From Ignavibacteria bacterium (GTDB lineage: Bacteria > Bacteroidota > Ignavibacteria > UBA10030 > UBA6906), in contig QKGJ01000362.1 in the NCBI GenBank assembly GCA_003251275.1, positions 1 to 34,744 on the forward strand: a DNA stretch of 34,744 bases, given 5' to 3'. The notes below the pieces were generated by a model. The model was not told the DNA's origin. It searched no databases and saw nothing but the letters and a program-made list of their open reading frames with translations. Positions 1 through 34,744 of this stretch are shown piece by piece. Positions within the stretch are counted from its first letter, which is position 1; every line of letters starts with the position of its first letter. Both the position numbers and the translations under genes were made by a program.

Positions 1-969
1 GGAAATAACCTGCAGAATGTGACTGTACTAGTCCCCCTGGGTCGCCTCATCTCCATCACCGGCGTAAGCGGATCCGGGAAGTCTTCCGTCATTAGCGAAA
101 CTCTCTTCCGTATTCTGTCGAGGAAATTTTATCAATCCAAAGCTGTGCCCCTGCCCTATGATTCCATTGCCGGACTTGAGCATATCGACAAGGTGATTGA
201 GATTGATCAATCGCCGATTGGTCGGACCCCTCGATCGAACCCGGCAACATATACCGGTCTCTTCACTCTTATCCGTGATTTGTACACGCAAATGCCGGAA
301 GCAAAAATACGGGGATACAAGGCGGGGAGATTCAGTTTCAACGTGTCGGGAGGGAGGTGCGATGCGTGTGAAGGGGATGGAGTGAAAAGAATTGAGATGA
401 ACTTCCTGCCCGATGTGTATGTGCTGTGTGATGTATGCAAGGGCAAGAGGTACAACCGAGAAACCCTCCAGGTCCACTACAAGGGAAAGTCAATTGCGGA
501 TGTTCTCGACATGACGGTGAGTGAGGCGGTGGATTTCTTTTCAGAGATTCCAGGGTTGCTCCGAAAACTCTCAACACTGCAAAGTGTGGGACTTGGCTAC
601 ATCCGGCTTGGCCAACAAGCTACCACGCTGAGCGGAGGAGAGGCGCAAAGGGTGAAATTGTCTACGGAGCTTTCAAAAGTCGGAACCGGAAACACACTTT
701 ATATCCTTGACGAGCCAACGACTGGTTTGCATTTCGAGGATATCCGAATGCTTCTTGATGTGCTCAACCGTTTGGTGGAAAAGGGGAATACGGTCATGGT
801 GATAGAACACAATCTGGACGTCGTCAAGACCGCGGATTGGATTATTGATCTTGGACCCGGAGGTGGGAAAGAGGGTGGAACCATCGTTGCCGAGGGTGTT
901 CCGGAGGAAATCGCCCGGGTGAGGGCATCTGCAACTGGCGAGTTTCTTGGAAAACAACTGGCGACGTAA
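1..969 (+). CDS. uvrA: UvrABC system protein A, C-terminal part (5' end outside window)
   Basis: UvrA is the damage-sensing ATPase of nucleotide excision repair; it dimerises, loads UvrB on damaged DNA and then leaves. The frame is open from base 1 (G-N-N-L-Q-N-V-T-V), so the gene continues upstream; the GTG at 19 is internal. About 322 residues of a family length near 940 are present, covering the second ABC ATPase module. Visible are the Walker A motif GVSGSGKSS, the zinc-finger pairs CDAC and CDVC with the usual spacing after [10 protein letters not shown], the ABC signature [12 protein letters not shown], Walker [12 protein letters not shown] and the switch histidine in VIEHNLDVV. All key residues are intact. 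It converges with the DNA glycosylase gene: one base separates the two stop codons, and no terminator is seen between them. Identification is secure. Confidence 0.97.
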
Positions 970-970
970 A

Positions 971-1558
971 CTATTTTGCCGGCTTTCCCCTGGACACGAA
1001 GGGATTCCCTTGAATGAAAAACCTCCAGCGATGTTTCCTGCCATTGCTGATCCCGATTCTAGTCGAAGAGCCAATGGCAAACTTTTTCCCGTCACTCGCT
1101 GTCGCTCCAATCCAGATAATCTTTCCGCACAAATCTGTTCCGTTATCTCGTCTGTCGATCCCGAAGGCTTGACACAGTTTTGCAGGACCGTTGCATAGAT
1201 CGACTTCGGTTGGTGATTTTGCTCTACGAGCCCGAATCCATTGTTTCCCTTCAATCGGTTCCACTGCACGCAGCAGCACGGCTCTTCCTATCCCCTCACG
1301 GCCTGTGACGACATTACAACAGAAGTGCATGCCATATGTAAAATACACGTAAAGATATCCACCCGATCGAAACATCACTTCGTTGCGCTTGGTCTTTCCG
1401 CGATACGAGTGACTTGCGGGATCTCGCTCACCGAGATATGCCTCAACTTCAACGATCTTTCCCACCAGCCGATATTTGTTGGTCTCATGGACAAGATATT
1501 TACCGAGAAGGTCGCGGGCAACATTCAGGGTGGGTCGGATGAAAAAGTTACGCCCCAT
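971..1558 (-). CDS. mpg: 3-methyladenine DNA glycosylase (AAG/MPG family)
   Basis: This is a monofunctional base-excision glycosylase that removes alkylated purines, homologous to human AAG rather than to E. coli Tag or AlkA. Family features seen: N-terminal FF-RPTLNVARDLLGKYLV, the VEVEAYLG segment with the catalytic Glu, DPASHSYRGKTKRNEVMF, YVYFTYGMHFCCNVVT, the RAVEP strand and the LCNGPAKLCQAFGI segment. The length with the ATG start at 1558 is 195 residues, normal for bacteria. A longer frame begins with TTG at 1597 (208 residues), 13 bp from the aldehyde dehydrogenase stop; neither start has a clear ribosome-binding site, and ATG is preferred because homology begins there. It is the last gene of the leftward repair run. 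The family is certain; the exact start is not. Confidence 0.93.
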   Translation of the reverse strand: MGRNFFIRPTLNVARDLLGKYLVHETNKYRLVGKIVEVEAYLGERDPASHSYRGKTKRNEVMFRSGGYLYVYFTYGMHFCCNVVTGREGIGRAVLLRAVEPIEGKQWIRARRAKSPTEVDLCNGPAKLCQAFGIDRRDNGTDLCGKIIWIGATASDGKKFAIGSSTRIGISNGRKHRWRFFIQGNPFVSRGKPAK

Positions 1559-1610
1559 CCGGTGGATGGTCAGGGGAAGTGCAGGCGTGGTGGACAAACT
1601 GTCTGCAGCG

Positions 1611-3200
1611 TTATTTCAACTTCTTTGAGAAAGAATCGGCAATCTTATCTACCTCATCTGCGGAAAGTCCTGTTCCGAAGGTCTTGATGGTTGAAGACAC
1701 CGGTGCAGCTTCTTTCTTCCAAACTGGACTGTTGCCGGCCTTCATAACAATTCTCTTGTCAATCTCTTCCATCCAGGAGGTTGGGACTGGTGATGCATGA
1801 GCTATTGACGGGGCACTCTCTTGCATTTGCATTGTTGTATCCGGATTGATCGGGTTTGTTTCGAATGCGAGTCGCTTTACATTCATGAGGTGCCGGGCCG
1901 TTACATTATCAGAAATAATGGACCCTCCCCATGTGCCTGGTCCCAATGTCATGGAAGGCTCCAGGCCGTTAGTATAGCCAACGGCGCCGAGGGCCGCCTG
2001 GGTATTCACGAGAATTCGGAAGGCAGGTTTCTCAAGAGCGAATTTCATGATAATGTCACGATCGTTCGAATGGATAACGAGCGTATGGCCGATGCCACCA
2101 AACTCCAGTAGTTCTATGCACCGATGGCAACCTTCGCGCCAGCCTTCCACCGTATAGAACGAAAGAACAGGTGAGAGTTTTTCGCGGGAGAGGGGAACGT
2201 CCCGGCCAACTCCGTTGAGTTCGGCAATTAGAACGGAAGTATTCGACGGTACATTGATTCCCGCCTTCTGGGCGATGAAGCTTGGCGATTTTCCAACGAT
2301 CTCAGGATTAATTGCACCACGAGCATCGAACATCAATCGCGAGAGTCGTTCTTTCTCCTCGCCAGCTACAAAATACGCGGCTAGCCGCTTACATTCTTCC
2401 ACGACCTGATTCTTAAGGGGAGCGTCGCATATCAGCGCGGACTCGGTGGAGCACAACGTGCCATAGTCAAATTGCTTACCGGAAATAATGTCGGCGACGG
2501 CTTTTCGCACGTTGGCTGTTCGCTCGATAAATGATGGGACGTTTCCAGAACCAACGCCGTAGGCAGGCTTGCCGGCGCTGTATGCGGCACGGACCATTTG
2601 GTTGCTGCCCGTCGCAAGAATAACGGCTGTGAGTTTGTGTCGCATTAACTCATTCGTTCCTTCAATCGTCGGCAACGAAAGACAGGTCATGAGATTCTTT
2701 GGTGCACCAGCCTTTTCGGCTGCATCCCGAACAACATTCATGGCTTCCACCGTGCACTTGTGCGCTCGTGGATGCGGACTCGCGACGCATGCATTTCTCG
2801 CTTTTACAGAAATGATTGCTTTGAACATGACCGTAGAGGTGGGATTCGTCGAGGGGATCAACGCTGCAACCACACCCATCGGTTCACCAATCATGATGAG
2901 TCGTTTCTCCCTGTCTTCACCGATCACGCCGACTGTTTTGAGATCCTTGATTGATTCCCACACGCGTTTCGTTGCGAATTCATTCTTGCGCTGCTTGTCC
3001 TCTGGTTTCCCGAATCCAGTTTCCTCCGATGCCATTCGCCCCAAGCGCATGGCTTCTGCGTAGCCCGCGTCGACCATCGCCTTAACGATGCGATCGACTT
3101 GTTCCTGAGAATAGCTCTTGAACTCCAGTTGCGCAGCTTTTGCTTTCTGCAACAGGTCCCGAACTTCCTGCACGGAAGCGAGGTCTTTATCGAGACTCAT
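1611..3200 (-). CDS. CoA-acylating aldehyde dehydrogenase with C-terminal extension
   Basis: This NAD-dependent acylating aldehyde dehydrogenase (aldehyde + CoA + NAD to acyl-CoA) belongs to the group of the AdhE N-terminal half, EutE/PduP and SucD. Evidence is the Rossmann-type segment IGEPMGVVAALIPSTNPTST, the GVGSGNVPSFIE segment, the catalytic cysteine (about residue 250) in FDYGTLCSTES, and LGPGTWGGSIISDNVTARHLMN near the end of the catalytic fold. The substrate cannot be read from sequence; acetaldehyde, propionaldehyde and succinate semialdehyde are possible. The fold should end near residue 448. The remaining 81 residues form a Pro/Ala/Ser-rich linker ending in a predicted amphipathic helix (residues 511-528), recalling microcompartment targeting peptides. 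The ATG start has AAAGGAAAG upstream. It lies 28 bp after ruvB, inside a repair gene run, which is unusual for this family. Confidence 0.9.
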   Translation of the reverse strand: MSLDKDLASVQEVRDLLQKAKAAQLEFKSYSQEQVDRIVKAMVDAGYAEAMRLGRMASEETGFGKPEDKQRKNEFATKRVWESIKDLKTVGVIGEDREKRLIMIGEPMGVVAALIPSTNPTSTVMFKAIISVKARNACVASPHPRAHKCTVEAMNVVRDAAEKAGAPKNLMTCLSLPTIEGTNELMRHKLTAVILATGSNQMVRAAYSAGKPAYGVGSGNVPSFIERTANVRKAVADIISGKQFDYGTLCSTESALICDAPLKNQVVEECKRLAAYFVAGEEKERLSRLMFDARGAINPEIVGKSPSFIAQKAGINVPSNTSVLIAELNGVGRDVPLSREKLSPVLSFYTVEGWREGCHRCIELLEFGGIGHTLVIHSNDRDIIMKFALEKPAFRILVNTQAALGAVGYTNGLEPSMTLGPGTWGGSIISDNVTARHLMNVKRLAFETNPINPDTTMQMQESAPSIAHASPVPTSWMEEIDKRIVMKAGNSPVWKKEAAPVSSTIKTFGTGLSADEVDKIADSFSKKLK

Positions 3201-3228
3201 CGGCTTTCCTTTTCAAGATCATCATGTA

Positions 3229-4269
3229 TTACGTGAACAAAGTGAGTTCATTCCCCCTGGCCCTCTGAATGTTGAGGTGTCGAAAGGCAATCTCCGTGGC
3301 CTCCCTGCCGCGGGAAGTTCTCTTGAGAAAACCCTCCTGGATGAGGAATGGCTCGTAAACTTCTTCGATTGTTCCCGGCTCTTCAGCAACAGCAACCGCA
3401 AGCGTGTTGAGCCCAACCGGGCCACCGTCGTATTTTTCAATAATACAGCGAAGAATTCTCTTGTCCATTTCATCCAAACCCCGCTCATCAACTTCGAGTG
3501 CGCGTAGTGAAAAATCGGCTACTTCCTTCGCAATGATGCCATCATGATTTCTTAGCCGCTCGTCGGCCTGAGCGAAATCACGGCATCGCCGTAAGAGCCG
3601 GTTGGCGATGCGGGGGGTTCCACGCGAACGCTTGGCAATCTCCGCAAGACCATCATTTGCATACCGAATCTCAAGGAGTTTCGCCGATCTATGAAGGATT
3701 TGTTCGATGACGGCTGAAGAATAGTAATCAAGACGGTTTGCAATACCAAAACGCGCGCGCAAGGGAGCAGTCAGAAGGCCCGCCCGCGTGGTCGCGCCGA
3801 CGAGCGTGAAGCGGGGAAGAGTCAATTGAATGCTTCGGGCGCTTGGTCCTGAGTCGATCATTATGTCGAGACGAAAGTCCTCCATTGCAGAATACAGATA
3901 TTCTTCCACCACGGGGTTGAGCCGATGAATTTCGTCGATAAATAGAACGTCACCCTCCTCGAGATTCGTTAAGATCCCGGCGAGATCTCCCGGTTTATCC
4001 AGCACCGGCCCGGAGGTTATCCGGATTTGGCTTCCCATTTCATTCGCTATGATGTATGCAAGGGTTGTTTTTCCCAGTCCGGGTGGGCCGGTGAGGAGAA
4101 CGTGATCAAGGGATTCACCCCGTTGTCGTGCGGCCGTCATGAAGATCTTCAGATTCTTTGTGATCTTCTCCTGGCCGCAGAAGTCCTGGAACGAGAGAGG
4201 ACGAAGAGAATGGTCAAAATCGATCTCTGCCGGGAGGCGGTCAGGTGTTGAGTAATCTGATTTTCGCAT
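3229..4269 (-). CDS. ruvB: Holliday junction branch migration DNA helicase RuvB
   Basis: RuvB is the hexameric AAA+ motor that drives branch migration of Holliday junctions together with RuvA. The 346-residue protein shows the family order: N-terminal [14 protein letters not shown], Walker [13 protein letters not shown], Walker [12 protein letters not shown], the RuvB-specific beta-hairpin region around [15 protein letters not shown], sensor 1 in [11 protein letters not shown], and an arginine-rich sensor 2 region [13 protein letters not shown]. The C-terminal winged helix ends with [19 protein letters not shown]. All catalytic motifs are intact and length is normal. It follows ruvA after a 68-bp gap in the order yebC-ruvC-ruvA-ruvB, a common bacterial arrangement. 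Confidence 0.98.
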
Positions 4270-4337
4270 GCGTCAAGGTAATACTTCACCTGAAGAATTA
4301 CAATAAAGGTCTTGCGGAGTTGATTTGATGATGGATT

Positions 4338-4934
4338 CTATGCAGTTACCTTTCGGAGAGCGGCTTTGATAAGCCCTTCGAGGGTTACGGTCTTTCCATC
4401 GGCTTCGTTGAGTGCGGCGGTGATTCCCCTTTCGGCCATCCCACGTGAGTACCCCAACGATGTCATGGCGAGAAGAGCTTCCTGATGAATGGAACCTGAC
4501 AATGCAGCGTCGGAGGAGCGACCCCCATCAAATCGTTCAAGCTTGTCACGGAGTTCAAGAACCAGCCGCTCGGCAAGCTTGCGCCCGACGCCGGGAATCG
4601 CAGTCAGCGCTTTGAGATTTCCTGTTTTGACATGCATTTTCAGATCAGCAACGGATATTCCAGAGAGGATTCCCTGCGCCATTTTGGGGCCGATACCGGA
4701 AACAGAAACGAGCATCCTAAAAGTTGTCCGCTCCTGCTCCGTTGCAAAGCCGAAGAGTTGGAGGATGTCCTCCCGAACATACAGGTACGTCAAAAGGGTG
4801 CATGTAGTATTAAGAGCACCGAGAGCTTCAAACGTCGAGAGGGGAATGTTCAGGCCATATCCCACACCTCCAACATCGATCAAGACTTCAGTCGGACTTT
4901 TCTGCATAAGGGTGCCGCGGAGAGATGAGATCAT
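4338..4934 (-). CDS. ruvA: Holliday junction branch migration protein RuvA
   Basis: RuvA is the junction-binding tetramer that holds Holliday junctions in an open square form and recruits RuvB. The 198-residue protein has the N-terminal OB fold (MISSLRGTL with VDVGGVGYGL-like strand IDVGGVGYGLNIP), two helix-hairpin-helix motifs (VSGIGPKMAQGILSGI and IPGVGRKLAERLVLEL), and a C-terminal RuvB-binding domain (LLAMTSLGYSRGMAERGI). Length and motifs are normal. Its ATG overlaps the ruvC stop by 4 bp (ATGA), indicating translational coupling with ruvC. Confidence 0.98.
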   Translation of the reverse strand: MISSLRGTLMQKSPTEVLIDVGGVGYGLNIPLSTFEALGALNTTCTLLTYLYVREDILQLFGFATEQERTTFRMLVSVSGIGPKMAQGILSGISVADLKMHVKTGNLKALTAIPGVGRKLAERLVLELRDKLERFDGGRSSDAALSGSIHQEALLAMTSLGYSRGMAERGITAALNEADGKTVTLEGLIKAALRKVTA

Positions 4935-5524
4935 GATCTCACACGCTCGGGATGAGCCTGCACATACGATTTCCAGTCTCGATGCCTGGAAGTCGGCGTG
5001 ATCAGGCGATGAAGGTGGCAGATGGCGACGGCGAGTGCATCGGAGCTATCGAGCGCCATAACCGAATCAGCAGTGCCCAGTATGGATTGAACCATAAACT
5101 TAACCGCATTCTTTGATGCGGTCCCTTTCCCAACGACCGCTTTCTTCACTTCTCGAGGAGAGTACTCTGAAGTTGGGATTTCCTGCTCAACGGCGGCGAG
5201 AATAGACACTCCACGCGCATGGCCCAACTTGAGAGCCGACTGGGCGTTCTTTCCGTAGAACGCCGATTCGATTGCGAATTCATCAGGATGGAAAGTGCTA
5301 ATCAGTGATTGAAGTGCGGAATAGATTCGCTTCAGCCGCACCGGCATGGATGAGTCCGGTGAATTGCGAATGACTCCGCTACTCAATAGCTTCAATGTGG
5401 AGCCTCTTCTCTCAACGATCCCGTACCCGGTGACTAATGTGCCGGGATCGATCCCCAGCACGACTATGGAGGAATGATGGTTCGTGGTTCTGCGGCGCGA
5501 GATATCCCGCTGGCGCTCACCCAT
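4931..5524 (-). CDS. ruvC: Crossover junction endodeoxyribonuclease RuvC
   Basis: RuvC is the resolvase that cuts Holliday junctions with paired symmetric nicks after RuvAB branch migration. Catalytic acids are visible: Asp in LGIDPGTLVTGYG, Glu in EFAIESAFYGKNAQSA, and the paired Asp residues in ALDSSDALAVAICHLH. The ATG at 5524 overlaps the yebC stop by 8 bp and gives 197 residues, with about 24 residues before the usual start of the fold. That leader is basic (GERQRDISRRR). A GTG inside VVLGIDPG would give the standard short N-terminus but has no ribosome-binding site. A longer frame to 5581 would lie inside yebC and is less likely. The gene overlaps ruvA by 4 bp downstream. Confidence 0.95.
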   Translation of the reverse strand: MGERQRDISRRRTTNHHSSIVVLGIDPGTLVTGYGIVERRGSTLKLLSSGVIRNSPDSSMPVRLKRIYSALQSLISTFHPDEFAIESAFYGKNAQSALKLGHARGVSILAAVEQEIPTSEYSPREVKKAVVGKGTASKNAVKFMVQSILGTADSVMALDSSDALAVAICHLHRLITPTSRHRDWKSYVQAHPERVRS

Positions 5525-6278
5525 TAATCTTCGCCATTTCCGTTTCGTCGATATCAAAGTTGGCGTACACGTTCTGCACATCGTCGTGTTCTTCCAACGC
5601 TTCCATTAGTTTCAACACTTGTTCTGCTTCTTTCCCGGTTACTTTCACAGTGTTATCCGGAACCATTTGCAGGGAGGCGGTTTCAATTTCGATGCCCTTA
5701 TCTTCGATGGCTTGCTTCACCTGCTCAAATGAATGCGGAGTGGTTGTCACTGTAAAAACCTCATCTTCATTCTGCAGGTCATCGGCTCCGGCTTCAAGAA
5801 CAATGGGAAGGAGGTCATCCTCCGTCACGGAGGAATTCTTCCCCGCAGTCGGAATTACGATTGTTCCCTGACGACTAAACATCCACGCGACGCTCCCGGA
5901 ATTTCCGAGGTTGCCGTTGTTTCGGGAAAAGATATGTCGCATCTCGGACACCGTCCGATTGTTGTTGTCGGTGACGATCTCAGCAAGGATCGCGACGCCG
6001 CCCGGGCCATAGCCTTCGTACGTGAGTTCTTCGTATGAAACGCCTTCAAGTTCTCCCGTTCCTTTTTGGATTGCACGAGTAATATTGTCGGCGGGCATGT
6101 TTGCTGCCTTCGCGGTCTGGATTGCCAGGCGGAGGCGAGGATTGCCTTCGGCATTTCCGCCCCCATTCCGTGCCGCGATGGTGATTTCCTTGATCAGTCG
6201 AGTAAACAGCCGACCCCGCGCTGAGTCTGTTGCTGCCTTCTTCCTCTTGATTGTTGCCCATTTTGAATGGCCGGACAT
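5517..6278 (-). CDS. yebC: YebC/PmpR/TACO1 family protein
   Basis: This 253-residue protein is a full-length YebC-family member. The family was first annotated as transcriptional regulators (PmpR, YebC) and later linked to translation of difficult proline-rich stretches. Diagnostic segments are the N-terminal MSGHSKWATIKRKKAA, the GRLFTRLIKEI helix, DNITRAIQKGTGE, YEGYGPGGVAILAE and the DLQNEDEVFTVTT segment in domain 2. A strong ribosome-binding site (TAAGGAGATG) precedes the ATG. The gene sits between recJ and ruvC, and yebC next to ruvCAB is a widespread arrangement. The end overlaps the chosen ruvC start by 8 bp. Confidence 0.96.
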   Translation of the reverse strand: MSGHSKWATIKRKKAATDSARGRLFTRLIKEITIAARNGGGNAEGNPRLRLAIQTAKAANMPADNITRAIQKGTGELEGVSYEELTYEGYGPGGVAILAEIVTDNNNRTVSEMRHIFSRNNGNLGNSGSVAWMFSRQGTIVIPTAGKNSSVTEDDLLPIVLEAGADDLQNEDEVFTVTTTPHSFEQVKQAIEDKGIEIETASLQMVPDNTVKVTGKEAEQVLKLMEALEEHDDVQNVYANFDIDETEMAKING

Positions 6279-6308
6279 AACTGCATCTCCTTACTAATCG
6301 AACCTGTA

Positions 6309-8036
6309 TTATCGAATATCTCGAACTTTTAGTTGAGGAACAACATCACCTTTTCTTCCTCCGGACGGCGCAGGCGACTCATGCTCATCGATGGAGAACA
6401 CGCACTCGAGGTCTTTCCTCCCGGTGCTGACCTTGGGCAACAAGTCCCCAAGACCGAATCCTATCGCATCAAACACCACCCCGTTCTGCCGAACACGAAA
6501 CCGCAAGTGGTTTTTTCCCACGATTCGCGGATTCCCGAACACTTCAAGATTTCGCGCAAGAAAAGTCGGCTTCATATTCTTAGGCCCAAAGGGAGCAAAC
6601 TCCTTCAGAATTCTTATGAATTTCGGAGTCATATCCTTTAGCGAAATTTCCACATCGATATGAATCTCTCGAGTTTTCATTTCCTCGGTCATCAGCTCAT
6701 TGACGACATCATTGAACGCTTGACGAAATTCGTCCACCCTTTCAATTTCGACAGTCAGGCCGGCCGCGTATTTGTGACCCCCAAACTGAATGATCTTGTC
6801 CTCGCACCGCTTTAGAGCCTGGAAGATATCAAATCCGGAAACGCTTCGTGCTGAACCTTTTGCCACGCCGTCCACTGTCGCCATCATGATCGACGGCTTG
6901 TAGTATTTTTCAACCATGCGGGAAGCGACGATTCCGACAACGCCCGGATGCCAGTGTTCCTGGTGGAGAACGAGCGCGGCATCCGTATCAATATTGAGTA
7001 CCGATTCAGCAAGTTCCTGTGCTTCTGCAAACGTTTCTTCGTCGATACGACGACGGTTGAGATTCTCCTCCTCCAAGACCTGCGCGAGTCGATGGGCTTC
7101 TTCCGGGTTTGTGCTGGTCAGCAGACGGACGGCGCGCATTGCATCGCCCAGTCGTCCCACCGCGTTAATACGAGGAGCAAGCATAAAAACCACCTGCCCT
7201 GTTGTTATCTTGCCGATTTCCAGTCCCGATGTTTCAATCAATGCTCGAATACCGGGCCGTGGATTAGAGTTGATGAGTTCCATACCTTCACGCACGAGCA
7301 CCCGATTCTCATCGATCAACGGCACAATATCGGCGGTACTTGCCAAAGCGACAAAATCCATGTACGACGTCAGCGTTGACTCCATTCCTAACTTACGGGC
7401 AATTCCCTGAATGAGCTTGAACCCGACACCGCATCCGCACAACGATTTGAAAGGATAGACATCACCGTCTCTCAAAGGATCGAGGGTCGCAAAAGCATTT
7501 GGAAGTGAAGAGCCGGGCTCGTGGTGGTCGCAAATGATCATGTCGATCCCCTTGGAACGGGCGAGCTCTGCTTGTTCTACGGCGGTGATGCCGCAATCAA
7601 CAGAGAGAAAGACCGAGTAGCCTTCCGCATGTGCTTTCTCAACCCCCTGATTGGAGATTCCATAACCTTCGATAATTCGGTCAGGAATGTAGAAGTCAGC
7701 CAACCCGCCGAGATCTTTGATGAACAGGTAAAGCATTGCAGCCCCGTTTGTTCCGTCGACGTCATAGTCGCCAAACACGAGGATCTTTTCATGCGATTGA
7801 ATTGCAGTGATCAGTCGCGCGGTTGCTTCCTCCATACCCGTCATCAAGAAGGGGTCGTTCAGCAGCTGAACGGTTGGTCGGAAGTAGGCTTTGGCGGCAT
7901 CGTAGGTGGTGATGCCGCGGTTGACAAGAATTGTCGAGATTTCCCGGGGAACATTGATTTCCTCGGCCAATCGCGAAACAACGTCCGCAGGTTGCTCAAC
8001 GAGCGTCCAGCGGTGTTCCTTAATGAGAGAGTTCAA
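6309..8036 (-). CDS. recJ: Single-stranded-DNA-specific exonuclease RecJ
   Basis: RecJ is the 5'-3' exonuclease acting on single-stranded DNA in recombination and mismatch repair, and a DHH-family phosphoesterase. Metal-binding motifs are DYDVDGT (residues 90-96), VDCG (about 146-149) and CDHHEPG (DHH at 170-172), followed by RFGVG-like GCGVGFKLIQ. The DHHA1 motif is GGHKYAAG (about 419-426), and a C-terminal OB-like region ends the protein. At 575 residues it has the normal length. The start is TTG with GGAG five bases upstream; no better ATG fits the N-terminal homology. It lies 95 bp downstream of the rnpB 3' end and 30 bp upstream of yebC. This sets recombination exonuclease and junction resolution genes in one unit. 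Confidence 0.96.
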   Translation of the reverse strand: MNSLIKEHRWTLVEQPADVVSRLAEEINVPREISTILVNRGITTYDAAKAYFRPTVQLLNDPFLMTGMEEATARLITAIQSHEKILVFGDYDVDGTNGAAMLYLFIKDLGGLADFYIPDRIIEGYGISNQGVEKAHAEGYSVFLSVDCGITAVEQAELARSKGIDMIICDHHEPGSSLPNAFATLDPLRDGDVYPFKSLCGCGVGFKLIQGIARKLGMESTLTSYMDFVALASTADIVPLIDENRVLVREGMELINSNPRPGIRALIETSGLEIGKITTGQVVFMLAPRINAVGRLGDAMRAVRLLTSTNPEEAHRLAQVLEEENLNRRRIDEETFAEAQELAESVLNIDTDAALVLHQEHWHPGVVGIVASRMVEKYYKPSIMMATVDGVAKGSARSVSGFDIFQALKRCEDKIIQFGGHKYAAGLTVEIERVDEFRQAFNDVVNELMTEEMKTREIHIDVEISLKDMTPKFIRILKEFAPFGPKNMKPTFLARNLEVFGNPRIVGKNHLRFRVRQNGVVFDAIGFGLGDLLPKVSTGRKDLECVFSIDEHESPAPSGGRKGDVVPQLKVRDIR

Positions 8037-8131
8037 CAGATCTCCGGTGAGCTTGGCACAGTACGACCGGCAAGGAGAGAGTAGCGCTCTTTGTGTTGCG
8101 GTATCGCTCGTTGAGCACGGTCAATACTGAG

Positions 8132-8549
8132 TGCAGGTCTGTAAGCCGAATTCTGTCTTCTTCGGGAACCGAAGGAGGCAGCCATTTATCTGGGTCCGCC
8201 GTTGCCGTTGGACTCAAGCGACCTACCCGAGAGTTTCGTTGCAGGAACGCAACTGAAGAAGCGAGCAACTTCTCTCGCAATCGCGATTTCTCTCCTATGT
8301 GGTCTTGCTCCAGGTGGGGTTTGTCTGTTTCTGCTATTACTAGCAGACCGGTGAGCTCTTACCTCGCCTTTTCACCCTTACCGTCGATCGCCCGAAGGAC
8401 AACAAACGGCGGTATCTTTTCTGCGACACTTTCCGTCTCGGAGGATTTTCATCCTGCGAGCCCCCGCTGTTCGCGGGGCACCTCGCTCCGTGGAGTTCGG
8501 ACTTTCCTCATCGTAGATTGTTGTCCACGACGCAGCTGCCCGACCTGCA
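8132..8549 (-). ncRNA. rnpB: RNase P RNA, bacterial type A
   Basis: This is the catalytic RNA that removes the 5' leader from pre-tRNA. On the minus strand the conserved core appears in order: GAGGAAAGTCCGAACTCC (8492-8509), then GGTAAGGGTGAAAAGGCGAG with a following GTAAGAGCTCACCGG (about 8349-8382), and the 3' block ACAGAATTCGGCTTACAG (about 8138-8156). The P1 helix closes the molecule: TGCAGGTC at 8542-8549 pairs with GACCTGCA at 8132-8139, which sets the ends to within a few bases and gives about 418 nt. A weak -10-like TACAGT sits just upstream of the P1 start without a convincing -35. No terminator follows before recJ, so the RNA may be processed from a longer transcript. Confidence 0.96.
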
Positions 8550-8612
8550 TGGTGACTGTATTTGTTTATTAAAAGAAAGAATCTCTTCGGAAACTCGGAC
8601 CCATTGGCGATC

Positions 8613-9356
8613 TTACTGTGCTGCGGTCTCCTTTCCTTCCGCTATCTGGCTGGGGACGAGAATGCGCCCGCAATGCTCACACATGTAAATCCGCTTGCTC
8701 TGTCTGAGTTCCAGCACCTTCTGGGGTGGTACAAGGTTGAAGCACCCTCCACACGCTCCACGGACAAGTCCCACGATGGCTTTCCCACCCCGTTTTGAAT
8801 CACGTATCCGCTGATATGTCTCCAGTAACGGGCGCTTGATTCCCTCGACTGCCCTCGTTCGCGCTTTACGATACTCATTTTCTTCTGCATCCGTTTCCTT
8901 AGATACCTCGGCGAGGGCTACACGCTTTTCTTCCAGGGTCTTTTCAAGCTCGACTATTTGGAGTTTCACGGTTTCGATATCAGTGCGAGCGGTAGTTCCT
9001 TTGTTCTCCAGGTCTTGCATTTCTTTTTCAAGTTTTGCTATGCTTGCAACCGCGGAATCCATTTCGCGCGTCAGAGCGTCATATTCCTTATTGTTCCGAA
9101 CCTCCAATTGCTGAGATTTGTATCGTTCCACTTTCTCTCGCAGGGAAACGATGTCGCTGTCCGCAAGATCGCGTTCGGCAAATGACTGTTTCATCGTTGC
9201 CTCCAGATTCGCCAACTCCGTTTTCCGTTGCGCGTATTGATCCTCCAACTCCTTGACCTGTAAAGGCAGATCACCCTTCATCTCCTCCAACTCATCCAGG
9301 TTTGTATCGATCTTTTGCAGTTCGTACAGGCGGCGCAATGTATCTTCCAATGTCAC
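8613..9356 (-). CDS. C4-type zinc-ribbon coiled-coil protein (CdsZ/CT398, DUF164-type)
   Basis: This 247-residue protein consists of a long N-terminal antiparallel coiled coil (residues about 5-175, rich in E, K, L and Q with heptad spacing) and a C-terminal zinc ribbon. The ribbon cysteines are CGGC and, after about 22 residues, CEHC followed by GRILV. This architecture matches the CdsZ/CT398 (DUF164) family, whose exact function is unsettled; it has been linked to secretion chaperoning in Chlamydia and to RNA metabolism by gene context. It is 18 bp downstream of the nif3-like gene and upstream of rnpB. The trio nif3-like, zinc ribbon and rnpB is known as a neighbourhood in other phyla, for example actinobacteria. 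Confidence 0.9.
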   Translation of the reverse strand: MTLEDTLRRLYELQKIDTNLDELEEMKGDLPLQVKELEDQYAQRKTELANLEATMKQSFAERDLADSDIVSLREKVERYKSQQLEVRNNKEYDALTREMDSAVASIAKLEKEMQDLENKGTTARTDIETVKLQIVELEKTLEEKRVALAEVSKETDAEENEYRKARTRAVEGIKRPLLETYQRIRDSKRGGKAIVGLVRGACGGCFNLVPPQKVLELRQSKRIYMCEHCGRILVPSQIAEGKETAAQ

Positions 9357-9374
9357 TCCTCCAACAAATAGTAG

Positions 9375-10484
9375 TTATGAATAATATCGTACTGGATTGG
9401 TCGACGTCACCGCCGCTTCAATTCTAAGATGCTCCGATTTCGTTTCCATCGACTCGGTCAACTTCTTGACAATAGAGTAGACAACCGGTTGCTCGGTTTC
9501 GTAGTGACCGGCATCGATAAGCGCAATTCTACCTGCTGCATCATGAAAAGCATGGTATCGAACGTCCGCGGTGACGAACGCATCTGCTCCTTGTGCTATC
9601 GCTTCCAAGAGGAGTTCCGATCCGCCTCCCCCGCATACCGCAACACGCGAAATTGGTTTTTCCGGGTTGCCCACATACCGCAGGGCCTTCACCTTCAGCT
9701 TGTTCTGTATCTCTTTCAGAAATTGAGCGAGGGGAATAGTTTTTTCCAGTTCACCGACTACTCCCTCCCCATAGCCTCCGTGATAATTTGCAAGTGGGTA
9801 TCGATCGAACGCGACTTCCTCGTATGGATGCGCAGCTTTCAATGCGGTAACCACTTTCGGGGCGTTCCAGGAATCAACAATCATCTCCAATCGAACTTCT
9901 GATGAAGTTTCAAGCTGGTTCTTGGCACCGACTGTCGGGTGAGACTGACTGTTTCCCTGGAATGTCCCCGTTCCCTCGGTGCGAAACGAACAGTTCTCAT
10001 AATTTCCGATCACCCCGGCACCTGCTGACGCCATTGCAGATGCGACCCGATTAACGTGTTCTGCCGGAACAAATGTTACTACCTTTTCTTGTTCTTGATA
10101 TGGCTTCCGTAAGAAGTCGAGTTTTTGAAGACTCAGTGATTTGGCCAACGCAAAGCTTGTACCGCCGAACGTGAAATCCAAATTCGTGTGGGCGGTAATC
10201 AGATTCATTTCGTGGAGAATCATTTCGCGCAACACCGCTGCCGCTCCACCTGTCGTCGTAACACTCCGGAGGGGTTTGAAGAGAAGAGGATGATGGCTGA
10301 TAATCAGGTTTGCCTTTTTTGATACCGCTTCTTTCACAACATCGCTAGTGACGTCAAGAGCCACCAGGATGCCTGTGACCGTCGTGTGCGGGTTGCCGAT
10401 CTCAAGGCCGACGTTATCTCGCTCCCACGCTAACTGCTTTGGAGCCCATCGCTCAACAATATCCTGGATATCACGGACGATCAT
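9375..10484 (-). CDS. Nif3-like dinuclear metal centre hexameric protein (YqfO type)
   Basis: The 369-residue protein belongs to the Nif3 family, often called GTP cyclohydrolase I type 2 or YqfO; its cellular role is not settled. The metal-binding motifs are ISHHPLLFKP near residue 66, AHTNLD after it, and a C-terminal DAGHYETEQP segment. Between the two halves sits a CutA-like insert (VTFVPAEHVNRVASAMASAG through YEEVAFDRYPL), typical of the longer YqfO type. The chosen ATG at 10484 starts MIVRDIQDIVERWAP as in homologues. A frame extending to 10535 would run through the terminator hairpin and is rejected. It is probably the first gene of the leftward run and is preceded by a hairpin and U-tract, so attenuation is possible. 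Confidence 0.92.
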   Translation of the reverse strand: MIVRDIQDIVERWAPKQLAWERDNVGLEIGNPHTTVTGILVALDVTSDVVKEAVSKKANLIISHHPLLFKPLRSVTTTGGAAAVLREMILHEMNLITAHTNLDFTFGGTSFALAKSLSLQKLDFLRKPYQEQEKVVTFVPAEHVNRVASAMASAGAGVIGNYENCSFRTEGTGTFQGNSQSHPTVGAKNQLETSSEVRLEMIVDSWNAPKVVTALKAAHPYEEVAFDRYPLANYHGGYGEGVVGELEKTIPLAQFLKEIQNKLKVKALRYVGNPEKPISRVAVCGGGGSELLLEAIAQGADAFVTADVRYHAFHDAAGRIALIDAGHYETEQPVVYSIVKKLTESMETKSEHLRIEAAVTSTNPVRYYS

Positions 10485-10504
10485 GAACAGTACGGCCGTC
10501 CTAC

Positions 10505-10536
10505 AAAAAAAGTGTCCCGCTGATGGGCGGGACACT
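10505..10536 (-). terminator. Intrinsic terminator between the receiver/H-box gene and the nif3-like gene
   Basis: Read on the minus strand, a perfect 10-bp stem AGTGTCCCGC/GCGGGACACT encloses the loop CCATCA and runs into seven T (stem 10511-10536, T-tract 10505-10511). No T-tract follows on the plus strand, so it acts leftward. It ends only 20 bp before the nif3-like ATG. It may terminate the receiver/H-box transcript, or work as a conditional terminator in the leader of the nif3-like operon. Confidence 0.88.
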
Positions 10537-10544
10537 CAGTGTCG

Positions 10545-10604
10545 CTATACAAAATATGCTCGGGGAAAGATTCGTATTCGTATGGGAAGGTTCATTGGTG
10601 CCAT
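10545..10604 (-). other. Candidate 19-codon leader reading frame
   Basis: An ATG-initiated frame of 19 codons plus TAG ends nine bases before the terminator stem. It encodes a short basic/hydrophobic peptide (MAPMNLPIRIRIFPRAYFV) with three CGA and two ATA codons. No good ribosome-binding site is visible, and a frame of this length is expected by chance. It is listed because it lies between a candidate promoter and the terminator, where attenuator peptides are found. Confidence 0.2.
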
Positions 10605-10634
10605 GAACTATTGCATGTTCTTGACTGCCTCGCT

Positions 10635-10663
10635 AATATAGGCAATACACATATGAGAAGCAA
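10635..10663 (-). promoter_or_regulatory. Candidate sigma-70 promoter for the nif3-like operon
   Basis: On the minus strand TTGCTT (10658-10663) and TATATT (10635-10640) are separated by exactly 17 bp. The -10 matches five of six consensus bases and the -35 three of six. Transcription would start near 10628 and give a leader of about 140 nt containing the short reading frame and the terminator hairpin. This is inferred from sequence only. Confidence 0.4.
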
Positions 10664-10685
10664 GGAATGCTTCGCGAGAGATGAC

Positions 10686-11348
10686 TCAGGTGTTTTGGAA
10701 GTCGATTCGGTCAAGATTAAGATCACGAAGTTTTGTGATTTCTTTCTCGATAATGCGAATATTCGTGTCGAGGGAGGCCACCATCGTTTTTTCCTCTGTC
10801 GACAGGTTGTGTTTTTTTAGGATATCAGTACTTATTTTCATTGCCGCAAGAGGATTGTTGAATTCATGGCACACGGTTACGATAAGTTCCTTAACGGCGT
10901 CCGCCTTTCTTCGGGCAATCAGGTCGTGCCTGAATTGGTCTGCAGTTAGTTTCTTTGATTTCGCTCGTTTGTAGATTTGAAATACTGTATCGGGAAAGCT
11001 TGCATTCATTACTTCCCCCTTCACCAGATAGTCTTCCACCCGATACTTGATTGCTTCAATGGCCAGTCGGAAGTCTTTTTCTGCTGAAAGAAAGACAACC
11101 GGGATTTCATTGCCCTTTTCACGAATAGTGCGTGTGATTTCCAGGCCGTTTTGATCAGGAAGATTGTAATCGAGAAGAAGCAGTTCGATCGAGGGGTTCG
11201 CGTCTAACGCGGCCAGTGCAGATTCCCCGTCGCCTTTCCAAATAGCACGAAAAGAAGCATTCTTGTAATTCGCAAGAAGGTGATCTGCAACTTTTGTGAA
11301 GGCCACGTCGTCATCGACGCAGAGAAGGGTAATGGAATTGTCAGCCAT
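10686..11348 (-). CDS. Response-regulator receiver fused to a HisKA-like dimerisation segment, no ATPase domain
   Basis: Residues 1-125 form a receiver domain with acidic pocket VDDD (11-13), phospho-acceptor Asp60 in LLLDYNLPDQNG, the Ser in VVFLSAEKD and Lys110 in DYLVKGE. Residues about 140-215 resemble the HisKA dimerisation and phosphotransfer helix pair, with an H-box VCHEFNNPLAAMKI around His161. The protein stops at 220 residues, without the N, G1 and G2 boxes of an ATPase domain, and no such domain occurs in any frame before the terminator 150 bp later. It cannot autophosphorylate by itself. It may be a phosphorelay intermediate, a dimerising receiver, or a partner for a kinase encoded elsewhere. 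It is divergent from the next two regulator genes, and a TTGCAA-17-TATCAT promoter precedes it. Confidence 0.85.
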   Translation of the reverse strand: MADNSITLLCVDDDVAFTKVADHLLANYKNASFRAIWKGDGESALAALDANPSIELLLLDYNLPDQNGLEITRTIREKGNEIPVVFLSAEKDFRLAIEAIKYRVEDYLVKGEVMNASFPDTVFQIYKRAKSKKLTADQFRHDLIARRKADAVKELIVTVCHEFNNPLAAMKISTDILKKHNLSTEEKTMVASLDTNIRIIEKEITKLRDLNLDRIDFQNT

Positions 11349-11379
11349 GCAATGATCAGATGTGAATACCAGCAGGAAA

Positions 11380-11408
11380 ATGATAGCATTTCAAGGCGAG
11401 AGTTGCAA
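11380..11408 (-). promoter_or_regulatory. Candidate sigma-70 promoter for the receiver/H-box gene
   Basis: On the minus strand TTGCAA (11403-11408) and TATCAT (11380-11385) have a 17-bp spacer and lie about 30 bp before the ATG at 11348. The -10 matches five of six consensus bases. It faces the opposite promoter at 11463-11491 across a shared intergenic region of about 210 bp, so one regulator could control both. Confidence 0.55.
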
Positions 11409-11462
11409 ATAAGAACGAAATGAATTCAACTAAAGAGCAGTCATTCCAAGATACTATCTGGG

Positions 11463-11491
11463 TTGATTTTATACATTTCTTTCGATATAAT
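11463..11491 (+). promoter_or_regulatory. Strong candidate sigma-70 promoter for the receiver/sigma-54 activator pair
   Basis: TTGATT (11463-11468) and a perfect TATAAT (11486-11491) are separated by 17 bp, about 65 bp upstream of the receiver gene start at 11559. It is the best promoter match in the window. It indicates that this host uses ordinary -35/-10 promoters. Confidence 0.7.
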
Positions 11492-11558
11492 CGAGGGCAC
11501 TAGTAATAGCAGTTTGAACAATTAGTGGCGACTCCCCAGACCAAATTTGGAGCGGAAT

Positions 11559-11927
11559 ATGGCCGACAAAAGCAAGATACTCGTGGTGGATGATGAAGAA
11601 TCATTGCGCACGGTGTTGAGTGGGGAACTAACGGGCGAAGGGTATGACGTCCGTACGGCTTCGGATGGGGACGAAGCAATTGCGGAATTAAAAAAGGACT
11701 CCTTTGACTTGTTACTCCTTGATATTAAAATGCCCCGGGTTGATGGATTTGAAGTGTTGAAATTTGTCAAGGAAAAGAACCCTGATACCAAAGTCGTGAT
11801 GCTCACGGCATTTGCGGATCTAAAAAATCCAATTGAAGCGAAGAAGTTGGGGGCTGAAGACTTCGTCAGTAAGCCATATGATCTGGTGGACCTTCTGACA
11901 ACGCTAGAAAGAGTCCTCCATGAATAG
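11559..11927 (+). CDS. Single-domain response regulator (CheY-like receiver)
   Basis: The 122-residue protein is a bare receiver domain: acidic pair VVDDEE (11-12), phospho-acceptor Asp55 in LLLLDIKMPRVDG, Thr in VMLTAFAD and Lys in FVSKPYD. No output domain follows; the frame closes and a new gene begins 37 bp later. The ATG at 11559 is chosen over a TTG 12 bases upstream because GGAG (11549-11552) lies at the right distance for the ATG. Its receiver closely resembles that of the next gene (shared VDDEESLRT, MPRV-G-EVLKFV and KPYD), suggesting duplication. It could be a phosphate sink or phosphorelay shuttle. The partner kinase is unknown. Confidence 0.93.
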   Translation: MADKSKILVVDDEESLRTVLSGELTGEGYDVRTASDGDEAIAELKKDSFDLLLLDIKMPRVDGFEVLKFVKEKNPDTKVVMLTAFADLKNPIEAKKLGAEDFVSKPYDLVDLLTTLERVLHE

Positions 11928-11964
11928 CTGCCCGATTCCAAGATTGACTGATCCCTGCTAAGGT

Positions 11965-13332
11965 ATGTCCCGCAAGTTCAACCTTCTGATTGTTGATGAC
12001 GAGGAATCTCTCAGAACACTTCTGGAGAGCGAGCTTGAGGAATCAGAAGAATTCTCCGTCGATACTGCCGCGGACGGGGGGCAGGCAATCAATGCAATTC
12101 AGGCGAAGGTGTATGATATCGTGCTCCTTGATATCCGTATGCCTCGCGTGAATGGTATAGAGGTTCTGAAGTTCGTTCAAGAGTATTCTCCTACCACGCA
12201 AGTCATCATCCTCACAAACTACGCCGATGTAAAAACCGCGATCCAAACAATTAAGATGGGGGCATATGATTTTCTTGCAAAGCCATACGATATCGATGAG
12301 CTTTACAACACCATCCACCGCGCAATAGAGCGACGACAGCTTTTCATCGACAACAAGCTGATGAAAAACGAGCTTTCGAGAAAGGCGGGGAGCCCCGAAC
12401 TAATCGGCCAGAGCCCTTCATTTCTCAAGTTGATTGAAAGCGCAACGCGCGTGGCGGCGAGCGATTCATTTGTTCTTATACAGGGTGCATCAGGGACGGG
12501 GAAGGAACTCATCGCGAATCTCATCCATCGTCGAAGCCCGAGAAGCAGTCGCCCTTTTGTCGCCCTCAACTGTGCCTCGATACCGGACTCGCTGTTGGAG
12601 AGTGAACTGTTCGGTCACGAAAAAGGGGCATTCACCAACGCAATCAATACAAAGCAGGGGTTAGTGGAGGTTGCAAATGGCGGAACTCTCTTTTTAGATG
12701 AGGTCGGTGATATCAGCCCATCTATTCAGCCGAAGTTATTGAGGTTTCTCGAGACCGGAGAGTTTCGGCGGGTCGGGGGAACGAATCTCCTTGCAGTGGA
12801 CGTGCGCGTTGTTACTGCGACTAACAAAGACCTTCGGGAAGAAGTCAGCGCAGGGAGATTCCGGGAAGACTTGCTATATCGATTGAACGTCTTTACCTTG
12901 TTCGTTCCTACACTCGCAGAGAGGAAGGATGATATTCCCGTTCTTGCCGAGTATTTTCTTCAGAGGAAATCCAAGACGAAGAACCCAAAAAAGTTGACTG
13001 CCCAGGCTCTCTCACTCCTGATGTCGTATGAATGGCCAGGAAATGTCCGCGAGTTGGAGCATGTCCTCGAGGGTGCCCTTATTCTCTCCAGCGGGGATTA
13101 TATCGAGGAAGGCGATCTTTCTATGTACTTCCAACGACTGGGGACCATCGGTGAGGATGTGCCTAGCGAAGATTCTGGCAGTATATCGCTCGATGATCTG
13201 GAAAAAGTTCACATTGAAAGGGTTTTGCGAGATCAGAACTACAATCGATCAAGGTCAGCAGAAATATTGGGGATCAGTATCAAGACTCTTTATCTGAAAA
13301 TAAAGAAATATGGTCTTCCTGTTCCCGACTAA
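11965..13332 (+). CDS. Sigma-54-dependent response regulator (NtrC family)
   Basis: This 455-residue protein has three parts. A receiver (1-120) carries Asp56 in LLDIRMPRVNG and Lys in FLAKPYD. A sigma-54 interaction AAA+ domain (about 143-370) shows Walker A GASGTGKE (174-181), Walker B GTLFLDEVGD (240-249) and arginine-finger region RFREDLLYRLNV. A Fis-type helix-turn-helix (about 426-452) ends it, with NRSRSAEILGISIKTLYLKIKKYG. The sigma-54 contact loop reads GAFTNA (221-226) instead of GAFTGA. The conserved Thr is kept, so activity is likely but coupling may be altered. It is cotranscribed with the upstream single-domain receiver, and a terminator follows at 13414. Target genes cannot be inferred; no clear -24/-12 promoter was found in the window. 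Confidence 0.95.
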   Translation: MSRKFNLLIVDDEESLRTLLESELEESEEFSVDTAADGGQAINAIQAKVYDIVLLDIRMPRVNGIEVLKFVQEYSPTTQVIILTNYADVKTAIQTIKMGAYDFLAKPYDIDELYNTIHRAIERRQLFIDNKLMKNELSRKAGSPELIGQSPSFLKLIESATRVAASDSFVLIQGASGTGKELIANLIHRRSPRSSRPFVALNCASIPDSLLESELFGHEKGAFTNAINTKQGLVEVANGGTLFLDEVGDISPSIQPKLLRFLETGEFRRVGGTNLLAVDVRVVTATNKDLREEVSAGRFREDLLYRLNVFTLFVPTLAERKDDIPVLAEYFLQRKSKTKNPKKLTAQALSLLMSYEWPGNVRELEHVLEGALILSSGDYIEEGDLSMYFQRLGTIGEDVPSEDSGSISLDDLEKVHIERVLRDQNYNRSRSAEILGISIKTLYLKIKKYGLPVPD

Positions 13333-13413
13333 ATATTTTTGATGAGGTGAAACTTTCTCAGGCGAATCCAGTATAACGAACTGACCAGTAACATCTCTCT
13401 GATTCCCTCCGAG

Positions 13414-13453
13414 AGCCGGTAAGTCTGACCAACCTGCCGGCTTTCTTTTTCTT
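13414..13453 (+). terminator. Intrinsic terminator after the sigma-54 activator gene
   Basis: AGCCGGTA (13414-13421) pairs with TGCCGGCT (13435-13442), including one G-T pair, and is followed by TTTCTTTTTCTT. It lies about 80 bp after the activator stop codon on the same strand, so it most likely ends the receiver/activator transcript. Confidence 0.8.
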
Positions 13454-13529
13454 GGGTATGTTGCCATCCCCCGTTACCTTGACTTTCAGGCTTTATTTGC
13501 ATTCATTCTACAAGAATTCCACGTTTTCT

Positions 13530-13566
13530 AGCCCTGTGTTGCTTTTCGTAGACAGGGCTTTTCCCT
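13530..13566 (+). promoter_or_regulatory. Second hairpin with short T-run in front of the acyl-CoA dehydrogenase gene
   Basis: AGCCCTGT (13530-13537) and ACAGGGCT (13552-13559) form a perfect 8-bp stem with a 14-nt loop, followed by TTTCCCTT. It is 28 bp before the dehydrogenase start. A TTGACT at 13479-13484 could be the -35 of a promoter, although no good -10 follows. It is either a backup terminator for the upstream unit or a leader element for the downstream gene. The rest of the 13333-13593 gap shows nothing else I can identify. Confidence 0.5.
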
Positions 13567-13593
13567 TAGTATGCTCATCCAAAGGTTTTTGAA

Positions 13594-14763
13594 ATGCCAA
13601 AGTTCCAAGGAGTCGATTTTTTCAACATTGAATCTCTACTCTCGGAGGAAGAAATTCTGGTCCGAAATACCGTGAGAGAATTCGTGGACGATGAAGTTCT
13701 TCCAATCATAGAGAAACACAATCGTGCCGGAACTTTCCCGATGGAACTCGCCCCGAAAATGGGTGAGTTAGGACTGATGGGTGCGACACTCCCGGAAGAG
13801 TACGGTTGTGCAGGTCTGAACAACGTTTCATACGGCCTCATGATGCAAGAACTTGAACGAGGTGACAGCGGAGTGCGGAGTTTTGCCTCGGTGCAGAGCG
13901 GACTTGTGATGTATCCTATCTTTGCATTCGGTTCGTCGAAACAAAAAGATCATTGGCTTCCAAAGCTTGCCAAGGCAGAAAAGATCGGATGCTTTGGCTT
14001 AACAGAGCCCGATTTTGGCTCAAACCCCGGAGGGATGATCACACGCGCCGATGAAAAATCGGACGGATATATCCTCAACGGGGCGAAAATGTGGATTACC
14101 AACGGGACCGTTGCGGATGTTGCCGTGGTTTGGGCCAAGCTCAATGGCAAGGTAAACGGCTTTCTTGTGGAAAAGGGGACGCCAGGTTTTACTGCGCCGG
14201 AAATGAAAGGGAAACACTCTCTCCGGGCGTCCGTGACGTCGGAATTGATCTTTCAGGATGTACATATTCCTAAGGAAAACCGTCTTCCCGGAGGGGAGGG
14301 ACTTCGATTGCCCCTCAGTTGTCTCAGCCAGGCTCGCTATGGCATTGCATGGGGAGCCATCGGCGCTGCAATGGCGTGTTATGATTCGGCCCTGAATTAT
14401 TCGAAGACCCGCATCCAATTTGGCAGACCGATTGGTTCCTTTCAGCTTACACAGGCCAAGCTTGTCCACATGCTGACCGAGATAACAAAGGGGCAGCTCG
14501 TGAGTCTCCAGCTTGGAAGGCTCAAGGATGCGGGGAAGGTTCGCTTCCAGCAGATTTCATTTGCAAAGAGAAATAATGTCTTTCACGCACTCGAGATAGC
14601 ACGCGAAGCGCGCTCAATACTTGGGGCGAACGGAATCCTGGATGAATACCCGGTGATGCGCCATGCGGCAAACCTGGAATCGGTTCTCACTTATGAGGGG
14701 ACTCATGAGATGCATACACTCATTCTCGGTGAAGATATCACCGGCGTAGCTGCGTTCGAATAA
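13594..14763 (+). CDS. Glutaryl-CoA dehydrogenase-like acyl-CoA dehydrogenase
   Basis: This 389-residue FAD enzyme oxidises an acyl-CoA to an enoyl-CoA. Its motifs fit the glutaryl-CoA dehydrogenase branch: [11 protein letters not shown], the FAD-contacting [14 protein letters not shown] and [17 protein letters not shown], the segment [19 protein letters not shown], and [22 protein letters not shown], which holds the catalytic Glu. Glutaryl-CoA dehydrogenase also decarboxylates to crotonyl-CoA in lysine and tryptophan breakdown; whether this protein does so rests on the family match alone. Length is normal. It starts after two hairpins and 23 bp before guaB, so it may be the first gene of a rightward unit. 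No electron-transfer flavoprotein genes are nearby. Confidence 0.9.
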
Positions 14764-14786
14764 TTTTCCAATAGCTCCCAAGCCCA

Positions 14787-16253
14787 GTGCCGAAAAAGAA
14801 AATAGTTGGTGAGGCTCTTACTTTCGACGACGTCCTGCTTGTCCCCGCAAAATCTGCTGTCCTTCCGCGTGACGTGGATATTCGCACGCGTCTTACCCGG
14901 TCGATCACACTAAATATCCCCCTTATCAGCGCCGCAATGGATACGGTCACCGAATCCGACATGGCGGTTGCGATGGCACGTGAGGGAGGCATCGGGGTTT
15001 TGCATAAGAACATGACCATTCAGCGGCAGGTAGAAGAGGTAGACCGTGTCAAAAGGTCGGAAAGCGGGATGATCTTAAATCCCGTGACGGCACATGCAAC
15101 CCAACGTGTTGATGATGTCCTGACGCTCATGATGAAGTACAAGATTTCAGGAATCCCCGTCGTGGATGAGAGCGGAAAGCTAATCGGGATTATCACGAAC
15201 CGTGATCTCCGCTTCGAGCCCGATCGCGAGCAGTTGGTGAAGGAGATCATGACGAAAGAAAACCTCGTGACCGCTCCGCTCGGTACAAAGTTGGAGCAAG
15301 CCGAAAAGATTCTCCAAAAACACAAAATTGAAAAACTCCCTGTTGTTGACAAGGGCGGAGTGCTCCGTGGACTTATTACGTTTAAAGATATACAGAAGAA
15401 AAAGAAACATCCGCATGCTTGCAAAGATGAACACGGCCGTCTTCGTGTTGGCGCCGCAATCGGCGTAACTGCTGATACCCTCGAACGCGCGGATGCCCTT
15501 ATTCGGGCCGAAGTGGATTTTCTGATTATCGACACGGCTCACGGACATTCGCGGGGTGTTATCGAGATGGTAAGAAAGGTCCGAAAAAAATTCTCGCGAC
15601 TCGAACTCATCGCAGGAAATGTCGGTACCGAAGAGGGTGCGCGCGACCTGATCCGGGCGGGAGTCGACGCTATCAAGGTCGGTATCGGTCCCGGTTCGAT
15701 CTGTACAACGCGCGTTGTCACCGGTGTTGGGGTTCCTCAGATTACCGCGATCATGGATTGCGCAAGAGCGACCTCCAGAAACAATGTCCCCCTGATCGCC
15801 GATGGTGGTATCAAACAAACGGGTGATGTTGCAAAAGCAATCGCTGCCGGTGCGGATTGTGTTATGATCGGAGGCCTTTTTGCTGGAGTCGATGAGAGTC
15901 CGGGCGAAAAAGTCCTTTATGAAGGGAGAAGCTACAAGGTGTACCGAGGGATGGGCTCGGTTGAGGCAATGAGAAGCGGCAGCAAAGATCGGTATTTCCA
16001 GGATGCGGAAGAGGACATTCAAAAACTTGTCCCCGAGGGAATTGAGGGGCGCGTTCCATACAAGGGACCGCTCGGCGATACGGCCTTTCAAATTGTTGGC
16101 GGGTTGCGGGCAGCGATGGGATATTGTGGGACAAGGACGATCCCTGAATTGCGATCGAAGGGTTGTTTCATGAAGATGAGCGGTGCGGGACTATCGGAAA
16201 GTCATCCTCATGATATTTCGATAACGAAAGAAGCTCCGAATTATCACCTATAG
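14787..16253 (+). CDS. guaB: Inosine-5'-monophosphate dehydrogenase
   Basis: GuaB oxidises IMP to XMP with NAD, the committed step of GMP synthesis. The 488-residue protein starts [11 protein letters not shown] and has [13 protein letters not shown] in the barrel. A tandem CBS pair is inserted at about 95-205, where adenine nucleotides may act as allosteric ligands. The catalytic Cys306 lies in [15 protein letters not shown], and the flap region contains GMGSVEAM followed by [11 protein letters not shown]. Everything essential is intact. The start is GTG, without a clear ribosome-binding site, 23 bp after the acyl-CoA dehydrogenase stop. It is the first of two purine genes in this run (purD is the other). 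Confidence 0.97.
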
Positions 16254-16264
16254 CCCATGGAGCA

Positions 16265-17335
16265 ATGAGATCACGTCGAACCACTGCTCTACGAAAAGAA
16301 CTAACGCGACTTCGGCTGGATGCACTTCTGATTACTTCCAACAGGAATATTCGGTACCTGACCGGATTCACCGGTTCCAATGCGCTATGTGTCTTGACCA
16401 ATAATGGACAGTATTTTGTTACTGACTCAAGATATACTATTCAGTCTCGGGCTGAGGTAAGAGGATGGAAGCGGTTTATTGCTGCCGATTCGCTTGCGGG
16501 GGAGGTCGTTCGACGAAAGCTTCTTGTCGATTCCCGGCGACTCGGATTTGAGAGTTCCCATCTTGATTTTGCGCGCTACCGAGCGTACAGACGCGAGTTC
16601 AAAAAACAATCACTGGTTGCGACAGATGGAATCATCGAGGAGTTGGGCATTGCCAAATCGGCAACAGAGCTTGCTCGAATAAAGCGCGCAGCTGCAATTA
16701 CGGATCGCGTGTTCAAAGAGATACTCAGAGAGATCCGGCCGGGCGTGAGCGAACTCGACATTTCCGCAGAGATTTCGTACCGTCAACGGCGACATGGGGC
16801 GGACAAGGATGCGTTCGACCCGATTGTGGCAAGCGGTAAACGAAGCGCGTTGCCGCACGCACGCGCCTCGAAGAAAAAGTTCAAAGCAGGTGAAGGGATT
16901 GTCCTTGACTTCGGATGCACAGTCGAAGGTTATCATTCCGATCTTACGAGAACAGTATTCATCGGGAGCGTCTCTCGTAAGATGAGGGAGATCTATACTC
17001 TTGTGCGTGCTGCGCAGACAAACGCAATCCAGGCGACACGATCGGATCTTGAGGCGAGAGCTCTGGACGCTGTAGCACGGAAGACGATCAGCGATGGTGG
17101 GTGGGGGCGCTACTTTGTTCATTCACTCGGACACGGTCTCGGTCTTGATGTTCACGAGGCGCCCCGGATTTCGTCTCTCAGCAGGGATACATTGGTGCCG
17201 GGGTGCGTCATCACAATAGAGCCCGGAGTATACATCCCGAACCTTGGCGGAGTGCGGATTGAGGATGATGTTGTTGTCACCAAGCGGGGGTGCGATCTCC
17301 TTACTCGTTCCTCGAAAGAATTAATCATACTCTAG
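16265..17335 (+). CDS. M24 family metallopeptidase (Xaa-Pro aminopeptidase-like)
   Basis: This 356-residue cytosolic 'pita-bread' metallopeptidase likely removes N-terminal residues in front of proline. An N-terminal creatinase-like domain (NIRYLTGFTGSNALCVLT) precedes the catalytic domain. Metal ligands are visible: two Asp in LDFGCTVEGYHSDLTRT, His in HSLGHGLGLDVHE, Glu in ITIEPGVYIP and Glu in GVRIEDDVVV. Length is typical for short PepQ/YpdF-like members; dipeptidase and aminopeptidase activity cannot be told apart by eye. GGAG lies six bases before the ATG, and the gap to guaB is 11 bp, so the two genes are probably cotranscribed. Confidence 0.93.
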   Translation: MRSRRTTALRKELTRLRLDALLITSNRNIRYLTGFTGSNALCVLTNNGQYFVTDSRYTIQSRAEVRGWKRFIAADSLAGEVVRRKLLVDSRRLGFESSHLDFARYRAYRREFKKQSLVATDGIIEELGIAKSATELARIKRAAAITDRVFKEILREIRPGVSELDISAEISYRQRRHGADKDAFDPIVASGKRSALPHARASKKKFKAGEGIVLDFGCTVEGYHSDLTRTVFIGSVSRKMREIYTLVRAAQTNAIQATRSDLEARALDAVARKTISDGGWGRYFVHSLGHGLGLDVHEAPRISSLSRDTLVPGCVITIEPGVYIPNLGGVRIEDDVVVTKRGCDLLTRSSKELIIL

Positions 17336-17347
17336 CCTTCTTCGACT

Positions 17348-18625
17348 GTGCAAACATCCGAATCCCGCCGTGTCCTCATCGTTGCATATTACTTTCCACC
17401 ATTCGGCTTAAGCGGTGTTCAGCGAACGCTTAAGTTTGTGAAATACCTTCCACAGTTTGGGTGGGAACCGACCGTTCTTACCGTTGATCCGGTGGGATAT
17501 GTTGCGCATGATGAGTCGCTGCTTGAAGATCTTTCCTCAACGGAAGTTCGTATTGTCCGAACAGGTGCGGCAGGACCTGGCAAACTCTTTGCCAATCGAG
17601 AAGTCAAGCTACCGTCCGAGCGCATGCGGAAATTCCTGAGCAGAGTGAGCGATACATTCTTCATCCCCGACAACAAAATAGGTTGGAAGCATCAGGCAGT
17701 GGCGAGAGGAATGGAGTTGCATGGCGAAAAGCCGTTCGACCTTCTTTTTGCAACGGCTCCCCCCTTCACCGACTTCCTCATCGGCGAGGTCCTCAAGAAG
17801 TATACGTCGCTGCCTCTGGTGTTTGATTATCGTGATCCGTGGGTTGAGTATCCGTTCAAGTTCTTCCCGACACCGTATCACAAATGGAGAAATATTGTTC
17901 TGGAGCGTCGCGCGCTTCGGGCAAGCAGTCATGTCGTCACCACGAATCGACGGGTCAAGGAACTTCTTATCCAGCGACACCCGTTCCTTACCCATCACGA
18001 TATCGACATTATTCCCCAGGGGTTCGATCCGGATGATTTCACGTCGCTGGAAAAACCGGAGAAACGGGCAACCGGAAGGATGAGAATAACATACGCCGGG
18101 ATCTTCTGGGAAGATCGCGTTCCCGATTACTTCCTGCAGGCCCTGCACGATGTTTTCATTGAACGCGAAGATATCCGTGGAAACATAGAGGCTCGATTCA
18201 TCGGCCATTTCCGAGACGAGAATATGACCCGTGTTCGGCAACTTCATCTGGAAGAGGCCGTGACGGTGACCGGGTATCTCGCCCACCGAGCATGTGTGCA
18301 AGAATTGGTCGAGTCAGATGTGCTCTGGATGATCGTCGGTGACGACCTCGGCTCACCGGGGAAGGTGTACGAATATATTGGTGCAGGCAAACCGATCCTG
18401 GGATGTGTACCGGAAGGTTTTCTCAAAAACACCATTCTTGAGGCAGCCGGAGTAGTTGTTCCCCCGAAGGATGTGCAGGGAATAAAACGTGCGATCATAG
18501 AGTTGTATGAAAAGTTTCGGAAAAAAAAACTCGAGTATCCCTCCAAAGATGTAATGGACCGATACAACCGATTTCAGCTCACCGGAAATCTTGTGAAGTT
18601 GTTTGAATCTCTGATGGATCATTGA
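17348..18625 (+). CDS. Glycosyltransferase of the GT4/GT-B type
   Basis: This 425-residue protein has a GT-B layout. The N-terminal half contains VLIVAYYFPPFGLSGVQRT, the Gly-rich loop common to GT4 enzymes of polysaccharide synthesis, and LVFDYRDPWVEYPF. The C-terminal nucleotide-binding half contains RMRITYAGIFWEDR, VTVTGYLAHRACVQEL and the E-x7-E region GSPGKVYEYIGAGKPILG. Donor and acceptor cannot be read from sequence; cell-surface polysaccharide, lipopolysaccharide or glycolipid synthesis is likely. No transmembrane segments are evident. The start is GTG, 12 bp after the peptidase stop, with no clear ribosome-binding site. The stop is directly followed by the purD ATG. Confidence 0.88.
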   Translation: MQTSESRRVLIVAYYFPPFGLSGVQRTLKFVKYLPQFGWEPTVLTVDPVGYVAHDESLLEDLSSTEVRIVRTGAAGPGKLFANREVKLPSERMRKFLSRVSDTFFIPDNKIGWKHQAVARGMELHGEKPFDLLFATAPPFTDFLIGEVLKKYTSLPLVFDYRDPWVEYPFKFFPTPYHKWRNIVLERRALRASSHVVTTNRRVKELLIQRHPFLTHHDIDIIPQGFDPDDFTSLEKPEKRATGRMRITYAGIFWEDRVPDYFLQALHDVFIEREDIRGNIEARFIGHFRDENMTRVRQLHLEEAVTVTGYLAHRACVQELVESDVLWMIVGDDLGSPGKVYEYIGAGKPILGCVPEGFLKNTILEAAGVVVPPKDVQGIKRAIIELYEKFRKKKLEYPSKDVMDRYNRFQLTGNLVKLFESLMDH

Positions 18626-19900
18626 ATGAACATCCTTGTTATTGGGTCTGGTGGAAGAGAGCATGCTCTTGTCTGGAAGATCCGCCAAAGTCCTCAGGTG
18701 AAAAAAGTGTTTTGTGCTCCGGGAAACGCGGGCATTGCATCGATCGCGGAATGCATGCCAATCAAACCGACTGACATCGAGGCGCTCCTAAATCTGGTAG
18801 TGGAGAAGGCCGTTGGTCTCACGGTGGTTGGTCCGGAACAACCGCTTGCAGAAGGAATTGTCGACAGGTTCCAAGTGAACGGGCACTATGCTTTTGGTCC
18901 TACGAAAGAAGCGGCTCAATTGGAATGGAGCAAAGGATTTGCCAAAGAATTCATGAAACGGCACGGCATTCCGACTGCCCATTATGAAGTGTTTGAAGCC
19001 GGCCAAAAACACGAAGCGAAAGAATACCTGAAGAGTATTAAGTTCCCGTGCGTACTCAAAGCCGACGGGTTGGCTGCGGGTAAGGGAGTTGTGATTTGTC
19101 GTCAGATGAAGGAGGCTGCGCAAACCCTTGATATGATGCTCGATGGCTCTTCGTTTGGGGAAGCGGGGAGGTCGGTTGTTATCGAAGAATTCATGGAAGG
19201 TGTAGAGGCTTCTATATTTGTACTGACCGACGGTCAGCACTACGTGACTCTGCCGCCGGCACAAGATCACAAGCGCGTGTTTGACAATGATGAGGGAAAA
19301 AACACGGGGGGCATGGGTGCGTATGCGCCGGCACCTGTCGTTACGTCTGAATTGAGCAGAACCATTCAAAACCGGATAGTCGAACCCACCATTCATGGGA
19401 TGAGAGAAGAAGGAAAGCGATACACGGGATGCCTCTATGTTGGCATAATGGTGACCTCCTCCGGTCCGAAAGTGGTTGAGTATAATTGCCGATTTGGGGA
19501 TCCTGAGACACAAGTTGTACTTCCAATTCTTGATACTGATCTGGTTGATCTTCTGCTGAAGACCTGCACCGGCGAGTTGGATACCCAAAATCTCGTTTCT
19601 TCCGACCGTGCAGCTGTGTGCGTGGTAGCGGCATCTGGCGGCTATCCTGACCGATTTGAGACCGGTAAGAGGATTACCGGCGTCGCGGAAGCAGAAGCGC
19701 TCAGTCAGATTTTTCACTCCGGCACCAGACTTCAACATGGGCAATTGTTAACCGACGGAGGACGAGTTCTTGGTGTCACAGCCATCGATCAAAACGGAAA
19801 TCTGAAGGAAGCGGTGAGCAAGGTCTACGAAGCCATCTCAAGAATTCAGTTTGACGGCATGCACTATCGTCGGGACATTGCGAGGAGGGCAATCCATTGA
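18626..19900 (+). CDS. purD: Phosphoribosylamine-glycine ligase
   Basis: PurD (GAR synthetase) joins phosphoribosylamine and glycine using ATP, the second step of purine synthesis. The 424-residue protein begins NILVIGSGGREHALVWKI. It carries the ATP-grasp segments FPCVLKADGLAAGKGVVIC, VVIEEFMEGVEASIFVLTDG and DNDEGKNTGGMGAYAPAP, and the metal-binding YNCRFGDPETQVVLP. Length and motifs are normal. The ATG directly abuts the preceding glycosyltransferase stop (TGAATG), so the two are translationally coupled although functionally unrelated. A 68-bp gap follows. Confidence 0.97.
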   Translation: MNILVIGSGGREHALVWKIRQSPQVKKVFCAPGNAGIASIAECMPIKPTDIEALLNLVVEKAVGLTVVGPEQPLAEGIVDRFQVNGHYAFGPTKEAAQLEWSKGFAKEFMKRHGIPTAHYEVFEAGQKHEAKEYLKSIKFPCVLKADGLAAGKGVVICRQMKEAAQTLDMMLDGSSFGEAGRSVVIEEFMEGVEASIFVLTDGQHYVTLPPAQDHKRVFDNDEGKNTGGMGAYAPAPVVTSELSRTIQNRIVEPTIHGMREEGKRYTGCLYVGIMVTSSGPKVVEYNCRFGDPETQVVLPILDTDLVDLLLKTCTGELDTQNLVSSDRAAVCVVAASGGYPDRFETGKRITGVAEAEALSQIFHSGTRLQHGQLLTDGGRVLGVTAIDQNGNLKEAVSKVYEAISRIQFDGMHYRRDIARRAIH

Positions 19901-19968
19901 CAATCACAGATGGCCTTTGGGAGAATTCAGGTTCATCTATATTCAGCCTTTGAAAGGACGGAACACAC

Positions 19969-20901
19969 GTGAACATCCTAGTAACCGGCGGAGCCGGATT
20001 TATCGGTTCGCACATTGTGGATGCGTACATCGAGGCAGGCCATCGCGTTGTCATTGCCGACGATCTTAGCACAGGTTTGCGAGAAAACCTGAATCCAGCG
20101 GCGCAATTCGTGGAGCTGGACATCCGTGATGACCGGTCGGTCGAGGATCTCTTCAAAAGCACCCGGTTTGATATCCTGAATCATCAGGCCGCACAGATGG
20201 ATGTGCGAAGGTCGGTTGCCGATCCTGCATTTGATGCGTCGGTTAATATAATAGGCATGTTGCATTTGCTGGAGTGCTGCGTGCGCTATGGGGTACGCAA
20301 AGTCATATTTGCCTCAAGCGGGGGTGCGATTTACGGAGAACAGGAGTATTTCCCGGCCGATGAAAAACACCCGCTCCATCCAATCTCCCCCTACGGCGTT
20401 GCGAAACTGACAACAGAAAACTACCTCCACTACTATGATGCAGTCCATCAGATACAGTCGGTGTGCCTGCGTTATGGAAATGTCTACGGGCCTCGTCAGA
20501 ATCCAAAAGGCGAGGCCGGAGTGATTGCGATCTTTGCATCGAAAATGCTAAAGGGGGAACAACCCATTGTAAACGGAGATGGAGGGCAAACGCGGGACTA
20601 CGTGTTCGTTTCAGACGTGGTTCAGGCGAATGTTCTTGCACTCGACTGCTCGTCGAGCGACACGTTCAATGTGGGAGCGGGGATCGAGACGAATGTCAAC
20701 GAGTTGTTCCAGCATGTTAAGAGACTTATGGGGTCACCCGCACGTGAGGAGCATGGCCCCGCGAAGGCGGGAGAGCAGCGGAGAAGCGTGTTGAGCAATG
20801 AAAAAATTGCAAGCCAACTTGGATGGAGGCAGAGCGTTTCTCTCTCCGATGGTCTTGCAAAGACGGTTGAATTCTACAGGACACCTGGCAGGAATGGCTA
20901 A
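19969..20901 (+). CDS. NAD-dependent epimerase/dehydratase (UDP-glucose 4-epimerase-like)
   Basis: This 310-residue extended short-chain dehydrogenase acts on nucleotide sugars. Features are the NAD-binding GGAGFIGSH near the start, the active-site Ser stretch FASSGGAIYGE, the catalytic Tyr-x3-Lys in SPYGVAKLTTENYL, LRYGNVYGPRQNP, and the substrate-loop segment GDGGQTRDYVFVSDV. It most resembles the GalE-like bacterial and archaeal proteins; 4-epimerisation of UDP-glucose or a related sugar is likely but not proven. The GTG start has AAAGGACG upstream. TTGACA at 19897-19902, overlapping the purD stop, could be a -35 but its -10 is poor. The end overlaps the meaB start by 8 bp. Confidence 0.9.
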   Translation: MNILVTGGAGFIGSHIVDAYIEAGHRVVIADDLSTGLRENLNPAAQFVELDIRDDRSVEDLFKSTRFDILNHQAAQMDVRRSVADPAFDASVNIIGMLHLLECCVRYGVRKVIFASSGGAIYGEQEYFPADEKHPLHPISPYGVAKLTTENYLHYYDAVHQIQSVCLRYGNVYGPRQNPKGEAGVIAIFASKMLKGEQPIVNGDGGQTRDYVFVSDVVQANVLALDCSSSDTFNVGAGIETNVNELFQHVKRLMGSPAREEHGPAKAGEQRRSVLSNEKIASQLGWRQSVSLSDGLAKTVEFYRTPGRNG

Positions 20902-21841
20902 GCATTTCCCCGACATCGAAATGCTGTTCAAAGGAGACCGGCTTGCAATCTCCCGCGCAATTTCATCAGTCGAGAACGAATCTCCTGAATCGCAGGCGCT
21001 GTTGAAGAGAGTGTTTTCGCAAACGGGACGGGCTTATCGGATCGGAATCACCGGACCTCCCGGTGCAGGAAAAAGCACAATTGCCAATAAGCTTGCCCAA
21101 CTTTATCGGGGACAGGGACTCAGTATCGGTATCATAGCGGTAGATCCGACAAGCCCGTTTAGTGGTGGCGCCTTGCTCGGAGATCGAGTCCGGATGATTG
21201 ATGTGGAACTGGACGACGGAGTGTTCATTCGAAGTATGGCGTCGCGGGGGAGCCTTGGTGGGTTAAGCAAGAAAGCAATCGAGGCGGTCGACGTCCTTGA
21301 TGCTGCCGGGAAGGACATCGTTATTATGGAAACGGTGGGTGTCGGACAATCCGAGCTGGATATTGCCGGTGCGGCAGATACGACAGTAGTTGTTCTGGTC
21401 CCTGAGTCGGGTGACTCCATTCAAGCGATGAAGGCCGGCTTAATGGAGATTGCTGACTTTTTTGTCCTGAACAAGGCAGATCGGGCGGGAGCGGAACAGG
21501 CCGTGATGTCCATAAAAATGATTCTTTCGTTCAAGGAACAACCGGAGTGGACCTCCGATGTGTTGAAGGTTGTCGCGAGTGAAGGAAAGGGGATCGATTC
21601 CATTGCCGAGAAGATCCGACAACACCGAGAATTCCTCATGCAGAATGACCGCCTCACGAAAAAGCGACGGTTGAGGCTTGAGGATCGAATTCGAACTCTT
21701 GTGGCTGATCGGCTCAAAGTTGATTTTTGGGATCGGGCCAGAAGTAGTCTTCTTGAGAAGAAGATGGCTGACGTGATGAAGTTTAGCACCACTCCATACG
21801 ATGTAGCTGAGGATTTAATAGAACACTTTCGTACAATGTAA
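20894..21841 (+). CDS. meaB: Methylmalonyl-CoA mutase-associated GTPase MeaB
   Basis: MeaB (ArgK family) is a G3E-related GTPase that gates cofactor loading and protects B12-dependent methylmalonyl-CoA mutase. With the start at 20894 the protein has 315 residues, close to family length. It shows Walker A GPPGAGKS (54-61), AVDPTSPFSGGALLGDRVRM, the switch-like ETVGVGQSE (146-154) and the guanine-specificity NKAD (194-197). A longer frame from 20798 lies inside the epimerase gene and is rejected, since homology begins at MAKHFPDIEMLF. The start overlaps the epimerase stop by 8 bp. The mutase itself is not in the window. Together with the downstream dehydrogenase and carboxylase it suggests propionyl-CoA handling. 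Confidence 0.95.
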   Translation: MAKHFPDIEMLFKGDRLAISRAISSVENESPESQALLKRVFSQTGRAYRIGITGPPGAGKSTIANKLAQLYRGQGLSIGIIAVDPTSPFSGGALLGDRVRMIDVELDDGVFIRSMASRGSLGGLSKKAIEAVDVLDAAGKDIVIMETVGVGQSELDIAGAADTTVVVLVPESGDSIQAMKAGLMEIADFFVLNKADRAGAEQAVMSIKMILSFKEQPEWTSDVLKVVASEGKGIDSIAEKIRQHREFLMQNDRLTKKRRLRLEDRIRTLVADRLKVDFWDRARSSLLEKKMADVMKFSTTPYDVAEDLIEHFRTM

Positions 21842-21894
21842 TATCCATGCGGGCCGGGTTCGACGGCACGCATCAATACTGAGGAGAGTTTTTT

Positions 21895-23067
21895 ATGGGT
21901 ACAGACACCACCGCACCGGAGAGTCTTGCGTTTGAAATGACCGAAAATCAGAAGGCTGTCCAGGAACTTGCTCGCAATTTTGCTGAGAAAGAGATGCGTC
22001 CAACGGTTCTGCAGTACGACGAGTCGCAGGAATTTCCCGCAGCGATTGTACAAAGGCTCGCCGTTTTGGGGTTTTTGGGAATTACCTGGCCGGAAGAACT
22101 CGAGGGTGCCGGGCTGACGGATCTTGAGAGCATAGTGATTATCGAGGAGATTGCGAAAGTTGATCCGTCTGTTGCGCTGACCGTTGCATCTCATAACAGT
22201 CTCTGTACCGGTCACATAATGTCATTTGCGAGCGAGGAACAAAAGAAAAAGTATGTTCCTGACCTTGCATCCGGCAGAAAGCTGGGTGCGTGGGGATTGA
22301 CTGAACCGGGATCGGGAAGCGACTCCGGCGCGATGAAAACTTTTGCCAGGCGTGATGGAAAGGACTGGATTATCGATGGGGGGAAGACATTCATTACACA
22401 GGGCTCGGTTGGATCGACATATGTTGTTATGGCAATGACTGATCGCGCTAAGGGGAAGTCCAGTATTTCAGCGTTCGTTCTTGAAAAGGGCATGAAAGGG
22501 TTCACGATCGGGAAAAAGGAAAACAAGCTGGGCATGCGTTGCAGCGATACGGCCACGCTGAACTTTGAGAACGTCCGCGTGCCGGGCGAAAATCTCATTG
22601 GTGAAGTGGGGGAAGGGTTCAAGCAGGCGTTGACAGTTCTTGACGGGGGGAGAGTTGGTATTGCAGCGCTTTCCGTTGGGATTGCCCAGGGTGCGCTGGA
22701 TGCAAGCCTCAAATACGCAAAAGAGAGGATACAGTTCGGAAAGTCATTGAGCGAGTTTCAGGCGATCCAATGGAAACTTGCCGATATGGCCACGGAGATC
22801 GACGCCGCTCGATTGCTTACACAGAAGGCAGCCTGGTTGAAGACCGCAGGCAAGGATATCAATCTTGCCGCGGCACAGGCAAAGTACTTTGCAAGTGAGG
22901 CAGCCGTTCGCGCAACGAACGAGGCCATACAAATTCATGGAGGCTATGGTTTTATTAAGGAGTTTCCTGTCGAAAAACTTTATCGGGACGTAAAACTCAT
23001 GACGATCGGCGAAGGCACCTCCGAAGTCCAAAAAATGGTTATCGCCAGAAACTTACTTCTCGATTAG
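21895..23067 (+). CDS. Acyl-CoA dehydrogenase (short-chain/butyryl-CoA type)
   Basis: This 390-residue flavoprotein introduces a double bond into an acyl-CoA and passes electrons to ETF. It has the usual segments: GITWPEELEGAGLTDLESIV, the FAD-binding LGAWGLTEPGSGSDSGAM and TFITQGSVGSTYVVMAMTD, IQFGKSLSEFQAIQWKLADM, IHGGYGFIKEFPVEKLYRD, and TIGEGTSEVQ with the catalytic Glu. The chain-length range cannot be fixed; short or branched-chain (isovaleryl-, butyryl-) substrates would fit the neighbouring carboxyltransferase. A strong ribosome-binding site GAGGAGAG precedes the ATG. It shares only family-level similarity with the dehydrogenase at 13594. It is followed after 21 bp by the carboxyltransferase gene and is probably cotranscribed with it. 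Confidence 0.92.
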   Translation: MGTDTTAPESLAFEMTENQKAVQELARNFAEKEMRPTVLQYDESQEFPAAIVQRLAVLGFLGITWPEELEGAGLTDLESIVIIEEIAKVDPSVALTVASHNSLCTGHIMSFASEEQKKKYVPDLASGRKLGAWGLTEPGSGSDSGAMKTFARRDGKDWIIDGGKTFITQGSVGSTYVVMAMTDRAKGKSSISAFVLEKGMKGFTIGKKENKLGMRCSDTATLNFENVRVPGENLIGEVGEGFKQALTVLDGGRVGIAALSVGIAQGALDASLKYAKERIQFGKSLSEFQAIQWKLADMATEIDAARLLTQKAAWLKTAGKDINLAAAQAKYFASEAAVRATNEAIQIHGGYGFIKEFPVEKLYRDVKLMTIGEGTSEVQKMVIARNLLLD

Positions 23068-23088
23068 AACAAGAATAACCGCCCCCCT

Positions 23089-24744
23089 ATGACTCTTATC
23101 GGTTCCAAGATCCAAAAAGACGCCGCTTTTGAGAAGAACCAGGAACGCCTTTCTGAGATGATCAAACATCTCCACAGCGCAGGCGAGCATACCAAATTGG
23201 GAGGTGGAAAGAAACGGATAGAAAAGCTTCACCGGCAAAAAAAACTTGGCGCACGAGAGCGGATTGAGAAGCTGATTGACCCGGGGAGCACTTTTGTTGA
23301 AGTTGGTCTTTTTGCAGGTTATGAAATGTACGAAGAAGAGGGAGGAGCGCCTTCATCGGGAACGGTATTTGGGGTCGGAATCATCCATGGGCGTGAAGTG
23401 GTCATTGTTGCCAATGACGCCACCGTGAAAGCAGGGGCATGGTTCCCGATCACGTGTAAGAAGAATCTTCGTGCACAAGAAATCTCCATGGAGAACAAAC
23501 TCCCCATTATTTATCTCGTTGATTCCGCAGGAGTGTTTCTTCCGTTGCAGAGCGAGATCTTTCCCGACAAAGAACATTTCGGTCGGATCTTCAGGAACAA
23601 TGCGGTGATGAGTTCGATGGGGATCGTTCAAATCGCGGCGATCATGGGACCCTGCGTTGCAGGGGGTGCGTACCTTCCCATTATGAGCGATGAAGCACTT
23701 ATTGTTGATGGGACGGGGAGTGTTTTTCTCGCAGGGTCCTATCTCGTGAAAGCCGCAATCGGCGAGGAGATCCAGAACGAAGAACTTGGTGGGGCAATGG
23801 TGCATTGTGAGATCAGCGGCGTAACTGATCATCGGATGGCAAACGATGACGAGTGCCTGGCGAAAATACGGAGTATTGTGAACAAGCTTGGCGCCCGTCC
23901 CAAGGCCCTGTTTGACCGCGCGGAACCGGTTCCACCGAAATTCTCGCCTGACGAGATATACGGGCTTCTCCCCGTCGAGAGGACAAAGCCGTACGATATG
24001 CACCAAATACTTGCCCGCATTGCTGATGGCAGCGAGTTAGATGAGTACAAGGAGGGATATGGAAAATCTGTTATTACCGGTTACGCGAGAATTGATGGAT
24101 GGGCAGTTGGTATTGTGGCGAACCAGCGATCTGTGGTAAAGACGAAAAAGGGGGAGATGCAAGTGGGAGGGGTAATCTACAGCGATAGCGCTGACAAGGC
24201 AGCGCGTTTTATTCTCAACTGCAATCAGAAGCGGATACCATTGGTATTTTTCCAGGACGTCACAGGGTTTATGGTGGGAAGCAGAGCGGAACACGGAGGC
24301 ATCATCAAAGATGGTGCAAAGATGGTAAATGCAGTTGCAAACTCTGTTGTGCCAAAGTTTACCTTCATCGTGGGAAATAGTTACGGCGCTGGTAATTACG
24401 CCATGTGCGGCAAGGCGTATGACCCGCGTCTGATCTATGCATGGCCGACGGCGCAAATAGCGGTGATGGGTGGAAAACAAGCGAGCGAAACACTGCTGAG
24501 CATCAAAGTGCAGCAAATGGAAAAAGGGGGAAAGCACATTACGCCGGATGAACAGGCGCAACTTCTTGCCGATATCCAGGCGCGCTATGAACGTGAGACG
24601 GATCCATTCTATGCCGCTGCCCGACTCTGGGTGGATGGCATTATTGATCCGCTTGACACCCGTTTGATTGTTTCCCGTGGTATGGCGATGGCTATCAACA
24701 ATCCGGACATACCTTCCTTCAATCCCGGCGTCATTCAAACCTGA
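23089..24744 (+). CDS. Acyl-CoA carboxylase carboxyltransferase (beta) subunit
   Basis: This 551-residue protein is the carboxyltransferase half of a biotin-dependent acyl-CoA carboxylase. It transfers carboxyl from biotin to an acyl-CoA. The two crotonase-like halves are visible: the N-terminal half with YLVDSAGVFLPLQSEIFPD, GRIFRNNAVMSSMGI, GPCVAGGAYLPIMSDEA and the C-terminal half with FFQDVTGFMVGSRAEHGGI, VGNSYGAGNYAMCGKAYDP and AQIAVMGGKQASE. The pattern is closest to methylcrotonyl-CoA carboxylase beta and to the generic Bacteroidota enzyme, so leucine breakdown or propionyl-CoA carboxylation are both possible. The biotin carboxylase/carrier subunit is not nearby. The stop is 10 bp before the secreted-protein start. 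Confidence 0.92.
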   Translation: MTLIGSKIQKDAAFEKNQERLSEMIKHLHSAGEHTKLGGGKKRIEKLHRQKKLGARERIEKLIDPGSTFVEVGLFAGYEMYEEEGGAPSSGTVFGVGIIHGREVVIVANDATVKAGAWFPITCKKNLRAQEISMENKLPIIYLVDSAGVFLPLQSEIFPDKEHFGRIFRNNAVMSSMGIVQIAAIMGPCVAGGAYLPIMSDEALIVDGTGSVFLAGSYLVKAAIGEEIQNEELGGAMVHCEISGVTDHRMANDDECLAKIRSIVNKLGARPKALFDRAEPVPPKFSPDEIYGLLPVERTKPYDMHQILARIADGSELDEYKEGYGKSVITGYARIDGWAVGIVANQRSVVKTKKGEMQVGGVIYSDSADKAARFILNCNQKRIPLVFFQDVTGFMVGSRAEHGGIIKDGAKMVNAVANSVVPKFTFIVGNSYGAGNYAMCGKAYDPRLIYAWPTAQIAVMGGKQASETLLSIKVQQMEKGGKHITPDEQAQLLADIQARYERETDPFYAAARLWVDGIIDPLDTRLIVSRGMAMAINNPDIPSFNPGVIQT

Positions 24745-24754
24745 CGAACGAATC

Positions 24755-25510
24755 GTGCCCCGGAGAATTGCAGCAGGTTTGTTCTTAGTTCCTTTTTGCG
24801 TTGTCTTTCTTTTCGCGCAGGATTCGACGCGCGTCCCGAGGTTTGCCCCTTTGGATCCGATTCCGGAAATTGTCAGCTTTTTCGCGCCGTTTTTTTTTCC
24901 AAAGCTGTTCAACGATGTCCAGAGTCTTCGGCTTTACATTCAGGGGGAGCAATTCTCCGAGTTTCGGAGAACCTATGGGGATGCCCGTTCGCTCGACGCG
25001 ATTTTCTATAAGGCTGTTCGGCTGAGTTGGAACAATATTTACGAAGCTCTTTTCATCTCGTTGATTGCGACTCTCGATCACCGAACGGTAGGGATCGATC
25101 TTCCGATTATAGGTCCGATCCTCTGGTTCCCGCTGACGTCGGAATTTCCGGAGGAATTCCAACATCGTGTGACCGCTCTGCCCGATCATATCTATCATGA
25201 TTCACCGTCCGGGCCTGCGGGGGATCGGGATAAACTCCAGCACTTCTTTGGTTCGGCCTTTGTGACATATATAAGTGAGCGTACTGAACAAGCGGAGGCG
25301 ATGGGTGCGTTTATCGAGGTTTGGGAGGAGCGAATTGTTGTTGATGGAGCCCTGGACGATCGGGATATGCGCGCGAACAGACAAGGACAGCTTTTTGGTG
25401 CCGCGCTTCTCCAGGGGGGACCAACTCGTCCCTCAAGGTTTCTGGACATTGAATTTTCTACCGCTCAGCAAACAAAGCGAATCAGTGATTCTCTTGAGGT
25501 AATGCGATGA
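24755..25510 (+). CDS. Predicted secreted or membrane-anchored protein of unknown function
   Basis: I do not recognise a firm family. With the GTG start at 24755 the protein has 251 residues and begins with a signal-peptide-like segment: basic PRR, hydrophobic AAGLFLVPFCVVFLFA, then AQDS as a likely cleavage region. The middle is rich in aromatic residues (FFAPFFFPKLFNDV). The C-terminal third has DKLQHFFGSAFVTY followed by DRDMRANRQGQLFGAAL, a spacing that recalls YfiM/DUF2279-like lipoproteins and VanZ-like proteins, but only weakly. A longer frame to 24668 would overlap the carboxylase gene and hide the signal sequence. It overlaps the next regulator gene by 4 bp (ATGA), implying coupled expression. 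Confidence 0.75.
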   Translation: MPRRIAAGLFLVPFCVVFLFAQDSTRVPRFAPLDPIPEIVSFFAPFFFPKLFNDVQSLRLYIQGEQFSEFRRTYGDARSLDAIFYKAVRLSWNNIYEALFISLIATLDHRTVGIDLPIIGPILWFPLTSEFPEEFQHRVTALPDHIYHDSPSGPAGDRDKLQHFFGSAFVTYISERTEQAEAMGAFIEVWEERIVVDGALDDRDMRANRQGQLFGAALLQGGPTRPSRFLDIEFSTAQQTKRISDSLEVMR

Positions 25511-26871
25511 AATCGGTTTTAGTTGTGGATGACGAAAAAGCAATTCGCGATTCATTGAAGATGATTCTCGAGTATGCCAAGTATGATGTTACGTTCGCAG
25601 AAAATGGACAGGCAGCCTTGACGAAGGTTGTGGAAGATGTCTTCGACCTGGTTCTGCTTGACATCAAAATGGCTGGAATCGACGGTCTGAAGGTATTGGA
25701 GAAAATTCGGGAAATTCAGCCTGAACTTCCCGTGGTGATGATCTCCGGCCATGGGACGATCGAGACTGCGGTGGAGGCAACCAAACTCGGTGCGTATGAC
25801 TTCCTGCCGAAGCCGTTGGACAGAGACAAGCTGCTCATTGTGACGAGGAACGCGATCGAGAGAAAGCAGCTTCTCTCGGAAAATAAAGAAATGATGGAGA
25901 AGGTGCGTCGCCAGGGCGAGATTCTCGGCGAGAGTCCGAAGATCAAAGAAGTCCTTGCTCTCATCGGGAAAGTTGCGCAGACCGATGCGAAGGTGCTGAT
26001 CACAGGAGAAAATGGAGTTGGGAAAGAATTGGTCGCCCGGGCTATTCATCGACAGAGCAGGAGAAACGGGAAGCCGCTTGTGGAGGTGAACTGTGCTGCG
26101 ATTCCAAATGAACTTATCGAGTCTGAATTATTCGGACACGAAAAAGGTTCTTTCACGGGTGCCACCACACAGCGAGTGGGCAAGTTCGAGCTTGCCGACG
26201 GGGGAATTATTTTCCTCGACGAGATTGGGGATATGAACCTCAAGGCACAGGCAAAAGTCCTCCGGGTGTTGGAAGAGGGGAAGGTTGAACGGGTGGGAGG
26301 GAGCAGGCAGATTTCCATTGACGTCCGTGTTCTCGCGGCGACCAATCACGACCTTCCGGTTGCCATCAAAGAAGGAAGATTCCGTGAGGATCTTTTCCAT
26401 CGGCTGAATGTCATTCCCATCGTCGTTCCTCCCCTGCGGGAGAGACGCGAAGACATTCCTTTGCTTGCGGCGGCATTCGCGGAAGGTATTTGCACCCAGT
26501 ATGGGATGCGTCGCGTCAAATTCGCCGATGATGCGCTTCGAAAACTGCAGTCTATGGACTGGAGTGGAAACGTTCGTGAACTACGGAATGTGGTAGAGCG
26601 CCTCGTCATCATGAATTCCAGTGCGACGATTGATGCCTCGGAGATCGATCAGGGCCCTCTCGTCGGGAAGAGTAGTCCGGATGATCTTCTGAACATTGGT
26701 GGGACCTTTCAGGACTTCAAAGATCGCGCCGAAGCTGCTTATATCAAGAAACAGCTTGAAGCCCATAATTGGAATATCAGCAAGACCGCGGAGTCACTGG
26801 ACATCCAGCGGAGTCATCTCTACAACAAGATGAAGAAGTTTGGGCTGAACCGTGAAGACGAGCATTCCTGA
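25507..26871 (+). CDS. Sigma-54-dependent response regulator (NtrC/AtoC family)
   Basis: The 454-residue protein has a receiver (Asp52 in LVLLDIKMAGIDG, Lys in FLPKPLD) and a sigma-54 AAA+ domain with Walker A GENGVGKE (167-174), contact loop GSFTGA (214-219), Walker B IIFLDEIGD and RFREDLFHRLNVIPI. A C-terminal Fis-type helix-turn-helix follows, with NISKTAESLDIQRSHLYNKMKKFG. The Ala-to-Ser change in the contact loop is a natural variant in this family, so function is expected. It has the same domain order as the regulator at 11965 but is clearly diverged. The start overlaps the secreted-protein stop by 4 bp. The stop lies 4 bp from the thrC stop on the other strand, with no terminator between. 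The cognate kinase is not in the window. Confidence 0.95.
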   Translation: MKSVLVVDDEKAIRDSLKMILEYAKYDVTFAENGQAALTKVVEDVFDLVLLDIKMAGIDGLKVLEKIREIQPELPVVMISGHGTIETAVEATKLGAYDFLPKPLDRDKLLIVTRNAIERKQLLSENKEMMEKVRRQGEILGESPKIKEVLALIGKVAQTDAKVLITGENGVGKELVARAIHRQSRRNGKPLVEVNCAAIPNELIESELFGHEKGSFTGATTQRVGKFELADGGIIFLDEIGDMNLKAQAKVLRVLEEGKVERVGGSRQISIDVRVLAATNHDLPVAIKEGRFREDLFHRLNVIPIVVPPLRERREDIPLLAAAFAEGICTQYGMRRVKFADDALRKLQSMDWSGNVRELRNVVERLVIMNSSATIDASEIDQGPLVGKSSPDDLLNIGGTFQDFKDRAEAAYIKKQLEAHNWNISKTAESLDIQRSHLYNKMKKFGLNREDEHS

Positions 26872-26875
26872 TTCT

Positions 26876-28039
26876 TCATGGGAGGTTTTGAACGTATTTG
26901 TAGGCGGTTCCCGTATTGAACAATACCATCGTCTCTTTCGGGCTTACGTTGCCCGCCTCGAGAAGATTCCTCAGGGCAGCGAAGGTTGCTCCTCCTTCGG
27001 GTGCGGCGAAGATTCCCTCGGCGCGCGCGATATCTCTCACCCCTTCCACGATCTCTTCATCAGAAACTGCAATGGCTCTTCCGTCGCTTTCCCGTATTGC
27101 CTGTAACACGAGAAAATCTCCGACGGCTCTTGGTACGCGCAAACCGGAAGCGAGCGTTTGGGCGTTGGGAAATGGTTCTGAGAATTCGTCTCCATTTTGC
27201 CAAGCCTTGACTATCGGGGCGCAGCCTGAGGCTTGAACCGCAATCATGCGTGGCCGCCGGGAGTCGATCCACCCGAGTCGTTCCATTTCCTCAAAAGCCT
27301 TCCACATGCCGATCATGCCGGTTCCCCCTCCCGTCGGGTACACAATAACATCCGGTAATCGCCAACCAGATTGTTCGGCAATCTCGTATCCCATCGTTTT
27401 CTTTCCTTCGACTCGATATGGTTCTTTGAGCGTAGAAACGTCAAACCATCCCTCATCGTCTTTTCGTTCCTGAACGATCTTTCCGCAGTCAGTGATGAGA
27501 CCGTCGACGAGGGTGACATGAGCGCCGTAATATTCGCATTCGATGCGGAAAATGTCCGGAGTGTCACGGGGCATGAAAACATATGCCTCCATGCCTGCTT
27601 TAGCGCAATATGCGCTGAGCGCGCCTCCGGCATTTCCTGCAGTCGGTATTGCACACTTTGAGACTCCTAATTGCCTGGCCATGGAGACGGCCATAGCCAG
27701 CCCGCGGGCCTTGAACGAACCGGTTGGGCAGAGAGATTCATCTTTAATGAGAATGCTGGGACACCCTATCAGTTCTCCAAGTCTTTTGGCATGCAGCAGC
27801 GGCGTCATGCCTTCCCCGAGGGAAACGATATTTTCGTCGTCCTCGACCGGAGTCATTTCTCGGTACCGCCACATTGATTGTATACGGCCAACAAGAGAAT
27901 CTCTGGAAATCCCTCTGGAGATATCGTACACTGCGAAAAGAGGAAGGCGGCACTTGGGATTTGTGCAGAGATTCAAGAGAACGCCCTTCTCATAACGGGT
28001 GCCGCAGTGGGAACATTCGAGGTGAGAAAAATACGTCAT
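26876..28039 (-). CDS. thrC: Threonine synthase
   Basis: This PLP enzyme converts O-phosphohomoserine to threonine. The 387-residue protein has an N-terminal zinc-ribbon-like segment (CSHC and CTNPKC, residues about 9-30), as in the shorter threonine synthase class. The PLP lysine is in CPTGSFKARGLAMA, the phosphate-binding loop is TAGNAGGALSAY, and the second glycine loop is YPTGGGTGMIGMW. The family match is strong; closely related enzymes such as threonine dehydratase lack this N-terminal ribbon. It is the last gene of the leftward run and overlaps rlmB by 4 bp. Its 3' end converges with the sigma-54 regulator gene. Confidence 0.93.
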   Translation of the reverse strand: MTYFSHLECSHCGTRYEKGVLLNLCTNPKCRLPLFAVYDISRGISRDSLVGRIQSMWRYREMTPVEDDENIVSLGEGMTPLLHAKRLGELIGCPSILIKDESLCPTGSFKARGLAMAVSMARQLGVSKCAIPTAGNAGGALSAYCAKAGMEAYVFMPRDTPDIFRIECEYYGAHVTLVDGLITDCGKIVQERKDDEGWFDVSTLKEPYRVEGKKTMGYEIAEQSGWRLPDVIVYPTGGGTGMIGMWKAFEEMERLGWIDSRRPRMIAVQASGCAPIVKAWQNGDEFSEPFPNAQTLASGLRVPRAVGDFLVLQAIRESDGRAIAVSDEEIVEGVRDIARAEGIFAAPEGGATFAALRNLLEAGNVSPKETMVLFNTGTAYKYVQNLP

Positions 28040-28791
28040 GAGTTTTTCGGGAGCGCTCGTTGCCGCAATACTTCATACATGACTAATGCTCCCGCCACGG
28101 ATGCATTGAGTGATTCAATTCTCCCTCTTAAGGGAATGCTGACCAGAAAGTCGCACTGCTCACGTACTAGTCTTCTGATACCCCGTCCTTCGCTGCCGAC
28201 GACGATCGCAACAGGCCCTTTGTAGTCTACGGCTGAAAAGAGTTGGTCGGCATTCGCGTCAAGACCGGTCACCCAATAGCCATCCTCCTTGAGTTGCTTA
28301 ATGGTTGTTGCAATGTTTGTTACTTCCGCAACGGGAACATAGGCGGTTGCGCCGGCAGATGCTTTCACTACCGTGCTGTTGACAGATGCAGAATGATGCT
28401 TTGGAATGACAACGCCGTGAACACCGGTGCATTCTGCCGATCGAATCAACGCACCGAGGTTTTGGGGGTCTTCGATTTCATCCAGAATGAGAAGGAAACC
28501 CGCTTCATTTTTTCTTTTGACGGTTTGGAGAATCGAGGCCAGATCGGTTTGGACGATTGGCTCAAGGAAGGCAATGATGCCTTGTGTGGAAGGATCATTT
28601 GTCAACGCGTTGAATTCTTCTTTTCCTATCTCGGTCGTTGAAACTCTCCTTTTCGATGCGAGCGCCTTTATTTCATCGACCACGCGTCCATGAGTTCCCG
28701 CGAGCACCACTATACGTTTGACCGATGCGCCGGACTTGAGGGACTCCAGCACGGGATTTCGTCCGCAGATGAAGTTCTCCTTGGAAGTCAT
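28036..28791 (-). CDS. rlmB: 23S rRNA (guanosine-2'-O-)-methyltransferase RlmB / SpoU family
   Basis: This SPOUT-class methyltransferase probably methylates the 2'-O of a conserved guanosine of 23S rRNA (G2251 in E. coli). The 251-residue protein has an N-terminal L30e-like substrate-binding domain beginning ICGRNPVLESLKSG. The knotted SAM-binding domain carries the three SpoU motifs: DEIEDPQNLGALIRSAE, IVVGSEGRGIRRLVREQCD and IPLRGRIESLNASVAGALV. RlmB and tRNA TrmH-type members share these motifs; the N-terminal GRNPV start favours RlmB. It overlaps both neighbours by 4 bp. Confidence 0.92.
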   Translation of the reverse strand: MTSKENFICGRNPVLESLKSGASVKRIVVLAGTHGRVVDEIKALASKRRVSTTEIGKEEFNALTNDPSTQGIIAFLEPIVQTDLASILQTVKRKNEAGFLLILDEIEDPQNLGALIRSAECTGVHGVVIPKHHSASVNSTVVKASAGATAYVPVAEVTNIATTIKQLKEDGYWVTGLDANADQLFSAVDYKGPVAIVVGSEGRGIRRLVREQCDFLVSIPLRGRIESLNASVAGALVMYEVLRQRALPKNS

Positions 28792-28997
28792 TTGGTTTCT
28801 TGAGCAGTGTTGTTCGCAGTGTCAGCTGATTTTCGTTTGGTTGAACGTTTCTCAATCCACCATCCTACCAGGAAAATGCCGACGCCAACAAAAAAATACA
28901 ACTCGAACCACGTATTGTTTCCCGCAAATGTCTGAGCCCAGCCAATTATCACGCAAGCGATACCAAGAGCTTCAAGTGATTTGGCTATCAGTTTCAT
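28788..28997 (-). CDS. Small two-helix membrane protein, unknown
   Basis: This 69-residue protein has two predicted membrane helices (about residues 8-23, LGIACVIIGWAQTFAG, and 30-46, FELYFFVGVGIFLVGWW) and a charged Lys/Arg-rich C-terminal tail. The positive tail suggests a cytoplasmic C-terminus. I do not recognise a family. ATGA overlaps on both sides (with the glutaredoxin-like gene and rlmB) show that it is a real gene and not a chance frame. Confidence 0.8.
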   Translation of the reverse strand: MKLIAKSLEALGIACVIIGWAQTFAGNNTWFELYFFVGVGIFLVGWWIEKRSTKRKSADTANNTAQETK

Positions 28998-29239
28998 GGC
29001 GTGAGTGAGGCGAGTTTACTGCGGAACGATTCCTCGTCGACCGTGAACTTGCAGTGGAAGGACCCATTGATATGAACCACGGGCACGGATTCATCGTAAT
29101 CATCGAAAAAAGGCTCTCCCGGTCGGATAATTGTAGTCGTCAGTTGAAAGGGATAAGCCATGCGTACCCGTTCAAGAACTCGATGGGCTTTATCGCAAAG
29201 TGAGCAGTCTTCCTTTGTAAAGAGTTCGACGGTGATCAT
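28994..29239 (-). CDS. Glutaredoxin-like small thioredoxin-fold protein
   Basis: This 81-residue protein fits the glutaredoxin-like (DUF836-type) family: ELFTKEDCSLCDKAHRVLERV with a CxxC motif at the start of helix 1, and VPVVHING holding the cis-proline. The strand order and length match a minimal thioredoxin fold. It may act as a thiol-disulfide exchange protein in the cytoplasm, but its partner is unknown. It overlaps lgt upstream and the small membrane gene downstream by 4 bp each. Confidence 0.88.
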   Translation of the reverse strand: MITVELFTKEDCSLCDKAHRVLERVRMAYPFQLTTTIIRPGEPFFDDYDESVPVVHINGSFHCKFTVDEESFRSKLASLTP

Positions 29240-30117
29240 GCGCCGGAGGGCGAAGGGGTTTTCTTCTTCATAACTCCGATGCCGATCGCCCCGACAAGAA
29301 AGAGAGCCATTGCAATAAGCTGTGCCTCAGATAATCCGAAGAGGAGTTTCGGTTGAAGTCGGAGAAACTCCACGCTGAAACGAAACAGTGCTGCGAGCAT
29401 CAAGTAGAGCATAAATAGTTGACCGTCGGCCGTGAATCTCGCACTCCTGCGAAGCACGACAAACCCAATGATCCCAAGGAGCAGTTCGTACAACGGGGTC
29501 GGATGCAACGGCGTAGTTTCGTCGAACTTGTTGAACGAGTGGCCAAGCGCATCCCGACCTGCCGGAATCACCCGTAATGAATCGTAGTGCCAGTGGTTTG
29601 CCTCTTCCGGATTACGTTGAAAATACTCGTTGAGCATCGTCGTCGGTTTTGCTGTTCCTTTTGCGTAAATCACTCCCCACGGAAGGGTGGTTGGTGAGCC
29701 GTAATCGCCGTCTCCCGCCAGATGGCAGCCGACTCGTCCAATGCCATAGGCAAGTATCAGTGCAATGCCAAGGGCGTCGAGAAAGCGTCGATAGGGAATG
29801 TGCTTCTTGCGCACATACCAGATAATGACACTCATTCCAAGAACGAACCCGCCATACCAGGTAAGGCCGCCGGGCGAAAAGGCAGTCCAGGGATCGGCGA
29901 GGAATTCGTTCCAGTTCTCAACCAGGTGAAGTAGTTTTGCTCCCAGCAAACCGAAAACGACCGAGAGAAGAGTTATCGTGCTTGCCAACTCGGGATTGAT
30001 GGATCGTTTCTTGAGTTCCCCTGCGAGAATGTAGTTCCCGCCGAGGAAGGCGATACCGAGCATCAATCCGTAACTGTAGATCTTGATCGGACCAATTTCA
30101 AAGAGAATCGGAATCAT
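29236..30117 (-). CDS. lgt: Prolipoprotein diacylglyceryl transferase
   Basis: Lgt is the inner-membrane enzyme that transfers diacylglycerol from phosphatidylglycerol to the lipobox cysteine of prolipoproteins, the first step of lipoprotein maturation. The 293-residue protein has about seven hydrophobic segments, the N-terminal PIKIYSYGLMLGIAF and the HGGL-like region SPGGLTWYGGFVLG. The Lgt signature appears as GRVGCHLAGDGDYG, and HPTPLYELLLG follows. In SPGGLTWYG the usual His of the H-G-G-L motif is replaced, as in several other phyla. The ATG lies 9 bp after the stop of the unknown 134-residue gene. Confidence 0.95.
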   Translation of the reverse strand: MIPILFEIGPIKIYSYGLMLGIAFLGGNYILAGELKKRSINPELASTITLLSVVFGLLGAKLLHLVENWNEFLADPWTAFSPGGLTWYGGFVLGMSVIIWYVRKKHIPYRRFLDALGIALILAYGIGRVGCHLAGDGDYGSPTTLPWGVIYAKGTAKPTTMLNEYFQRNPEEANHWHYDSLRVIPAGRDALGHSFNKFDETTPLHPTPLYELLLGIIGFVVLRRSARFTADGQLFMLYLMLAALFRFSVEFLRLQPKLLFGLSEAQLIAMALFLVGAIGIGVMKKKTPSPSGA

Positions 30118-30126
30118 AGGTATACT

Positions 30127-30531
30127 CTATCGTTCAACGATGGTTGATCCAACAATGACTTCGACAAATCGTTGGCGCGGCTGCTTCAGGAGCGTGATGC
30201 TTCTAGTTTTGAATTGAACACGAAAGATGTTTTTGGTTCCATCAATAGACTCGACGACGATTTCGTACACTCCTTTGAGTGCGTCGTACTCTTTTCGAAA
30301 CTGGGCGGGTCCGGTTGATGGAAGACTTAGTGACGGAGCTTTCAGGCCGCGCAGACGGAAGAGGATCGTGTGATCGTCGATGGAGTCTTGGACGGCGATT
30401 TCGTATTGAAATGCTGTGAAGTGCTTCGTGGTTTCAAGTCGAAAAGCAACTCTGACCTTCTGATCCCGTTCGCTCAAAACGGGCTCGATAAGAAGCCGGT
30501 ACTCTGTCTCTTGCGTCGGTTGTTTTTTCAC
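30127..30531 (-). CDS. Hypothetical protein, 134 residues
   Basis: I do not recognise this protein. It has no signal peptide, membrane segment, cysteine cluster or nucleotide-binding motif. Alternating polar and hydrophobic residues (for example VRVAFRLETTKHFTAFQYEIAV and YEIVVESIDG) suggest an all-beta fold. The start is GTG at 30531 without a convincing ribosome-binding site. It lies 9 bp from lgt and in the same reading frame as ptsN, separated from the ptsN stop by 14 sense codons. Position and strand agree with membership of the ptsN-lgt run. It is probably expressed, but its function cannot be inferred. Confidence 0.65.
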   Translation of the reverse strand: MKKQPTQETEYRLLIEPVLSERDQKVRVAFRLETTKHFTAFQYEIAVQDSIDDHTILFRLRGLKAPSLSLPSTGPAQFRKEYDALKGVYEIVVESIDGTKNIFRVQFKTRSITLLKQPRQRFVEVIVGSTIVER

Positions 30532-30552
30532 CGTGAACTTCTGGCCATGCGC

Positions 30553-30570
30553 GGTGGAGGGTGGAGGGTG
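30553..30570. repeat. Short tandem heptamer (GGTGGAG) between ptsN and the unknown gene
   Basis: GGTGGAGGGTGGAGGGTG on the plus strand is 2.6 copies of a 7-bp unit in the 42-bp gap between the ptsN stop and the next start. Its G runs could form a two-tier quadruplex on the plus strand, which is the template strand for these genes. No function is known. Confidence 0.7.
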
Positions 30571-30573
30571 ATC

Positions 30574-31044
30574 CTACATGTCAAAATAGGTTGCCTCTTC
30601 CTGCTTGAAGACTTCCAGGATTTCCTTGGACGATCTGAGCTCGAGGAGGCGTTTCCGAAAATCTTCCTTGTTCATCAGGCGGGAGATGCGGCTGAGGAGT
30701 TTGATATGAGGGCCGACCATGTTCTCTTTCCCAACAAGAAGGAAGACCAGTCGGACAGGCTTTGCGTCGAGCGATTGGTAGTCGATGGGTTCTTCTGTCA
30801 CGGCAAATGCCGCAACGATGTCGCTCACCGCTTCTGTTTTACCATGGGGAATAGCGAACCCGTTGCCAACGCCGGTGGACATGATTTTTTCGCGGTCAAA
30901 GATAGCCTGCCTCACTCGTTCTTTGTCTTGCACGCGGGGGGAAGTAGAAACGAGATCGATCATTGCGTTAATAATCTCTTCTTTGGTATTTCCCTTTAAC
31001 CCTGTGACCACCAGTTGTTCGTTCAGTATATCGCTGATCTTCAT
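30574..31044 (-). CDS. ptsN: PTS IIA component, nitrogen-regulatory/fructose type (PtsN-like)
   Basis: This 156-residue protein is a fructose-family EIIA domain. The phospho-accepting His lies in NGFAIPHGKTEAV, and other family segments are NTKEEIINAMIDLV, REKIMSTGVG and LVFLLVGKENMVGPHIKLLSRIS. With no transport EIIB or EIIC gene nearby, a regulatory role like that of EIIA-Ntr is more likely than sugar uptake; EIIA-Ntr enzymes link phosphoenolpyruvate/nitrogen state to potassium transport and other targets. It lies 13 bp after the fusion gene. It ends with TAG, and the same frame continues into the unknown 134-residue gene. Confidence 0.93.
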   Translation of the reverse strand: MKISDILNEQLVVTGLKGNTKEEIINAMIDLVSTSPRVQDKERVRQAIFDREKIMSTGVGNGFAIPHGKTEAVSDIVAAFAVTEEPIDYQSLDAKPVRLVFLLVGKENMVGPHIKLLSRISRLMNKEDFRKRLLELRSSKEILEVFKQEEATYFDM

Positions 31045-31057
31045 GTATTATCTACTC

Positions 31058-33568
31058 CTATGGTTCATCACGCCATCGAATGATTTTCTTTTCGTAATCG
31101 CTGGCAAGTTCATCTGCTGTCTTCTGGTCTTGTGCTTCTGCGCTGATATGGAATAGTGGTCGCTCTTTGTCGGGGATGAGCAATGCTGACGCGCTTCCTT
31201 CACCGTTGCCAAGATAGATCTTTACGCCGTCCACGAGATCCCGGCGAAGCCCGTTGGAATCATTCATAATATGCCGCATTACCTTTCCTTTGTGTTCCCA
31301 GGAGCAGTTGACATCGCGGCGTGTAGCAAACAGTTTCGGGATTTCCCTGTCGATGTCTCCCAGCCGTTTTCCGGTCTTTCCCATCATTTCAAGAATCTTC
31401 GCAACAGAGTACATTGCATCCGTCGCAAAGAAAAAGTCCGTGAATATGAACCCCCCTTTTGTTCCTCCAACGAACTGGGCGCTCTTTTTTGCCGCTGCCT
31501 CCATCATTGCGAGGTGACTGTCGCGAGTGCGAATTACCTCGACATCATGTTTTCTGGCAACGACATCGATTTCCCCTGAAGATGTAATCGGGACGGCGAC
31601 TGCGCGAACATTTGGGTCCGTTCGCATATGCAGATCGGCTACAATGGTGAGCAATCGGGAACTGTCGATTTGTTCGCCACGCTCGTTCACCATATAGAGC
31701 TTCTCACCACCTGCATCGATGAGGCAGCCCACGTCATACTTCAAAGAGGTGACGATGTGGGAGAGCTGGTGCAATGAGTACTCCCATTCATCCTTGTCCC
31801 GGGTGAGCTTTCGCGGGTCTAGGTGGGCATTGAGAGCCACTACCTGACATTCGAAGGAACCGAGAATGATGGGAAAGATTGTTGACGCTACGCCATTGGA
31901 ATAGTCGATGACAATCTTGAATGCGCTCTTGTTGATGGTGGGGACATCAATTGACGAAAGAAATTTCTGTCGGTAAATTTCCGTGGTCCGTTCTGGAAAC
32001 GAGATCGATCCCACCGACTCACGCGGTGCTCGCGGAAAATCCTCGCCGAGGAAGAGTCGCTCCACCGATTTTGTCTTTTTGGAGGGTAGATCCTTGCCGT
32101 CTGCATCAAAGAAGATTATGTCCGTGAGAGTTTTATCTGATGGGGAACGACGCACGTGAATGCCCCCTGCTTCACGGCCGCTGCTCAGTTCGTGCCGTAG
32201 AAGAGGGATCGAAATAGCGCGAAGGTCAAACGTGTGTACTCCGGCGGAAATGAGACCGCAAATGAGCGCCCGGTTCATCATTCGAGAAACGTTGTCTGAA
32301 TCGCGACAGGTAACCACCGTCTTCCCGGCGCCGATAAACGCGCCGTAGGCCGCGCCGAGCTTCGCCCCGAACTCAGGGTTCATTTCGATGTTGGAAAGTC
32401 CGGTAATCCGTGATTCCGTAAAAAGTTCTCTGAGCCATTTGTCTTCCCAGACGAGGCTGCGGGTCAGGACAGCTCCCTCCTCAACAACCTTTTCCGGCCA
32501 GAGTTTGATGTTTGCGGAGAGCTTCGCCTTTCTTCCGATCCAACACGAATCACTGATGAAGACGTTATCCGCGATAACTGCCTTCTCGCCAATGGAACAT
32601 TTTGTTCCGATGACGTCGGACGTCAATTCGGCGTTATGTCCGACAATTACATCGTTCCATAAGACGGAATTGGTGATGTGAACGCCTTCGCCAATGGAGC
32701 AATTATCCCCGATGACGCAGTTTGAGAGATGAACCCGGTCGGCAATAGAGCAGTTTTTTCCGATCAGCACGGTACCTGAAACATGTATATTGTCCTGCTT
32801 GATGGAAGTACCCTCACCCACGTACAGCGATCCCTTTTTCTTCCCATCGAAATCAACATGGGCAATGCCGTTGAGCGCGTCGATGTGCGCCTCTTGGTAC
32901 TCATTTAGATTTCCGACATCCCGCCAATAGCCGTCTGCAACATATCCATAGAGGCCTGCGTCCTGACGGAGCAGGAGCGGGAAGAGGTCTTTGCTAAAAT
33001 CGAAATCCTCCTGATACGGAACCTTTTCAAGAACTTCAGGTTCGAGGATATAAATGCCCGTATTGATAGTGTCACTGAATACTTCACCCCATGACGGTTT
33101 TTCGAGGAAGCGCGTAATCTTTCCTTCCTCGTTTGTTATAACGACCCCGAAAGCGAGTGGGTTCTTTGCATGGGTGAGAACGATTGTTGCTTTCGCCTTC
33201 TTCTCCTCATGAGCGGCGATGGCTCTTGTCAGATCAAAGTCGGTGAGAACATCCCCGCTGATAATGAGAATGCGCTCGTCCATACTCTTGGTCGCGTTCC
33301 GAACACTTCCCGCGGTTCCATAGTCAGCTTCTGCCCGCACATAACGCATCGTTACCCCAAAATTACTGCCGTCTCCGAAGTGGCTTGTAATCACCTCGGG
33401 ACTGTAGTAGAGGGTGGAAATCATATCCGTTATGCCATGCTTCTTGAGAAGGGCGACGATGTGCTGCATCATCGGCTTGTTCGCCATCGGCACCATTGGC
33501 TTCGGGATATTGCATGTAAGCGGACGCAACCGGGTGCCAAACCCACCGGCCATTATCACTGCTTTCAT
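31058..33568 (-). CDS. Sugar-1-phosphate nucleotidyltransferase fused to a degenerate phosphohexomutase-like domain
   Basis: The 836-residue protein has three parts. Residues 1-230 are a nucleotidyltransferase (MAGGFGTRLRPLT, NIPKPMVPMANKPM, ISGDVLTDFD, FLEKPSWGE), probably forming GDP-mannose or a related NDP-sugar. Residues 245-365 are left-handed beta-helix repeats (ISIG-type hexapeptides such as IGKNCSIADRVHLSNCVIG). Residues about 385-836 resemble phosphomannomutase, but every active-site loop is altered. The phospho-serine loop reads GGIHVRRSPSDK, the metal loop DAGGEKLY, the sugar loop GGTKGGF and the phosphate loop PDKERP. The mutase half is therefore probably not catalytic. Such fusions exist in several phyla, often annotated as mannose-1-phosphate guanylyltransferase. 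The ATG at 33568 is chosen because homology starts at MKAVIMAGG; a TTG at 33649 would sit inside the promoter. Confidence 0.9.
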   Translation of the reverse strand: MKAVIMAGGFGTRLRPLTCNIPKPMVPMANKPMMQHIVALLKKHGITDMISTLYYSPEVITSHFGDGSNFGVTMRYVRAEADYGTAGSVRNATKSMDERILIISGDVLTDFDLTRAIAAHEEKKAKATIVLTHAKNPLAFGVVITNEEGKITRFLEKPSWGEVFSDTINTGIYILEPEVLEKVPYQEDFDFSKDLFPLLLRQDAGLYGYVADGYWRDVGNLNEYQEAHIDALNGIAHVDFDGKKKGSLYVGEGTSIKQDNIHVSGTVLIGKNCSIADRVHLSNCVIGDNCSIGEGVHITNSVLWNDVIVGHNAELTSDVIGTKCSIGEKAVIADNVFISDSCWIGRKAKLSANIKLWPEKVVEEGAVLTRSLVWEDKWLRELFTESRITGLSNIEMNPEFGAKLGAAYGAFIGAGKTVVTCRDSDNVSRMMNRALICGLISAGVHTFDLRAISIPLLRHELSSGREAGGIHVRRSPSDKTLTDIIFFDADGKDLPSKKTKSVERLFLGEDFPRAPRESVGSISFPERTTEIYRQKFLSSIDVPTINKSAFKIVIDYSNGVASTIFPIILGSFECQVVALNAHLDPRKLTRDKDEWEYSLHQLSHIVTSLKYDVGCLIDAGGEKLYMVNERGEQIDSSRLLTIVADLHMRTDPNVRAVAVPITSSGEIDVVARKHDVEVIRTRDSHLAMMEAAAKKSAQFVGGTKGGFIFTDFFFATDAMYSVAKILEMMGKTGKRLGDIDREIPKLFATRRDVNCSWEHKGKVMRHIMNDSNGLRRDLVDGVKIYLGNGEGSASALLIPDKERPLFHISAEAQDQKTADELASDYEKKIIRWRDEP

Positions 33569-33628
33569 ATGCGTCGTTCGGTTGGTGAGGTTGAAAGAGG
33601 AATTGAGAATTTCAATCAATCCGGCATC

Positions 33629-33657
33629 AAGATATAAAAAATCGAGCAAGAATTCAA
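33629..33657 (-). promoter_or_regulatory. Candidate sigma-70 promoter for the fusion gene/ptsN/lgt run
   Basis: On the minus strand TTGAAT (33652-33657) and TATCTT (33629-33634) are separated by 17 bp, about 60 bp before the fusion-gene ATG. Both boxes match four of six consensus bases. It lies in the 118-bp gap after the cystathionine gamma-synthase-family stop, the largest gap in this leftward run. Confidence 0.45.
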
Positions 33658-33686
33658 TGAAACGGTGTGGTACGACTCTGGTTCGG

Positions 33687-34744
33687 CTAGGAGTTCAGGG
33701 CTTCATCCAGATCCGCGATGATGTCTTCAACATCCTCGATGCCAACAGAGATTCTCACAAGACCATCGGTAACGCCGATGCGTTTCCGCTCATCGGCAGG
33801 GATGGCCGCGTGTGTCATGCTTGCGGGATGGGTAATGATTGTTTCAACTCCTCCCAGGCTCTCAGCGAGGGCGCAGATGCGAAGTCGCTTGAGGAACGAG
33901 TTTGCCGCGTCCATGCTTCCAAGTTCAAACGAAATCATTCCACCAAAGCCACGCATCTGCCGCGTCGCAAGCTCGTGTTGCGGATGATCGGGAAGCCCGG
34001 GATAGTATACTGTCATGATCCGGTGTTGCTTCGCCATCCACTTCGCAACCTGCATCGCGTTTTCATTGTGCTGTCGCATGCGGACTGCCAGCGTTTTTGT
34101 TCCCCGCATGCATAGCCAGGCGTCAAAGGGACTGAGAATGGCCCCCACGGACTTTTGGAGAAACCGTAGCCGCTCAGCGATCCATGCCTCATTTGTTACA
34201 ACGAAGCCGCCAAGCATGTCGCTGTGGCCGTTCAGATACTTCGTCAGACTGTGAACGACAACGTCGAATCCGAAGGTAATCGGCTGTTGTAGGTAGGGTG
34301 TGGCGAAGGTGTTATCCACAACGGAAATCAACTTGTATTTTCGCGCCAAAGCTGCCGCCCCAGCGAGATCAGTGATCTCCATGGTTGGATTCGTGGGGGT
34401 CTCGATGAACAGCATTTTCGTATGCGGCCAGATGGTCTTTTCGGCTTCGTTGAGATTTGTCGTGTCGACAAATGAAAACTGCAGGCCGAATTCCTCCCAT
34501 ATCATTTTGGCAATCCGGTATGTGCCGCCATAAACATTCCTGGAGACAACAATGTGATCCCCCGGCTTGAGGAGACGCATGATTGCGTCTACTGCGGAAG
34601 TGCCCGAGGAGAATGCCATTCCCTCCCTGCCCCCTTCGAGGGATGCAATATTTTGTTCGAGGGCTGTGCGCGTCGGGTTGGCAACGCGACTGTACTCGTA
34701 CCCCTTGTGCTTTCCCAATTCCTCCTGGACGTATGTCGATGTAA
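33687..34744 (-). CDS. Cystathionine gamma-synthase/lyase family enzyme (5' end outside window)
   Basis: This PLP enzyme of the Cys/Met metabolism family is cut by the window edge. The open frame continues through the last base (T-S-T-Y-V-Q-E-E-L before GKHKGYEYSR); the TTG at 34718 is internal. About 352 of an expected 380 residues are present. Motifs are YEYSRVANPTRTALE, SSGTSAVDAIMRLLKPGDHIV with the phosphate-binding loop, ETPTNPTMEITDL, VVDNTFATPYLQQP and the PLP-lysine loop VVHSLTKYLNGHSD, followed by the ESLGGVETIITHPASMTHA substrate loop. Synthase, gamma-lyase and related sulfhydrylase activities cannot be separated by motif alone; cystathionine gamma-synthase or lyase is most likely. 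Confidence 0.93.
   Translation of the reverse strand, partial: TSTYVQEELGKHKGYEYSRVANPTRTALEQNIASLEGGREGMAFSSGTSAVDAIMRLLKPGDHIVVSRNVYGGTYRIAKMIWEEFGLQFSFVDTTNLNEAEKTIWPHTKMLFIETPTNPTMEITDLAGAAALARKYKLISVVDNTFATPYLQQPITFGFDVVVHSLTKYLNGHSDMLGGFVVTNEAWIAERLRFLQKSVGAILSPFDAWLCMRGTKTLAVRMRQHNENAMQVAKWMAKQHRIMTVYYPGLPDHPQHELATRQMRGFGGMISFELGSMDAANSFLKRLRICALAESLGGVETIITHPASMTHAAIPADERKRIGVTDGLVRISVGIEDVEDIIADLDEALNS

What the first reader, a model, noticed from the sequence alone, without database searches (positions are those of the whole stretch)
10485..10663. Attenuator-like leader in front of the nif3-zinc ribbon-rnpB-recJ-ruvCAB run
Seen on the minus strand: a TTGCTT-17-TATATT promoter candidate, a 19-codon ATG frame ending in TAG at 10545, then a perfect 10-bp hairpin with seven T, only 20 bp before the nif3-like start. 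The hairpin's first arm (AGTGTC) can also pair with GACACT just upstream (about 10535-10545), a weak competing antiterminator. There is no room for a promoter between hairpin and gene. Unless internal promoters feed the long run, transcription must read through a strong terminator, so conditional readthrough is a sensible reading. The chief doubt is that the hairpin may simply end the upstream receiver transcript.
Basis: partly seen in the sequence, partly recalled or inferred. Interest (0 to 1): 0.6.

Follow-up and report, generated by a model that had tools for sequence, protein, structure and literature searches.

The report
Translated leader gating the nif3 operon
In front of the nif3 gene of this bacterium, and of about 80 relatives, a strong promoter makes a very short message that encodes a tiny peptide and then hits a transcription stop signal right before nif3, so the gene cluster is probably switched on only when a ribosome reading the peptide keeps that stop signal from forming.

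Summary
The reported promoter, 19-codon frame, 10-bp hairpin plus T7, and nif3 start are real. Comparison with relatives turns the sequence-only guess into a well-supported attenuator. In 82 of 85 same-order loci, and in other families of the class, an intrinsic terminator lies directly before nif3, with its T-tract ending about 3-30 nt from the start codon. A strong TTGnnn-17-TATATT promoter sits about 55-140 nt further up. The hairpin covaries. The gene upstream changes between families, but the Zn-ribbon gene always follows nif3, so the leader belongs to nif3. In 69 of 72 genus-level leaders an ATG frame of at least 15 codons runs to or into the hairpin (18 expected from shuffles). Its dN/dS is 0.49, against 1.11 and 0.81 in the other frames. 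The start codon often lies 0-9 nt from the predicted transcription start. The weak GACACT antiterminator is not conserved. Most likely this is ribosome-occlusion attenuation, pyrBI-like in logic: a ribosome translating to the stop codon at the hairpin prevents termination. No RNA or protein data exist, the signal sensed is unknown, and one family (f26) has a tRNA-Leu gene instead of the frame. New variant of a known kind.

The parts
10658..10663 (-). -35 hexamer TTGCTT
   Evidence: promoter class over-represented in relatives, 71 of 72 leaders vs 6.3 in shuffles
10635..10640 (-). -10 hexamer TATATT (17-nt spacer); predicted transcript start about 10628
   Evidence: TATATT in 44 of 72 genus-level leaders
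10545..10604 (-). Leader frame, 19 codons plus TAG: MAPMNLPIRIRIFPRAYFV; 8 nt lie between its stop codon and the hairpin
   Evidence: homologous frames show dN/dS 0.49
10511..10536 (-). Intrinsic terminator hairpin, 10 bp, loop CCATCA
   Evidence: covariation in relatives
10505..10511 (-). T7 tract of the terminator (first T paired)
9375..10484 (-). nif3 / DUF34 gene, the controlled gene
   Evidence: Pfam PF01784, E 3.8e-75
8613..9356 (-). CT398-like coiled-coil, C4 zinc-ribbon gene, always next to nif3 in leader-bearing loci with enough sequence
8126..8551 (-). RNase P RNA (rnpB), no promoter-like match just upstream
6309..8036 (-). recJ, possible further member of the run
3229..6278 (-). yebC, ruvC, ruvA, ruvB, possible further members of the run

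Best explanation
The 10485-10663 segment is a transcription attenuator of the nif3 operon worked by a ribosome. A strong sigma-70-type promoter starts a short leader RNA. A ribosome loads near its 5' end and translates a tiny peptide whose stop codon lies just before (in many relatives inside) an intrinsic terminator that stands directly in front of nif3. While that ribosome is close behind the polymerase it covers the 5' arm of the hairpin, the terminator cannot form, and transcription enters nif3, the zinc-ribbon gene and, in this genome, rnpB and perhaps recJ-yebC-ruvCAB. If the leader is not translated in time, the hairpin forms and the transcript ends as an RNA of about 120 nt. Shown here by comparison: promoter, terminator, link to nif3, coding selection on the frame, frame end at the hairpin, no conserved antiterminator. 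Inferred: ribosome occlusion as the switch, its direction (translation = on), and the signal (translation capacity, or supply of Lys/Arg codons).
For: Terminator immediately before nif3 in 82 of 85 order loci and in other families of the class. Covarying hairpin. Promoter 71 of 72 vs 6.3 in shuffles. Frame reaching the hairpin in 69 of 72 genus-level leaders vs 18.3 in shuffles, 22 reverse-complemented, 14 reversed. dN/dS 0.49 vs 1.11 and 0.81 in the other frames, 1 partner stop vs 53 and 39. ATG at -1..+9 of the predicted start in 42 of 72 leaders vs 8-18 in other windows; 39 of those 42 frames reach the hairpin. Receiver gene absent upstream in f4, f5, f9, f14, f24 while the zinc-ribbon gene stays with nif3. 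Terminators so close before genes are rare: 6 of 306 in 400 kb of a relative. In E. coli a stop codon 5 bp before terminator tR2 cut termination from about 90% to below 10%, and uncoupling translation abolished this (PMC4824070); pyrBI attenuation rests on the same coupling (PMC5021804).
Against: No RNA, ribosome-profiling or reporter data; transcript starts are predicted. Family f26 has a tRNA-Leu gene in place of the frame, yet keeps the hairpin. A few leaders lack an ATG frame reaching the hairpin, e.g. both loci of genus g23, where it stops 41-45 nt before. The window's own frame starts about 24 nt from the predicted start, without a Shine-Dalgarno sequence. Coupling of ribosome and polymerase in Bacteroidota is not established here.
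Confidence: 0.6

Rival explanations
1. A separate small gene (a basic micropeptide with its own promoter and terminator) sits in front of nif3, and nif3 lives on constant leaky readthrough of that terminator without regulation.
For: The frame is under purifying selection. Every signal of a free-standing gene is present. Family f26, with a tRNA gene at this place and the same hairpin, fits simple leakiness.
Against: No amino-acid motif is shared between families and ten peptides have no significant Pfam match. What is kept is where the frame ends relative to the hairpin. The unit stays with nif3 while the upstream gene changes.
Confidence: 0.2
2. Attenuation by a nascent-peptide or codon-specific ribosome stall (Lys/Arg-rich peptide, trp- or erm-like) rather than by occlusion at the stop codon.
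For: K+R are 24.5% of residues vs 17% expected from base composition and 19-22% in the other frames; peptides are partly conserved within genera.
Against: No shared arrest motif or regulatory codon run, and no excess of alternative pairing that a stalled ribosome would release.
Confidence: 0.12
3. The hairpin simply ends the upstream receiver-gene transcript and nif3 has another promoter.
For: The receiver gene ends at 10686, on the same strand, about 150 nt upstream.
Against: The hairpin is kept where the receiver gene is not found upstream. A strong promoter lies between receiver and hairpin. The 3-30 nt after the T-tract cannot hold a promoter.
Confidence: 0.04
4. The leader is a trans-acting small RNA ending at the hairpin.
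For: Strong promoter, short transcript, strong terminator, and a hairpin core alignable between families.
Against: No Rfam family; leader length varies from about 55 to 140 nt; the selection seen is in codons; little but the hairpin folds reliably in the window's leader.
Confidence: 0.04

Closest known systems
pyrBI (pyrL) attenuator of Escherichia coli
   Same: A leader frame runs to the intrinsic terminator, and a closely following ribosome prevents the hairpin; no antiterminator structure is needed (PMC5021804).
   Different: Other target genes; no long U tract in the window's leader that could slow the polymerase at low UTP; many leaders have a start codon almost at the 5' end and no Shine-Dalgarno sequence.
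trp/his/ilv leader-peptide attenuators
   Same: Promoter, short leader peptide, intrinsic terminator before an operon.
   Different: No run of regulatory codons and no conserved alternative pairing.
Stop-codon-proximal terminator repression in the E. coli tR2 reporter (PMC4824070)
   Same: Same geometry: stop codon within a few nt of an intrinsic terminator.
   Different: That is a synthetic reporter; here the geometry is kept by evolution over an order and beyond.

Membership tests
Ribosome-mediated transcription attenuators (general kind) | Intrinsic terminator between promoter and first structural gene | tested here: met
Ribosome-mediated transcription attenuators (general kind) | Translated leader frame before the terminator | tested here: met
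   dN/dS 0.49 vs 1.11 and 0.81; 69 of 72 leaders; comparative evidence only, no ribosome profiling
Ribosome-mediated transcription attenuators (general kind) | Termination changes with leader translation | not testable with these tools
   needs a reporter or Term-seq
pyrBI-type attenuator | Leader frame extends to or through the terminator | tested here: met
   stop at -20 or later relative to the hairpin start in 69 of 72 leaders
pyrBI-type attenuator | U-rich pause tract and UTP sensing, pyrimidine genes downstream | tested here: not met
   longest T run of the window's leader upstream of the hairpin is 4; genes are nif3 and zinc ribbon
trp/his-type leader-peptide attenuator | Antiterminator pairing with the terminator's 5' arm | tested here: not met
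   pairing no longer than in shuffles, 5.1 vs 5.2
trp/his-type leader-peptide attenuator | Run of regulatory codons for the operon's amino acid | tested here: not met
   no common codon run in the listed peptides; only a modest K+R excess
Rfam cis-regulatory RNA or riboswitch | Match to a covariance model | tested here: not met
   no family at gathering threshold here; best sub-threshold hit is on the other strand, E 1.7

The most novel reading that the evidence does not exclude
A general translation-capacity gate: in branches of Bacteroidota outside Bacteroidia, transcription of nif3-zinc ribbon (and, in this order, of RNase P RNA and perhaps the repair genes behind it) is licensed only when a ribosome initiates almost at the 5' end of the leader and reaches a terminator-proximal stop codon in time. 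This would be a conserved, ligand-free sensor of ribosome availability whose peptide is free to drift.
Probability: 0.35. Interest if true: 0.72.

Novelty: new variant of a known kind. Interest (0 to 1): 0.6.

Why it matters
NIF3/DUF34 is a near-universal protein whose function is still argued about (PMC8469502 proposes metal chaperone or insertase); a conserved switch on its operon says what its expression is tied to. It would also be a leader-peptide attenuator kept across an order and neighbouring families in a phylum where I found none described, often with a near-leaderless, Shine-Dalgarno-free start, and a natural case of the ribosome-terminator interference shown in E. coli reporters. 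If RNase P RNA depends on it in this order, tRNA maturation would be coupled to translation.

Tried and rejected
(2) GACACT antiterminator: present in the window, no excess in 72 leaders. (3) Known RNA family: none. (4) Hairpin as a repeated terminator element of the genome: unique. (5) Hairpin as terminator of the receiver gene: rejected by synteny. (6) Functional micropeptide: no significant Pfam match. (7) Attenuator tied to rnpB: rnpB not seen within about 1.5 kb in the f14, f24 and f9 loci tested although leader and nif3 are there, so the core target is nif3-zinc ribbon. (8) genome-contig scan with the single nif3 sequence gave only 2 named relatives, so taxonomy beyond 'Bacteroidota, Ignavibacteria-like' is not named. 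(9) Literature: one paper in the library holds nif3, rnpB and operon together, and judging by its title it is not about this; no paper on this leader surfaced. (10) First dN/dS script timed out and was rerun.

Full report
What is in the sequence. On the minus strand a TTGCTT-17-TATATT promoter (10663-10635) is followed by a 19-codon frame (ATG 10604, TAG 10547-10545), a perfect 10-bp hairpin (10536-10511) with T7, and the nif3 start codon at 10484, 20 nt after the T run. The terminator scan finds this hairpin as the only minus-strand terminator close to nif3, and it is unique in the genome at up to three mismatches. Downstream come nif3/DUF34, a CT398-like zinc-ribbon protein, RNase P RNA, recJ, yebC, ruvC, ruvA and ruvB.

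Conservation of the arrangement. I collected the region upstream of nif3 from the same order (85 loci), from other families of the class and from the phylum. A terminator hairpin with T-tract lies immediately before nif3 in 82 of the 85 order loci. The three exceptions are one masked locus (L100) and two of one genus whose hairpin has moved or lost its T-tract (L104, L107). It is also present in f9, f14, f16, f24 and the single f13 locus of the class, and in f26 and f34 outside it. It is absent in f28 and f38 and was not seen by eye in 20 upstream regions from other phylum members (a few hairpins that the script missed were read by eye). The T-tract ends 3-30 nt before the start codon in nearly all, which leaves no room for a promoter. 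In 400 kb of one relative only 6 of 306 genes have such a terminator within 45 nt upstream. Over genus-level representatives, stem pairs 3-7 are standard in 75 of 75 fitted hairpins and four of them show more than one pair type (such as T-A/C-G, C-G/A-T, C-G/T-A/G-C). The hairpins were chosen by pairing, so the percentage is inflated, but the variety of pair types is not.

The promoter. TTGCAT, TTGATT or TTGCTT with 17-nt spacing and TATATT recurs: 71 of 72 genus-level leaders score 10.5 or more, against 6.3 in shuffles, and 55 against 0.9 at 11.5. The -35 variants were chosen after seeing the data, so the excess is somewhat overstated.

The frame. An ATG frame of at least 15 codons that runs to or into the hairpin exists in 69 of 72 genus-level leaders, against 18.3 expected from dinucleotide shuffles, 22 when the leader is reverse-complemented and 14 when reversed. 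Over 21 within-group pairs dN/dS is 0.49 (bootstrap 0.38-0.62) in frame and 1.11 and 0.81 in the other two frames; changed codons are conservative in frame (mean BLOSUM 1.02 vs 0.15 and 0.43); partner sequences carry 1 stop in frame against 53 and 39. Codon position 3 holds 162 of 377 changes (one pair was entered twice there). So the frame is very probably translated, but the peptide evolves fast and I saw no common motif between families; it is K+R-rich (24.5% vs 17% expected). In 42 of 72 leaders an ATG lies at -1 to +9 of the predicted transcript start, against 8-18 for other windows of the same width, and 39 of those 42 frames reach the hairpin. Shine-Dalgarno-like sequences are almost absent (2 of 69). 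In the window itself the frame starts about 24 nt from the predicted start.

Whose terminator it is. The receiver/HisKA gene lies upstream in f1 and nearly all f3 and f6 loci and most f2 loci, but was not found in f4, f5, f9, f14 or f24, while the zinc-ribbon gene was found next to nif3 in every leader-bearing locus with enough sequence. The leader therefore travels with nif3. RNase P RNA is in the neighbourhood in f1, f3, f4, f6 and f26 but was not seen within about 1.5 kb in the f14, f24 and f9 loci tested, so nif3-zinc ribbon is the core target.

Mechanism. I found no conserved sequence competing with the terminator: leader pairing with the 5' arm is as in shuffles, and in the window little but the terminator folds strongly. 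What is conserved is a translated frame whose stop lies at the hairpin. In E. coli this geometry is known to disable an intrinsic terminator: moving a stop codon from 28 to 5 bp before tR2 cut termination from about 90% to below 10%, and removing translation abolished the effect (PMC4824070). The pyrBI leader works on the same principle (PMC5021804). I therefore read the element as a translation-gated attenuator: translation of the leader permits transcription of nif3 and what follows. The direction and the physiological signal are inferences.

Limits. There are no expression data. Transcript starts are predicted. Two features do not fit a purely ribosomal switch: f26, where a tRNA-Leu gene replaces the frame but the same hairpin stays, and the few leaders whose ATG frame does not reach the hairpin (two of them may start at GTG). 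Why the hairpin keeps an alignable sequence between families, and not only pairing, is unexplained.

Verdict. The interpretation as an attenuator is supported, with a different switch than the one proposed. It is a new variant of a known kind, mechanism confidence about 0.6.

Noticed in passing
L069, L070, L071, L074 (family f26), just upstream of nif3: A tRNA-Leu gene stands where the leader frame is in other families, followed by the same ATGCACG-type hairpin and T-tract 13-16 nt before nif3; the tRNA and nif3 probably share a promoter.
   Followed up: partly
window 10511-10536 and relatives: The outer part of the hairpin (RTGYMC type) can be aligned between families although the leaders cannot; sequence, not only pairing, seems to be kept. 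Unexplained.
   Followed up: partly
window 8126-8613, minus strand: RNase P RNA lies between the zinc-ribbon gene and recJ without a promoter-like match just upstream, so it may depend on the nif3 promoter and its attenuator.
   Followed up: partly
window 10686-11348, minus strand: Receiver domain fused to a HisKA-like dimerisation segment with no ATPase domain found by Pfam; divergent from two further receiver-domain genes (11547-11927 and 11965-13332, plus strand).
   Followed up: no
G022:C6 394816-395821 (-) and 377278-378529 (+) (loci L157, L156): An NrnA-like phosphoesterase gene and a nucleotidyltransferase-like gene (both named from the first residues only) also have a terminator-like hairpin 13-18 nt before the start codon; other attenuated genes may exist in this group.
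   Followed up: no
L104, L107 (genus g33): One genus keeps the GTGTCCCG hairpin core but has lost the intact terminator arrangement directly before nif3.
   Followed up: no

Follow-up and report, generated by a model that had tools for sequence, protein, structure and literature searches.

What can a bacterial protein do that joins a receiver domain to the phospho-acceptor hairpin of a histidine kinase and has no ATPase domain? Annotations often list as kinases proteins in which a kinase-type phospho-acceptor domain comes without an ATPase domain, although such proteins cannot be kinases; the available text of an archaeal census (PMC5847659) says as much of archaeal HisKA proteins without HATPase. 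The question is raised here by a protein that we call QA, encoded in a 34,744-nucleotide stretch from an Ignavibacteria bacterium (contig QKGJ01000362.1; hereafter the window). The reading that we put forward, and in which our belief and our doubt are evenly balanced, is that QA acts in histidine phosphotransfer as a DHp dimer without a kinase function: its His161 would exchange phosphate with the products of two neighbouring genes, REC1 and NtrC1, and its own receiver would act as a gate. With likely partners next to it, and with natural His-only and Asp-only versions, QA offers a testable case of a DHp domain alone. The features of the locus are collected in Table 1.

Table 1. Coordinates of QA, of its predicted domains and phospho-sites, and of neighbouring features in the window.
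Feature	Position	Strand	Remarks
QA, receiver + HisKA/DHp without ATPase domain	10686..11348	-	220 aa; ORF reads 11348 -> 10686
Receiver domain of QA, residues 5-113	11010..11336	-	Pfam PF00072 and predicted fold
Asp60 codon of QA, predicted receiver phospho-acceptor	11169..11171	-	
DHp part of QA, residues 118-209	10722..10997	-	AlphaFold2 model and PF00512
H-box segment of QA, residues 157-175	10824..10880	-	most conserved part of the family
His161 codon of QA, predicted phospho-acceptor histidine	10866..10868	-	
Terminator-like hairpin between QA and NIF3	10510..10537 (10537-10510)	-	11 pairs, then T-run
REC1, single-domain receiver	11562..11927	+	121 aa; in divergent orientation to QA; all phospho-site residues kept in 51/51
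NtrC1, sigma-54 activator (receiver + AAA + Fis-type HTH)	11965..13332	+	directly downstream of REC1

The initial annotation of this DNA had the extent and the length of the gene right and gave no strand, which is minus. It described a complete receiver site, followed by a HisKA-like helix pair around HEFNNP and by nothing that resembles an ATPase domain, and each of these elements is confirmed. Pfam finds Response_reg at residues 9-111 (E 1.5e-17) and HisKA (PF00512) at residues 154-210, with 27.6 bits for a cut-off of 26.9. Neither HATPase nor HPt (PF01627) is matched up to E 10, bearing in mind that the HMMER filters drop weak matches; of the two phospho-acceptor types that had been considered, HisKA and HPt, it is HisKA that the segment matches. 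The receiver site has D12, D13, D60 and K110, with Ser88 where most orthologues use Thr and without a proline after K110. The H-box, HEFNNP from H161 onwards, conforms to the H-E/D-x-x-T/N-P pattern. The chain ends 59 residues past His161, and a degenerate ATPase-like C-terminal domain of the ChpT or PhyT type is absent. NCBIfam provides no named family for QA, the best 25 of 80 matches all being under their cut-offs.

On its own strand, QA is followed by NIF3 after a gap of about 150-200 bp, the exact length of which depends on the NIF3 start codon. The hairpin in this gap is the sole one found between positions 10400 and 11700, where shuffled sequences lead one to expect 1.5, and it is hence a weak signal alone. 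Promoter-like sites near QA and REC1 are also a weak signal (4 for 2.1 expected), and sigma-54 promoter matches are not in excess in the window (14 with up to 2 mismatches, for 14.2 expected). The window encodes a second sigma-54 response regulator (25507-26871), preceded by a 280-aa ORF (24668-25510) with no Pfam match at E<=0.001. At positions 31058-33649, it also encodes an 863-aa protein in which a nucleotidyltransferase with hexapeptide repeats is joined to a phosphoglucomutase/phosphomannomutase.

The same short architecture is found in relatives. Orthologues of QA are present in 47 of 60 of them according to the match list (G045 being confirmed by its locus), and a scan of named genomes yielded 46 loci, mostly from Ignavibacteriae/Ignavibacteria MAGs. 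Three of those loci (L081-L083) are receiver-only matches and were dropped from the QA set, in which near-identical rows were merged. PF00512 is matched at E<=0.01 in 40 of 40 aligned orthologues, and thus the weak HisKA score of the single QA sequence is not a matter of chance. HATPase_c is matched in none of the 40, although the initial annotation had allowed for homologues that would all carry an ATPase domain. Two trivial explanations were rejected. Truncation by a frameshift or an assembly error is at odds with the short form of all the independent genomes, and the space before NIF3 is too small for an ATPase domain; an unrelated coiled coil as C-terminal half is at odds with the HisKA matches of the orthologues. 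Among 149 genomes of the class, matches to QA-like (A-type) proteins or to a paralogue, B, described below, occur in several families. In a search of 247 genomes of the phylum, the matches at E<=1e-24 outside the class come from four genomes of one genus, in which only the receiver of frames of 644-725 aa is matched. On the basis of these searches, the QA family looks confined to the class Ignavibacteria.

In the AlphaFold2 model of QA (mean pLDDT 86.4, pTM 0.63), an uninterrupted helix (residues 118-162) runs from the receiver into the DHp part. After a break near Pro166, the model continues with a helix at residues 166-178 and with the second helix of the hairpin at residues 184-209. The number of residues between K110 and H161 is almost fixed, with a spacing of 51 in 61 of 63 orthologues. 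The top Foldseek match of QA is LvrB (PDB 8vc9, E 1.9e-9), which is also matched by profile across residues 6-207. A search of the PDB with the DHp half alone gave weak matches only, the best at E 0.074 and LvrB at 0.34. The VIA-align rows for QA span mainly residues 3-134 and barely cover the DHp part. We infer that QA is a dimer.

Conservation among the A-type proteins is concentrated on the histidine. His161 is present in 63 of 63 orthologues, HEFNNP is found in all 59 near-complete rows, and both Glu162 and Asn165 are invariant in the latter. Four partial rows (L067, L030, L072 and L074) account for the two denominators, as they are included among the 63 and enter neither the tree nor the counts over 59; the His and Asp counts refer to the loci that were fetched, a subset of the matches in the relatives. 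Of the 59 rows, 47 have a fully canonical receiver site. Asp60 has been lost in five (5/59, or 5/63 with the partial rows), which requires at least three independent changes on the tree, and the H-box remains unchanged. In L163, the receiver has no acidic pair, no Asp and no Lys, and the H-box is perfect. Over the 63 rows, the receiver and the linker helix have mean pairwise identities of 0.47 and 0.46, respectively; the value rises to 0.82 for DHp helix 1 and to 0.91 for residues 157-175, before falling to 0.38 for helix 2. Selection thus acts on the reactive site of QA and on the adjoining helix, the face on which response regulators dock in histidine kinases, as described in the available text of PMC3433190. 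The earlier suggestion that the histidine might serve for dimerisation only is disfavoured by this pattern, with an H-box present in 59/59 rows and a second helix that varies freely enough to reach so low an identity.

The best clue to the target of this histidine is the divergent REC1-NtrC1 pair next to QA, which the initial annotation did not mention. Of 43 loci of named genomes (L038-L080), 38 have the pair next to QA; of the other five, three are at contig ends (L038, L078, L080), and two have another gene at that place (L071, L077). REC1 is more constant than the receiver of NtrC1, with mean pairwise identities of 0.79 vs 0.62 over 51 loci. Among the 60 relatives, 46 have QA and REC1, one (G052) has QA only, seven have REC1 only and six have neither; G034 was counted as REC1-positive on account of a REC1 piece at a contig end. 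For three of the seven with REC1 only (G006, G010 and G018), a contig ends at the relevant spot, and the other four (G024, G048, G051 and G059) form a single genus, g17, in which REC1-NtrC1 is kept and QA is absent. It follows that the pair can work without QA in that genus. In one g17 locus (L154; L155 and L156 also have no QA), the site where QA would be expected has genes for a GHMP kinase and for a TonB-plug protein, and no histidine kinase is found there. As the flanking genes are conserved as well, the linkage of QA and REC1 could partly reflect inherited gene order.

More distant families vary in this arrangement. Family f9 has that of the window in three of three loci, and in family f3, both QA and REC1 persist, unlinked. 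In families f12 (four loci) and f20 (two loci), a short REC-DHp gene with an intact H-box histidine lies immediately upstream of NtrC1, and it is REC1 that is unlinked from the REC-DHp gene. The one f12 NtrC1 that was tested has the window NtrC1 as its best match in the genome of the window, at 540 bits vs 512 for the next. In the single f12 locus that was scanned (L184:3619-8277), the REC-DHp and NtrC1 genes directly follow ftsA and ftsZ. As for REC1 in these genomes (L202 and L203; also L201 and L204), it comes after a run of genes in which L202 and L203 have one for a secretin and L203 also has one for a PilN-like protein, and it may serve a type IV pilus or type II secretion there. No linked cognate kinase was seen beside QA, REC1 or NtrC1 in the loci examined, the unassigned neighbours of which were partly identified.

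Taken together, these features suggest how QA might work. Without an ATPase domain, it cannot phosphorylate itself, so that His161 can be loaded only from another protein; the earlier proposal of phosphorylation in trans is supported on this point. His161 would then exchange phosphate with partner receiver domains. We favour REC1 and NtrC1 in this role because His, Glu, Asn and the face of the helix next to them are constrained, because REC1 is so constant and because gene arrangements tie QA to NtrC1. Phosphate would most likely pass from REC1~P to His161 and on to NtrC1, or else in reverse, draining NtrC1~P; the direction cannot be read from sequence, as a HisKA H-box serves phosphatase and transfer reactions alike. 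Carriers of this sort have been described: in the Pak-SdrG-PhyT-PhyR pathway, PhyT supplies PhyR with phosphate that it takes from SdrG, a single-domain receiver (PMC5898713, available text), and PhyK takes it from MrrA to PhyR (PMC5964349, likewise). The receiver of QA shares a rigid helix with His161 and would be the on-off control of this activity, much like its counterpart in the kinase LvrB. Judging from the model and from this analogy, it is probably the gate, and the continuous helix of fixed length the mechanical link. As Asp60 can be lost, gating by phosphorylation would not be universal. Phosphotransfer by QA, its dimeric state, its partners, the direction of flow and the gating are thus what we infer from the data at hand.

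The fate of a second REC-DHp copy, B, mirrors that of QA. The A and B proteins form sister clades, supported at 100/100 (59 rows) and 99/97 (29 rows), respectively; four candidates that fell outside the B clade in the tree (L104, L106, L195 and L197) were left out of the B set. The receiver site of B is fully canonical in 29 of 29 proteins, and the position of His161 has kept its His in three and lost it in 26, with an identity of 0.28 among B proteins in the H-box segment. Evolution has thus separated the two phospho-sites: in A, the His is untouchable and the Asp dispensable, and in B it is the other way round. The f12 and f20 REC-DHp proteins branch outside A and B, with an intact H-box and a B-like tail, and therefore the ancestor of A and B likely carried both sites, the copies having diverged in opposite directions. 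This tree has flagged long branches, which makes the outer placements less sure than the split between A and B. Further short REC + HisKA-like proteins from the same order (L104-L112), with H-boxes such as HHINN or HELNNP and some without the His, represent a wider radiation of kinase-less REC-DHp proteins.

At most B loci, a large frame directly precedes B. A full scan of this frame in two relatives (L085 and L098) showed a PAS/GAF protein with HisKA and HATPase, and a kinase-type H-box was detected by pattern in three more (L086, L097 and L103). In the genome of the window itself (L113:1025-3694), the PAS/GAF protein before B has neither HisKA nor HATPase, and B has no His; the B branch seems to be decaying there. 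It is tempting to imagine that duplication in Ignavibacteria split the phospho-sites between A, which keeps His and is losing Asp, and B, which keeps Asp and has lost His, so as to make them the two halves of a cross-protein relay. Phosphate would go from the PAS/GAF kinase to the B receiver, then to the A His and finally to NtrC1 or REC1, possibly by way of A-B heterodimers, a scheme that we consider decidedly unlikely.

Other roles for QA have to be weighed against phosphotransfer. It might be a dedicated phosphatase, a bare DHp dimer that dephosphorylates NtrC1~P (or REC1~P) under the control of its receiver and without any relay, which we hold to be unlikely although worth serious thought. 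Its Asn165, invariant in 59/59 rows, provides the T/N residue of the E/DxxT/N motif, and tested HisKA proteins required no other residue of the motif to act as phosphatases, according to the available text of PMC3510030; the archaeal census suggests such an activity for HisKA proteins without HATPase (PMC5847659, in the part available). The loss of QA in a genus that retains REC1-NtrC1 is also easier to reconcile with a modulator than with an indispensable step of a relay. However, His161 and Glu162 vary no more than Asn165 does, and a phosphatase that relies on T/N only would not need them; moreover, the presence of two receivers, one of them single-domain, resembles a relay. As for DHp fragments alone, that of EnvZ was without apparent phosphatase activity in one test, contrary to an earlier report (PMC8971529, available text). 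In a split kinase, a second histidine kinase, docked on QA or heterodimerised with it, would use its ATPase domain to phosphorylate His161 in trans. The invariance of Glu162, typical of kinase H-boxes, would then make sense, and the genome has 48 HATPase_c matches. Nevertheless, no intact gene for an ATPase-only partner stood out when the HATPase matches without HisKA were screened by frame length. They include three small proteins of 147-161 aa, the size of anti-sigma kinases, and L127 is cut by a contig end. In addition, 24 of 30 kinase loci have a kinase-type H-box in a pattern scan, and in none of these 24 is it the HEFNNPLAA of QA. We therefore regard a split kinase as quite improbable.

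The two remaining possibilities concern the relation between the sites of QA itself. Movement of phosphate between Asp60 and His161 in the same chain or dimer, as first proposed for this protein, is compatible with the window QA, in which the Asp is intact, and with the many orthologues (47/59) whose receiver site is fully canonical. As a general mechanism, it is weakened: Asp60 is missing in 5/59 rows through no fewer than three independent changes that left the H-box untouched, and the receiver of L163 has decayed. With a rigid continuous helix that keeps the two residues apart in the model as well, a one-protein relay appears very improbable. Finally, the hairpin might be a structural relic that merely dimerises the receiver, with an H-box devoid of chemistry. 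The archaeal protein AF_1472, with a receiver and HisKA and no HATPase, has been read in this manner (PMC5847659, available text), and paralogue B, without the His in 26 of 29 cases, may be exactly such a relic. B then also illustrates what an unconstrained hairpin looks like, with its identity of 0.28 in the segment that is the most conserved element of A-type proteins, and we find this explanation scarcely credible for QA.

The architecture of QA belongs to a class that is already known; what is new is a family conserved across the class Ignavibacteria, its partners and the split fate of its phospho-sites. In the literature searched, to which subscription papers and preprints were mostly external, we found no short REC-DHp protein that had been studied experimentally. 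The phosphotransfer role that we favour for QA calls for comparison with proteins that shuttle phosphate on a DHp-type hairpin. One of these, Spo0B, has a degenerate ATPase-like C-terminal domain. Both ChpT and Spo0B carry phosphate on the His of a four-helix bundle made of two hairpins, which QA, with its predicted hairpin, may resemble; ChpT continues into a Bergerat-like domain at its C-terminus, where ATP is not used, whereas QA has no such domain and has a receiver in front (PMC3433190, available text). PhyT and PhyK of Alphaproteobacteria come closest to the proposed role, as they use a DHp-type His between a single-domain receiver and an output regulator (PMC5898713 and PMC5964349, available text), and PhyT is encoded at the locus of the output regulator, as QA would be with NtrC1 in that role. 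PhyT has an HRxxN motif of the HWE/HisKA_2 type, is anchored in the membrane and has an ATPase domain that has degenerated (PMC5898713, same text), unlike QA, which is of the HisKA type, with a receiver and without any remnant of an ATPase domain.

In terms of domain content only, QA resembles archaeal proteins listed as 'HisKA, no HATPase' and REC-HisKA, which have a conserved His and sometimes a REC domain. The entries of that census mostly have PAS/GAF domains in contrast to QA, and none of its REC-containing HisKA class, such as AF_1472, had been studied experimentally, according to the available text of PMC5847659. Similarly, the available description of P2CS (PMC2716373) has classes for incomplete HKs and for phosphotransfer proteins, and one for HisKA proteins without HATPase and receiver. 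By its build, QA is closest to LvrB, a REC-controlled histidine kinase of Leptospira, in which the last helix of the receiver likewise continues into the DHp helix that bears the phospho-His, also numbered His161. LvrB goes on to a CA (ATPase) domain and autophosphorylates, whereas QA ends after the DHp (PMC13269768, available text).
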